Part shown: one piece after another, positions 1-64,000 of the stretch
Layout: every line of letters starts with the position of its first letter
Position numbering within the stretch: the stretch's first letter is position 1
Origin: Pegea sp. RAD2-039
Taxonomy: Eukaryota; Chordata; Thaliacea; Salpida; Salpidae
NCBI GenBank assembly: GCA_034620365.1
Contig: JAQGEQ010000380.1
Coordinates: forward strand, 3,906,001 to 3,970,000
Direction: 5' to 3'
Length of the DNA stretch: 64,000 bases
The notes under the pieces: generated by a model
Databases searched by the model: none
Told to the model about the DNA's origin: nothing
Seen by the model: only the letters and a program-made list of their open reading frames with translations
Made by a program: the position numbers and the translations under genes

Positions 1-131
1 AACTGCCAAAAAAGCAAACCATTGCTTAATGTACTTGATAACAAGCAAAGATGACTTTATGAGTTCTAGAATTGAGTAAATTGCCAGCTTCCCGCTCTTC
101 ACATTTTATATTTAATTGTTTTCTTCTCTAG

Positions 132-2448
132 GGTAGATCTTCGTCTCCCAGAAATTGTTGAAGTTTTTATAGATCATCTTAAACTGAAATCAACTCTTCC
201 AAAGATTGCGATCATTAGATGGGTTCATCATCTTCTCATCAAAATTCCTTTCATGGTCAAGAGATTTTGGGATCAAACTTCAAACTTATCAAAATTTCTT
301 TTTCAGCTTTTCCAACATATTGATTCGCTTTTTAATGAAATCTTGAAATTAACATCTGATCCGTCAAATGATGTGAGTCTCAAATCAAAAAGATTCTCTT
401 CATGAATCCAAAGATCAAATGTTTTGCTTTCAGTTAGTCATTTTAACTTTGGAGTGTTTAGCTGAAATTGCATCTTCTCCTGCTGGTGTTCCTATTAACA
501 GGAAAGTTGTATCTACAGCTACACCATGTGAGATTTCACTTATCGTCCATCATTTGATAAAATATTTCAATCACAAGATTCGATCACAAGATTTACTTCA
601 TCATCTGCTGACTCTATCATCTTTTTATCACAATTTTTTAGTGTTTTAATTTTTCCCAGAAATTTAAAAAATTTTTTCATCTTTTGTTTTTAGCGCCTTT
701 AACTGTTCGAAAAATCAGTCGGAACTCTAGCAAATCGGAGCTCCTCTCACCCCAAGAGTCAACTTCTTCCATTGAACTTAACACATATTTTACCAAAGCC
801 ATTAGTCAACTGCTGAAAATGTTTAAAGAAAACTCAATGTTGCTTGAAAAAAGGGCTGCTTTTATTATCAGGTTCTTACAAAATATTTTACTATTAAAGA
901 TGAAGTTACCTTTTTGTTGTTCAAACTTTTTTATCTATAATTATTCAATATTTACAAAGAAAACAATATTACCTAATTTTTGATAACTAATTTCTTTGTA
1001 ATTTTAATTGATCATTAGCTAAGCTAATAAATTTGAATAGTTGATAATTGATAACTTAGCAGCAAATCAAGATAACATGAAAATTGATGAATGTAAAAAT
1101 AAGTTGGTTGATTGTAAACAAGTTTTTATTTCAAAGTTTTAACAAAGCGATTTGCTGGTTTTAATGGAAGTAATCATAACTAACTCCTACGCACTTATAT
1201 TGTTGTATGACGTTACTTCCACTTTAAAAATATATTACTATACAATAATGACTTAAACTTATATGCTAAGAAATTCATTTCTTATTTCAGGCAATTAAGT
1301 TCTCTATTAAATGCGGAAAATGTCTACCGAGCATTAGCTGAAGACATTTCTTCGAATCCAAATGGAGATCCAAGTTTTTTTGCGGTGATCATTAAAAAAC
1401 TCAACAGCATATTGATGACTTCTTCTGAGTTAGTTGAGTTAAGAAACCAGTTAAAAAACGATCGTTCAAAAGTTAGTGAAAGTTCTACTATTTCAACTTT
1501 GTGATTACTTCTTTAGATTAATGGTTTTGGTTTGTATTATGTTAAAAATTCTCTCTGTTCTCAATTTGTTCAAATATTTGATTCTAGCTTTATGCACAGT
1601 TTGTATTTAATATTTTTAAGATTTATTTAATTCTTATTTAAGTAGTCCTTACTTTCTGAATTTGATTTAACAATTTTTATTATAAAACATAAATTGATAC
1701 GATTCCGAAATTTGTTAAACTGAAGAAAACCTTAAGTTTCTTTGAACAAACTTTTTACTAATTTTTGCTACAATTTCAGAAAAACTGTGATTTATTCTGT
1801 TGCCTCTATAAGAGCTGGTGTCATGATCCAATTGCTGCTGTATCTTTGTGTCTGTTAACTCAAAACTATGAGCATTGTTGTAAATTGATCCACAAGTTGT
1901 ATGTATAGAAATATTTTCATAATTTCTTTTAACTAAATGGTTTAAAGCAATACTTATATTATTATCGATAGAGCAAGTTATGAGATGACAGTTAACCTGC
2001 TGGTCGAGACTGATAAGCTAATACAGTTGTTAGAATCACCGATATTTGCCTGTTAGTAGCTTGCATCATGAATCACATTTCTTTTTTGATCCGTTTATTT
2101 TATAGATCTACGATTGCAACTACTAGAATCACCTCATCGTCAGTATCTTGTCAAATCACTTTATTCTTTGTTGATGATTCTTCCTCAAGGAAGATCTTTT
2201 GACACTCTTCACAACAGACTGAATAGTGTCCCTAATCATCATCTACTACCTGGCGATATCGAAAGGTTTTTTTAAAACTTTTATCTGAAACTCAAATTAG
2301 AAATTTGCTTTGCAGTGCCAAAGACATTCGTAATAGTTATGATCAGGTGGATTTTAAAGACTTGTTTTTGCATTTTATCTGGGTACAAAACCTTCACGCC
2401 CTAGAAAAACAAAAAGATCGCCTCGCTGCTAGTACTATCGAATCCTAA
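132..2448 (+). CDS. VAC14: VAC14 homologue (PIKfyve complex scaffold), C-terminal part
   Basis: VAC14 is the HEAT-repeat scaffold of the endolysosomal PIKfyve-FIG4 complex that makes PI(3,5)P2. The window holds only its C-terminal part; earlier exons lie upstream. Exons that I can read in phase are 132-372, from about 434 (ending near 483), 694-871, 1291-1471, 1780-1898, 1972-2051, 2106-2265 and 2316-2448, all with GT-AG borders. Diagnostic segments are [45 protein letters not shown] and [10 protein letters not shown], in the same order as in human VAC14. The end of the second exon is uncertain: its frame stays open to 649, but a GT at about 484 joins the next exon better. TAA is at 2446-2448. 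No frameshift was seen, so it looks functional. The identification rests on remembered family sequence. Confidence 0.9.
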
Positions 2449-3779
2449 CTATTACTTTTAATGTTTTACAGATTAATAATAAATTTGATTTTCAATTAGT
2501 TAGACTTTTTTTTACTTTAAAAAAAAGTCGATAAACACATTTGCTTTGTTTTCATTTCTTTTTTAGACAATACCAAAATAACTGAAATTATTTTCTAAAT
2601 TAATTTCTTCTTTACAAATTCTTTATTTTTGCATTCAATCTCAGATTTCTTATTTTAATCTCGATTATAGAAGAAACTAACTTATGATATTCAGTTTTTG
2701 AATACTTGTGGTTCATGATGTTAATAACATGATGTTAATAACTTTTAAAGATTATATAAAGACTGAAGCATTATATTTGAATCTGAAATGTTGAGTGCAA
2801 TAAACGGTTAATTTTAGAGTTTTTATCGAAATAATTGTCACTGATATCAAAAAGGAGTTTTTAAAAAAATGTTTTCTACAAAATCACGGTTATCAATAAT
2901 AATATAGAATTTAGTTTAAATCTGTTCTATTACAATTCCGAAAAAAATATTTATCAAGTCATTTAGCAAACAGACGACTCAAAAACACCCAATTTTCCTG
3001 CAGAAGTTCGAGCCAATATGCTCATCTCTTCAACTAGTTTCAATTTTTGTGAATATTTGGGGTAATAAGTTTTTGGGATGCTACAATTCAATCATTTTAT
3101 ACCTTGCTAAACGGTGACCTAGAATAACATCTGATATAAAATAAACTGAGATATAAAAACTATCAAAGAATTAGCTTCGTTCAACACTAAAGTGTTATTC
3201 TTTTAGGATTCAGATAATTTCAATCCTGTTTGAGGTACTTTTTAATTTAACTAGAATTTAAGAAGCTATTACAAAAGTGTTGTGGTTACTTCAGAAGTTT
3301 TTGTATTGTAAGATTATTTTGACGGAAAATAAAAAAGTTGGATCAAAAGTTTTGATTGAAGTAAGATAGAACTAATTGATCTGTAATTTTATCTTAGCTA
3401 CAAAGATCAAATCCATAATATAAGAATATGTCCTTTATCTTATAGGGTAAAACTTTTAAACATAGAATAAAACTCCTATATTAAAGATGAACCAATTTCT
3501 AAAATTATCTCAACTTTCTCATCACCAAACTTTCGACTGTTAAATATTTTTCGTTTTTTAGTAAAATAGAAAATTTAACTTTTGAGATATTTTATATACA
3601 TATATTATAGAATCCTATGGAATATAATTATTCATTTTATATTTAATTTAGTCATTTATTATGCAATCTTTCTTTTGGTATTTGCTCGCTAAAGTTAGCA
3701 TAAAAAATAGATTAATAATAATAATAGACAGCTTCGACCAAAAACAGTCATACTGGTTGTGCTCAAGAGATGCTTTTAA
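2449..3779. other. Intergenic, VAC14 downstream region
   Basis: AT-rich sequence between the VAC14 stop codon and a LINE fragment. I see no gene, RNA or ordered repeat in it. Confidence 0.5.
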
Positions 3780-4500
3780 AATCAAATGCCAAAATATTTG
3801 CAAATTCAATCAACCTTGCCTACCTTATCATAAAGACCTTTAATTCTAAGGATCCATGCTTTTTTTTATCAATCTTTAAAAATTGTTCGTACCTCCAATT
3901 CTTGAATACAATATCAGTGCATGGATGCCATATCAAGCTAGTGATATAAAAAATCGAATCTGTTCAAGCAACATTTACGAGATTGGTATGCAGGAAACTT
4001 AATATTAAATTCGATAGTTATAAACATCGTCGCAGCTTCTTCAATTTATATACTTTGGAAGTTTGACGGATTAAAAACGACTTAAATATTATTTTTAAAA
4101 TTATCCTAAATTTAATTGACTTTAAATTCGATGCTTTCTTTTATATTAGTTCCTCCTCAAGTTATATCAACTCAGACGACACACATAACACCTTAGTAGT
4201 ACTTGTAACAGCTGTCAGCAGACATTGTCATGTCAGAATAACTCGCGTTGTTCAAGAAGAAGTTGAAGCGTTATAATATTTCCAACATTGTCCTTTCTAA
4301 ACTGCGATTTTTTTCTCTTTTTATATTATTAATATTCTTTGTAATTGCTCACTGTTATATGCTTTGATAACTACTGAAATGCCATGTGTTACATCTTTTG
4401 CTTTCTATATTTCTAACTTAACAGATATTATTTGTGAGAATGTGTGTTAGCGGGAGGTGTTCTCTTCAGGCATCCTTCTTCCTGTTTATTGCAATAAATA
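3780..4500 (+). mobile_element. LINE 3' fragment (CR1/Jockey-like), sense on + strand
   Basis: Plus-strand copy of the 3' end of the LINE family that recurs on the minus strand at 10085-12900, 51935-54893, 57525-58375 and 61560-63660. Shared blocks include the stretch around 3800-3925 encoding the end of the reverse transcriptase ORF, the block at 3960-4070, and the extreme 3' end at 4434-4505, which finishes in an ATAAATAAATA tail. No intact ORF remains. This is the only copy in the window pointing rightwards. Confidence 0.8.
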
Positions 4501-4959
4501 AATACAGTGAAATACAAAAGAACTAAAAAAATTTCACCGAATTTTCCTTTTCTCTGATGTTGTTTTCTTCTCAATCTTTCAGTTGCTTGTGAAGTAGAGA
4601 ACGCCATTTGAAGCAATTTACTGCTATATCTTCCCGTTTGCTGGTATTCAAAATTTTTTGTGTGCTTCAGTACTTTCTTGTTTGACATCTTTTGCTGTCA
4701 CTTTATGCGTTAAAAATGAAAACATTCATTACTTGAAAGTAAATTTTTAGTTATTTTTGTATGATATATAGAAAACAATAGAAAGCACTGAGACTAATTA
4801 CGATAAAAATGTTAAGCCTTAGGCTCGCAGGACATGTTATTTAAAATTCCAATCATGATTTAATCTCATCTAGTAAATGGTTTCAATAAAAAATACGCCA
4901 AAAAGTGTCAATAATTATGACATCACACAACGTAAGATAAATACCATAACCATTATTTG
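4501..4959. other. Intergenic, unassigned
   Basis: AT-rich. A minus-strand open frame (4428-4688) begins here, but its C-terminal third is antisense to the LINE tail and it resembles no family I know, so I do not call it a gene. Confidence 0.4.
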
Positions 4960-5310
4960 AATTGTTATTTTAGATATATAAGCCACTTGTTATTTTGAAT
5001 AATAGTTACAATACTTTTTATGAGCTAAACTAAAATTATTTAATTTTATTTATCTAACTAAATATCCGAATAAACTCATTAGGTTTCGCAATAACCATTT
5101 GGAATTCATCTTTTTTCCTTATATTTTAAACATTTTATAATGATGATAAAAATAGTTGTAATGTTTAAACATGTATTTCAGTAAAATAACTTAATTTCAA
5201 TTTTGATAAAAGCTTGACGTAATAATTTATTACATTACATTAGTATATTATATATGTAAGTATGGTTGCACTTATCAGTGGTTTATTGAGAATGTAGAAG
5301 ATTACTTTAG
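4960..5310 (+). promoter_or_regulatory. Duplicated upstream region, copy 1 (TATA box and 5' leader)
   Basis: This region is similar to 8315-8665 in the same orientation and at a comparable distance from a related gene. Shared blocks are ATATATAAGCCA (TATA-like, 4974-4985), the AATAGTTACAATACTTTTTAT segment near 5000-5020, the CTCATTAGGTTT segment near 5076, the GTAAGTATGGTTGCAC segment near 5256, and a 35-base block ending GATTACTTTAG near 5308. It probably holds the core promoter and 5' UTR of the gene starting at 5592. Retention in both copies suggests function or recent duplication. Confidence 0.6.
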
Positions 5311-5591
5311 TCTATGCGCCTACAGAACTATCAGTTTAATACAAAATTTGTAGTACTATATTTTTGCAGGCTTTTAACAAAATCTTTAATATTAAAGGTT
5401 AGAGTAAAATGTTTAATCTTTTTGATAACCTATTAAGCTTGAAATGAAACTATGATACAGTTACTAATTTAATAAAATTTGTAATAATATACTTTTATTT
5501 ACTGTATATTTAATAAAATTACTTTAGAAGTTTAGCTGCTTTTATATAACTCATTTTACTTTCTGCTAAGTATATGCAGTTTTAAAAAAGT

Positions 5592-6490
5592 ATGAAGTTG
5601 TCGCTCATTTTTATAGTTGCTTTAGTTTTAAGAACAACAAATGGAGTAGATGAAAGTACAACTATAACAAACCCAGTCTCTTCAGCTACATCAGACTCAG
5701 TGACATCAGAAGCAACAGACTCAGTAACATCAAAAGCAACAGAATCAGCAACATCAAAAGCAACAGAACCAGTGACATCAAAAGCAACAGAACCAGTGAC
5801 ATCAAAAGCAACAGAACAGTAACATCAAAAGCAACAGAATCAGTAACATCAAAAGCAACAGAATCAGTAACATCAAAAGCAACAGAATCAGTAACATCAA
5901 AAGCAACAGAATCAGTAACATCAAAAGCAACAGAATCAGTAACATCAAAAGCAACAGAATCAGTGACATCAAAAGCAACAGACTCAGTGACATCAAAAGC
6001 AACAGAATCAGTGACATCAAAAGCAACAGAATCAGTGACATCAAAAGCAACAGAATCAGATGTTCCTAATGTAACAAATTCACGACCGAAAAATGCAACT
6101 TCAAATAGTCGTGTAGGTTTAACGGTGGCTATTGTTATTATACTTTTATTAGGTGCAGGTTTCATTATAGTTTACTGGAAGTGGGGAGCTGATATCGACA
6201 TAAAGAAGTTTGCTCAAAAATACACTCCAAAAATACGTGACCCAACAAATCAAAATACTTCAAAAAAACCGATGAATAAAACTGAACCAAATAATTTGCA
6301 AAACGATATTCAACCAAATGATCCAGAAAATCTGACTGACCCAAATAAATCAGAAAACGGTTTTGAAGCAAATAAGTCTGAAAACCAATCCGAGCCAAAT
6401 AAATCAGAAAACTATTCTGAAACAAATAATTATGAAAACCAAATTGAACCGAATAACTTGGAAAACGATTTTGAACCAGCCAATGTTTAA
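5592..6490 (+). CDS. Signal peptide / Thr-Ser repeat stalk / TM membrane protein, broken by a frameshift
   Basis: The first frame opens with a signal peptide (MKLSLIFIVALVLRTTNG) and runs into near-perfect 8-residue repeats (TSKATESV), Thr/Ser-rich and so likely O-glycosylated. One repeat at 5815-5822 lacks one base (ACAGAACAG instead of ACAGAATCAG), giving TAA at 5820-5822. The frame that continues the repeats is open to 6490. It encodes more repeats, a transmembrane segment (GLTVAIVIILLLGAGFIIVY), and a cytoplasmic tail of Asn/Glu/Pro repeats (PNKSEN type, about 9-10 residues each). The layout is a type I mucin-like surface protein. The shift may be a real loss of function, an allele, or an assembly error inside the array. 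The signal peptide resembles that of the gene at 8838. No family recognised. Confidence 0.6.
5686..6058 (+). repeat. 24-nt tandem coding repeat, about 15 units
   Basis: Tandem array with unit TCAAAAGCAACAGAATCAGT plus AACA (24 nt, in phase with codons). Units near the 5' end vary (GAC for GAA, CCA for TCA, GTG for GTA); those from about 5822 to 5960 are virtually identical, suggesting recent homogenisation. One unit is 23 nt. Long open frames on the opposite strand here are artefacts of the 3-fold period. Confidence 0.95.
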
Positions 6491-6729
6491 TCATTTTGAT
6501 TCATAATTTCGTAAAGATTTTCTTTGTTCTATTTTATGTGTAGCAAGGATATTTTACAGATCAGTTTATATAAGAAAATAAAATTAAAAAATAGTAAGCT
6601 AGTATTTGTCAGAAAAATCTATTCAAAATAAATTGGCCGTATAATTCAACTTCTAAAATTCAAATGATTAATTTAAATTACACTAAATGCTTGCTTAGCT
6701 CAAAATCCTGCCTCTAAGCTTAAGATATC

Positions 6730-6906
6730 TTAACTAAGACCTTGTACTAGTGTTTGTAGCATATTTAGAAAGTTTTCTAGTTCCAGCCTTCTATTTATTT
6801 CTGCTAATATGTGCTGGGTTTCTCTTTTCAAAGCACTTAGGTTAGTACACTGTACTGTTTCGTGCACGATGTTTTCTGAGGGCAACTTTTTCATACTACT
6901 AAACAT
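6730..6906 (-). CDS. Small ORF, 58 aa, coiled-coil-like, unknown
   Basis: Read leftwards from ATG at 6906-6904 to TAA at 6732-6730. The product starts MFSSMKKLPSENIVHETVQC and continues through a charged helical stretch (ALKRETQHILAEINRRLELE) to LQTLVQGLS. It has a balanced amino acid composition and few of the Ile/Asn/Lys/Phe runs that mark chance ORFs in this AT-rich DNA, so it looks coding. It could be a complete microprotein or the last exon of a gene; a weak AG at the sixth codon could be an acceptor. It lies on the opposite strand between the two paralogous membrane protein genes. I do not recognise the family. Confidence 0.4.
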   Translation of the reverse strand: MFSSMKKLPSENIVHETVQCTNLSALKRETQHILAEINRRLELENFLNMLQTLVQGLS

Positions 6907-8310
6907 TGAAAGTTGTCGCTTTTCTCACCAGCGTTTGCAATGTATACCTGATTCTAACAGCATAGTATTTTAAAGAAATTTTCAAGGTGAACAACTTTTT
7001 GATGATAACCGAAATTATACATACTGAGATACACCACATTTAATGTACATTATCTTAAACTAAAACGCACATACATATTGCTTATATAATACTTACTTGC
7101 TTTTTTCACTAAAATAAAGACTTTCCAATAGCAGTATTTACAATTTAAATAAAAAATGGGTTCGTAAATAAAATATTATGCATGTGTAGTTGCACAATGA
7201 CTACTTTGAGTACTAAAAAGTCTGGTCTAAACTTTAAGTGAAATGTTTATTTATTATAGCAAACAAAAACTAAATATTGCGAGAAAAGAGACACTTTGGA
7301 AGGTTTTAGGTATCACAATTTAAGATTCATACAGAAAAAATAGAAATATTGTAGGGGCAGAGATAAAAGTTTTTGTATGAGAAAAAATGTATGCCACATA
7401 TAAAGCAAACTTTCCTGTTGAATATATTTTATAAGGTGATTTTAACATATTTTATAAGGTGAGGACTCCATACGGAAGTGCTGTACTCTCATTTAATGCG
7501 GATGTATGGGATTTAGAGTTTTAGTAGGTTCAGATACTTCTACTTAGCTTTTTAAGATCACTAAGATACAACATTTTTTTTAGCAAGAGGTGTTATGGAT
7601 GATCTAGAGTTTAATTAAACAAATTCTTAGCATTTTTGTGATGACCTGCTACCACAAATTGTTCTATTCCTAAAGTCGTGGCACTAAGTAACTTCAATTC
7701 TATATTCCTGATACTTAAGTCACTGCTTTATATGAGTTTTTCAATTTTGTATAAGAGATGCTTTTCATCTAACAAGCGTTTAATGTGTGATGGAGGTTTA
7801 ATGCTATTGAGATGGGATCTTTTAGTGCGACAAAAACTTTAATAGAATCGTTCAGAACTTGTATGAAATAATCATAGAATAACTGTAAGGATAATTCTTG
7901 ATTGGTTATGCATTTCCGGTTAGAAAAGGATAGATAGGTTTTCTTTCAAAGCTAGCTCTATAGAAGTTAGGATAGGCCATATCACCATTGAGGGAATTTA
8001 CAAATGGATTAAACTGAACTTGAAAAGTTATACCAAAATGGTATCAGGTAGAAGAAAAAGAAGAATTATCTGAATGTAATGACAATGACTCATTATATCG
8101 ATTAGAATTTGTAAAATATGACTTTTTGAATGAGTGGCTTCCTTAATACATAGAGTTAAAGAATTAGTAGTTGTAAAATTGAGAAAGGTTTCATAGATTT
8201 TCATCTTATTCTGATTTTTAACTCCTGGTAATTATGCTAATTATCTTACTTTCACAATCACCGACACATTTCTATGATGTCATAATATGTATGATACATT
8301 TGTAAATAAT
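6907..8310. other. Intergenic between the two membrane-protein paralogues
   Basis: Less AT-extreme than other gaps, especially 7440-8180, which has the feel of a decayed gene or transposon. Stops occur in all frames and I could not assign a family. Confidence 0.4.
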
Positions 8311-8314
8311 AACC

Positions 8315-8665
8315 TTTGAATTTGTACTTTTAATATATAAGCCAGTTGGTATATTGGATAATAGTTACAATACTTTTTATCAGCTACACTAACATTATTT
8401 AGTTTTACGTAACTCATTAGGTTTTTTTCAGTTATTTGTTTGTATTTAATCTATTTTCTATATATTCTATAATGATGATAGAAATAGTTCTAATGTTAAA
8501 ACATACATTTTTATAAAATAAATAAGCTCAAATTGTAATTGCATATTTGCTTAATGCAATCATTTATTTATTATATATGTAAGTATGGTTGCACATACGA
8601 TATACAATTTAATTTTCAGTGGTTCATTGAGAATGTAGAAGATTACTTTAGACTGCAACTAAAGA
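8315..8665 (+). promoter_or_regulatory. Duplicated upstream region, copy 2 (TATA box and 5' leader)
   Basis: Counterpart of 4960-5310: ATATATAAGCCA at 8333-8344, then the same ATAGTTACAATACTTTTTAT, CTCATTAGGTTT, GTAAGTATGGTTGCAC and GATTACTTTAG blocks in the same order. Between GTAAGT near 8580 and TTTTCAG near 8619 this copy is longer than copy 1. That could be a very short 5' UTR intron, but the matching interval in copy 1 is too short to splice. It lies about 170-520 bases upstream of the gene at 8838. Confidence 0.6.
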
Positions 8666-8837
8666 ATTAATAACTAAAGAATTAATAACAATTATTAACT
8701 TAATTAGGTTGATTAAACTTATGTTTAACTACTTTTACTTTAATTATTGATTGTATAATTAATAAAACTACTTGGGTACCTCACTAGTCTTCATGAATCT
8801 CATTTTATTTTCCAGTTACTACAAATCCGATAATACT

Positions 8838-9647
8838 ATGAAGATTTTATTTATTTTTATAGTTTTTTTATTTCTAAAAAAGACTAATGGATCAAATACT
8901 ACTGAATCTGTCACGAGTTTTAATTTAACTACTGAAACGGAAACAATTTTACTGACTACAGCAAGTCTAGAGTTACCAACTGTTGCAGAATCTTCAACTT
9001 ATTCTTTAAATGATACAGACGAAGTTGAAATTTTGAACTCTGATAAACTTGAACATTTTGTTACTATTCTACGCAAGCCAGCAAGGTTTATCACTCTAAA
9101 CGTCGGTAGCACATTGACATTGACTGTTGATTTAGAACTTAAAACAGAAAAAACAATAAAAAATGAAATGGTGTTTACATCCAAAAAAAGTGGTAAGAAG
9201 AAAGAAATCTGTAGATGTAGAGAAAAAGGAAATGAACTATCAAAAGATAGAAATCTAGATTGTAAAAACTTTCATAGTAAACCATCTACAAAAAAATTTC
9301 CAATAATAGATAAGGTTGCTAAAGTTAACATTCTTATTGAAAGAGTAACAATGACAGATAATGGCACTGAATATCAATTATACTTTGGCCCAAAAGAAGT
9401 ATATAAAACTTTCTTAGTAGTGAATAAGCCAAAAAAGCTAGAATTAGATATATATGTTTTGGCATCAATTACCGCTTCAGTAATTATTGTGAGTGTAGCT
9501 TTGATTGCAATTTATTTGAAAAGGGGAGTGATTTTCAAATCTAGTCGTCCTATTGAAAAAGAAGCACCACCAAAATATAGCTCCAACTATCATTTTGAGC
9601 CACCTAAGAAAGGAAAGCAAAGCGTAGTAGAGCAAAACAATTTATAA
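8838..9647 (+). CDS. Putative Ig-like type I membrane protein, paralogue of the gene at 5592
   Basis: An open frame starts at 8772, but the Met at 8838 gives a clean signal peptide (MKILFIFIVFLFLKKTNG) that matches the neighbour's, so I choose it (269 aa). The ectodomain is Thr-rich at first (about residues 20-60). A beta-rich region then ends in MTDNGTEYQLYF, which fits the Ig-fold D-x-G-x-Y signature except that the usual Cys is replaced. Only two Cys pairs' worth of Cys (CRC and LDC, near residues 130-147) are present. One transmembrane segment (VLASITASVIIVSVALIAIY) and a short basic, Pro-rich tail (EAPPKYSSNYHFEPPKK) follow. A cell-surface receptor or adhesion role is inference. The frame is intact. 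Confidence 0.7.
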   Translation: MKILFIFIVFLFLKKTNGSNTTESVTSFNLTTETETILLTTASLELPTVAESSTYSLNDTDEVEILNSDKLEHFVTILRKPARFITLNVGSTLTLTVDLELKTEKTIKNEMVFTSKKSGKKKEICRCREKGNELSKDRNLDCKNFHSKPSTKKFPIIDKVAKVNILIERVTMTDNGTEYQLYFGPKEVYKTFLVVNKPKKLELDIYVLASITASVIIVSVALIAIYLKRGVIFKSSRPIEKEAPPKYSSNYHFEPPKKGKQSVVEQNNL

Positions 9648-9944
9648 AGTTTTCAATTTATTTTGATTAGTGTATGAAAGGTTATTAAACGTTAATAAAA
9701 GAAACTTTTTACTTTATTAAACTTGTGAAAAATAACTATTTTTTATTTTGTTTTTAGCCAAAATGTACTTTACAAATTTACAGTTGTTATATCAATTTGG
9801 TAAAAGTAGTTTAAAAAGAAGGTTTGGTTTTTTTCCAAAAAAAATTCTGCCAGATTAAACAAAGCTTTCAAATTAATAAAACTTCCATAAAGTGAGAATT
9901 GTAAGAATTCTTTTATGTAAAATTATTTGTCATCAGTATAACAG

Positions 9945-10035
9945 TAAAGTATTTTGCCGCTGACGTAAATAAGTTAAATGTCAGCCTCGTATATGCAGTT
10001 GTCATTCGGTAATAGGTCGTGTTTTGAGTAGCGTA
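9945..10035 (+). repeat. Dispersed repeat, copy 1
   Basis: Resembles 13308-13395 in the same orientation. It starts ATTTTGCCGCTGACGTAAAT and keeps a TGTCATTCGGTA block. It lies just outside the 3' end of LINE copy A; the other copy lies beyond the LINE's 5' end. Family unknown. Confidence 0.5.
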
Positions 10036-10084
10036 TATCGTTAATATATATACCGTTGTTGTTAATCGCCTTATTAATTTGGAA

Positions 10085-12900
10085 AAAGCTGGATGAAAAA
10101 AATTTATTTCAATAAATCCAAAGGAGGGTGCCTGAAAAAGGCACCCTTCGCCAATACACATTCTCACAAATAATATCTATTAAGTTAGAAATATAGAAAG
10201 CAAAATAAGTAACACATGGCATTTCAGAAGTCTTCAAAGCATATAACAGTGAACAATTACATAGGATTATAACAATATTTAAAAAAAAAGGAAAAAAATT
10301 CACAGTTTATAATGACAATTGTGGCAATATTAAAACGGTTCAACTTCTGCTTGAATAACATGAATTATTCTGACATGACAATGTCTGTTGGCAGCTGGTT
10401 CTAAGTACTAATCATGCGATATGAGAAAAAATTCGCTCTGACTAACGTACCAGGTGATATAGGCTTATTAAGGTGTAATGTGTGTCGTCTGAGTTGATAT
10501 AACTTCAGGGAAGGACTAATGAAAAAGAAAGCATCGAATTTAGGGTCAACTGAATTGTGAATAATTTAGAAAATAATAATTAAGTCGTATTTAATCCGTC
10601 GAATTTCCAAAGTATCTAAATTAAAGAAACTGAGACAATATTTACAACTATCGTATCTAATATTAAGTTCCCTGCATACCAATCTCGTAAATGTGGCCTG
10701 AACAGATTCGATTTTTTTTTATATCACCACTTGGTTTGGAATCAATGAACTGACATTGTATTCAAGAATTGGACGTACGTACAATTTGAAAAGATTGCTA
10801 AAAAAGCATGGATCCTTAGAGTTAAAGGTTTTATACTAAGGTAGACAAGGTTATTCAAAGTCAGATGATAGAGTAATGCCAAGGTATAGGGCCGAAGATA
10901 TTTGCTGAATTATAAATCCATTGATGGAGTATTGGTTCAAGCAATTTACAGCTGGTTTATGAGAAAAAGTTATAAGTTCAGACTTTGTGGGCTGGATTCT
11001 GAGTTGCCAATTCGTAGACCAGTTTTTTACAGTGTGTAGTGCAGTTTGTAGCTTTGAAGGATTGCAAGATAATAACTTGATGTCATCTGTATACACAAAC
11101 ACTCTGACATCATCTACTGCTCTTAGTCTTCTGATGAGGTCTTTGATAAAAATTAAAAGAGAAGTGGACCCAGAACGGAACCATGAGGAGTACCACTGGT
11201 GATTTGACTAGGAGTAGATAAAGATCTTTCTACATGAGTTTGTTGGGCTCTACCTGATAGGTAATCTTCAATCCACTGTAAGATAAAGCTGTTGATTTTT
11301 AAGTTTTTCAATACAGTAATGAGCTTGTGTGGGACAGAATCAAACGCTTTAGCAAAATCGAGATATATGATGTCACAAGGATTATTACTTTCATAATGGG
11401 ATGTAAGCTCATTAAGAAAAGTGAGATGTTGAGTCAGGGAAGATCTCCGTTTCACAAAGCCATGTTGGAGATCAGATATTAGATGGTGCTCCATCAAATG
11501 ACTGGTCATATGATTGTGAATGATTTGCTCTCGAGTTCTGCAGATAACTGAAGTCAGCGAAACTGGTCTGTAGTTAAGTGCCGTGTTTCTGGGACCCTTT
11601 TTATAATTAGTAGTAATAATAGCGCAATTCTAAATTTGTGGAACTCCTCCTCGCCTTATAGTGATGTTAAAGAGTAGCGATAAATCGAAAGTATTTTTTC
11701 TTAAAAACAAAGCAGGGATCGGATCTGGGGTGTTGGAAACTGATGATTTTAAAGAAGAAATAGCCTTAACTAGCATATCGTTCGTTATGTCAAGATCTAT
11801 CATCTCCTAGACATTTATAAGAATAATGAAGTAGGAAAGAGAAGGAGCATTGACATCATCGGTTATAACAGCTCTTTTAAATTAATTGTTCAGCTTTATT
11901 CTTTGGTTCCATCACAAGCTGGTCGCTGTTATCAAGTGAGGGAGGTAGATGAGATCTCGCCTTAAGCTTGTGATTTATGAAACCAAAAAACGTTTTCTTG
12001 CTAGGTGAAGATAAAACTGCACTTTCTCTTCCTAAATAGAAATTAGAAATAAATTTCTAGTGCAGAGATTTGATGAAAGGGTCTGCTTTAGTTTGTTTGT
12101 ATAGGAGGTTTTTCAAATGTTATAAATTCCGTAAATATTTGGGCAAATGTGGTTTTTTGTTAACTCTATAAAAAGGTATGAATTTTTCGATTTTTAAATG
12201 CTGAATTCGGGTTATTCAAATCGATTTTACTAATATTCAAATCCCCCAAAATATATAACTCAGGAGACACTATGCTCTTCAGTACCTTCAATAAGGCCTT
12301 AACAGTAATCCAGTCATTAGTTTTAGATGGTGTTAGGTATGTACATATAAAAAAAGAAAATTTGAACTTTGAGTAATGAAAATCAAAAGCGATAATCTCT
12401 AACCCTGAGCAGTTAATGGGATCGATCTGAATTCTAGAGATCATGGGTGCAAGCGATGTTTTGTAAATTACGCGAACACCGCCGTCTCTATCATACAGTC
12501 TATCGCAACGCAAAACACAAAAAAGATTACCGTCAACCAGAAAAGAATCAGGATAAAACGGTTTCAACCAAGTTTCAGTAATAAAAACAAATATGAAATC
12601 ATGAGAATGCAAATTTCAATTGGAAAATTTTGTTAATAATCGACCGTGCGTTGAAGAACATACCTAATGTGATAGAAGAATTGTCTTTTTGATGCTTGTG
12701 AGATTTGATGATGGGCTTCTGTGAATTGATGGTAGCGGCCATGAAGGAAAAATGTAAAATGTGGAGGTAGAAACCTCAAGTTTTTGCAGGAAATTGTACC
12801 ACGTGATAGTAGAGGTCTCTATTGCGGGCAAACTGATTGATACCGGATCTTCCAAGTATCCAAGGATCTTCCCAGATCGATACTCTTGTTGGTAACGGAT
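10085..12900 (-). mobile_element. LINE copy A (CR1/Jockey-like), near full-length, dead
   Basis: Element sense runs right to left. The apurinic endonuclease part is at 12166-12612 (TETWLKPFYPDSF, YDRDGGV and LGDLNISKID motifs). The reverse transcriptase starts at 11509 (HGFVKRRSSLTQH, IYLDFAKAFDSVPH, GSVLGPLLF) and continues at 11102 (FVYTDDIKLLS, the catalytic Y-x-D-D box). Frameshifts and stops separate these parts. The 3' end near 10095 carries a perfect short hairpin (GGGTGCC/GGCACCC). Sequence upstream of the endonuclease, to about 12900, has three GGATCTTCC copies and may be the element's 5' region. No ORF1 is recognisable. Confidence 0.85.
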
Positions 12901-13107
12901 CTTCCAAGAGCTTTGTAAGTGGAAAGATTCAATCTCGAAACTTTAAGATTCACTAAGCTCAAATTAAATTTAAAGTAGAGATGGCTCAGTCATCTAAGAT
13001 GTGGAGAATAAATAGGTTTTGTAAATTCAACTTCCATCTGTTGAAGAAACAGTACAAAAATATAAAGCTGTTTATCATGGAGGGCCTCATTGTGAGCTAA
13101 ATCACTT

Positions 13108-13142
13108 TCTTCTTCTTTTCTTCTTCTTTTCTTCTTCTTTTC
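13108..13142 (+). repeat. Pyrimidine microsatellite, 11-nt period
   Basis: About three tandem copies of TTCTTCTTTTC. Confidence 0.9.
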
Positions 13143-13307
13143 TTATTGAGCTGTAGGTTTTTTTCAAGATGTTTTTTGACAAAGTTTGCTTTTTTGCAAA
13201 CCTATTATCAGCATTCGACCTAAACACAGTCATCATACATTAACATGATTACTGAGAGGTACAAACAATTCTGAATTTGTCTCATCTGAGTACAAGAACT
13301 ATCAAGA

Positions 13308-13395
13308 ATATTTTGCCGCTGGCGTAAATGTGTTATTGTTTATTTCTTATATACTGGTGTCATTCAGTACTAGACTGCTGTGAGTATCATTAGTA
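13308..13395 (+). repeat. Dispersed repeat, copy 2
   Basis: Diverged second copy of the sequence at 9945-10035. It shares ATTTTGCCGCTG-CGTAAAT, TGTCATTC-GTA and the spacing between them. The two copies bracket LINE A as imperfect direct repeats about 3.3 kb apart. Confidence 0.5.
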
Positions 13396-16300
13396 TACTT
13401 ATCATTATTAATATTCTATATATTATTAGAATTATTTTACTTACTGCTTCATTGTATCATTAAAATTAAGTGTCTTCTCTTTGGTGACACAAAGATTTTT
13501 CTGCAACAATTTTTTCAACTCTCTAAGTACCACTTCAAAGTATCTAAATTAGAAATTTTCTGAACTCTTTTACTGATTAACGAATAAATCAATTATCATT
13601 TCATTCTTTCTGAAGACAGTGTGGGAGTAGAAGAAGATATATAAATTCTAATTGCATCTCTAAAAGCTGCATCGAATTTATGTGGCTCGTGAACAAGATT
13701 GAAAAAAATTTGATTTTTTAAAGATTTTCGAGTTTTGCTTTGGAAAGGCGTGCTGAAGAAACCTTTAAGACTGATTACTTTTTACTTCAAACTCCGCATC
13801 AAAGAAAAAATGATGATGATGTCTCTAATAGCCTCTGGAACATGAATCTAAAGTTTACAACTTTATTCAGAATTAGTCCTTCACTTAGCGAAGCTTTATA
13901 CTTGTCAACGCCAATTGATACCCGGCTCTTCTCTTCCTGACCTTATTCTAGCGAACTATCTTGTGAAATTACTTTGTCATCAGCATCAAATTATAAATGA
14001 ATTAATATTAAAGTCAGCCAGTCCTCTAACCAGAGTTCTAACTTTAGCTAAAGTATAAAGTTAGAAAACTTAGACAATTTGTATTCAAAGCAAGTTTACA
14101 GTTCTGTATACGATCTTAACGTTTTTAGGAAACTTTAACTTTATCAATGGCTTTATATTTTCTAGATTTTAACCTTGATAGTCTAGAGAAGTGTTTCTTA
14201 TTATACTAGCCTCTAGCAGGATCATTTTGCAATAAGATCAAACTAGTAGCAAACAGTCACAGCTACCTAAATGATTAAGCTAAGTTAATTATTTTTCAAT
14301 GAGTATTTGTTATATTCTACCAGTATAAATTTATGGGATCAATATTAAAAAGCTTTATGAAATAAGAAGTTGCCAAAAAAAGTTAAGAAGAACTTAAAAC
14401 AGTCAATTTTCTTCTGTAAAATCATCGCTTTATAAGAAACTCAACTTTTTTATCTGCTTAATAACTATTGCTTAGTAAAACAAATTTACTGACATAACTG
14501 GGTGACATTTGACAAATGAAAGTATTCTTATATAGGAAGAATTTGATTAATTGATGTATGAATTATTTAGCTGTAATATTTTTAGAGTTACCTAAAATAG
14601 CTGTTTTTAAGGACACTCGCCTTTATCGTAAGTGCTATCAACAAAACAAGTCCTTAGAACTCAATAATCACCTACCACAGAATATCTATAAGATAAGTTT
14701 CTTAGGGATTATAATTATTAGAAGTGAAGTTGTTTAAGGCAACGTGTTAATAGTAATTACGCAAGGTTCTTTACTCGCTTTTTAGAACAAATTGAAACAC
14801 TACAAAAACCAAATTGAAAGGATACAACTTACCTATATACAGAACATAGAAATAAAAAGCTATTCATATAAAATGTATTCTATGAAGTTTAATTGTTACT
14901 TATGGACATTTATAATATTTATTGATTTTTATTTCATTTTGATAGACAGGTGTAAGCGAAAACGTTCATTCATTTTAATTGGAATTAATGCAAATGTAAT
15001 CATCAAAGGTAATCTTTTTGTTATTTTTTTCAGCAACTAATTCAACTGCATATTGAGATACTGCGAGATTTTAACTTTCGATTAAAAATCATTTATATTC
15101 AATTAAAGTTATTCAAGACTGTACAAAAGCTCATTGAAAAACAACAAATAATATCCGATGATAGAATTCATTCCAAGGCACTGTGTTTGACCTTTTAGTT
15201 TACTCAATTCTAATAAATTAATCATTCAAGTAGTTCCTGTAAATCAAAGTTGAGAAAATCTTTTGTGTCTGACTCCATAATATCCTCCTTACAGATCTTT
15301 TAAATGTCTTTTCAGCTAATCGAAAAAGATTTTCTTTTAAGAATTTCTTTAAATTTAGATATTTTTTCATCTCAGGTAGTAAAAATAAAAACAAATTGTT
15401 TGTTTACAAAAGTAAATTTATCAAATTAAATTTACCAACTTAACATTTCCATTTAATAATCCTCTTGTTACCTTTTAAACAAATGTCAGTTTAAAAAATG
15501 TGTTCCTTGTTTTATTTTAGTTACAAGTTGCTAAACAATTTGTTGTCGAGAAATATTTTCAACTAAAATAAAGTAACTTTTAAAGTTCACATTTGATTTA
15601 TATTTGTTAATTATTTTTTTCAACAAAATATTTGTCAATTTAGTATTTATTTATCAGTCTGAATATTTATAATTTCACATTACTATCAAACAGTAGAAGT
15701 TTTGTAAATACCCAATCGATGGTTTGCAATTGTTACGATGAATTGTTATAATAAGTATTATTCAGAACAATTTATTTTTTAACTCAACCATAATTAGGAG
15801 AAACAGTTAATATTCCAAATAATTCCAGTCATTTTTACAGGTGAATTTTACTAGCAGCAAAACAAACGCTTTTTCTTTTTTAAGATTGATCAGTTTTGAT
15901 AAAACTTTCTCATATATCTAGTTAGTATAAATTCAATTCTATTTATTGATACTTAATATAGAAACGTCTATTTATAAATAACTTAAAAATACTTTTGAAA
16001 CTAATTTTTTATTTAAAAATGTCTTTTATATAGAAATAACCTTTTGAAGTTTCAATTAGTTTATTCAAAATTTAATTATTTATTCACAATAACAAAATTC
16101 TGATCAGAAAACTTTTATTTCAAAAATAACTTGATATACAAACAAGAAAGTTTTAGATAACTAAGAGACTGCTTGTGAAACATGATAAAGAAAATATTGC
16201 ACAACAAATGATTGATTTCTAATTTTCTTGCAATTTTATAGCCCTAAGAATCGATTTTAATTTTATAAACTGATTTAGATTGTGGGCCAGTTTTAAAATA

Positions 16301-16457
16301 AGTCCAAAAAAGAATATAAGTTCTCATAATATAAAGGTTGCCATGATGAAAAGATAATGATTAACTAGACGCTATAAAATGAACATTACAAACATCAACT
16401 GGTTACTGGTTTGGTGGTTTTTGATATAATCTTATAATTTGTGTAGATTGAAGTTGA

Positions 16458-19400
16458 TCATCGCAAATTACTTGCATTAGAACCATTTTTACGCCGCTTG
16501 ATGTTCCTAAAAAGATAAATTTAATTTTAAAGACTCTTTAAAAAGTTGATGATCTTACCTTTCCTTGCGCTGCTCATTCAACATAAACAAAGTCTTTCGG
16601 ATTTGTAGCTGCTGTTGAGTACAAATCTTCATTTGTGGGGAACCTGGTTGAAGAGAGTCAATCTCTTGTTGGAGTTCATCGTTTCTTTCTCGAAGTCGAT
16701 CAATAGAGTCGTAAAACTTCTGATCTTCTTCCTTTTATGAAGTTAGATTTATTATTTTGGAGAAATTTTCAAGAATTTTATCTTTATTTTGAAACTTGTA
16801 TAATAAGATCAGTTCTTATTTGTGAATTAGACACAAAAGATGTACAATCACACAAATGATTAAACAACAGATCAGTATTTACCTTAGCGCTTCTGATATC
16901 AACATGAACTAACAGAGCAGCTAGTAGTAGCGGTTCTGAATGAACGTTTTTCAATGGAACTGAACGTAAACCTATTTCGGAAAAAAAGAAAATCAAAAAT
17001 CTTCATATAAACTTGGAATAAAATATTTCAGTTTTTCGGCCACAAATTTCAACTTAAATGTTTTTGTAACAAAAAAAAACTCCAACGATTTTTGGCAGGT
17101 TATCTAAAGACGTCTTCTTGGATTTTCAAAATCGTTAACCACGAATATAGCTCCCGATTTGTCTCACTAACTTTAGTTTTGAAGACTTGCTCTCTGATTG
17201 GTCAAAATTGGATTTTTTTGCCTTAAAATGCTTTGTGTAGAAAGTATTTGAAAAAAGTTTAATTTAAAACAACTTGAACAATATCAATTGAGCATTTAAG
17301 TAAAAAAAAGACTTTATTATCAAAGTAGTTGCTGAAAAGCTGGAACTATTGGGTCATCTGTGTTAACTTAAACATGGTCAAAATTTCAAAACAAAAAGAC
17401 AGAAAAAGTAGGATCTTGTGCAAGCAGAACAAAAAATAAGTACAAAAATGAGAGATATGTGCCAGGACATTAAAGTCTTGAAGTACTGCAGAAATTATAA
17501 ATGGGGGTTTAGCTTCATGAAAGAAATTGGTCGTTCTTCTTTTGCTTTTGATCTAATTGCTTAAAATACATTTGTACTCAACTTTTAAGAGTTTCAAACA
17601 AGAACTAGAGGTTGGTCTTTTTCATGGACCCCAGATTTGTACATTGATGAAAGATCCCGGTTTTTTCAACTATTTGAATAGAGGTGGTTGAATGTCTGGA
17701 ACTCTTTTTAAGAAACTTTACAAATATTTTGAAAGTTGAATTATGGAAATTAGTAAAAAATGCAAATTACTATGAAGAACAGCTTGGTGCTTATATGAAA
17801 AGTTTGTTTTCTCTTCAATCACAAAGATCTGGAAATTTCTGGGATTATATTGAAAGATTCCGCCAAGATACGGAAGAAAATCACCAAATTGGTGGGTTAG
17901 GATCGGTGGTAAACTACTTTTGGAATTTTATAAGCCCCATAAATGCCATTCAAACAAGAACCTGACAATAATCGGCAATTTTCTATCTACAATTTAGTTG
18001 TCAACATTATATAAAATCTATTCAAATATTGTAAGATATCATCTACATCTATTTCAACAGATTTTGTCGAGTTTAGAATCTTTTCAAATTGACTTCTTAC
18101 AATCTCTTAGAGATTAGAGACAATTTAACAAAATACAAAGTTTGTTTCTAAATTTGTAAAAAACCTAATTGCTCTCAAGAAAGAGCTGATATTAAAGAGC
18201 TAAATGGTCGGAGGTAATTACAGTTGGTAACTTGTTAACTAAAGTTTGAAAGAAAATTGAAAGATTAAATCTCAAAAAAGATATCAGTCAAAAAAACATC
18301 TCTTTTAAGTTCTTGAAGAATTATTGTAAAAATTAATCTGCAAAATTTTTTATGATCAAAAAAAAGATGAAGACTCAAACTAACCAGATTTAACATGAGT
18401 CAACGGGATCGTGGCTGCTGCTAAAAAGTTTGGATCACCGAACATGTCCTGATCCTGAACATTAAAACGAAGAAAAGCTGTTTCTGGGCAAGAGACGTCA
18501 AAATTAAAAGAGTTGTCTGTGTCCCAAGTTGGATTCAATCCATTGTCCTCTACAACAAAGAAGTTTTCTCTTCAATTGTGATTGGCTACCATCCGAGATT
18601 TCACCTTTCTTTGGTGTCTTCATCTTTTGATCATCAAATTCACATCCTGTGATCTCTACTTCTACAAATGGACATGTTAAACCCCAACCAGATTTTGGAA
18701 GATGTCGTGCCCCTAGAATCTATTTATTGGATAGTGTGTCAAAGATTCAAAACATTTTGATGAAAATGGTCCTTGTGATACCTGGATGTTGAGGATGAGT
18801 CGGTTTTTGGATGCAGGAGTTTTTTTGAAAGGATGAAACGTCGAATCGCGAAAACTTTCAGGTTGAAGCACATAACCACAACCAGCGTTGACTGCGAAAC
18901 GTGATTGGTTCAGTTGCATTGCTCGATCTGAGAAAAGGATAAAGATCAGAGCTGATAAAGCAAGATTATTCGATGCAAAGACCTCCAGTTTGAAAGTTTA
19001 AAGCAACCAATTGGCTGCCACAATTCCAGAAAGGTAATGGATTGTAGTTGGATGAGTTTTGTCTTGTATTCTAGAAATAAAAAGATTTAAATCTGTTATC
19101 TGCTCTTTATCTGAAGATTTTTAATAAAATAGAAGTTTATGTCGATAGCTACAAGCTATTTTAAATACTTCATCACTTACTCTCGGATATATTCGAGAAA
19201 ATTGTCTAAGATTATAATTCAAGAAGATCCTGCATTTATCACCATGAACATATCTATCTGCTTTTGCTTCTGAAAATGAAGTCATCTCATGACAAGGACT
19301 ATTTTCTGTAAAGAGAAGTTTGTTGCAAATTACAGATGTTTGGAAGGTAATTTTTCTAATTACTTTTATTTTCATCAAATACAACTGGACGACAATAAAC

Positions 19401-22400
19401 AACCAGATCAGAAAGTTCCACAGCAATTCGCTTCTGGCTTTCAATGTTTTTCTTCTTTCTCGCCTAAAATTATTACAATGAATAATCAATACAAGAAGCT
19501 GAGATATCAATTACTTGAGTGTCTTGCTGCTCTTTTGCCCGACGAAGACATTCTAGCCAAGACACTAAATCATCTTTCGTGCTGCAAGCGAGGTCATAAC
19601 ACTCTCCATTAGCCTTGCGCAGTTTGAAAGCGTTAGGTTGATGTCTACCTTCAGCTAGTTCTAGTTGTAATCGATAAATATCAGATTTGTGAAATGATAT
19701 TTGTTCTTAATGTTCTGACTTAAAGTGAAGTAGTTCAAGTACAAGTAGATGAATAAAAGAAAGTTGTAGATGAGACTAGTGAGAAATTTTTGAAGAAAAT
19801 CATTTATTTGTTGGTTTACTTTCACTTTTGTACATCAATTTACAATGGAACTAACCAATCGAACAATTCTTGAGATCGATTGATCCTTTTTGCATTTCTC
19901 CAAGAATACTAGCAGTTGGCGATCTCTAAATGAGAAACAAATGAAATGAAAAAGCTTTTACAAGCAGCAGGTTTACTCAATGTGGAAACCAACAGTAGAA
20001 AATCCTACTTCAACTTTTAATTCACAAATTATAAATCGTAAATAACATACATTTTCTTCTCTAGCTTCCAGCTCTTCTACGTAATTACTTGGAAACCAAG
20101 ATGAATTTTTTCCTCCATAATCTCCACTCCACCTACGAATTGAATCAATAAAGCTTTTATACAAGGAGAAGAAAGTACAAACCATCCATGTTCTGATTTA
20201 ACTACGTTGGTTATGATAGCATGTTTACAAAACGACAATTCATCTTCACGTTGTGCTTTGTAGTCGTATAAAGCTTTCACTTTCAACGAGCTGATGTTAG
20301 CAGGTACGTAAGACATTCCAGAAGAACTATTACCACTCAGAGAGATTGTACTGAGTCCATCTTGTAGTGAATTAAGTTGCTACATTTACGAGAGAAATTA
20401 ATAAAGTGGTCACGTGATTCGGTAATAACAGAACTTGTCTAATCGCTGCAATTTGACTTTTCGTTGTGGGGTGGCGTAATTTCACTTTCCTGTAGAGTGT
20501 ATGTTCTTGATAAAAAGCGATGATGTCACAAATAGTGACGAATGAGGCGTTGCCGATCATGAACAAGCCGCCATCAATGTTGATTTTGCAATGCTTCACT
20601 TTTTCTTCGGCGCTGAAAAGATTTCCAGAAAATAATCGAATTGTTTCAATTTAGTTGAATCTTTAATTAAATTTTTAGAAAGCTTCATATTAGCAAAACC
20701 CAATTTCAAAGCCGATTTTGCTAACCTAAATGAAATAGCATATGAAGAATGACCTCCTGTATCGGATTTTCTAACAAGAAATGCTCCATCTCGATTAATC
20801 TGCATCAATATTGCTCCTGCTTCATATCTTGATATGTCCTCATGATACCATCTTTTAAATCAAAAAAAAATTTGAAAGAAATTTAATTTGAAATCTTCGT
20901 TCATACTCTTTTTCAGCGTGAGCGTTTGGTTTTGGGATCGGATCAGTTAGTAGAAGCTCCATTCCAGGGTTACAAAGAGGATTATGTTGATAGTAAGTGA
21001 TGAGATCATATAGTGTAGAAAATGATGTTGATGATAAAAAGAAAAATGTTGTTTGTCCGTTAGAACATGGTGATTGTACGCGACAATGACTAATTTTTCC
21101 TTGTTGTCTGTGGATTAAATAAAGATGATCTGAATTTAAATTAACTTTTAATTGAAACTTACACAAATGATAAGGTGTAGTTGCCGATGAAGGTTTGACT
21201 ATCACGAACTAGAAATGCACCATCAACACTCAAGTAGTTACTTAGTTGTGTTTCAGCTTCTGCTCGACTAATAGCTCCGTGAAACCATTTTTCTTTTAAA
21301 TAAAGCTCGTCTATTCCATCTTCCTGATTTTGAAATTACTTTTTTTATTAGGTTTCAATTGATTAAGTGAAGGTTAGTTATAAGTTGTAATTATTCAAGA
21401 ATAATTGTAAAAGATGATCTTTTGTAAAAAAAAGTAGCTTCAAAACCAGCAAAAAGTTTTACTCTTTATTAATGTAATTTCATTAATACTCATTTGTACT
21501 GTTTAGTCTACATAAACAAAACTTATCTGAAATATTTCATTCCAATAAATGAGTTTAGTTTTAAGAATAAATTAAAAAGAAAAAATGTTCAAATAACTTT
21601 AAAGATATTTGAAACACCTAAACCCACTTTTGGTTTGAAGTTTTTGGTTGATTAAATCAACTACTAATTTTAAATCATGAAAATTAGATTTAGAAATAGA
21701 ACATTGATCCCAACTAAAATCTAAGCTTCATCTTAAACCAAAACAAAGACAGATTATTTAGAAAGTTAATTTAAAGTAAACCATAATTTATATAGTTGAA
21801 ATAAAAAGCAAGAAAATTGATTTGAAATAAAATGTAGAAAACAAGAAGATATTGGAATGATACGTAAAGTTATTTCTTACATTAGGTTCATCTGCTGTAT
21901 TCACACTATCCACCTTTTCATCATTTGCTATTTGTCGTTCTTCAGTGTAAACCAATTTACAATCATCAGTAAGTGCGAAGTAATGTAAATTCCATTCCTG
22001 TTAAAAAAACATCAAATTGAATGAATCAATAACCTCTCTTACTTTAAATGTTGGGTCTTCAAAATACATCATTCCACTTTTAATCGCTTGTGTTTCAAGT
22101 CCAGTTTCTAAAACACAAAAATAATTTGAAAATGTGTGAATCTTCAGCTAATTATCAACAACCTCTGCTGTCTACAATCTCCTCTGTCTGTCTGTTAGCA
22201 TCATCCAACTTTTTATGCTAAAAATTAAGAAATTCGAGAAATGAATAAACTGGAAATAGATTTCTATTCAAACCTTGATAATAATCTTATTTCGAAGCTG
22301 ATTAGGAGATGGTAGCAAACCATTTTCAGTTGGTATTGGTTCTCGTAGTAACATATCTGCAGAAAAACTCGATGAAACGCTTCAAACAGACCCTGTAATC

Positions 22401-25400
22401 AATTACCTCCAAATATATCACAAAAAGTGGTGGCCATTCTTCTTTGCTGAGGGAGCTGGCAGTGATTTTCGATAGACAGCAGTACAGGTAGGCTGGAAAG
22501 AAGAAAGAAGGACATTTGGACGAGGATTAATTCTTGAATCTTACTCAGAAGTGACAAACGCATGTTCCTGAATAGTTTTTAAAACATCCACAAAATGGAT
22601 TTTTGTTGTCATGGTGTGACCATGAGTAATTACTGGCATCCCATCTGCTCCGTTCCAAGTATCCACTGAAAGAAAAAGTAAAAAAAACAGATTTGTAAAT
22701 TTGAAAAATCTTGTTGAGAAGTAAGTAGTTGTGCTGCTGTTAAACATTCAACACTTTCAAAGTCTAATTTCCGCATTTAAATTAAGATTGATAATGATAA
22801 AGCTTTTTAATAAAAGTTTCACGAATTGAAAAATATTAAAGTAATAGTTATTAAAATAAATTAATAAAATTCAATCTTTACAATAGATATTTTTAAATTC
22901 TTTTGATTTAAAAATACACACAGATTCTAAATTGACAGAATAAAATAAAGTTAATATAACTTATCAATATTTATCAAATCACAAACAGTATCTATAAATA
23001 AATAAGTTTCAATTTTATTAAAAATATAAATTAAAATCAAAAGACAATTTTGATAAAGAATAAAACTTCAGAAGAAGAAATGGAAATATTAACAAAGGTT
23101 TAGATGAACTCACATTCTACACATCTACATCCCATTCTTAAAGCCCTTGCATAAGCTTCACATGATGATTCGCTCATAACCTGATCTCCAGTTAAATAAC
23201 TGAAATGTAATTCAGGTGATAAAAAGTGGGAATACCTCCTCAAATCAAATTAGATACGTATTGTGAGAAGATGAAATCCAGTAATGTGATAATGGATGAT
23301 CTAATTCGCCGTCAGGTATATGAGTTGCTTTCTCACTCCAAATTGAATTCTCCGGAGAGAAGAGAAAAGCCAGCATCTATAATTCAATCTACAATTCAAT
23401 CTCTAAGAAATATCTGGAAATCACTTATCTACATTTCAGGGTTATTTCTTGAAATAAAAGCATGAAATTAAATAGAAAAACCTAGTTAAGTATTCAAATT
23501 GGATTAGTTTTGATAAAAGTAAACATGTTTTACTTCTTTTGCATTGAAGAATACTCTCCCTAATGGTCTTAATGGATCATCAATATATTCATGCATGAAA
23601 CGGCAAACTTGGTCGATGTCATTAGCCCAATTTTCCTGAATATCAAGTAGAAGTTAAATGATCAAATGTAGGTGTTCTATAAAAGCATGTCACAAAATGT
23701 TGACTTTTATTTCAACTTCTACTGTCTAAATAAAGGAATCAATTTTTGGAAAACATTTTTCTGGTTCTGAGTGATTTGAATTTCTATAATTTCACTTCCT
23801 GGTTCTATCTATTATATTTTAAATAACTGATATTGCAGACTTCTTTAAAACTTTCTTAGTTTAAACTAAAATAAATTAACTGATGATGATTGTAAGTTAA
23901 CTAAACAATAATCATTCACAAGCTGAAAAAAACTTCTTTTTCAATTAATATGATAATTACGAGATTTTAAAGTGATAAACATTTGAAATGTATGAATCAT
24001 AATTCTTAAAAATGATGATTCAAATCAAACTTGTATTTCTATTTTAAATAACAATTTTTATGAAATCAATGTTTATGCCTGTCTTTCAGTAATTTCTCTA
24101 TTTTAGAAATTTGTTTAAAATACTTAAACATTTTTTAACACTAGATTTTCTTTGAAATTTTATCTTGAAAATTGCTGTTTGAAAAAAGCGAAAACTTCAG
24201 ATAAATTACCATAAAAAAAGCTTTATCATCGTCTTCAATAGAGCTTAATTCCAAATAACAAAAGTTTATCAACTTCCAGACTTTCTGTTCTTAACTCTCA
24301 ACTGATGTATTCAACTTTCACTTTCTTTATGTTTCGATAAAGATAAAATTAATAATAAATTCTATAGGTATCATAAAACTTTCATTTTTGATCAAAGTAA
24401 AAAATTAAGTATAAATATCAAAAGAAAATGAAGAAAGTGATAAAGATACAAAATAAGTTACTTTTTGTTCCTGAACCAAAAACTTTTGAAAATCATTCGG
24501 GTTAAAAGTCCATCTGAAAAAAGATGTTCAAATATTATTTGAGAAGAAAAGAGAAATCTTTGGAATTCTCACAAGTTGCAAATATCATCTTTAAATACGT
24601 TAAAATTAACTGAAGTGCAAGATTACTCTGAAATAATTGACTAATAGGAACAATAGAAGTTAGCTTAGAAGTGTATAGTTACATTATTTACAAGTTGTTA
24701 GACAGGAAGTAGTTAGTATCAAAATCTACGTAAATTTAATGACTAAAACATCTTGAAATATCAGTTTAGCATTTTTTGATCGAATAGATAATTACTAACT
24801 TATCAGATGAATAGTTTTCAATTAAGCTGTATATGCTTTGTTGTGCAGTAAACATCAGTTTGTAGTAAAAACGGAGGAACTTCTCAAATCCAATATCACC
24901 TTTCTTATTACACTCCAACTCTTTCTTCAAATATATATCATGTTGATTTAAATTGCAAATAAAAGTAAATAGCAAAAATATGAGAACTTATTTAGCGGCT
25001 GATGTAATACAGGATTCTTTTAAAGATTATTTGTGAAGTTCTTTATTGATGTTATATAAAGAAAATTGCTAAAACAAGCAATTGGAAAAGTTGTTCAGTG
25101 AACTTTCCACTATATTAGCCTACTTAGAAATATTCATTTTTACTTGTGTCACAGAAACATCAAATATTAAAGATGCTTGACATTTTTCAATTTCCAATTA
25201 AATAAATTTGTTAAAAATTTTGAGTTTTTTATAAATAATTGAATTGTTTTAATTGATATAAAGTTGGCTTACTTGAAAAAATTTGTTGATATCTGAACCA
25301 GGTAAGGGCTTGATGTTAGCATTCGGTAACCAAGTCTTTATTGCTCGGGTGTTACACCTAAGAAAAGAGGTTAGATAATGGAAAATCTGAAGTTTAAAAT

Positions 25401-27646
25401 CATAAATCTTGAATTTATTTCACTGAAATTTCATGAAAATGAGATTTGAAACAAAAAAATTGAACAATGAACCACCTGACTTCTTCAGTATTTTGATAAT
25501 TTTTCCTCCTTTGAAAAATCAAAAATAAAATTGAAATATCATGCTTGAAAACATAAGATTTTATTATAGATTGTGAAAATGAATAAAACAAATTATTTAT
25601 GAATTGATTGGTGATGATATTTACTACTTCTATTTCACTCACATATTTTTTCGAGATATTTGATTAAATTCTTTATGTAGCCATCTGAAAAAATAAAAAT
25701 AATTCTTTCTAAAATTATTTGAATTTAAAATAGGATTTTATAAATATTTTAAAAACTTTGAAATTATTTAATTGAAAATGAAAATAATGACTTTTAGATT
25801 AAACTTGAAAGAAAATAGAAATTGTGAATCAAATCGTGAAGCAGCTGAAGAAGCAGTGAACCATAAAGATTGTCGACTATATAAAGCTCGTCTAGTTTAT
25901 AAACATTTAAATTAAACTTTAAATATTGAATTTGCAAGTTAAATAATTTTGTACAAATATCATTTAGTCACCTTCGAACTATTACAGGATATGGAGACCT
26001 GGTGAAGCAACGACCAGGTAAGATAGTCCTCGGACCCAAATATCTCTTTCTATCGGTTTTTGTGCTAAAAAATGATAGAAAGAAAAATGTAAAGTTCTTA
26101 ATTAGTTATGGAAAAAATAAAACAATTAAAATAAACGTAAATTTCAAATTAAATAAATATAAAAAATAAAGTTGAAACATTAATTGAGTAATACAAAGGA
26201 ATATTTGATTACTATATCTAAATGTTTGAAATCAGCAAATATTCACAGCACGATTAGTTTTTAGGTTTTAACTATTAAATCACATTATTTTGTTGTAAAA
26301 ATAGTTTACAAAATCATGTATTTATCTCTAAAAACACTTAAAGTGTTTTACTATTCAAATCTATTTATGAAAAATCATTCTGAAAACCAAAAGAGAAGTT
26401 AGCAAGTTTGAATTGCAACGTTGTATCTTAATTATATAGAAATTAGTTCAGCAATTTGCTCTTTAAAATTTGTTACACTTTAATTTTACATGAAAATAAG
26501 CTGAAGAAAATAGATGATCCTTACCTGCTATAGAAAGAGTCTTTAAATTAAACTCAGTTCCATACAAGATAGAGAAACACAAAGTAGAGTCAACTTTTCT
26601 CGCTTCTTCGTTCATCTTTTCAAAGTCACGTGACACTTTTCCTTCTCTTATTTCCTTGATTTCAATAATATCAACTACAAACAACAATTCAGCAATCAAA
26701 GTTTAAGTTTTCAAACAAACAAAAGTTCAAGATTGGAATTTCTATAAACAAATCAACTCTAAACCTAGATTCTATTTATAAGACTTGAATCATAATTTTT
26801 CAGCAAAATTGGATCAAATTTGTTAAACCTTCAAAATTATTTTTAATAATTTCAACTGCAATTAAGTGACCTTTTTGAAAGAAATATTAAATAATTCATA
26901 AAGATTTTCAATAAATCTTTTTTTATCCACGCAATAAATGTTTTAAAGAAACTAAGGTTGTGTTTGATGCAATCAATTCAGCAAACTTTAATATCTACAG
27001 TTGAATAAAATAGAAATCCAGTTTTAAAAGTTTGATTATTTTGATTGACTTGAAAATTTTTATTATTTTGTTTGAATATATTAGTCATTGCTGCTTAATA
27101 ACACTTTGCTACATACTTGAGCCTTCCTGAATTTGTCTTGTCCATATAACTTCTCTAGTTTCCATTTTAACCTTAAAGCAAAGTTATTCTTTAAAATTAA
27201 TCTTTCATACTTGTAATATAAATAGTGATGTAATCAAAAAATTACAACATTTTTAAAATAATTAATATTTGATAACAAATATATATATTCAATCAAATTA
27301 AAACTTTTGAATTTAATAAGAATTAACAGAATTTAAAAAATTTGAATGAAAAAACATCAATGTTGACAAAAAATGAGTTTATAGCTTCATTATTTTATAC
27401 TTTAATTTAACCTTAATAGCCAATCAAGATATGAAAACAAAAGTATTTTGATCTAGCATTATCAGTACCAACTTGAAAGGTTCTTTGTTCTGGTTTAGTT
27501 TTTCTTGCTGAAAATCTTAACATCATATTTCCCATTTCTAATCTTCTTAGAATCCCTCTTTTTTCACTTTCAGATTCAAAATTAGGCTCAGTGACTCCCT
27601 GAACCAGTAAATTTTCACCAGGTCTTCTTAAGGGCATATTGAACAA
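16458..27646 (-). CDS. PLCG1: Phospholipase C-gamma
   Basis: PLC-gamma hydrolyses PI(4,5)P2 to IP3 and DAG downstream of tyrosine kinases. The full domain order is readable leftwards: PH (27413-27646; [16 protein letters not shown] at 26463-26699); EF-hands (25274-25358, 24766-24975); X catalytic box (23255-23420 with [13 protein letters not shown], 23100-23205, 22541-22670 with THGHT, giving both catalytic His); split PH; N-SH2 ([19 protein letters not shown], 21180-21300); C-SH2 (GAFLVRKS, 20596-20808; 20372-20560); SH3 ([34 protein letters not shown], 20050-20316); Y box ([20 protein letters not shown]); C2 (18386-18560, 16860-16990). A C-terminal coil exon at 16560-16735 precedes the last exon, with TGA at 16460-16458. 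Introns are mostly short. Start at 27646 (MFNMPLRRP); an upstream exon is not excluded. Orthology to vertebrate PLCG1 versus PLCG2 is not resolved, so the symbol denotes the family. Confidence 0.93.
17390..17965 (+). mobile_element. Degenerate fragment of a transposon-like repeat protein, inside a PLC-gamma intron
   Basis: Lies in the intron between two C2-domain exons, antisense to PLC-gamma. One frame near 17590-17680 reads [20 protein letters not shown]; another, 17684-17965, reads [12 protein letters not shown] and continues through [17 protein letters not shown] to VVNYFWNF. Together these resemble a family of uncharacterised multicopy invertebrate proteins with motifs of the type GPQIRKLMKD, GERFHQD and ADYCW. 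The switch of frame and internal stops show a decayed copy. Family assignment is from memory and moderately secure. Confidence 0.5.
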
Positions 27647-29791
27647 TTTTTAATGATGAAAAATGTTTCAGAAACTTTTAAAAGACTATATAAAAATGTT
27701 TACTCAAATTAGGCTCATTCTAAAAAATAATTGGTTAATACATTTAATAAGATGATAAATTTCCACAAAATATTGGTTTATTTTTCAGTTATAAAGATGT
27801 TACAAGAAATTCAAATATAAGCATTATTCAACTGAAGTTTTTATCTAAATCTTCAAAAAACGTTTCTTTTGTGCTTATATAAGTCAAAATATATCTAACT
27901 TTAAATGAAAATACCAAAAAATTGTTTAAACAACTTATACATTTTGTTATATATACAAAATAATTGCTTAAAAAGACTGAAAAAGATTGAGAATAAAAAA
28001 AATAGCAGCAATTTTTTCAAAAATAAAATGATATATATTTCTTTACGATGTATAAAATCCTGAAAAAAATGATGTTGAAAATAAAGGTTAATTAATTACA
28101 AATTCTTTTTATCTAGAAGATTTAATATTTAATAAATTTATAAATTAAAATTTTTTCAGTATTTTATCTAATAATAACAAGCCATAGTTTGGAAATCAGA
28201 AAAATTGTTATTCTAAATAATCGAACTCTAAACGATAGACTGAAAAATACAATTCAAGCCAGTTAGACAATTCACAAAAATTCTGACTAGCAAAGTTTAC
28301 AAACACATGCAATAAATTTTCCGCAATAGTAACATTTCAAAGCTGCCTGAAACCATTTCGCACTTCCTTAAACACAAAAAGGTATTTCTCTACCGGTAAA
28401 ATCATTTGACCCATGATTCGATAAACTAAATCACTCAAATGAAAAAGCTTTTCCGAAAAATTGTCTTGTAACAGTTATTACACATTTTTTGACAATAATA
28501 CAAAGTATCTTAAGAAATCATGAAATATTATCTTGTTTTTCCCTTTATATGCTTCGAACATTTTGTTTAATAAAAACTTCACAGACAACATAAACTTGAT
28601 ATGAGTATTTTTATAAACAGCCTTAATGTGTTTTAAGCTATAATCAATTTGAGATTTTTAATTTCTTAGTGTTAGAGGCAAGTTTGTTTATTGGACAATG
28701 AAACTTACAGTGAATAGCAAAACCAAATATCTACATTTATTTTATACCCAAATTACCTATTTCCAGGTGCTATTCGGATAAAGCTTTACTGCACTACCAA
28801 AAACCACTGCATTTTTATACAAGTAATCAACTCTTAGTTAATCGGTAAATGAGCTTAGCAAACTATTTTCACTAAACAACTCTGAACTTGAGATAAACTG
28901 TCATTAGCTCTAAATACAACTTTTAAATTTAAAAGAAAACTCAGTCTACTTGTAAAAACTAATAACAAAAGACATTTTATATATTTCAACATATCAAAAG
29001 ATGTATATCATATGTCAATGAATTATGAGCTTTTGTTCATTTGAAAAAAAAACTAATTTATTCTAGTTAATGCTAACAGTTAAATATTTGAAAATGAAAT
29101 CTTCTGTTGTGATTATTCAAAAGTGTTGTATCATATTCCAAGTACTATCAGATCATTGAAATTTAAAAAGATATTCAAGCTTTGGTCATTTTGGGTATAA
29201 GATTTCTTTTTAATATAGAACAAGTAATTAAAATACATGTTTTATATTCTTATTATCTGTAGTAATGGAAAATCATTTATATTTTCTATATCCTATCCGC
29301 CGAAAAGAATACAAGAAAATTTTATATTTTTACTCAAAAATTTTCTTTTGTTAATTAAATTTTGACAATGAAAATCAGACTAACTGAAAATTAATATCGA
29401 AATTAATCATATATATTACATATTTCATCAAATTATTTCAATAATATTAAATAGAAGTCGGTTGATATAGCACAAATTTTATTATCTGCAAAAATTAAAA
29501 AAATAGAATTTACAATAATATATTTGCCTTAAACCACCAACATTTAAATACAAATCGTGAAGCTGTGATGCGAGTGAACATTTGTAACATCCAGGATATT
29601 GCTACCAATAAATAATAACTTTTAAGGAAATGAACATCAAAATTAAAGACGATGAAACCAAAAACTTGAAAAATATTCAAATTTTTCATCAAATCTGCTC
29701 ATGATACGAAAAAGGGTTGAGATGAAACATTTCGTCAAAAAGAAGTTGAGAGATTTGAACAAAGTAATTGGATCACATCCAGTGATGAAGA
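27647..29791. other. Intergenic between PLC-gamma and SECISBP2
   Basis: Very AT-rich. It should hold the PLC-gamma promoter on the left and the SECISBP2 3' UTR on the right. The 60-codon minus-strand frame at 29510-29692 shows no family resemblance. Nothing else seen. Confidence 0.5.
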
Positions 29792-32700
29792 TCACATGTC
29801 AAGTGGGTGTTTAGTCAACTGTGAGGTGTTTTCTAACCAACAACTGATTCTTTGACGTGAATCTTCTTCATCTATATTTTTAATAGGGACTTTTTCTTCG
29901 ATGACGTCATCATTAGGTGCTTGAAATGGTTTCAAATCACCAGTTTCATTTACTGGTGGACAAAATGGTTTCAGATCATCTTTAGCAGCCTCATTCTTGG
30001 TATCGTTCTCATTTGTCTCATTCTGATCTTCTTTTGAATGAGGTGTAATAGAAGAGTCTTCACAAGTAGGAGGAAGAGCGGAGGAATCAGTGATTTGATC
30101 CATAAGCATCCTCCAGTTACTTGCTACAATAAAAATAAAGTTTTCAACAAATATGTGAATTGTGAGGAAGTGAAACCTTCATTGAGTTCAGATATCGGTT
30201 CTGAAATGAAACTAGCAAACGACAAGCAGCTGGTAGCTGAAGGGTTTCTGGAGTGACTCATATGAGCAAATCTTCGGGATGCTGATGCGGGATTAGTAAC
30301 AGAAGTTATCTGGAAGAAGAATTATTGAAGAGATTTGGAAATTTGTAGATAAGTAACAGACATCTGATGAAGTAGTGATCTCATGTTGATAAATTGAAAT
30401 CATTTCTTGATATCTGTCCTGAGCGTCTCGTACTAGTGAGATCAACTCTTTGTATTTACCCTGAAAGATGAAGATTGGAGAAATAAATCACAAACAGATT
30501 TCAATTACTTCTGTTCCACTGAAATCAAACACACCAACAATACTGACTGGGACCAACTTGCCCACTGCACACCCAAGGGCCTTCCTGCCCAGGGCGAACA
30601 CATAGGTCACCTTCTGTTCCTGACAAATACTCAGAATGTTGTTGAGAGCATCATCAAGTCCTCCTGTCACAGATGTTTAAATCAATTCAATCTTCAAATC
30701 TTCTCACCTTTAGATTGGATCTTCTCTAAATTTGGAGAGATGATGACACACTTCAATTTTCTTAGTTTCAAATGCTTGGTTACTTCACGTAATCCCAAAA
30801 CATATCTTCTTTTCGATTTCGCCTTGATTGGATCATTTTTGAAAGATCTTTAAAAGATCAATGATCAGTTAATAATCCCATCGACACTGATGATGGAACC
30901 TGTCTTGAAAAAACACCAGCCTCTCCAAGATCTCTGAACAGATCTTATCAATTCCCTTTTCTAGTGTCTGACAGCAGTATCTGAAAGAAGAAGATGCAGC
31001 GAGACTGATGCGATTGGGAGATTCTAGCAAGTCTTACTCTCGATATCTTCTGCTGTGAATCTGAGGAACTGTTGAAGCGATCTGTTCACTGGAAGCAAGG
31101 AGCGAGTTGCTCTTCTCACAAATCTTCTCTTCTGCGTCACATTCTTCATCTCCACCACTAGAGGGCATCACTGCAAACAGCAAGAGCTTGATTTTGATTG
31201 GCTGAATCTATTTTATGCAAAACTACAAAACCTGTATCAGAAGATGAGAGCAAACTTGGAGGATATTGAGGTACATCTGTTGGAGGAGCCTCCATTGTCA
31301 GCAAATTCTTTAATCGCTCTTCTTTCTTTTTTTCTCTTTCTTTTAAAATCACCTGCATCAATAAAAATCTTGAAATGATCTTCTGATCTGTAATTGAAGC
31401 CAACCTTCTTCAAAGCACTCGGTTTCTTCACTTTGGGACCTTCTCTTTCTTTTCCTCGTCGCATCACGAGAGGAGCAGATCCATCAAGAGCGTTTGAAGG
31501 GACGCGAGTCTTCTGATTTTTTACTCCGATTTTGTTCGAACTGAAAAAGAAGAATTGAAATTTGAAATCAGTTTTTCAATCAACACAAATTACATAAACA
31601 AACTGACAACAAGTCAACAACAAAAATCGAAGTAATCACTGACAACAAATGGTTTGTTGTGTATCAAAACATGGAGTGATTTTGTGGTTGGTGGACGGAG
31701 GTGCTTAGGACTTGTCAGGTAGAAAAGTCTGTGAGTATTTATAAGCACTACAAGCTTAGAAGTATTCACTTTGAGCAAAATCCGACAAAAAAATGGATTT
31801 AAACGAAATGAAATCAAATTGAATATCTTCTACTACAACCTCGTATTTCTTCGTGGAACTTCATTCTTCGCTGCTTTTAATGATATTTTCTGTTTTTCCA
31901 GCCGATCGATTACATCATTTAAATTGACTACTATTGAAGTAGAAGGTTTTTTATTCCGACTTCTTGGTGCTTCTTTTTTCTTGGTAATACTTTTTGTTAA
32001 CGCAGTCTAGTTAAAAATTACTTCAATTAAACATGAGTTGAAAATTCAAACACAAGCTTGTTTCGTAAAAGCAGTTTAAAATAAAAGTAGAAATATGAAA
32101 AAAACTAAACATTACAAATACTTTCAAACTTTCTTGTTCACTGCTGATTTCTGCATACTCCTTATTTGCTTCTTGTGTAGCTTTCTCAGCTTTTTTTAAA
32201 CGTTTTTTACTTTTTGCTTGATTCAATTTCGTCACTTCTTTAACTCCAACTACAGAAGGCGTCTTATTGAAGCTCGCCTACATTACACAAATCATTTGAC
32301 AACATCGCTATCAATAATTCAGTTTTCATTTGAAGAAAACAAAGTGTTGGCAACAAGCAGTGAATATTTTATCCAAAAAATTAACTGAGTTACAGGAAAG
32401 TTGATTAATTACAAAAAACCTACCAGAAACTAAACTGATAATTAAGAAGCAAACACACAAGCAACTGACTTTGTTCGTAAGTCGCATATTCTTTGGTATT
32501 CCTCCGCTTAATACAGCGCTGTAAGAAAACTTGTTATGATGTTGGGATTGACTGGGTGTGTTTAAAGAAATATGATCAAGGTCTGGGAATTCTTCAGAGT
32601 TCTGCACAAAATATTTTCATTTTTTTAGTGAAACTACTAACCAATTTATAAAATAATTTACAAATACTTAAATTATATTAAAATAAAAAAATTGAATTTA

Positions 32701-34917
32701 AAAAGTATAAGAACCAGATGTAGAAAAGGTTGGTGAGAATTTTGTGAAGAAGTTGTCATCGAGTTGCTCACTGCTTCGTCATTATTACAATTTTGTATTT
32801 GTTTGATGTCAAGCTGCTTATCTAAAGATGAAGTGCTCAATCCTACTTTCTTACTTTCTTCTTTTCGTTCTTTTTGACTTTTCTATTAAATAAGAACTTT
32901 TTATAAAATCATTTTCTTTTTTAAAGAGCCCTACACCAACTCACATTATCATAATTGCAGTTTGTTTTAGAATCTTTTATTTCAATACCTGTAGATATCC
33001 ATGAGTAATTAAAATCAAAATGTGAAAAAATATAAAATTTAGATTGTAGATTTAAAAACATGATTTTTCCAAACAACTTCAAAAATCAACTTTCTGTCTA
33101 TCGATTTTTACTATCAATAGCCACAGAGATCTATACAATAAACAAATTTCTATTTACTTGATGAATACATAATAATTTGGCCACTCTTCTTGCTTTGATT
33201 GGTACAAGCAGAAGGTGGGTTTACTGATATAGTAGGTTGAGTACTTTGTTCAGAAAGCTGAAAATAAACTAAAAATTACTTTATTTCCATTAAACTTTGG
33301 GTCAAATACATTTAGTAGCATACTGCTAGTTTACATCAAATAAATTGTTTGCTGGATAAATGACATACTTAATTACATACCATAGTGTATTTTGGTTCAA
33401 ATTGTACAGCTCGGCTAATATACTTCAGTTCATTCACAAAAAAACGTTCATCAGAACTAAGAAACGTTAGCTAATATTAGCAGATTGTTTATATAAGTGA
33501 CATGTGTTTACCTGATCGAAATAAAATCATTCAAAAAACTTTTTGAATAAGTTTCATCACTACTATCAGAAGATTGCTCAGATTTTTGGCTCTTCATATT
33601 TGCATCTGAGTAGGTTAAGTTATTTTCATCAAATAATGAAGATGGTTGATCTTTCAGAAGAAGATTTGTGATACCAAGTGGAAAATCTACAAAATTAGAT
33701 TGTTTATATATGTAGTGGAACTTTTTGTTTACTTTCAGAGGTTTGTTGCTTAAAAATATTGGCAACCTGTTTGCTGTGAAAAATCTTTTCTGCAGGTATC
33801 ATTTTTCTCACTTAATATACTGATTTTTGACTGCTTGCGGTTATTGCGATGAAGATGCTTTTTGTTAGCAGTTCTCTTTGAAAAATAATGTAAATGGTAT
33901 CAGTTAGTATAACAACTCATTCTACAACAGTTGACTAATATACAAAAGAGAGGGGAAAGTAATAAAATAATTCAAACTCTAACCCTTTGTTGGAATCTTT
34001 GATTCTGTGAAGACATTGGGTAAATAGTTCTTTTGTGAGGTTCTACAAAGTGAAGACCTTATCATAAAGCTTGTTTAAAGAGAGAAAGTAATCAGATAAA
34101 AAATAAGTTATGATTAGAAATAAAGTAATTAAAAAAATAATTAGTTGAACAAACAGATGGTGAAATAACACATCAGCTGGTAAAAACACAAATACATTTT
34201 TTTATTAAGTATAAATAAAACTTCAACTGTTTTGGGCTATAACATAAAACCAGGTGATTGATATTTAAAATTTGTAATTCCAACTTTAGAACTAACCATA
34301 ATGATAAACAAATTGAAAATAGAAATCAGTACTGAACTTTTCACAGATAATAGTAAAAATATCAGCTTAATTATAGAAAGGGTTAATTGAAAAGAGAAAA
34401 AACTTGTTTCTGTCAAAACTTACCAAAATATTGCTGCTGATGTATATAAGACATCCAAGGAACCATCCCCATAGAGGGATTTGTCATCATCATTTGACCA
34501 TGTCCATTATTTGAATAATTTAGATTAGTAAACATGCTAACACCATAACCAGAAGTATTGTTTTGTGTATTTAATTGCCATTGCTGTTCAAAAGGTACTA
34601 CTCTAAAAAGATTTGAAATAAATTATGAGTAGCATAAAAATGAAACATTCTTATCTTTATAGCAACTATTATTGTTAGAATATAATAACCTCAAATATTA
34701 AAAACATAAAATTATTAACTACCTTTTATTATTTTCTTGTACAAAAGGATAACATGATGTGACATAAGTAGGAAGGACATTAGAATCAGGATAATTGGCC
34801 ATTGAATGTCTTCTGTTTGGAATAAAAGGAGGGACCTCTGGCTTCAAATTTGTTGACTAAAACATTCAATTAAAAAAGAAATTTTTTTATGTAACAAAAA
34901 CTTACTTCTTGTTGCAT
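29792..34917 (-). CDS. SECISBP2: SECIS-binding protein 2 (SBP2)
   Basis: SBP2 binds the SECIS element of selenoprotein mRNAs and recruits the Sec-specific elongation factor and tRNA, so UGA is read as selenocysteine. The core is clear: YCCQTLEKGIDKICSEI and LVFFQDR (30890-30985), then KRRYVLGLREVTKHLKLRKL and CVIISPNLEKIQSK (30710-30830), then GGLDDALNNIL, FALGRKALGCAVGKLVPVS and IVGVFDFSG (30488-30660), which together make the L7Ae RNA-binding domain. Upstream exons carry SYSAVLSGG (32480-32540) and Lys/Glu-rich segments (32110-32235, 31240-31467). The N-terminus is low-complexity (34430-34856). The first coding exon is only 12 nt (34906-34917, MQQE), followed by 34723-34856. The acidic C-terminal exon ends at 29792. 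Middle exon borders were not all resolved. Confidence 0.9.
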
Positions 34918-36648
34918 CCTAGCACTTTCAATTCAGGTATTAAAGTGGTGAGATATTTAAATAAAAAGAATTTTGTAAAATCTAAACTATAACTACAAAT
35001 AAAAATTATTATTTCATTAGGAGGAAAAGTAAGCTTCAGTAAGATAATAGAATATTATATAATCAGTTTGTTGAAAGGAAACTACAGGTTTATTTATTAT
35101 TTGAAGCATTGTATGAATCATCAGTCTATTTTGACAAAAATTTTATTCATAGTTATAATTTAAAAATTGACAAAATTAAAAATTCTTGAATTGAGATTAG
35201 TTTTTCTTAAATTTCTGTTAAACTTAGAAAAAAGGTTGGTTTAAAAAATTATATAAATGTTTAAAAAAGTGTTCACTAAAAAAATATACTAAAAATTAAA
35301 CATTGCAAAAACTATTGATTTTAATAATTTTAATTCATAACACAAGACATATATCAAAGCTTATGAAAACAAACACTTATCAAAATAGTTTATATGAAAT
35401 TAAAGAAAATTAACTTGAAAACATGACTATTTATAAAATTGGCTATTTTAGATAAAGAGATTATGGAAGAACTAAAAGTTTTAAAATTAGTTTTATGTAC
35501 AGCTTATTCTAAATGCATATTAAAAATTACAAATACATTTGTAAGTAGAATTTGGATTATGAATTACGAGAAATATGAATATAAAAAAAAACTCAGCAAT
35601 CCTTTAGAATTGGAGTAATTAGCAATTAACAGTAGAACTAAAAATTGATTTATATAAATATATTCAAAACAAACAGACATTAATTGATAAACTACCACAA
35701 AAAAATAAAAAACAAACAAAAATGTTGTTATTGTCCTTCAAAGTTGAAATCAAAATATAATCAACAACATCACGTAATCGTACTAATAATACCTCATCGA
35801 ATTTAAGATTGTTATCAAAAATTACCCTAAGATATTTTTATAAAATTTTTCAATGCAAATAAAATATAAAGTCAAATAAACAAATAATCACTCTTAAAAC
35901 TTATTTCAATGTAAAAAGGACTTTAAAACCGTGAGAAAACATTGTATCAATATTTCAGATTCTTAGAATCAAAATATTTGACAAAAAGTTATCCATACTT
36001 TAGAGGTTAGATAAAACATTCATAGAAAAAAGCATTGTCCTTAGAATAGTTTTCCAAAATAATATATCAAAGATAACAGATGTAACAGGCTAGTAATTGT
36101 TCTATTTCATAAAGATGATTATCGAGGAAGTTTAAACTAAAGATTTAGTCATCCTATTACAATCAATTTTCTAGAATAAGCATATAAAATCCCATTTATT
36201 TCAATATATAAAATAAGTCCTGATAAATTTTACTGTACACTGGGGCTAAGCGCATTAAAAAGTTTAAAAAATCTCTACAAATTATAAAAGCTTGGTTTTT
36301 ACAGACTAATATTTACTAACTAATCAAGTGTTATTATTCAATTCTACATGAATAAGGTTGTAGGTTTTATTCAAATTAATAAGATATTATAAGATAAAAT
36401 TGTTGCTATTAAGTGCTTTGTACTTGTAAAAAATTAAACTATTTGGATAAGAATTTGATTCAAACTCTTTTAGTTTTGTTACACTAAAAATTCTTGGCGA
36501 AAAAACATTGGCTAAAGTTTCTAATTATAGGTTTCTAATTTAACTTGGAGATTGTGATTCAAACTTTTTGAGTTTTGTTAAAATAAGAAATCAGTGGAAC
36601 AAAAACTTTAGTTTAAGTTTCTACCTATTTAGATGAAAGTAAAGACTT
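34918..36648. other. Intergenic, upstream of SECISBP2
   Basis: Very AT-rich with stops in all frames. No gene or ordered repeat seen; the SECISBP2 promoter should be at its left end. Confidence 0.5.
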
Positions 36649-36993
36649 ATGCTGGGCCCGAATATTCGCAGCACTAATCTACGTTATAGTGCACAGAAAT
36701 TAAAGGTCACCTCTGACAAACCTTCTTTATCTACAGCAGATCAACAGGAGGTACATGAACAAATACTCCACAGACAAGAGATTGAAGTTCTTATAATAAA
36801 TTGATTTCTTTTTCAGAATATTTTGTGACCCCAGGCAGATTTTTTTAATCAATAGTTGTTAATAATTGAATGACAAGAACGTGCTTACAAAGAGTTATGA
36901 CAAAAATATTCTATTAACTAAACTTAATTTTATCACTAAACAAATTTTCAGCTCAAAGGCAGTATGCTGGCAAGCTGTTATGAAAGCTTGTAA
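36649..36993 (+). CDS. Possible small two-exon gene, unknown
   Basis: An ATG at 36649 opens a 51-codon frame (MLGPNIRSTNLRYSAQKLKV, then SLSTADQQEVHEQILHRQEIE) whose composition is clearly more protein-like than the surrounding DNA. It can be left as a 51-aa ORF ending at 36804. Alternatively, a GT at 36787 may splice to the AG at 36950-36951, adding LKGSMLASCYESL and TAA at 36991-36993 in phase (about 63 aa). The donor (GTTCTT) is weak, so the splice is tentative. An upstream exon is possible, since an AG precedes at about 36631. I recognise no family. Confidence 0.35.
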
Positions 36994-37214
36994 TGTTGGA
37001 AGAAAAATCTGGAAATATCTATCTACAATTGAAAATATAAAAATTATGGTTTATTCAATTTTTTAATCAAATTGAAGTTGCATATACAATATCTACTTGT
37101 TTCCTTATGTACAAACTATAAATAAAATAAAGACTATAGGAAAAAAATTATTAAATGTATATTAAATATGTATATTAAAGATACATTTAAAATATATTGA
37201 ATTATAAGGAACAA
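36994..37214. other. Short AT-rich gap
   Basis: Nothing recognisable. Confidence 0.4.
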
Positions 37215-37850
37215 ATTTGCTCTGATTTGTGTACCATGTGATTACGGCTTATTAAGATGTTATGTGTGTCGTCTGAACTTAAATAACTTGAGGAAAAGAC
37301 AGCATCGAATTGAAGGTCAACTAAATTGTTGATAAAATAAAAATAAGAATTAAGTCGTAATTAATCTGTCGAATTTCCAAAGTATCGAAATTTAAGAAAC
37401 TGAGATAATTTTCATAATTGCTTTATTTAATATTAGATTTTCTGCATACCAATCTCGTAAATGTTACTTAAACATACTCGATTTTTTTATGATTATAACT
37501 TTATATGGCATCCATGCACTAACATTGTATTCAAGAATTGGGCGTACGTACAATTTGAAGAATTGATAAAGAAGTATTGATCCTTAGAATTAAAGGTCTT
37601 TATAAAAAGGTAGGCAAGATTAGTTGGTTTTGCAAAGATTTTGGAACACATAAATGCGCCATTTAAAATCAGTTAACAGGATAATATTGGTTTTAGGAAA
37701 CTACAGCTGGCTGACGAGAGAAAGTTATAAGTTCAGGCCTAGTGGGCTGGATTTTGAGCTGCCAGTTTATAGACCAGTTTTCTACAATGCGTAGAGCTGT
37801 TTGAATTTTTGAAAGATTGTAAGATGATAGATCTAATTTTAGATAGTCTT
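37215..37850 (-). mobile_element. LINE 3' fragment (copy E)
   Basis: Diverged copy of the family at 10085-12900. It shares, in element antisense, GGCTTATTAAGATGT-ATGTGTGTCGTCTGA near 37248, GTCGAATTTCCAAAGTATC near 37366, CTGCATACCAATCTCGTAAATG near 37441, GGGCGTACGTACAATTTGAA near 37540 and GTGGGCTGGATT near 37741. It is truncated at both ends and has no usable ORF. Confidence 0.8.
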
Positions 37851-38994
37851 AGGCAGATTTAACAAAAATAACTTTTTGTGATATTGTTAAAAATCTTGCG
37901 ACAAAATCAGGTTTCAGAATTTTATTACTCAAACAAGATAGAATTGATGGAGACAAAACTAAGCTGCATTTTTCATCTTATGACATTTTCTTCAACTAAC
38001 CAAAGTTACAAACAATTTTCTTTATTCTTTAACCTTTATTATGTGGTTGTAAATAAACTTGTTCGTACAACAAAGCCTCGTGACCCATTCGTTGATTAAA
38101 TTGTTACACGATTGTTTTTCTTTATCACTTTATTATTAAACAGGAACTAAATAAGATTTCGTTATTATTTTTTAATGAAAGCTTTATCTAGTGTTTAAAT
38201 GCTAGCAAATTTGATCTAATGTAAGTAGATTTATAAAAATCTCTAATGGAAACGTTACATTTGCCGACCTTCAATTACTCCAAGTTACTGGCGTGTTGAT
38301 AGCATTACGTTGTGGTCAAAGTTTATATATTTCATTTGTACTTATTTCTGAGTTTTTGAATAGGTAATTAACACTTTTTACTGGATTCATATTCAATAAA
38401 GTATATAAATTAGATTGTGGAAACGTTAAAATTAAATATTTTTCTTAATGATAGTTTGTCATGATTCTTTTTTTTGGAAAAATATTACTGATTGTATTTT
38501 TACTTAGCAAAAAGTTTATACTTTGATTCAAATTTATTTAAAAAAAATTATAACTGGTACATCAAAATTTAAAAATTAAGTTTTATATTTATGACTTTAA
38601 TTACATTGTATCTGATTTTTTTTTATTTGCTGATTTATAAAAGTTTATAAACATTTTTTTTAATGATTTTTTTTTTATTGTTGTTAGGTTTATGAATTTT
38701 AGAGATTTTGCTTTAAAGTTCAAATTCAAAATCATTTTATGAAATTTATAATTATTCTGAAATGTTTCTGACTTTAATTTTAGTTATATTTTAAGTTAAA
38801 TAATAAAAAATAATATAATCAGATATTTAATAAAATTTTTGTATACAAAAATAAAAATTAAGTAAATACTGGATAGTAATATAAAAGGAAAATAAAAGAT
38901 TATAACATCTTTATGATTATGCATTACTTTCTTTATATTTCATTTTTACATTTAATTATACATTAATATTTTTCAGCAATATTTTGAATGTTAA
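37851..38994. other. Intergenic upstream of MRPL4
   Basis: AT-rich. A 73-codon frame at 37878-38099 has no recognisable features. The MRPL4 promoter and 5' UTR should lie at the right end; an AG at about 38978 could be a 5' UTR acceptor. Confidence 0.45.
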
Positions 38995-39960
38995 ATGATG
39001 AAAAAACTTAATATCCATCAAATAAAAAGAACTTTTATGTCTTCTCATTTACTTCAACAAGAAGCTTTAAACTTTGATATTCCATCAAATGTTATACTAA
39101 CAGGAATATGTAAGGAAAGATTAAGCAAAAAAACAGAACCTAAAAAGTTGCCAGGTACTCCAGAAAGTTGTGATAATATTATCAGGTACTGTAACAACTC
39201 TGTTCCACCCCATAAACAGCCAGTTAAGCAATGGGCTGATGATATATCTAAAGTTGAAGCAAGTTATGATCAAGTAGCTTGTCTTCATCCAAAATTGTTT
39301 GATGTTCATCCAAAAATGGATATTCTTTACCAAGTTGTAAAATGGCAAACACTTTATCGTGAAGTTGATTATGCTTGGTCTAGAACACGAGCTGAAATGG
39401 GTTTTGGTAAAAAAAAACCTTGGCCTCAAAAACATAGTGGTAGAAAGCGTCAGGGTGCTTCCAATACTCCTTTATGGAAAGGAGGTGGTATTTGTAATGG
39501 TCCGCGAGGTCCAAAATCTTTATTTTATAAGTTGGATGATGAAGTTTTAGTAGCAGGTCTTACATCAGCGTTGACAATCAAATATTTACAAAATGACTTG
39601 ATTATTGCTAGTCCAATGGAGTCTTCACCAGAAAATCATGATTTTCATCGAATGCTTGCTAATAGAGATATTGATTCTAATTCAATACTATTTGTACATA
39701 AAGACAACAGCTGTCCACAATATCTTGGCAATGCTCTTGAAAATGAAGTTTTTCAAAGTCTAATGCCTTTAAGTGCTTTAAATGTTTATAGTATTTTGAA
39801 ATATGATAAATTAGTTCTATCAATGGATATTCTAGATGAACTAGAAGATAAAATTATCTGGCAGCTTAGTCGGTATGATTGGCTAGGAAAACCTCATAAT
39901 TATTATAAAGGTTTACCTGGAAGAAAGTATGGAAACGACAATATTTTTATAGGATCTTGA
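38995..39960 (+). CDS. MRPL4: Mitochondrial ribosomal protein uL4m
   Basis: A 321-residue uninterrupted frame, close to the usual length of animal MRPL4 (about 310). The uL4 core is evident: FDVHPKMDILYQVVKWQ, then RAEMGFGKKKPWPQKHSGRK, then RQGASNTPLWKGGGICNGPR, matching the conserved loop that reaches into the large-subunit rRNA around the exit tunnel. The N-terminal 60 residues are basic and poor in acids, consistent with a mitochondrial presequence. Two adjacent Met codons (38995, 38998) could start; I take the first. It has no introns in the coding region, unlike its neighbours. It lies 360 bases upstream of mitochondrial aconitase in the same direction. Confidence 0.93.
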   Translation: MMKKLNIHQIKRTFMSSHLLQQEALNFDIPSNVILTGICKERLSKKTEPKKLPGTPESCDNIIRYCNNSVPPHKQPVKQWADDISKVEASYDQVACLHPKLFDVHPKMDILYQVVKWQTLYREVDYAWSRTRAEMGFGKKKPWPQKHSGRKRQGASNTPLWKGGGICNGPRGPKSLFYKLDDEVLVAGLTSALTIKYLQNDLIIASPMESSPENHDFHRMLANRDIDSNSILFVHKDNSCPQYLGNALENEVFQSLMPLSALNVYSILKYDKLVLSMDILDELEDKIIWQLSRYDWLGKPHNYYKGLPGRKYGNDNIFIGS

Positions 39961-40293
39961 AAATATTGAAGACTAATCTTATTTTAGTTTAAACTTTGTA
40001 TAGATAATATGCTAAAAAACTAAAGTATCTGATATACTTTATTATTTGTTTGCTGTCAATAAATTTCAAATAAGTATCAATGATAGAAAATAACTTTTTA
40101 CTTTATCTTGTTCTAACTGAAAACCTACTTGATTAGAATATTTGTAATCTCCAAGAATTTCTACTTTGATTGCATAATTTAACAAAAATACTTGTTTTGT
40201 TTCTTATTTCAAATCATGATTTCTTTCATATTTATTTTCAGATTATTATAGTTAAATAGTAAAGTTAACTCTTTAAATATAATATCAAAGAAT

Positions 40294-40316
40294 AGTCATC
40301 TTTGTCAGTGAGCAAA

Positions 40317-40322
<6 letters not shown>
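40294..40322 (+). promoter_or_regulatory. Iron-responsive element (IRE) across the aconitase start codon
   Basis: A canonical IRE hairpin in the mRNA sense. The loop is CAGTGA at 40306-40311. The upper stem is five pairs (TTTGT at 40301-40305 with GCAAA at 40312-40316; four Watson-Crick and one T-G). There is a single unpaired C at 40300, and a six-pair lower stem (AGTCAT at 40294-40299 with ATGGCT at 40317-40322, one wobble). The last block contains the ATG. Loop sequence, upper-stem length and bulged C all match the IRP1/IRP2 target consensus. Vertebrate ACO2 mRNAs carry a very similar hairpin at the same place. Bound iron regulatory protein would block translation when iron is low. Confidence 0.88.
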
Positions 40323-44731
<4,409 letters not shown>

Positions 44732-45563
44732 TCTGTGATCAAATGTCAAACTGACCCTTCAAATTTGTTTCTTTGCATTTATTGCAACTTTCTCTAGTAT
44801 CTGCTCGATGTACTATTTAATCAAATTCCGACCACTTTAATAATTATTTGAATTAAAATACCTTAATGGATGGTGCTTAATTGTTTTTGAAGGAAAATTA
44901 ATGTTGAATCAAATAAAAAGATTTAAAAACCGGTAAAATCCACATAACAAAATGATCTCATTAAGTTTGTAATTTCTTTCTGTAAATATACTTGGTGTCA
45001 AATAAACCTTTCTTTGATTATCGATCAATTACATTTACAAAGTAACGATCTAGAGATGAGGTGTGCTAGGTAGTTTGACAAATCTCACATTTCACCTTCA
45101 TTCACCTTTAAAACTTTCTATCAGTAAAAGTTCAATTTTAAGAGTTCAGCGTTTAATTTTTATTAATTTGAAAAAGCAGAAAGTGAATAGAAATTATGTG
45201 TGCAGAAGATACAGGTGCAAGTTATCTATTCAATTGGCAACTACAAGCACAATACAACCTAAAAATGTACAAAAAAACAAGCAAGTATAAGTACAAAGGG
45301 ACGGCACACAGTAAATAAATACTTCTAAACCACTAAATCGACTTTATTCAGTAAACGTTTCATCAACAGTTTTTTTACAAACATAAATAAATGAATAAAA
45401 AAAAGCAATTTGATATTCAAACTACAAAAAGCAGAAAATTACTTTGAAGTTATTTACATATTTGATTAATCCAAATTAAGAGCTGATAAGAGAATCAATT
45501 AAGACTTTTGCAAGATTCGAAGCATAGCAAATTTACTACAAGATTTAAAAAGCAAGCACAAAG
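44732..45563. other. Convergent gap, ACO2 and CEP72 3' ends
   Basis: Holds the two 3' UTRs, which face each other. AATAAA-type signals occur on the plus strand near 45000. The open frame at 45063-45290 shows no protein-like features. Confidence 0.5.
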
Positions 45564-48500
45564 TTAGAATTCGTTATCACTATACAAGTTGCCATTAGCA
45601 AGTTTGCTTGTCGAACGCAACTGATCATAAGTCCATTTTAATTGATCAATTTCGCCTTGATGTCGTGTCTTTAGATCTTCTAACTCAGCAAGAAGATGAT
45701 CGTTACTAGCTACTAAAGATCTAATTGATGCAGAAAATATTTACGAGTTGTTTTTAAAGTTTGTATCGACTTACTTGTGACTATCTTGCAACATAGAAGT
45801 TAGTTGATTGTTTCTTGTTTGTTGCTCAAGGCTTATTTTCAACGACGCCACCTGCTGGACAAGCTCTTTCTTCTGCAGCTCTAAATCTTTTAACTTGTCG
45901 TCTTCACAAGAATTCTGATAAAAATTTAAATTCAGTGAAACTAACAAAGGTGAGGAGAAAAGAACAAATTTGTTTCAAACCTCTTCTAAAGAACTTTGAA
46001 CTTTTCTTTCAAGCTTAGAAATTTTTGCTCGGAGTATTTTGTTATCACTTGCAGTAGCTGATAGCCGAGTCTTTAAAGTTTCCTTAAAGATAAAAAAAAC
46101 AAACTAAATAGTGTTACATATTTCAGATACACTTTAACAAAAGCTAATACTTGTTGTTGTTACACACAAAAGAAACATTTCAACAGAAAGAGAATTCTTC
46201 AAGTAAAAACTAGATTTAAATAAATAACAAACAATTTGTTTCAGAAAAATACTTTAAAATAAAATTACTCTGAAAAAAACTATTTGTAAAAGAAGGAAAA
46301 TTTTGAATACCAGTTCCTTGATGTGACTTTTTGAAGGTTTTTCACACTCCGTCGTAACCTCAGCTAACTTTTGGTGAAAATTATCAATCTCTTTTTGTTG
46401 GCTTGTTACTTTGTCTTGCAACACCTACAAATTGTAGCAAGATTTTTTTTACTTATGTTAAAACAGTCTGCATCATCAGAAAATGAACTTTTATATCATT
46501 CAAGAATTTACTTTTAAATGAACTTCTCTTGATGACATCATATCAGCTTCAAACTGATCTAACGGACCTTGTACAAGAGCTGCAAAAATAAACTTTAAAA
46601 TTAGCAACAAAATTTAAGAAATTAAAAAATAAATTTGATAATGAAATATACAAAAAGTTAAATTCTCAAATTCAAACCTTCATTAATTCAGACAACAATC
46701 TTAAAACTTGAATCTAACAAACCATGAAACTTATGATGATGATGCAAAGATTTTGATCCATTCCAATATCGATCTACCAGATCAAGTAAAGACTCAACAA
46801 AACGGATCTGAGTTAAATTCTTGCAGCGGTGTTGCTCTTGATTAGATGTAGACTCCTTAGAAAACAGAAAAGATCACACATCAAAATCTTATAGATGATA
46901 ATGAGACTCACTCCAAATTCAACATGTTTTGTTTCTGGAAGTCGTTTAAACTCATCTTCATCTTTATTTAACTTCCGATTACAAGATCCATTACTCTTCA
47001 GATACACAGTTGGAGGAGGATCTTTTGTTCCTGAGATGTCCTAATTAGAAAGGAAGTGAGGATACATGCATACCTGGATGAGGAGTATAGTGTGCTGTTG
47101 TCTGGTACTGATGATATGCTGAGTCTTCATCACTAAACTTTAACTGATTTTTATCGAAGTTTTTTTTAATCGTGGTCAGCCCACTGGGTACCGGACTGCA
47201 GGACAAATTAGAGTTAATTTTTGAAGTGATTACGAGATTTATTGTTGGGTTTAGCTAAAATATTTGAAGAGGATTTACTTTTGGGAGCTTGGCTCTGTTT
47301 CTTTCTGCCTTTTTCCTTGTTCATTACGTAAAATTTCGTACAATTCTAAAACCAACAATTTCTGTTCAATAAAAGTGAAAAGAAATCTTGAGTGGAAAAA
47401 TAGTAGATGTACTTCATCATAAAATTATTGATTAAAAGTTGATTTAGTTGAAGATATTTGGATTCAAGTTTGAAAGTTAAGAAATCAACTTATCAATGAG
47501 CTCAAATAAAATAATTATTAAGCCAAAAAATTATGAAACTTGGAAAACATTGGAAACTTAGTGAAGTTGAAATGATTAACAACAAAAAACTCTTTTAAAA
47601 GTTCCAACATCTAAAAGTTCTTCAAATAAATACTGACACAAAAATTAGTTTTTAGAAACCTACTAAATAACAAATCATAAATTTGTATAAAAAAAACTTT
47701 AACTTTAACTGAAACTGAAATTATAAGTTTATTTCAAAAGATTAAAAAAACTTCAAATAAAAACAATTTTGAAAACTCTTTTAGTTGAAATTGTTTCAAA
47801 AACAGTTTGTGCTTATAAGATATCTAGCCACCTTGTTTAGAATGAGGTTTCCAACTATTTCTTGGAGGCTTTTCATTTGAAGTCTTCGTTGTTTTTTCAA
47901 CTTCCTCAATAATATCAGTGACTGTATCATCAGAAGATACAACTAAAAACCAGATTTCAATATCAGGGCTGTGAAACCATAATAATACTTCCAAAGATTC
48001 ACTCACAAGTTGGTTTGCGTACAAAATTCTTTACTTGAGTAACTCGTGGTTGCCGAGATTTTATCTCATTTGTGTCTTTGATTTCACGCTCTTTAACAAT
48101 CTCTTTTACCAACAAATCATCCGCTGCCTACAGAATTTTGCAAATAGATTATTTGAAATATAAACTTAACTTTAGTTCATTACTTCCATTGAAGAAAAAT
48201 GTAAAATAGCCGCTTTACGTTCACTATCTCTCAGAGGTCTATCGTCTATGAAAAAAAGTTATAAAATAATAGGTAAAAAGCTATTGCCAAACTAATCATC
48301 GTTGACAGTTGTATATACCCAAGCGTTGTAATTGAGGTAGCATGTGAGCAATAAAGAGTCTGTAGTCTGGCTCGTTCCCAGTCACAGGATTCAAGCGAAG
48401 GTCGACATCAAGAAGATTTTTACAATTACGAATCCGAAAGACTTCTTTTAAATCGCTGACTTTGTTGTAATAAAGATTTAGAGTTTCCAGAAGTTTTAAA

Positions 48501-49264
48501 TGTTCTAAGCCCTTCAAAATAAATAAAATTTTCTTTCATGCTTATTTAAAGAGATTTTTTTAAAGCTAAGAAATGTGAAGATTCAGTTAAGATACCAGGG
48601 TACTAAAATGATCTTATAAAAGGGGATGAAGAAGGTCTGAAGAAGACAATCCTTGAAGTAAAGTCTTTATAGATCAATCATCATAAAATGTGAACAATAA
48701 AAAGAAGGGATAAGAGATGAGGAAAAGCAATGCGAAGGGGAAACCAACATCATTTAACTGTCCTTTTATAGGATATTGGTAGTACTAACAAATGCTTGAT
48801 ATGAAGATACAGGGGAAGCTTCATAAACAAAAAAGGACAGTTGAAATTATTGGCGAAATTTTCCTTCTAGAATACCATTAAGCTTATGGCTATTATAATT
48901 TATTCTTTATGACATCATTTGAAAAAGCTGCTTAAAATTACCCAGCTATTAATGATTTAATTTCAAAGATAGTTTAAAAACTTATAACAACATTTACTAA
49001 TACCTTGAGTGAAGAAATATTATTCTTTGATAGATCCAAATGCTGTAAATAAATAAATCTTTGTAAAGAAGTACCAATTTCAGATATCTTTTCATGATAA
49101 GTTCCAGGCAAGTTCAAACTTTTCATATCATCTGTACAGAGTTTAAACTTTATGTTAGAAAAATGGCTTTGAAGGTAATCTTTGAATCACTATGTCAAAC
49201 CTGTGTGGTTCTCTGAAATATCTAATTTTTTTATCAACCAGTTTTCCGACATTTCAATGTTCAT
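45564..49264 (-). CDS. CEP72: CEP72 / LRRC36-like centrosomal leucine-rich repeat protein
   Basis: CEP72 is a centriolar-satellite and centrosome protein that helps organise gamma-tubulin and ciliary cargo. The N-terminal exons are 49201-49264 (MNIEMSENWLIKKLDISENH) and a second ending at 49131, read in phase (DDMKSLNLPGTYHEKISEIG), then LQHLDLSKNNISSLK near 49010-49040. The exon at 48296-48517 gives LETLNLYYNKVSDLKEVFR and LLDVDLRLNPV, then EPDYRLFIAHMLPQLQRL, a cap that is characteristic of CEP72/LRRC36. A following exon begins RPLRDSERKAAILHFSSME. A disordered middle (46800-48050) leads to coiled-coil exons (45564-46590), the last ending GNLYSDNEF with TAA at 45566-45564. The second Met (MSEN) is an alternative start. 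CEP72 and LRRC36 cannot be separated here. Confidence 0.85.
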
Positions 49265-50819
49265 TTTAACAAGTTTAGCTTTATTTAATTGACTAATATT
49301 GTTTTGACCTAATTAAACAAAGCTTTATTTACTTATTGCTTTAAACTATAAGTTTAGTTTAATGAATTATTATCAACTATTTATTTAGAGAAATATTGAA
49401 ATTATTTTTCATAATTACAATAATGAGTAACATATTAGGGAAAAAGATATAAGCTTTTTTATACATAACTGAAAATCAAATAATAAGCAAGTTTACAAGA
49501 GAATAAGTAACTAGTTTTTACAATATTTTAAAAAGTAAATACTTTAAAACTGAAATTAAAAAAATAACTTTTACAACTAAAAGATAACTGCTTTTTATAA
49601 CAAACATCACATATCACATAATGTTATAATGTCGTGTAAAATAACATTTCAATATATCATAATTTTAAACAACAGTTTTGTAATAGTTATTACAAAGCGA
49701 CAAATTTCTATTTAACAAATAACCCTTTTAACTTTAAGCAAATTTTAAGGCAAATTAATAAGCGATCATATATCTTTTTAATAATAAAAAAAAATTTGAA
49801 AACATATTTAGAATGAATTCAAAACAGCCTAGGCTTTTAATATAACAGCTTTGTTCAAATACCAATTTACAGTTTTAAATAAAAATCAAATTCAAAAACA
49901 AAGACGTTAAAATTTGCATCTGGCGCTTTACCTTAATTTCAAGCGGTTGAAAGCATAGAAACACTATAATAAAGAAGCTCTAAAGTAGATTTATTTAAAA
50001 AGCTTTCCAAAAGAGGTTGCTGTTGCAAAGAGTAAAATCCAGATGCCAATTTATGTACTGAAAATCAAACAGCTCGTTTTGAAATTAAAAACCTTAATCA
50101 AAAATAGTTTAAATTGATCTCAAATTAAAAAATCTTAATTGATTAGAATGGTTAAAACAACTCAAGCTATGATAACTTCAAGATATGATAATTTTTCTTT
50201 AAATAAACTTCAAGTCTGAGATTTAAGTTGCGCCTGCTTGCTAGCCTTTGAGTAAAGTTAATCTAAATTATGTCAGAAATAAAAGAAGTAATGGAAAAAC
50301 TTTTTACCAAACTTATTTTAAGTCAAAGTAAAACTCAAAACCTAAAAAAGTTAGTAAACAATCACTGCTGGAATAGTTGAAGCTTAAATACTATTCTAAC
50401 GAAAAGTAGTATCTATTTCACTTTTTGCCTTATTTAGTCGGTTGACCTGTAAATTTACGATATTTTCTCGTAGAAACTCGGCAAAACAGATTTTTACCGT
50501 TAAGCTCTTGTTTTTACCAAAACATGATTGCATCTCCAGCAATTTCAACCGAATTGGATTAGGAACTGCAGCCACATCTAATGTCGACTGATATATATTT
50601 TTATTAACGGCGCTAGACGCTCAAACTTGTCAATCATGCTTATAAGAAGCCTCTGATAAGTCCCAAAAAACCGTCAGCTTGATGGCTCGCTTATTGTGAA
50701 ATGTGTTGAATTTTTATTATCTAGCTGTATTTTCTAAAGACAAACTTTCTTAAAGAAAAATACATTTTGTGGCATATAACTCGTATCACAGTTTAATTTT
50801 TCATTTTTAAGAAATTATT
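49265..50819. other. Intergenic upstream of CEP72
   Basis: AT-rich at 49265-49900 and mixed beyond. I see no gene; the CEP72 promoter should be at the left end. Sequence from about 50540 may be more of the adjacent decayed transposon. Confidence 0.45.
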
Positions 50820-51720
50820 TACAGAAAAAATGTACATGGTTATGTCACCCATAAATACCAAATCAGTAGGTTATTATTTGTCATCAAGCTGGGAGTATCC
50901 CTGTTTTCTTGAAAAAGGTTCAATCTCAGAAATAAGGTTAAGCATCTTTGAAAATAATTAGAATTGCTTTATTATTCTACTGTTGTAGGCGACATCAAAG
51001 GCACCAAACAAAAATTTGAACTTTAGTTAATTCAGTGCGTTCGTTTTGATCAATTTAAATAATAAAGTTATAGATTTTGATACGACAATCCCGTCAAAGG
51101 CAATAAGACATTCTTGGTGAAAAATGTAATTATACAAGGTCGTTCAATCAAGGTTTTTTTCTTTAAGTCATTTGTTAAGAGGTCCTTGATTGGGCCCTAG
51201 CATGGAAGGGCAACCATCAGCTGCTAATGCAAACAGCTTTGATGGGTCTAGCTTTGTCTTTAATGAACATTGTAAATTCTTGAAGAAAGTTTTATTTTTG
51301 TTGTACTATAAAGACAACGCAACGTAAATAATTCTTCACAAATTTCAAAGTCTAATATGACTCTCTCTAATAAATATGGCTTGCTCTTTTTCAATAAATT
51401 TCTTTGAAGATTCTAGTGCTACTGAGCATCACACCTTTTTTTAACTTTTGCAGAAGCTGGTCAGTTTGATAAAAATATGTTTATTGGTAAATGCTTAATG
51501 AGATTCTTAAGTTTAAGTTAATTTTATTAATACGGCTTGCTGATTAATTTCGTCATTTGAATATGTCTTGTATTATAGACAAGTAGATGGTTAAATTAAA
51601 AATATTCTTTTAATGAGATTTGTTGATTCATCACAGTTAGAATCATACTAATTCATTCTCTGCGCTCTGACTTAAAAGCCCAGACTTGTTCTTTCATTAA
51701 AACCCTTTAAAGCAATCATA
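50820..51720 (-). pseudogene. hAT-family transposase remnant
   Basis: Read leftwards, fragments in shifting frames match the order of a hAT transposase of the ZMYM6/SCAND3-like group. They are ILDFEICEELFTLRCL (about 51295-51345), FFKNLQCSLKTKLDPSKLFA followed by LAADGCPSMLGPNQG (about 51180-51290), HQECLIAFDG with SKSITLLFKLIKTNALN (about 51030-51125), and SEIEPFQENRDTPSL (about 50880-50940). The ADG-PSM and HQE motifs belong to the catalytic core. Stops and frameshifts throughout show it is dead. No terminal inverted repeats were identified. Confidence 0.72.
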
Positions 51721-51934
51721 CTTAGAATGACTGGTAATTTGTATTGTCTCTTAACTATTTGTATCTATCTAAATTTGAAAGTATTTCCCCTTCTAATGAT
51801 TTTGAAAATTACGTTTTTCTTGATTTGAGATGTTTTTCTTTTGAAGTACATGATGCAGTGGTGACAGCAAAAAAACAATTTCTAGCTTATAATACTATAT
51901 GTATAAAAATATAGAAATATAGAAAAAAAGATGT

Positions 51935-54893
51935 AACACATGGCATTTCAGTAGTCCTTAAAGAATATAACAGTGAACAATTACATATAATATTAATGTG
52001 AAAAAAAAGAGAAAAAGAATCACAGTTTAGAAATGACAATGTTCACAATACTAAAACGCTTCAACTTCTGTTTAAACAACGCAAGATATTCTGAAAATGT
52101 CTGATGGCAGTTGGTTCCAAGTTGTAATTTGTCGGTATAAGAAAAATTTGCTCTAATTAATGTACCAGGTGATATGGGCTTATCAAGATGTAATGTGTGT
52201 CGTCTGAGTTGATATAACTTGAGGGAAGGACTAATGGAAAAGAAAGCATCAAACTGAAGGTCAATTAAATTGTAGATAATTTAGAAAACAAGAATTAAGT
52301 TGTATTTAACTCGTCGGATTTCCAAAGTATCTAAACTTAAGAAGCTAAGACGATGTTTATAACTATCGTATTTAATATTAAGTTTCCTGCATACCAATTT
52401 CGTAAATGTTGCCTGAACAGATTTGATATTTTTGATATCACCAACTTGATATGGCATCCATGAACTGACATTGTATTCAAGAATTAGACGTACGTACATT
52501 TGAAAAGATTGATAAGAAAGTATGGATCTTTAAAATCAAAGGTTTTTATAATAAAGTAGACAAGGTTGATTGATTTTGCAAAGATTATGGAAACATAATT
52601 ACGCCATTTAAAATCAGTTGATAAGATAATGCCAAAGTCTAGTACCGAAGATACCTGTAGAATAATAAATCTATTAATAGAGTCTTGGTTCAGGGAATTT
52701 GCAGCTGGTTTACGAGAAAAAGTTATAAGTTCAGACTTTGTGGGCTGGATTCTGAGCTGCCAATTCGTAGACCAGTTTTTTACTGTGTGTAGTGAAGTTT
52801 GAAGTTTTGAAGGATTACAAGATAATAGCTTGATGTCATCTAAATAAACAAACTCATTGAAACCATCTACTGCTCCTAGTCTTCTGATGAGGTCTTTAAT
52901 AAAAATTAAAAAGAGAAGGGGACCCAGAACAGAACCCTGAAGAACACCACTAGTGAATTGACTAGGAGTAGATAAGGATCTTTCTATACAAGTTTGTTGG
53001 GTTCTACCTGATAAGTAATATTCAATCCACTGTAAGATAAAGCTGTTGATTTTTGAGTTTTTCAATACAGTAACGAGCTTAGTGTCTGGGACTGAATCAA
53101 ACGCTTTAGCAAAATCGAGATATATGATGTCACAGGGAGTGTTACTTTCATAATGGGATGTAAGCTCATTAAGAGAAGTGAGATGTTGAGTCAGGGAAGA
53201 TATCCCTTTCACAAAGCCATGCTGAACATCAGATATTAGATGGTGCTCCATCAAATGACTGGTCATATGATTGTGAATGACATTTCTTCAGTTCTGCATA
53301 TAAGTGAAGTCAGCAAAACTGGTTTGTAGTTAAGTGCAGTGTTTCTGGGACCCTTTCTATGAATTGGAATTTTTATGTATGAATTTTTATACTAATAGCT
53401 TTCTTCCAAATTTGTTTGAACTCTTCCTTGCCTTAGAATGATGTTAAAGAGTAGCGATAAAGGTAGTGATAAAGAGAAAGTAGTTTTTATCAAAAAAAAA
53501 GCAAGGGATCTTATCTGGGGTGCTATAAACTGAATAGTTTAATGAAGAAATAGCCTTAGATACTATATCGACCGTTATGTCAAGATCTATCATCTCAGAG
53601 ACATTTATGAGAATGTTGAAGTAGGAAAGAGTAGGAATATTGCTATCATCGGTTAAAAAACTCTATTAAATTGATTGTTTAGCATTATTATCTAGTTCCA
53701 TCACAAGCTGGTCGCTGTTATCAAGCATGGGAGGCATTTGAGATCTCGCCTTAGGCTTGTGATTTATGAAGCCAAGAAATGTTTTCATGCAAGGTGAAGA
53801 TAAAACTGGACTTTCTCTTCCTAAATAAATATTAGAAATAGATTTTTTGTAAACTTTACAAAGATCTTTGTACAGATATTTGATGGAAGGGTCTGCTTTA
53901 GTTTGTTTGTATAGAAGGGTTTTTTAATGTTGCAAATTCCTTAAATATTTGGCAAATGTGTTTTTTTGTTGGCTCTATAGAAAGGTATGAATTTTTCGAT
54001 TGACTCCTTAACGATTTTAGTAAACCTTGAGTAAATAGTATTGATGTCTTCGGAAGTTTTGAAAACAGAAATCCAGTCAACACCTGATAGAAACTTGTTA
54101 ACACCATTATAATTTCCTCATTAAAAATCTTTTTGCTTGAAGGTTTAACATTCATGGAAAAAGTTTGATCATGTTGTGATTGCATGTCAGAGCAAAAGGT
54201 TTATTTTGATCAACGTAGATAATGTTCTGAAGTTTTGATGTTATAATAAGATCCAAGGTATTACCACTAAATTTGGTCGGAAAAGTAACCATCTGAGAAA
54301 GATTATTGGCATTGAGGAAGCTTACAAAGGCAGGACTTAAAATGTTTGAACTAGAATTGTTGCTATTCAGGTTATACAATTTTCCTATAAATATTAATTC
54401 CGCTTATTCCAATTAATTTTACTAAAATTAAAATCCCCCAAAATATATAACTCAGGACACACAACACTTTTCAAAACCTTCAATAAAGCCTTGACAGTAA
54501 CCCTGTCAATAATTTTAGAGGGTGGTAGGTACATATAAAACGAGAAAATTTGAACTTTGAGTAACCCCAATCGAATGCGATAATCTCAAATCCTGCACAA
54601 TTAATGGCATCGATCTGATTTCTAGAGATCTTGGGTGCAAGTGATGTCTTGTAAATTGTGCAAACACCGCCGCCTCTATCATACAGTCTATCGCAACGCA
54701 AACCACAGAAAGGATTACCGTCAACTAGAAAGGAATCAGGATAAAACGGTTTTAACCATATTTCAGTAGTAAAAGCAAATGTGAAATCTTGAGAATTTGA
54801 GAATAAGGAAAAAAAAATTGTGGTTATTTGGAAACCAGTGGTTATTTGCCACGTCCATTTTTTGAAAAAGCCTTGCCGATTCTCAAGTCCCAT
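51935..54893 (-). mobile_element. LINE copy B (CR1/Jockey-like), longest reverse transcriptase frame
   Basis: Element sense runs right to left. Endonuclease remnants are at 54480-54893 (TEIWLKPFYPDSF, YDRGGGV). A middle segment at 53898-54379 includes NTLDLIITSK. The reverse transcriptase at 52484-53266 is a 260-codon frame with HGFVKGISSLTQHLTSLNEL, IYLDFAKAFDSVPD, QGSVLGPLLFLIFIKDL and the YLDDIKLLS catalytic box. Its last 72 codons continue in another frame (52281-52499). The element's extreme 3' tail, seen in other copies, is missing. Several frameshifts make it non-autonomous as it stands. Confidence 0.88.
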
Positions 54894-55524
54894 GGTGGAC
54901 CTCGAACTTTGTTATGTTAATGGCTCTACATTTAAAGTCAAACCATTTGCGTCATCTGGTTGTGATTAATTATATCTTAAATTTTCTTGACTACATTGGA
55001 GATGAAACTAGGAGAGGCTTAATACACTCTATCACCGTATCCTCACCGGAGCAAATTTTGCAGCACGATCGACAATTACCATTGCAAGCTTGTTTTGATG
55101 AAGTCGGTTTGTTAGAAATAGACTTAATGAAATATATCTAAATACTTAATTGAAATTTGAAACAGCAAAGAAAGTATATAAACTCATATTTAGCATTTAA
55201 CGATTTTTAACAACTTTCATTTAAACAAACAGACTTTTGTAGATTATTACCAACACTTGATTATAGTTATGATGGCTTGTTAAAAATAAAATTTAAAAAA
55301 ATGTAAAATAAATGATTTATACGCCGATAAATCTTAATTTAAGAAACATAAAACCAAATTTAAAAACAAGTAGCAAAATATCAATTAACTTTCAAAACCA
55401 ATTACTTCAAATTTTGAAATAGACTTAGTTATAGTGTTGCAATAGCTATTAGCATTCACTAAGCATTTTAAATCTATGAAAAGTATTGAAATAATTCTAA
55501 TATACCGAAGTAAATGCGTTGCAT
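54894..55524. other. Gap between LINE B and the inverted duplication
   Basis: A 75-codon plus-strand frame at 54914-55141 (LRHLVVINYILNFLDYIGDE) has fair composition, but I cannot place it. The rest is AT-rich with nothing seen. Confidence 0.4.
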
Positions 55525-57085
55525 AATTGTATTCTGATGATTCATAGAATAATTGGTTGTTTAAATCAATTATATGTTAGATTGCAATATAACGCATTAG
55601 TAAGACAATTAATACAGATGCATATATATGAATTGGTTGGAAGACAAATAATCAGTTTGAATTGATATTTAAAGTCTTGTTTGAGTCTTTTAATTAGTTC
55701 TCAAATTATCTTTTTCAATTTGATTTTTCTGAAATAAAAATAAGATTAATTTTTTTTCAAATATTTTATGTTTATTTTGAATCTGTTACAGCTCAAATAA
55801 AAGTTGTCAGCATTAAAAATGAACTCTAAAGTGATTGCATTGTTGGTTATTATTGGCTTTGTTGCTCTTTCTGAAGGGTGCAACCAAAAAACGTAAGTGA
55901 ATTTTATGTTTATTTTCATTTGTTTTTAAACTTTAAATAAATTATTATAAACTATAAAGTTCATACTAAGAAGTGAAAACTTCATTTATTAATATATGTG
56001 ATTTTCAGCACGAACTCGGCCTCTGCAACTAATAATGGTGGTAGTAGTTTATGTTATGAATGCCGAGGAGTAAGTTTTTGCCAAAGCTTTTGTAATATAA
56101 AGAGAAAAAAACTAAGAAATTTGTTATAGTAAATTAATAAACTTGTTAGCAGAGATTCATGTTAAAATATTTAAAATCATAGAATTATTTTGAAAGTATT
56201 ATTTCAAATAATAATATTTGTTGAAAATTAAACAAGCCTGCTCAGTAAGCATCTTTAGTATTTTAAGATTAAGTATTCATTACAAAATCTCATAATATAA
56301 CTTATCATAAGACCACCTAAAATAAATTATATGCTAAATAGTTTTGTTGAATCAAATAAACTGTGAAATACTAAGTGCTTAAAAGAACTGATTAAAGCTT
56401 AATTTTGAATAAATAACTTCTATAAAGGATGATGATAACTATGATGGATTATTGGTAAGATTGTACAAAGATTTAGCAAACAAAGTTGGAGATAAAACCG
56501 CCCGAGTTTTGCTCAGAGACTTGGCTAAAAAATACGCTTAAGTCAGGTAAGCAAACAACTACTTTGAGCTCATGGTCGTACTAATTTGATTTATGAACAG
56601 CTGTATGATAGGTTTGATTTGGTAAAACTGTTTAGAATTTTCAGTTAATTATTAGAAGAAAAAGCTTGTCTAATGTATTTAAAAATGGAAATACAGAACA
56701 AATAGTTTTTAATATCTCCTTTTAATCTGCAGACTACAAAATGTAAAGTTTCAAGCTTACAATCCTACCATAGTTAAGCATCTTGAAACTTTCATTCTTC
56801 TTCGGAGTTCATAAACAAGACTTAACTGTTGTAGTTTATGAATCTGGTTGAAATGAAATAAATGAAATATGAAAAAAAATTGTTTGAAAATTGTGTTTTT
56901 TGAATGTTTAATTTGAAAACTTAAAACTAAAGATGACTTTTGCAGTTTGATTCTTAAATCATTTAGGTAATATTCGTCTTTGAAATCTAAAACTAGAATC
57001 TTTTTACAATAAGGATTAATTTGGAACAAAGCTTCTATCACAATTTTCCTCAAAAATTTAATTCTGGATAATTTAGACTAAGACT
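55525..57085 (+). repeat. Left arm of a large inverted duplication
   Basis: About 1.6 kb whose reverse complement recurs at 58735-60425. Outer ends match at TTCTGATGATTCATAGAATA (about 55532) and its mirror near 60400. Inner ends match at ATAATTTAGACTAAGACTAAG near 57069 and its mirror near 58748. It contains the secreted-peptide gene copy 1 and its flanks, including a shared open frame antisense to the gene (56757-57053). Confidence 0.9.
55819..56541 (+). CDS. Small secreted peptide gene, copy 1 (82 aa)
   Basis: Three exons in phase: 55819-55892 (signal peptide MNSKVIALLVIIGFVALSEG then CNQK), 56009-56069 (NSASATNNGGSSLCYECRG) and 56428-56541 (DDDNYDGLLVRLYKDLANKV, then GDKTARVLLRDLAKKYA, TAA). 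Donors are GTAAGT; acceptors are TTTCAG and TATAAAG. The precursor has a leader, a variable Gly/Ser/Asn linker with three Cys after the cleavage site in total, an acidic DDD patch, and a cationic amphipathic C-terminal helix. This layout resembles secreted defence or signalling peptides, but that is inference. It is mirrored by the copy at 59290-60128. Family not recognised. Confidence 0.7.
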
Positions 57086-57524
57086 AAGAAACTACAAATA
57101 TTTCTAACTGAAAATCTAAATTAATAAAAATGAAATTTAAAGTGTTGAGTTAAAATGTGTTAAATCTTTATTAACTCTTAATTCATTCAGTGTTTGTAAA
57201 ACATCTCAAAAGTTTTAATTTCAACCCTAATTATCCAACAGTTTTATCTTTTAAATATATCACATGGTATTGTTTACCACATTTTTGAAGCTTGTAAAAA
57301 AATCAGTTGTAAAATACAACTTTGCATAAATTTTACTTTCAATGCTAAACACTTTTAATAGAATATTCGTTTCAATTCAGTCACACAAACATTTACCTTA
57401 ATTTTTGATAAAAACTAAACTCTTTTACAAACAAAACAGTTCTTTAAGACAGAAATTCCAATAAAAAAAATTAATATCATGGTTGTAAGAGAGGTTTTCT
57501 CAAATATTGATACATATTTCGTTT
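57086..57524. other. Spacer of the inverted duplication, left part
   Basis: AT-rich; weak similarity to the mirrored flank may continue a little beyond the arm. No gene seen. Confidence 0.4.
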
Positions 57525-58375
57525 GCATTCTCACAAATAACATCTATTTAGTAAGAAATATTAAAAGAAAAAGATGTAACACATGGCTTTTCGATACCAC
57601 TCAAGGCATATAACAGTGAACAATTATAAAGAATGTTAATAATATAAAAAAGAGAAAAAAGCACAGTTTAGAAATGACAATGTTCTAAATAGAAGAAGCT
57701 GAGACAATGTTTATAACTATCGAATTTAATATTAAGTTTCCTGCATACCAATCTCCTAAATGTTGCCCGAACAGATTCGATTCTTTTTATCACTAGCTTG
57801 AGATGGCATCCATGTACAAACATTGTATTCAAGAATTGGACGTACGTACACTTTGAAAAGATTGATAAAAAGCATGGATTCTTAGAATTAAAAGTCTTTA
57901 TACTAAGGTAGACAAGGTTGATTAATTTTCCAAAGATTTTATAAATATAATTGTGCCGTTTAAATTCAGATGATAAGATAATGCCCAGGTCTAGAACCGA
58001 AGATATTCGTTGAATAATAAATCCATTGATGGAGTATTGGTTCAAGCAATTTACAGCTGGTTTACCAGAAAAAGTTATGAGTTCAGACTATGTGGGCTGG
58101 ATTCTGAGTTGCCAATTCGTAAACCAGTTTTCTATAGTGTGTAGTGCAGTTTGAAGTTTTGAAGGATTGCAAGATAATAGCTTGATGTCATCTTCATACC
58201 CAAACACATTGACATCATCTACTGCTACTAGTCTTCTGTTGAGGTTTTCAATGAAAGTTAAAGAGAGAAGGGGACCCAGAACAGAACCTTGACGAACACC
58301 ACTAGTCATTGACCAGTAGTCGATAAATATCTTTCTACACGAGTTTGTTGGGTTCTACCTGATAGGTAATCCTCA
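57525..58375 (-). mobile_element. LINE copy C, 5'-truncated, in the spacer of the inverted duplication
   Basis: Reverse transcriptase fragments at 58088-58309 (GVRQGSVLGPLLS and GYEDDIKLLS) and 57668-58045, with the family's 3' region to about 57525. It is absent from the mirrored arms, so it either inserted into the spacer after duplication or already marked the junction. It has several frameshifts and an internal deletion near the 3' end (around 57690). Confidence 0.85.
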
Positions 58376-58734
58376 ATTGATCTATTTTAGTAACCAGTTA
58401 ACACTTTTTAAAAAAGAGTTTCACATCCACTGCACCCACAAAAGTTTGAGTATTTTTACAAAATTGTTTCTGTCCGTAAAATCAATATTCTTCGAAAAAA
58501 GAACAATTAAGGAAACTATTCTGTTCTATTTTCCGTAAAAAATGTGACTAACGTGAAATAAGAACATTTTAAAAGCTCTGAAAAAGTGTTTTAGCTTAGA
58601 GTTTTATACTGACGAACTTAAGATAAGATTATACTAACACTGACTAAATTTACAAGAAACAGAGAATCAAAAATTTAAATCGTTCATTTTTGAACTTTGA
58701 CTTTAATAACTTTAGTTTTTCTGTTAGAAATCCT

Positions 58735-60425
58735 TCAAGCTATTAGTCTTAGTCTAAATTATCCAGATTAAAATTTTGAAAGAAAAATTATGATAGAAGC
58801 TTTGTTCAAAATTAATTCTTATTGTAAAAAGATTCTAATTTTAGATTTCAAAGACGAATATTACCTAAATGATTTAAGAATCAAACTGCAAAAGTCATCT
58901 TTAGTTTTAAGTTTTCAAATTAAACATTCAAAAAACACAATTTTCAAACAATTTTTTTTCATATTTCATTTATTTCATTTCAGCCAGATTCATAAACTAC
59001 AACAGTTAAGTCTTGTTAATGAACTCCGAAGAAGAATGAAAGTTTCAACATGATTAACTATGGTAGGATTGTAAGCTTGAAACTTTACATTTTGTAGTCT
59101 GCAGATTAAAAGGAGATATTAAAAACTATTTGTTCTGTATTTCCATTTTTAAATACATTAGACAAGCTTTTTCTTCTAATAATTAACTGAAAATTCTAAA
59201 CAGTTTTACCAAATCAAACCTATCATACAGCTGTTCATAAATCAAATTAGTACGACCATGAGCTCAAAGTAGTTGTTTGCTTACCTGACTTAAGCGTCTT
59301 TTTTAGCCAAGTCTCTGAGCAAAACTCGGGCGGTTTTATCTCCAACTTTGTTTGCTAAATCTTTGTACAATTTCACCAATAATCCATCATAGTTATCATC
59401 ATCCTTTATAGAAGTTATTTATTCAAAATTAAGCTTTAATCAGTTCTTTTAAGCACTTAGTATTTCACAGTTTATATGATTCAACAAAACTATTTAGCAT
59501 AAAATTTATTTTAGGTGGTCTTATAATAAGTTATATTATGAGATTTTATTTTGAATACTTAATCTTAAAATACTAAAGATGCTTACTGAGTAGGATTGTT
59601 TAAGTTTCAACAATTATTATAACCAGTAAAACTCAACATAATTCTTTTTTAAGGTTAAAAATAAATTAGTAAGGTTATTAGCTACTACCACATCAGATAA
59701 CAAACTTTTATTTTAACCCAGCAATAACCTCATTCATCACATAATATAGTATACGAATATTAATTGAAGTAGTAACTTTAAAATAATTCTATGTTTTTAA
59801 ATCCTTAACGCAAAACAATGCTAAATCAAGTTTTTTATGTTTTTATCAGTATATTAAAACAGCTTAGATAAAAAACGTACTCCAATAACAGGGTGAAAAC
59901 CTCCATAAATTTGATTAGTTGAATGTGCCGAGTTCGTGCTGAAAATCACATATATTAATAAATAAAGTTTTCACTTCTTAGTATGAACTTTATATTTTAT
60001 AATAATTAATTTAAAGTTTTATATCAAATGAAAATAAACATAAAATTCACTTATGATGATTGGCCGCATCCTTCAGAAAGAGCAACAAAGCCAATAATAA
60101 CCAACAATGCAATCACTTTAGAGTTCATTTTTAATGCTGACAACTTTTATTTGAGCTGTAACAGATTCAAAATAAACATAAAATATTTGAAAAAAAATTA
60201 ATCTAATTTTTTTTTCAGAAAAATCAAATTGAAAAAGATAATTTGAGAACTAATTAAAAGACTCAAAAAAGAATTCAAATATCAATCCAAACTGATTATT
60301 TGTCTTCCAACCAATTCATATATATGCATCTGTATTAATTGTCTTACTAATGCGTTATATTGCAATCTAATATATAATTGATCTTAACGAACAACTATTT
60401 TATGAATCATCAGAATTCAATCAGG
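58735..60425 (-). repeat. Right arm of the large inverted duplication
   Basis: Mirror of 55525-57085. It is slightly longer because the second intron of the gene copy has about 115 extra bases. Arm similarity is high in flanks and introns (long identical runs) and lowest in the middle exon of the peptide gene. Confidence 0.9.
59290..60128 (-). pseudogene. Secreted peptide gene, copy 2, first splice donor altered (GT to AT)
   Basis: Mirror of the gene at 55819. Exons by homology are 60055-60128 (identical signal peptide, then CGQS), 59881-59938 (NSAHSTNQIYGGFHPVIG) and 59290-59403 (DDDNYDGLLVKLYKDLANKV and onwards, ending KKDA, TAA). Lengths and phases match copy 1. At the first donor copy 1 has GTAAGT, while this copy has ATAAGT. 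If not spliced, translation stops at the TAA inside that site, 25 codons in. The second donor (GTACGT) is fine. The third exon is nearly unchanged, which argues for recent use. It may be a fresh pseudogene, a rare AT-AG intron, or a sequencing error. Confidence 0.65.
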
Positions 60426-60428
60426 CTT

Positions 60429-60740
60429 TTACTCTTTTAGAATAAAAAACTGTTTATATCTCTCTATAACTTTAGGAAACTTAGCAAATGTTGGCGGCAA
60501 TTGCAACATCACCACTGAGTCTGTTTGAAAATTATTTGTTAGAAGTAATTGATTTTTAAACTTTATTGATGTCCTGCCATTAGTTTCTAATTTTATAGAC
60601 TTGTCTGTTTTTTTATAATGAAAAATGTAATTTAGCTTATTTAAGAAATACTGTAAAGTATTACGAAAAATTAAATGTTTTTTTTTTAATTTACCATGAC
60701 AATAAAAGTTATAACATGTTTGGTTCCCACAATTTTTCAT
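60429..60740 (-). CDS. Hypothetical ORF, 103 aa
   Basis: An open frame just outside the right arm of the inverted duplication. It starts MKNCGNQTCYNFYCHGKLKK and ends with the more protein-like SVVMLQLPPTFAKFPKV. It has several Cys near the N-terminus and no signal peptide. Much of it is Lys/Asn/Phe-rich, as expected for chance frames in AT-rich DNA. I recognise no family; it may be spurious. Confidence 0.2.
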   Translation of the reverse strand: MKNCGNQTCYNFYCHGKLKKKHLIFRNTLQYFLNKLNYIFHYKKTDKSIKLETNGRTSIKFKNQLLLTNNFQTDSVVMLQLPPTFAKFPKVIERYKQFFILKE

Positions 60741-61559
60741 CTAAACTAAGAATCTGCAAATTTATAACGATAAATTTTTCAAAACAAATACAACAGCGTT
60801 GTTTAGTGAATACTTAAACCAGCAATCTAATATAAAAGTTTTCAAAATATTGTAAAATAAATTCGCAAAACTTTTTTTAATTATATAATTTACTAGTTTC
60901 ATTTGATTTTTATAGATGACGATAAATGTTTGATTTCATGTTAAAATAAATTTTATGATTTGTCTTTGTGTTTATGGAGTGTTGTATTAAAGGTTCTAAT
61001 TTGGGCTAATTCCTTAAACCAGTTTTATATTTCGGTTTTTGATATTTTTTTATTGATCTTGAAAACTAAATAAATTACTGATCACTGCTCATAACATAAA
61101 ACAATTAGGATGAAAATTAATTAATTTTTGATTTGAGCAATAGCAAGGTAGTGAATGATAGAAAATTAATAACGTATAGATAAATTTCTCCATTAGCAAT
61201 TGTAAGCTTCAACTCGCTTAGTTGTTTGTGTAGCCAGACTAAATTGTCTATTGTTACAACAGTTTTGATATCCTATTAAACTGATTCTTACCAGCAGCTT
61301 AAAATTTTCGACTAATTGAACTGTATGATGAAATAAGTTTAGCTTTCTATGTGACAATCAAAAGAAAAAGACTTGACATTAATTAAATGTAGGTCAATGC
61401 TAAGGCCTTTTACAAAAACAAAGATTAAACCAATTTAGAATTGAAGTTATCAGTAAATTGTTGTCTATAAAAAATGGTATCAACAAATTTAATATAGTTT
61501 TACCACTTAAACTAAGCAAATGTCAAGTAAAAACACTTTTACGAACAAGACCTGGCACC
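60741..61559. other. Intergenic, AT-rich
   Basis: Nothing recognisable on either strand. Confidence 0.45.
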
Positions 61560-63660
61560 TTAAAGGTTCTTTTAATTTAATTATTTATTTATAACAATAA
61601 ATGCAAAGCAGGGTGCCTAAAGAGAACAGCTCTCGCTAACAGACATTCTCACAAATAACATCTATTAAGTCAGAAATATTAAAAGAAAATAATGTAACAC
61701 ATGACATTTCAATAGCACTCAAAGCATATAACAGTTTAAAATCACAGCCTAGAAATGACAATGTTGGCGACGTTATAATAATTCAACTTCTGCTCTAACA
61801 ACACGAGTGACTTCGACATGGCATTGTCTGATGGCAGCTGGTTCCATGTATTAACTGTGTGGTATGAGAAAAAATTTGCTCTGACCAATGTTCTAGGTGA
61901 TATAGGCTTATTAAGATGTAATGTGTGTCGTCTGAGAAGATATACCTTGAGGGAAGGACTAATGAGAAAGAAATCGTCAAGCTGAATGTCAATTAAATTG
62001 TGGATAATTTTAAAAATACGAATTAAGACGTATTTAATCCGTTGGATTTCCAAAGTATCTAAATTGAAGAAACTGAGACGATGTTTATAACTATCATATT
62101 TAATATTAAGTTTCCTACATACTAATCTCGTACATGTGGCCTGAACAGACTCGATTTTTTTGATATCACTAACTTGTTATAGCATCTATGAACTGACATT
62201 GTATTCAAGAATTGGACGTACGTACACTTTGAAAAGATTGATAAGAAAGCATGGGTTCTTAGAATTAAAGGTCTTTATGATAAGGAGAACAAGGTTGATT
62301 GATTTTCCAAAGATTTTGGAAACATAATTGCGCCATTTAAAGTCAGATGATAGAGTAAGGCCAAGGTCTAGAACCGAAGATACTCGTTGAATAATAAATC
62401 TATTGATTTAGTATTGGGTCAAGCAATTTACAGCTGGTTTACGAGAAAAGGTTATAAGTACAGACTTTGTGGGCTGGATTCTAAGCTGCCAATTCGTAGA
62501 CCAGTTTTCTATAGTGTGTAGTGAAGTTTGAAGTTTTAAAGGATTACAAGATAATAGCTTGATGTTATCTGCATACACAAACACTCTGATATCATCTACT
62601 GCTACTAATCTTCTGATGAGGTCTTTAATGGAAATTAAAAGAGAAGTGGACTCAGAACAGAACCCTGAGGAACACTACTAGTGAATTGACTAGGAGTAGA
62701 TAAATATTTTTGTACACGAGTTTGTTGGGTTCTATCTGATAGGTAATCTTCAATCCACTGTAAGATAAAGCTGTCGAGTTTTGAGTTTTTCAATACAGTA
62801 ACGAGCTTAGTGTGTGGGACAGAATCAAACGCTTTAGCAAAATCGAGGTATATGATGTCACAAGGAATATTACTTTCATAATGGGCTGTAAGCTCATTAA
62901 GAAAAGTGAGATGTTGAGTCAGGGAAGATCTCCGTTTCACAAGGCCATGCTGGGCATCAGATATTAGATGGTGCTCCATCAAATGACTGGTCATATGTTT
63001 GTGAATGATATGCTCTTGAGTTCTGCAGATAACTGAAGTCAGCGAAACTGGTCTGTAGTTAAGTGAGGTGTTTCTGGGACCCTTTTTATGAATTGGAGTA
63101 ATAATAGCTTTCTTCTAAATTTGTGGAACTCTTCGCCTCAGAGTCATGTTAAAGAAAAGCGATAAAGGTAGTGATAAAGAAGAAGTAGTTTTTTTTTAAA
63201 AACAATGCTTGCATCTGATCTGGGGTGTTGGAAACTAATGATTTTAAAGAAGAAATAGTCTTAGATACCATATTGACCGTTATGTCAGGTTCTACGATCT
63301 TAGAGAAATTTGTAACAATTGTTGAAGTAGGAGAGAGAAGGAGTATTGCTATCATCGGTTATAAAAACGCTGTTAAATTGATTGCTTAGCAATTCAGCTT
63401 TATTCTTTGGTTTCATCACAAGCTGGTCATTCTTATCAATTAAAGGAGGTGTTTGAGATCTCACCTTAAGCTTGTGATTTATGAAACCAAGAAACGTTTT
63501 CTTGCAAGGTAAAGATAAAACTGCACTTTCTTTTTATATACAGAAATTAGAAATATACTTCCTGTAAACTATACAAAGATATTTGTACAGAGATTTGATG
63601 GAAAGGTCTGTTTTAGTTTGTTTGGATAGGAGGTTTTTTTAGATGTTGTAAAATTTTTAA
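61560..63660 (-). mobile_element. LINE copy D, with complete 3' end, 5'-truncated
   Basis: Element sense runs right to left. The reverse transcriptase starts at 62994 (MTSHLMEHHLISDAQHGLVK, IYLDFAKAFDSVPH, GSVLSPLLF). The C-terminal domain is at 61742-62053 (RRHTLHLNKPISPRTLVRAN, NTWNQLPSD). The 3' UTR ends near 61565 in an ATAAATAAATAATTA tail preceded by a short hairpin. The copy stops near 63660, inside the region between endonuclease and reverse transcriptase, as expected for incomplete reverse transcription. Frameshifts are present in the polymerase core. Confidence 0.88.
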
Positions 63661-64000
63661 AATTTTGCGCAATAAATTTGAAGTGATATCTTTTATTCTA
63701 CAGTTTACAAAAGTATACAAAAGTTTTCTGCATATTTGCTGAAAATGATTTGGGCAAACGAAACTAGTAAGTATAATAAAGAACCAAAAAATACCAAAAG
63801 AATAAACGGAAAAAGTTTATCTAGGGTTGTAAGTAGCGGTGATTTTAACAGCTTCACCAAATACATTAACGAAATAATTCTTACTGGTATTTAATCTTAG
63901 TTTATTTGTATAACTTTTAGAAGAGTTTTACTAAAACTGAACTTTCTGGGTTTTCAATCAAAGATTTTAATTAGCCATTATTTGGGATAATACGCGTGCT
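63661..64000. other. Window end, no gene seen
   Basis: AT-rich unique sequence beyond the truncated LINE. Confidence 0.4.

Follow-up and report, generated by a model that had tools for sequence, protein, structure and literature searches.

Structure of the ACO2 locus

The window (the whole 64-kb stretch of DNA that was analyzed) contains a complete gene for mitochondrial aconitase (ACO2), and a hairpin with the form of an iron-responsive element (IRE) lies over the start codon of this gene. The parts of the hairpin and of the gene are as follows.

40294..40322, plus strand: putative ACO2 IRE over the ACO2 start codon, recognized from sequence and predicted fold
40294-40299 with 40317-40322, plus strand: lower stem of the IRE, six of six pairs (A-U, G-C, U-G, C-G, A-U, U-A)
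40300, plus strand: bulged C, unpaired and five bases 5' of the loop, as in a canonical IRE
40301-40305 with 40312-40316, plus strand: upper stem (U-A, U-A, U-A, G-C, U-G)
40306-40311, plus strand: loop CAGUGA, which fits CAGUGN on a five-pair stem
40317-40319, plus strand: AUG of ACO2, inside the 3' half of the lower stem
40317..44731, plus strand: ACO2 coding region, 16 exons and 779 amino acids, from hand splicing and homologues
40317-40349, plus strand: exon 1a, the first of the 16 exons

The CAGTGA loop, five-pair upper stem, unpaired C, and six-pair lower stem including the ATG that the initial annotation described were all found where it had placed them. Its assignment of the start codon to an invertebrate mitochondrial aconitase also held, the invertebrate being a tunicate. 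Hand splicing gave 15 introns, all of the GT-AG type, and one complete open frame with the stop codon immediately after ...VQAQT. In the homologue search 8000 candidates sharing the most words were scored and the best 120 were listed. The top relative among these 120 was a JGI protein (P0001) that is 97% identical to the window ACO2 and whose first eleven residues differ from exon 1a at one position. The closest named relatives of similar length among the 120 were those of Phallusia (81%) and Ciona (80%), both tunicates; a 1298-amino-acid protein of the snail Batillaria (P0004; 76% identity over 91%) had a higher bit score than either.

Two further observations concern the gene and its surroundings. 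The frame of exon 15 remains open for 39 codons into intron 15 (44354-44473), so that an mRNA retaining this intron would encode a protein with an altered C terminus. On the same strand, 334 bases before the IRE, lies an intronless gene of the ribosomal protein L4 family (38995-39960; 321 amino acids).

Fold and rarity of the hairpin

The DNA letters at 40294-40322 are AGTCATCTTTGTCAGTGAGCAAAATGGCT, and the corresponding RNA is AGUCAU-C-UUUGU-[CAGUGA]-GCAAA-AUGGCU. RNAfold, a check that the initial annotation had suggested, predicted the canonical IRE shape for this RNA at -7.1 kcal/mol; when the RNA was folded within a longer piece (40242-40349), the eleven IRE pairs had probabilities of 0.56-0.73. 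The shuffle comparison that it had also proposed gave a divided answer. The folding energy is unremarkable (z = -1.79), being reached by 7 of 200 shuffles and, in a second run, by 91 of 2000, whereas the motif itself is rare: none of 2000 shuffles of the 29-mer yielded a canonical IRE. Dinucleotide-shuffled versions of the window contained a mean of 0.01 canonical IREs with six of six lower pairs per 64 kb, both strands counted. A canonical IRE was present in 2 of 200 such shuffled windows, and the unshuffled window contains one such element, over the start of ACO2.

The outcome with IRE covariance models was also mixed. In a 601-base search the Rfam model IRE_II (RF02253) aligned with the hairpin end to end (positions 1-31 of 31; E = 0.0026), with a score of 28.5 bits that falls below the gathering cut-off of 30 bits, which is the cut-off of a single profile and not a structural feature. 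Rfam at the gathering threshold gave no match anywhere in the 64-kb window. Genome-wide searches with RF00037 and RF02253, in which 82 and 87 candidates were scored, gave no matches. These searches are uninformative because they missed the ACO2 site as well.

A 22-base IRE core with two free positions had a single match in the 105.7-Mb genome, the ACO2 site. No further match was found in the genome within 3 mismatches, the reversed control gave 0, and viral contigs contained 0 matches of the core. A prokaryote genome collection (257 billion bases) yielded one match, an exact copy in a gammaproteobacterial MAG (L051 1288-1311; JAHZJK010000017.1) that sits opposite the coding strand of an RND-transporter-like gene. 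We judged this copy to have arisen by chance, and the lone prokaryote match thus shows the chance level for the core.

Base-by-base comparison with the human hairpin

The human ACO2 IRE that has been used for IRP1 binding is printed in PMC5561112. Aligned over the AUG in the same register, the window IRE and this human element share 24 of 29 bases; the initial annotation had stated that vertebrate ACO2 mRNAs carry a near-identical hairpin at the same place, and the hairpin is in this respect of the vertebrate type. Two of the five differences make up a compensatory change of the terminal pair, from C-G in human to A-U in the tunicate. Another adds a G-C pair that the human hairpin is without, a fourth turns the U-A pair under the loop into U-G, and the last is the free sixth loop base, which is A in the tunicate. 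The chance of the upper-stem sequence UUUGU, which both hairpins have, is about 0.002 by base composition.

Protein sequences offer a further, less direct comparison. Three of the 120 listed ACO2 proteins (P0050, P0107, and P0113), all from fish, have a predicted start farther upstream and thereby an extension that reads ...SLSVNKMA, and the window reads SLSVSKMA in the same frame. The fish extension may be a protein-level trace of the hairpin; it is compatible with the same bases there but is not proof of them. A protein-level search for relatives with a translated IRE returned one of nine candidates, P0001, which starts at the Met without the extension.

IRP1 and other candidate IREs in the genome

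PF00330 had ten matches in the genome, which fall in two loci, the window ACO2 and one on contig C20. The protein from the C20 locus has 888 amino acids. Among solved structures its best relatives were 3sn2/3snp, which bear the name cytoplasmic aconitate hydratase, together with the IRP1 structures 2b3x/2b3y; the IRP2 structure 6vcd ranks behind these. On this sequence evidence the C20 gene encodes IRP1. The Fe-S cysteines of IRP1 (437, 503, and 506) and its IRE contacts (269, 371, 379, 438, 439, 681, 682, 713, 780, 781, and 782) are given in PMC4184891, and 13 of these 14 positions are identical in the tunicate protein. The exception is the conservative replacement K379R, which the same source also reports for an earthworm IRP. 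Ser138, which is phosphorylated in human IRP1, is Ala in tunicate IRP1.

When 31 sequences, some of which overlap (286,453 bases in all), were searched for canonical IREs, only two distinct sites emerged: the ACO2 site, which appeared both in the window and in L047, and one in a ferritin gene on contig C76 that encodes 186 amino acids (PF00210).

L019 4868-4896: ferritin IRE, canonical fold, beginning 28 bases after TATAAA at 4835-4840

Rfam gave no match for the ferritin hairpin even at E<=10. Rfam is therefore a weak judge for this genome. No canonical IRE was found in the stretches scanned for the remaining six ferritin matches. Two of the ferritin matches in the genome, C6:4260839-4261015 and C44:1242-1418, have the same length, score, and stop and lie near the ends of different contigs; they are perhaps one locus assembled twice. 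No canonical IRE was present in a 9-kb stretch around the SDHB gene or in the stretches fetched for ALAS-like loci; an IRE in a tunicate ALAS is reported in PMC3904948. The ferroportin profile PF06963 had 0 matches in the genome and was also silent in every control genome, so this result is uninformative.

Spliced leader and mRNA 5' ends

Among the matches listed for the genome (105.7 Mb, 387 contigs) were 99 exact copies of the Ciona spliced leader (16 bases) with GT directly after it. Within 2 mismatches the leader had 315 + 270 matches, compared with 37 + 40 for the reversed control. At least 33 of the exact copies are arranged in tandem, one about every 199 bases (C4:1135044-1142219, part of which is L048), and in this array the leader is followed by GTAAGTG and then by a short inverted repeat. 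In five leader copies, of which up to 70 bases each were seen, the Ciona Sm motif AGCTTTGG did not occur, and Rfam gave no match at E<=1 on the spliced-leader stretches. The array is likely to consist of spliced-leader RNA genes. According to PMC7986045 this sequence is the only leader of Ciona, and at least 58% of expressed genes receive it. Together with the ACO2 relatives, the leader copies identify the animal as a tunicate. Because this animal has spliced-leader genes, the real 5' ends of its mRNAs may be trans-spliced.

Exact leader copies also occur scattered, in L049 and L050 (C1:936380-936540 and C6:247780-247940), where they are followed by GTTATAGG and not by GTAAGT; one of them has a second, partial leader. 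These are perhaps a repeat family or dead copies.

Three features bear on the possible 5' ends of the ACO2 and ferritin mRNAs.

40235..40241, plus strand: acceptor-like TTTTCAG upstream of the IRE, a possible spliced-leader or 5'-UTR acceptor
L019 4912-4918: acceptor-like TTTTCAG of the ferritin gene, located 3' of the IRE and 5' of the ATG at 4941, so that an mRNA spliced here would lack the IRE
40668..40694, plus strand: candidate ACO2 exon 1b in intron 1, with ATG at 40668 and the translation MVSIGRLFH, without an IRE

The TTTTCAG at 40235-40241 is the only match to the acceptor pattern in 40080-40320. It lies 52 bases from the IRE, which with a 16-base leader would place the hairpin 68 bases from the cap end. 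TTTTCAG occurs 18 times on the plus strand of the window, or 0.017 times per 60 bases. The IRE itself contains an acceptor-like CTTTGTCAG, and splicing there would destroy it.

Candidate exon 1b has nine codons in phase 0 and a gtaag donor and would continue in frame into exon 2. The flanking bases, ATCTT/CAAAATGG, match those of exon 1a except that ten bases of the IRE core are missing. The window has 1098 nine-codon ATG starts when both strands are counted. Four or more residues agree with exon 1a in 17 of them, a number that includes exon 1a itself; of these 17, three have a donor-like site in phase within 7-14 codons, namely exon 1a, exon 1b, and a start inside exon 6. The exon 1b start was not seen in the proteins of the listed relatives. 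These features are no more than suggestive of an alternative, IRE-less first exon.

It is conceivable that the choice of 5' end, through trans-splicing and an alternative first exon, gates the iron response of both mRNAs, a proposal that we regard as rather unlikely. For ACO2 the choice would be between the IRE-bearing exon 1a and the duplicated, IRE-less exon 1b, and for ferritin, use of the TTTTCAG at L019 4912-4918 as an acceptor would discard the IRE. If the proposal were true, a cell could produce each of the two mRNAs in an iron-responsive and an iron-insensitive form.

Origin of the hairpin

The hairpin is very probably a genuine ACO2 IRE that already existed in the last ancestor shared by tunicates and vertebrates and was passed on from there. 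We infer that the IRE is present in the ACO2 mRNA, that it is bound by IRP, that this binding represses translation, and that its ancestry is shared with the vertebrate element. A hairpin without function, formed by chance, might be suspected from the shuffles that equal its fold energy (7 of 200) and from the chance copy of the core in a gammaproteobacterial genome. However, with 0.01 canonical IREs expected per 64 kb, such an element would have had to arise precisely at the start codon of ACO2, the same gene in which vertebrates have an IRE. The core is also unique in the genome, and the genome has both IRP1 and a ferritin IRE, so chance is an extremely improbable explanation. A real IRE might instead have arisen independently in this lineage, as has been proposed for the IREs of other genes (PMC3904948). 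However, the agreement with the human hairpin (24 of 29 positions, UUUGU with CAAA opposite, and the same AUG register) exceeds what the fold and the IRP need. Identity also extends to bases left free by the fold, such as those of UUUGU; this favors inheritance over convergence, and we consider an independent origin quite unlikely.

The hairpin might also be mostly missing from the mature mRNA if transcription starts or the leader is joined inside or downstream of it, or if the mRNA starts with exon 1b. The spliced-leader genes in the genome, the possible IRE-less exon 1b, and the acceptor-like 3' part of the IRE, with CTTTGTCAG/TG in its loop, are consistent with such an arrangement. However, the better acceptor-like site is the upstream one at 40235-40241, the use of which would retain the IRE, and the human ACO2 hairpin has the same CTTTGTCAGTG. 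Moreover, it is difficult to see why a base-paired IRE should have been kept for so long if it lies outside the mRNA. Absence of the hairpin from most ACO2 mRNA therefore seems quite improbable.

An inherited ACO2 IRE agrees with one side of the choice that the initial annotation had left between deep conservation and striking convergence outside vertebrates. The sequence comparisons favor inheritance, with a narrower scope than that wording implies: they apply to the vertebrate sister group and not to invertebrates in general.

Proposed function and comparison with known IREs

In the established mechanism, cluster-free IRP1 binds an IRE and blocks translation, and cluster-bearing IRP1 releases it (PMC4112806, PMC4184891). 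In iron-poor cells of the tunicate, IRP1 without its Fe-S cluster would bind the ACO2 hairpin and keep the stem with the AUG closed, so that less mitochondrial aconitase would be made. Bound IRP1 would cover the start codon itself because the AUG lies inside the stem. In iron-replete cells, cluster-bearing IRP1 would free the RNA and act as a cytosolic aconitase.

If the hairpin is an inherited IRE, IRE control of mitochondrial aconitase predates the split of tunicates and vertebrates and the hairpin over the AUG has remained nearly unchanged, which suggests that iron and energy metabolism were linked in this way before vertebrates arose. The system found so far is compact, comprising a single IRE each in ACO2 and ferritin and two aconitase-family loci, of which one is IRP1, and could show how trans-splicing coexists with RNA regulators at the 5' end. 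No report of a tunicate ACO2 IRE was found in the open-access literature searched, a body that does not include the survey of Piccinelli and Samuelsson (2007).

The ferritin hairpin in the same genome, an IRE of the known 5'-UTR type, has the same canonical fold as the ACO2 hairpin. It lies wholly upstream of the AUG, in contrast to the ACO2 IRE, which lies over the start codon. The IRE in Drosophila SDHB mRNA (PMC8466369) resembles the ACO2 IRE in that it belongs to the mRNA of a TCA-cycle enzyme, although the gene differs. The closest likeness is to the vertebrate ACO2 IRE, with which the window IRE has in common the gene, the AUG register, the bulge, the CAGUGN loop, and the upper stem UUUGU. 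Human ACO2 is a weaker target of IRP1 than ferritin, with Kd values of 56-155 versus 4.6-19 nM at 5-30 degrees (PMC5561112). The predicted stability of the tunicate hairpin is -7.1 kcal/mol, compared with -2.8 kcal/mol for the human ACO2 IRE, a value also found in PMC12230718. Given this higher predicted stability, control of ACO2 may be tighter in this animal than in human.
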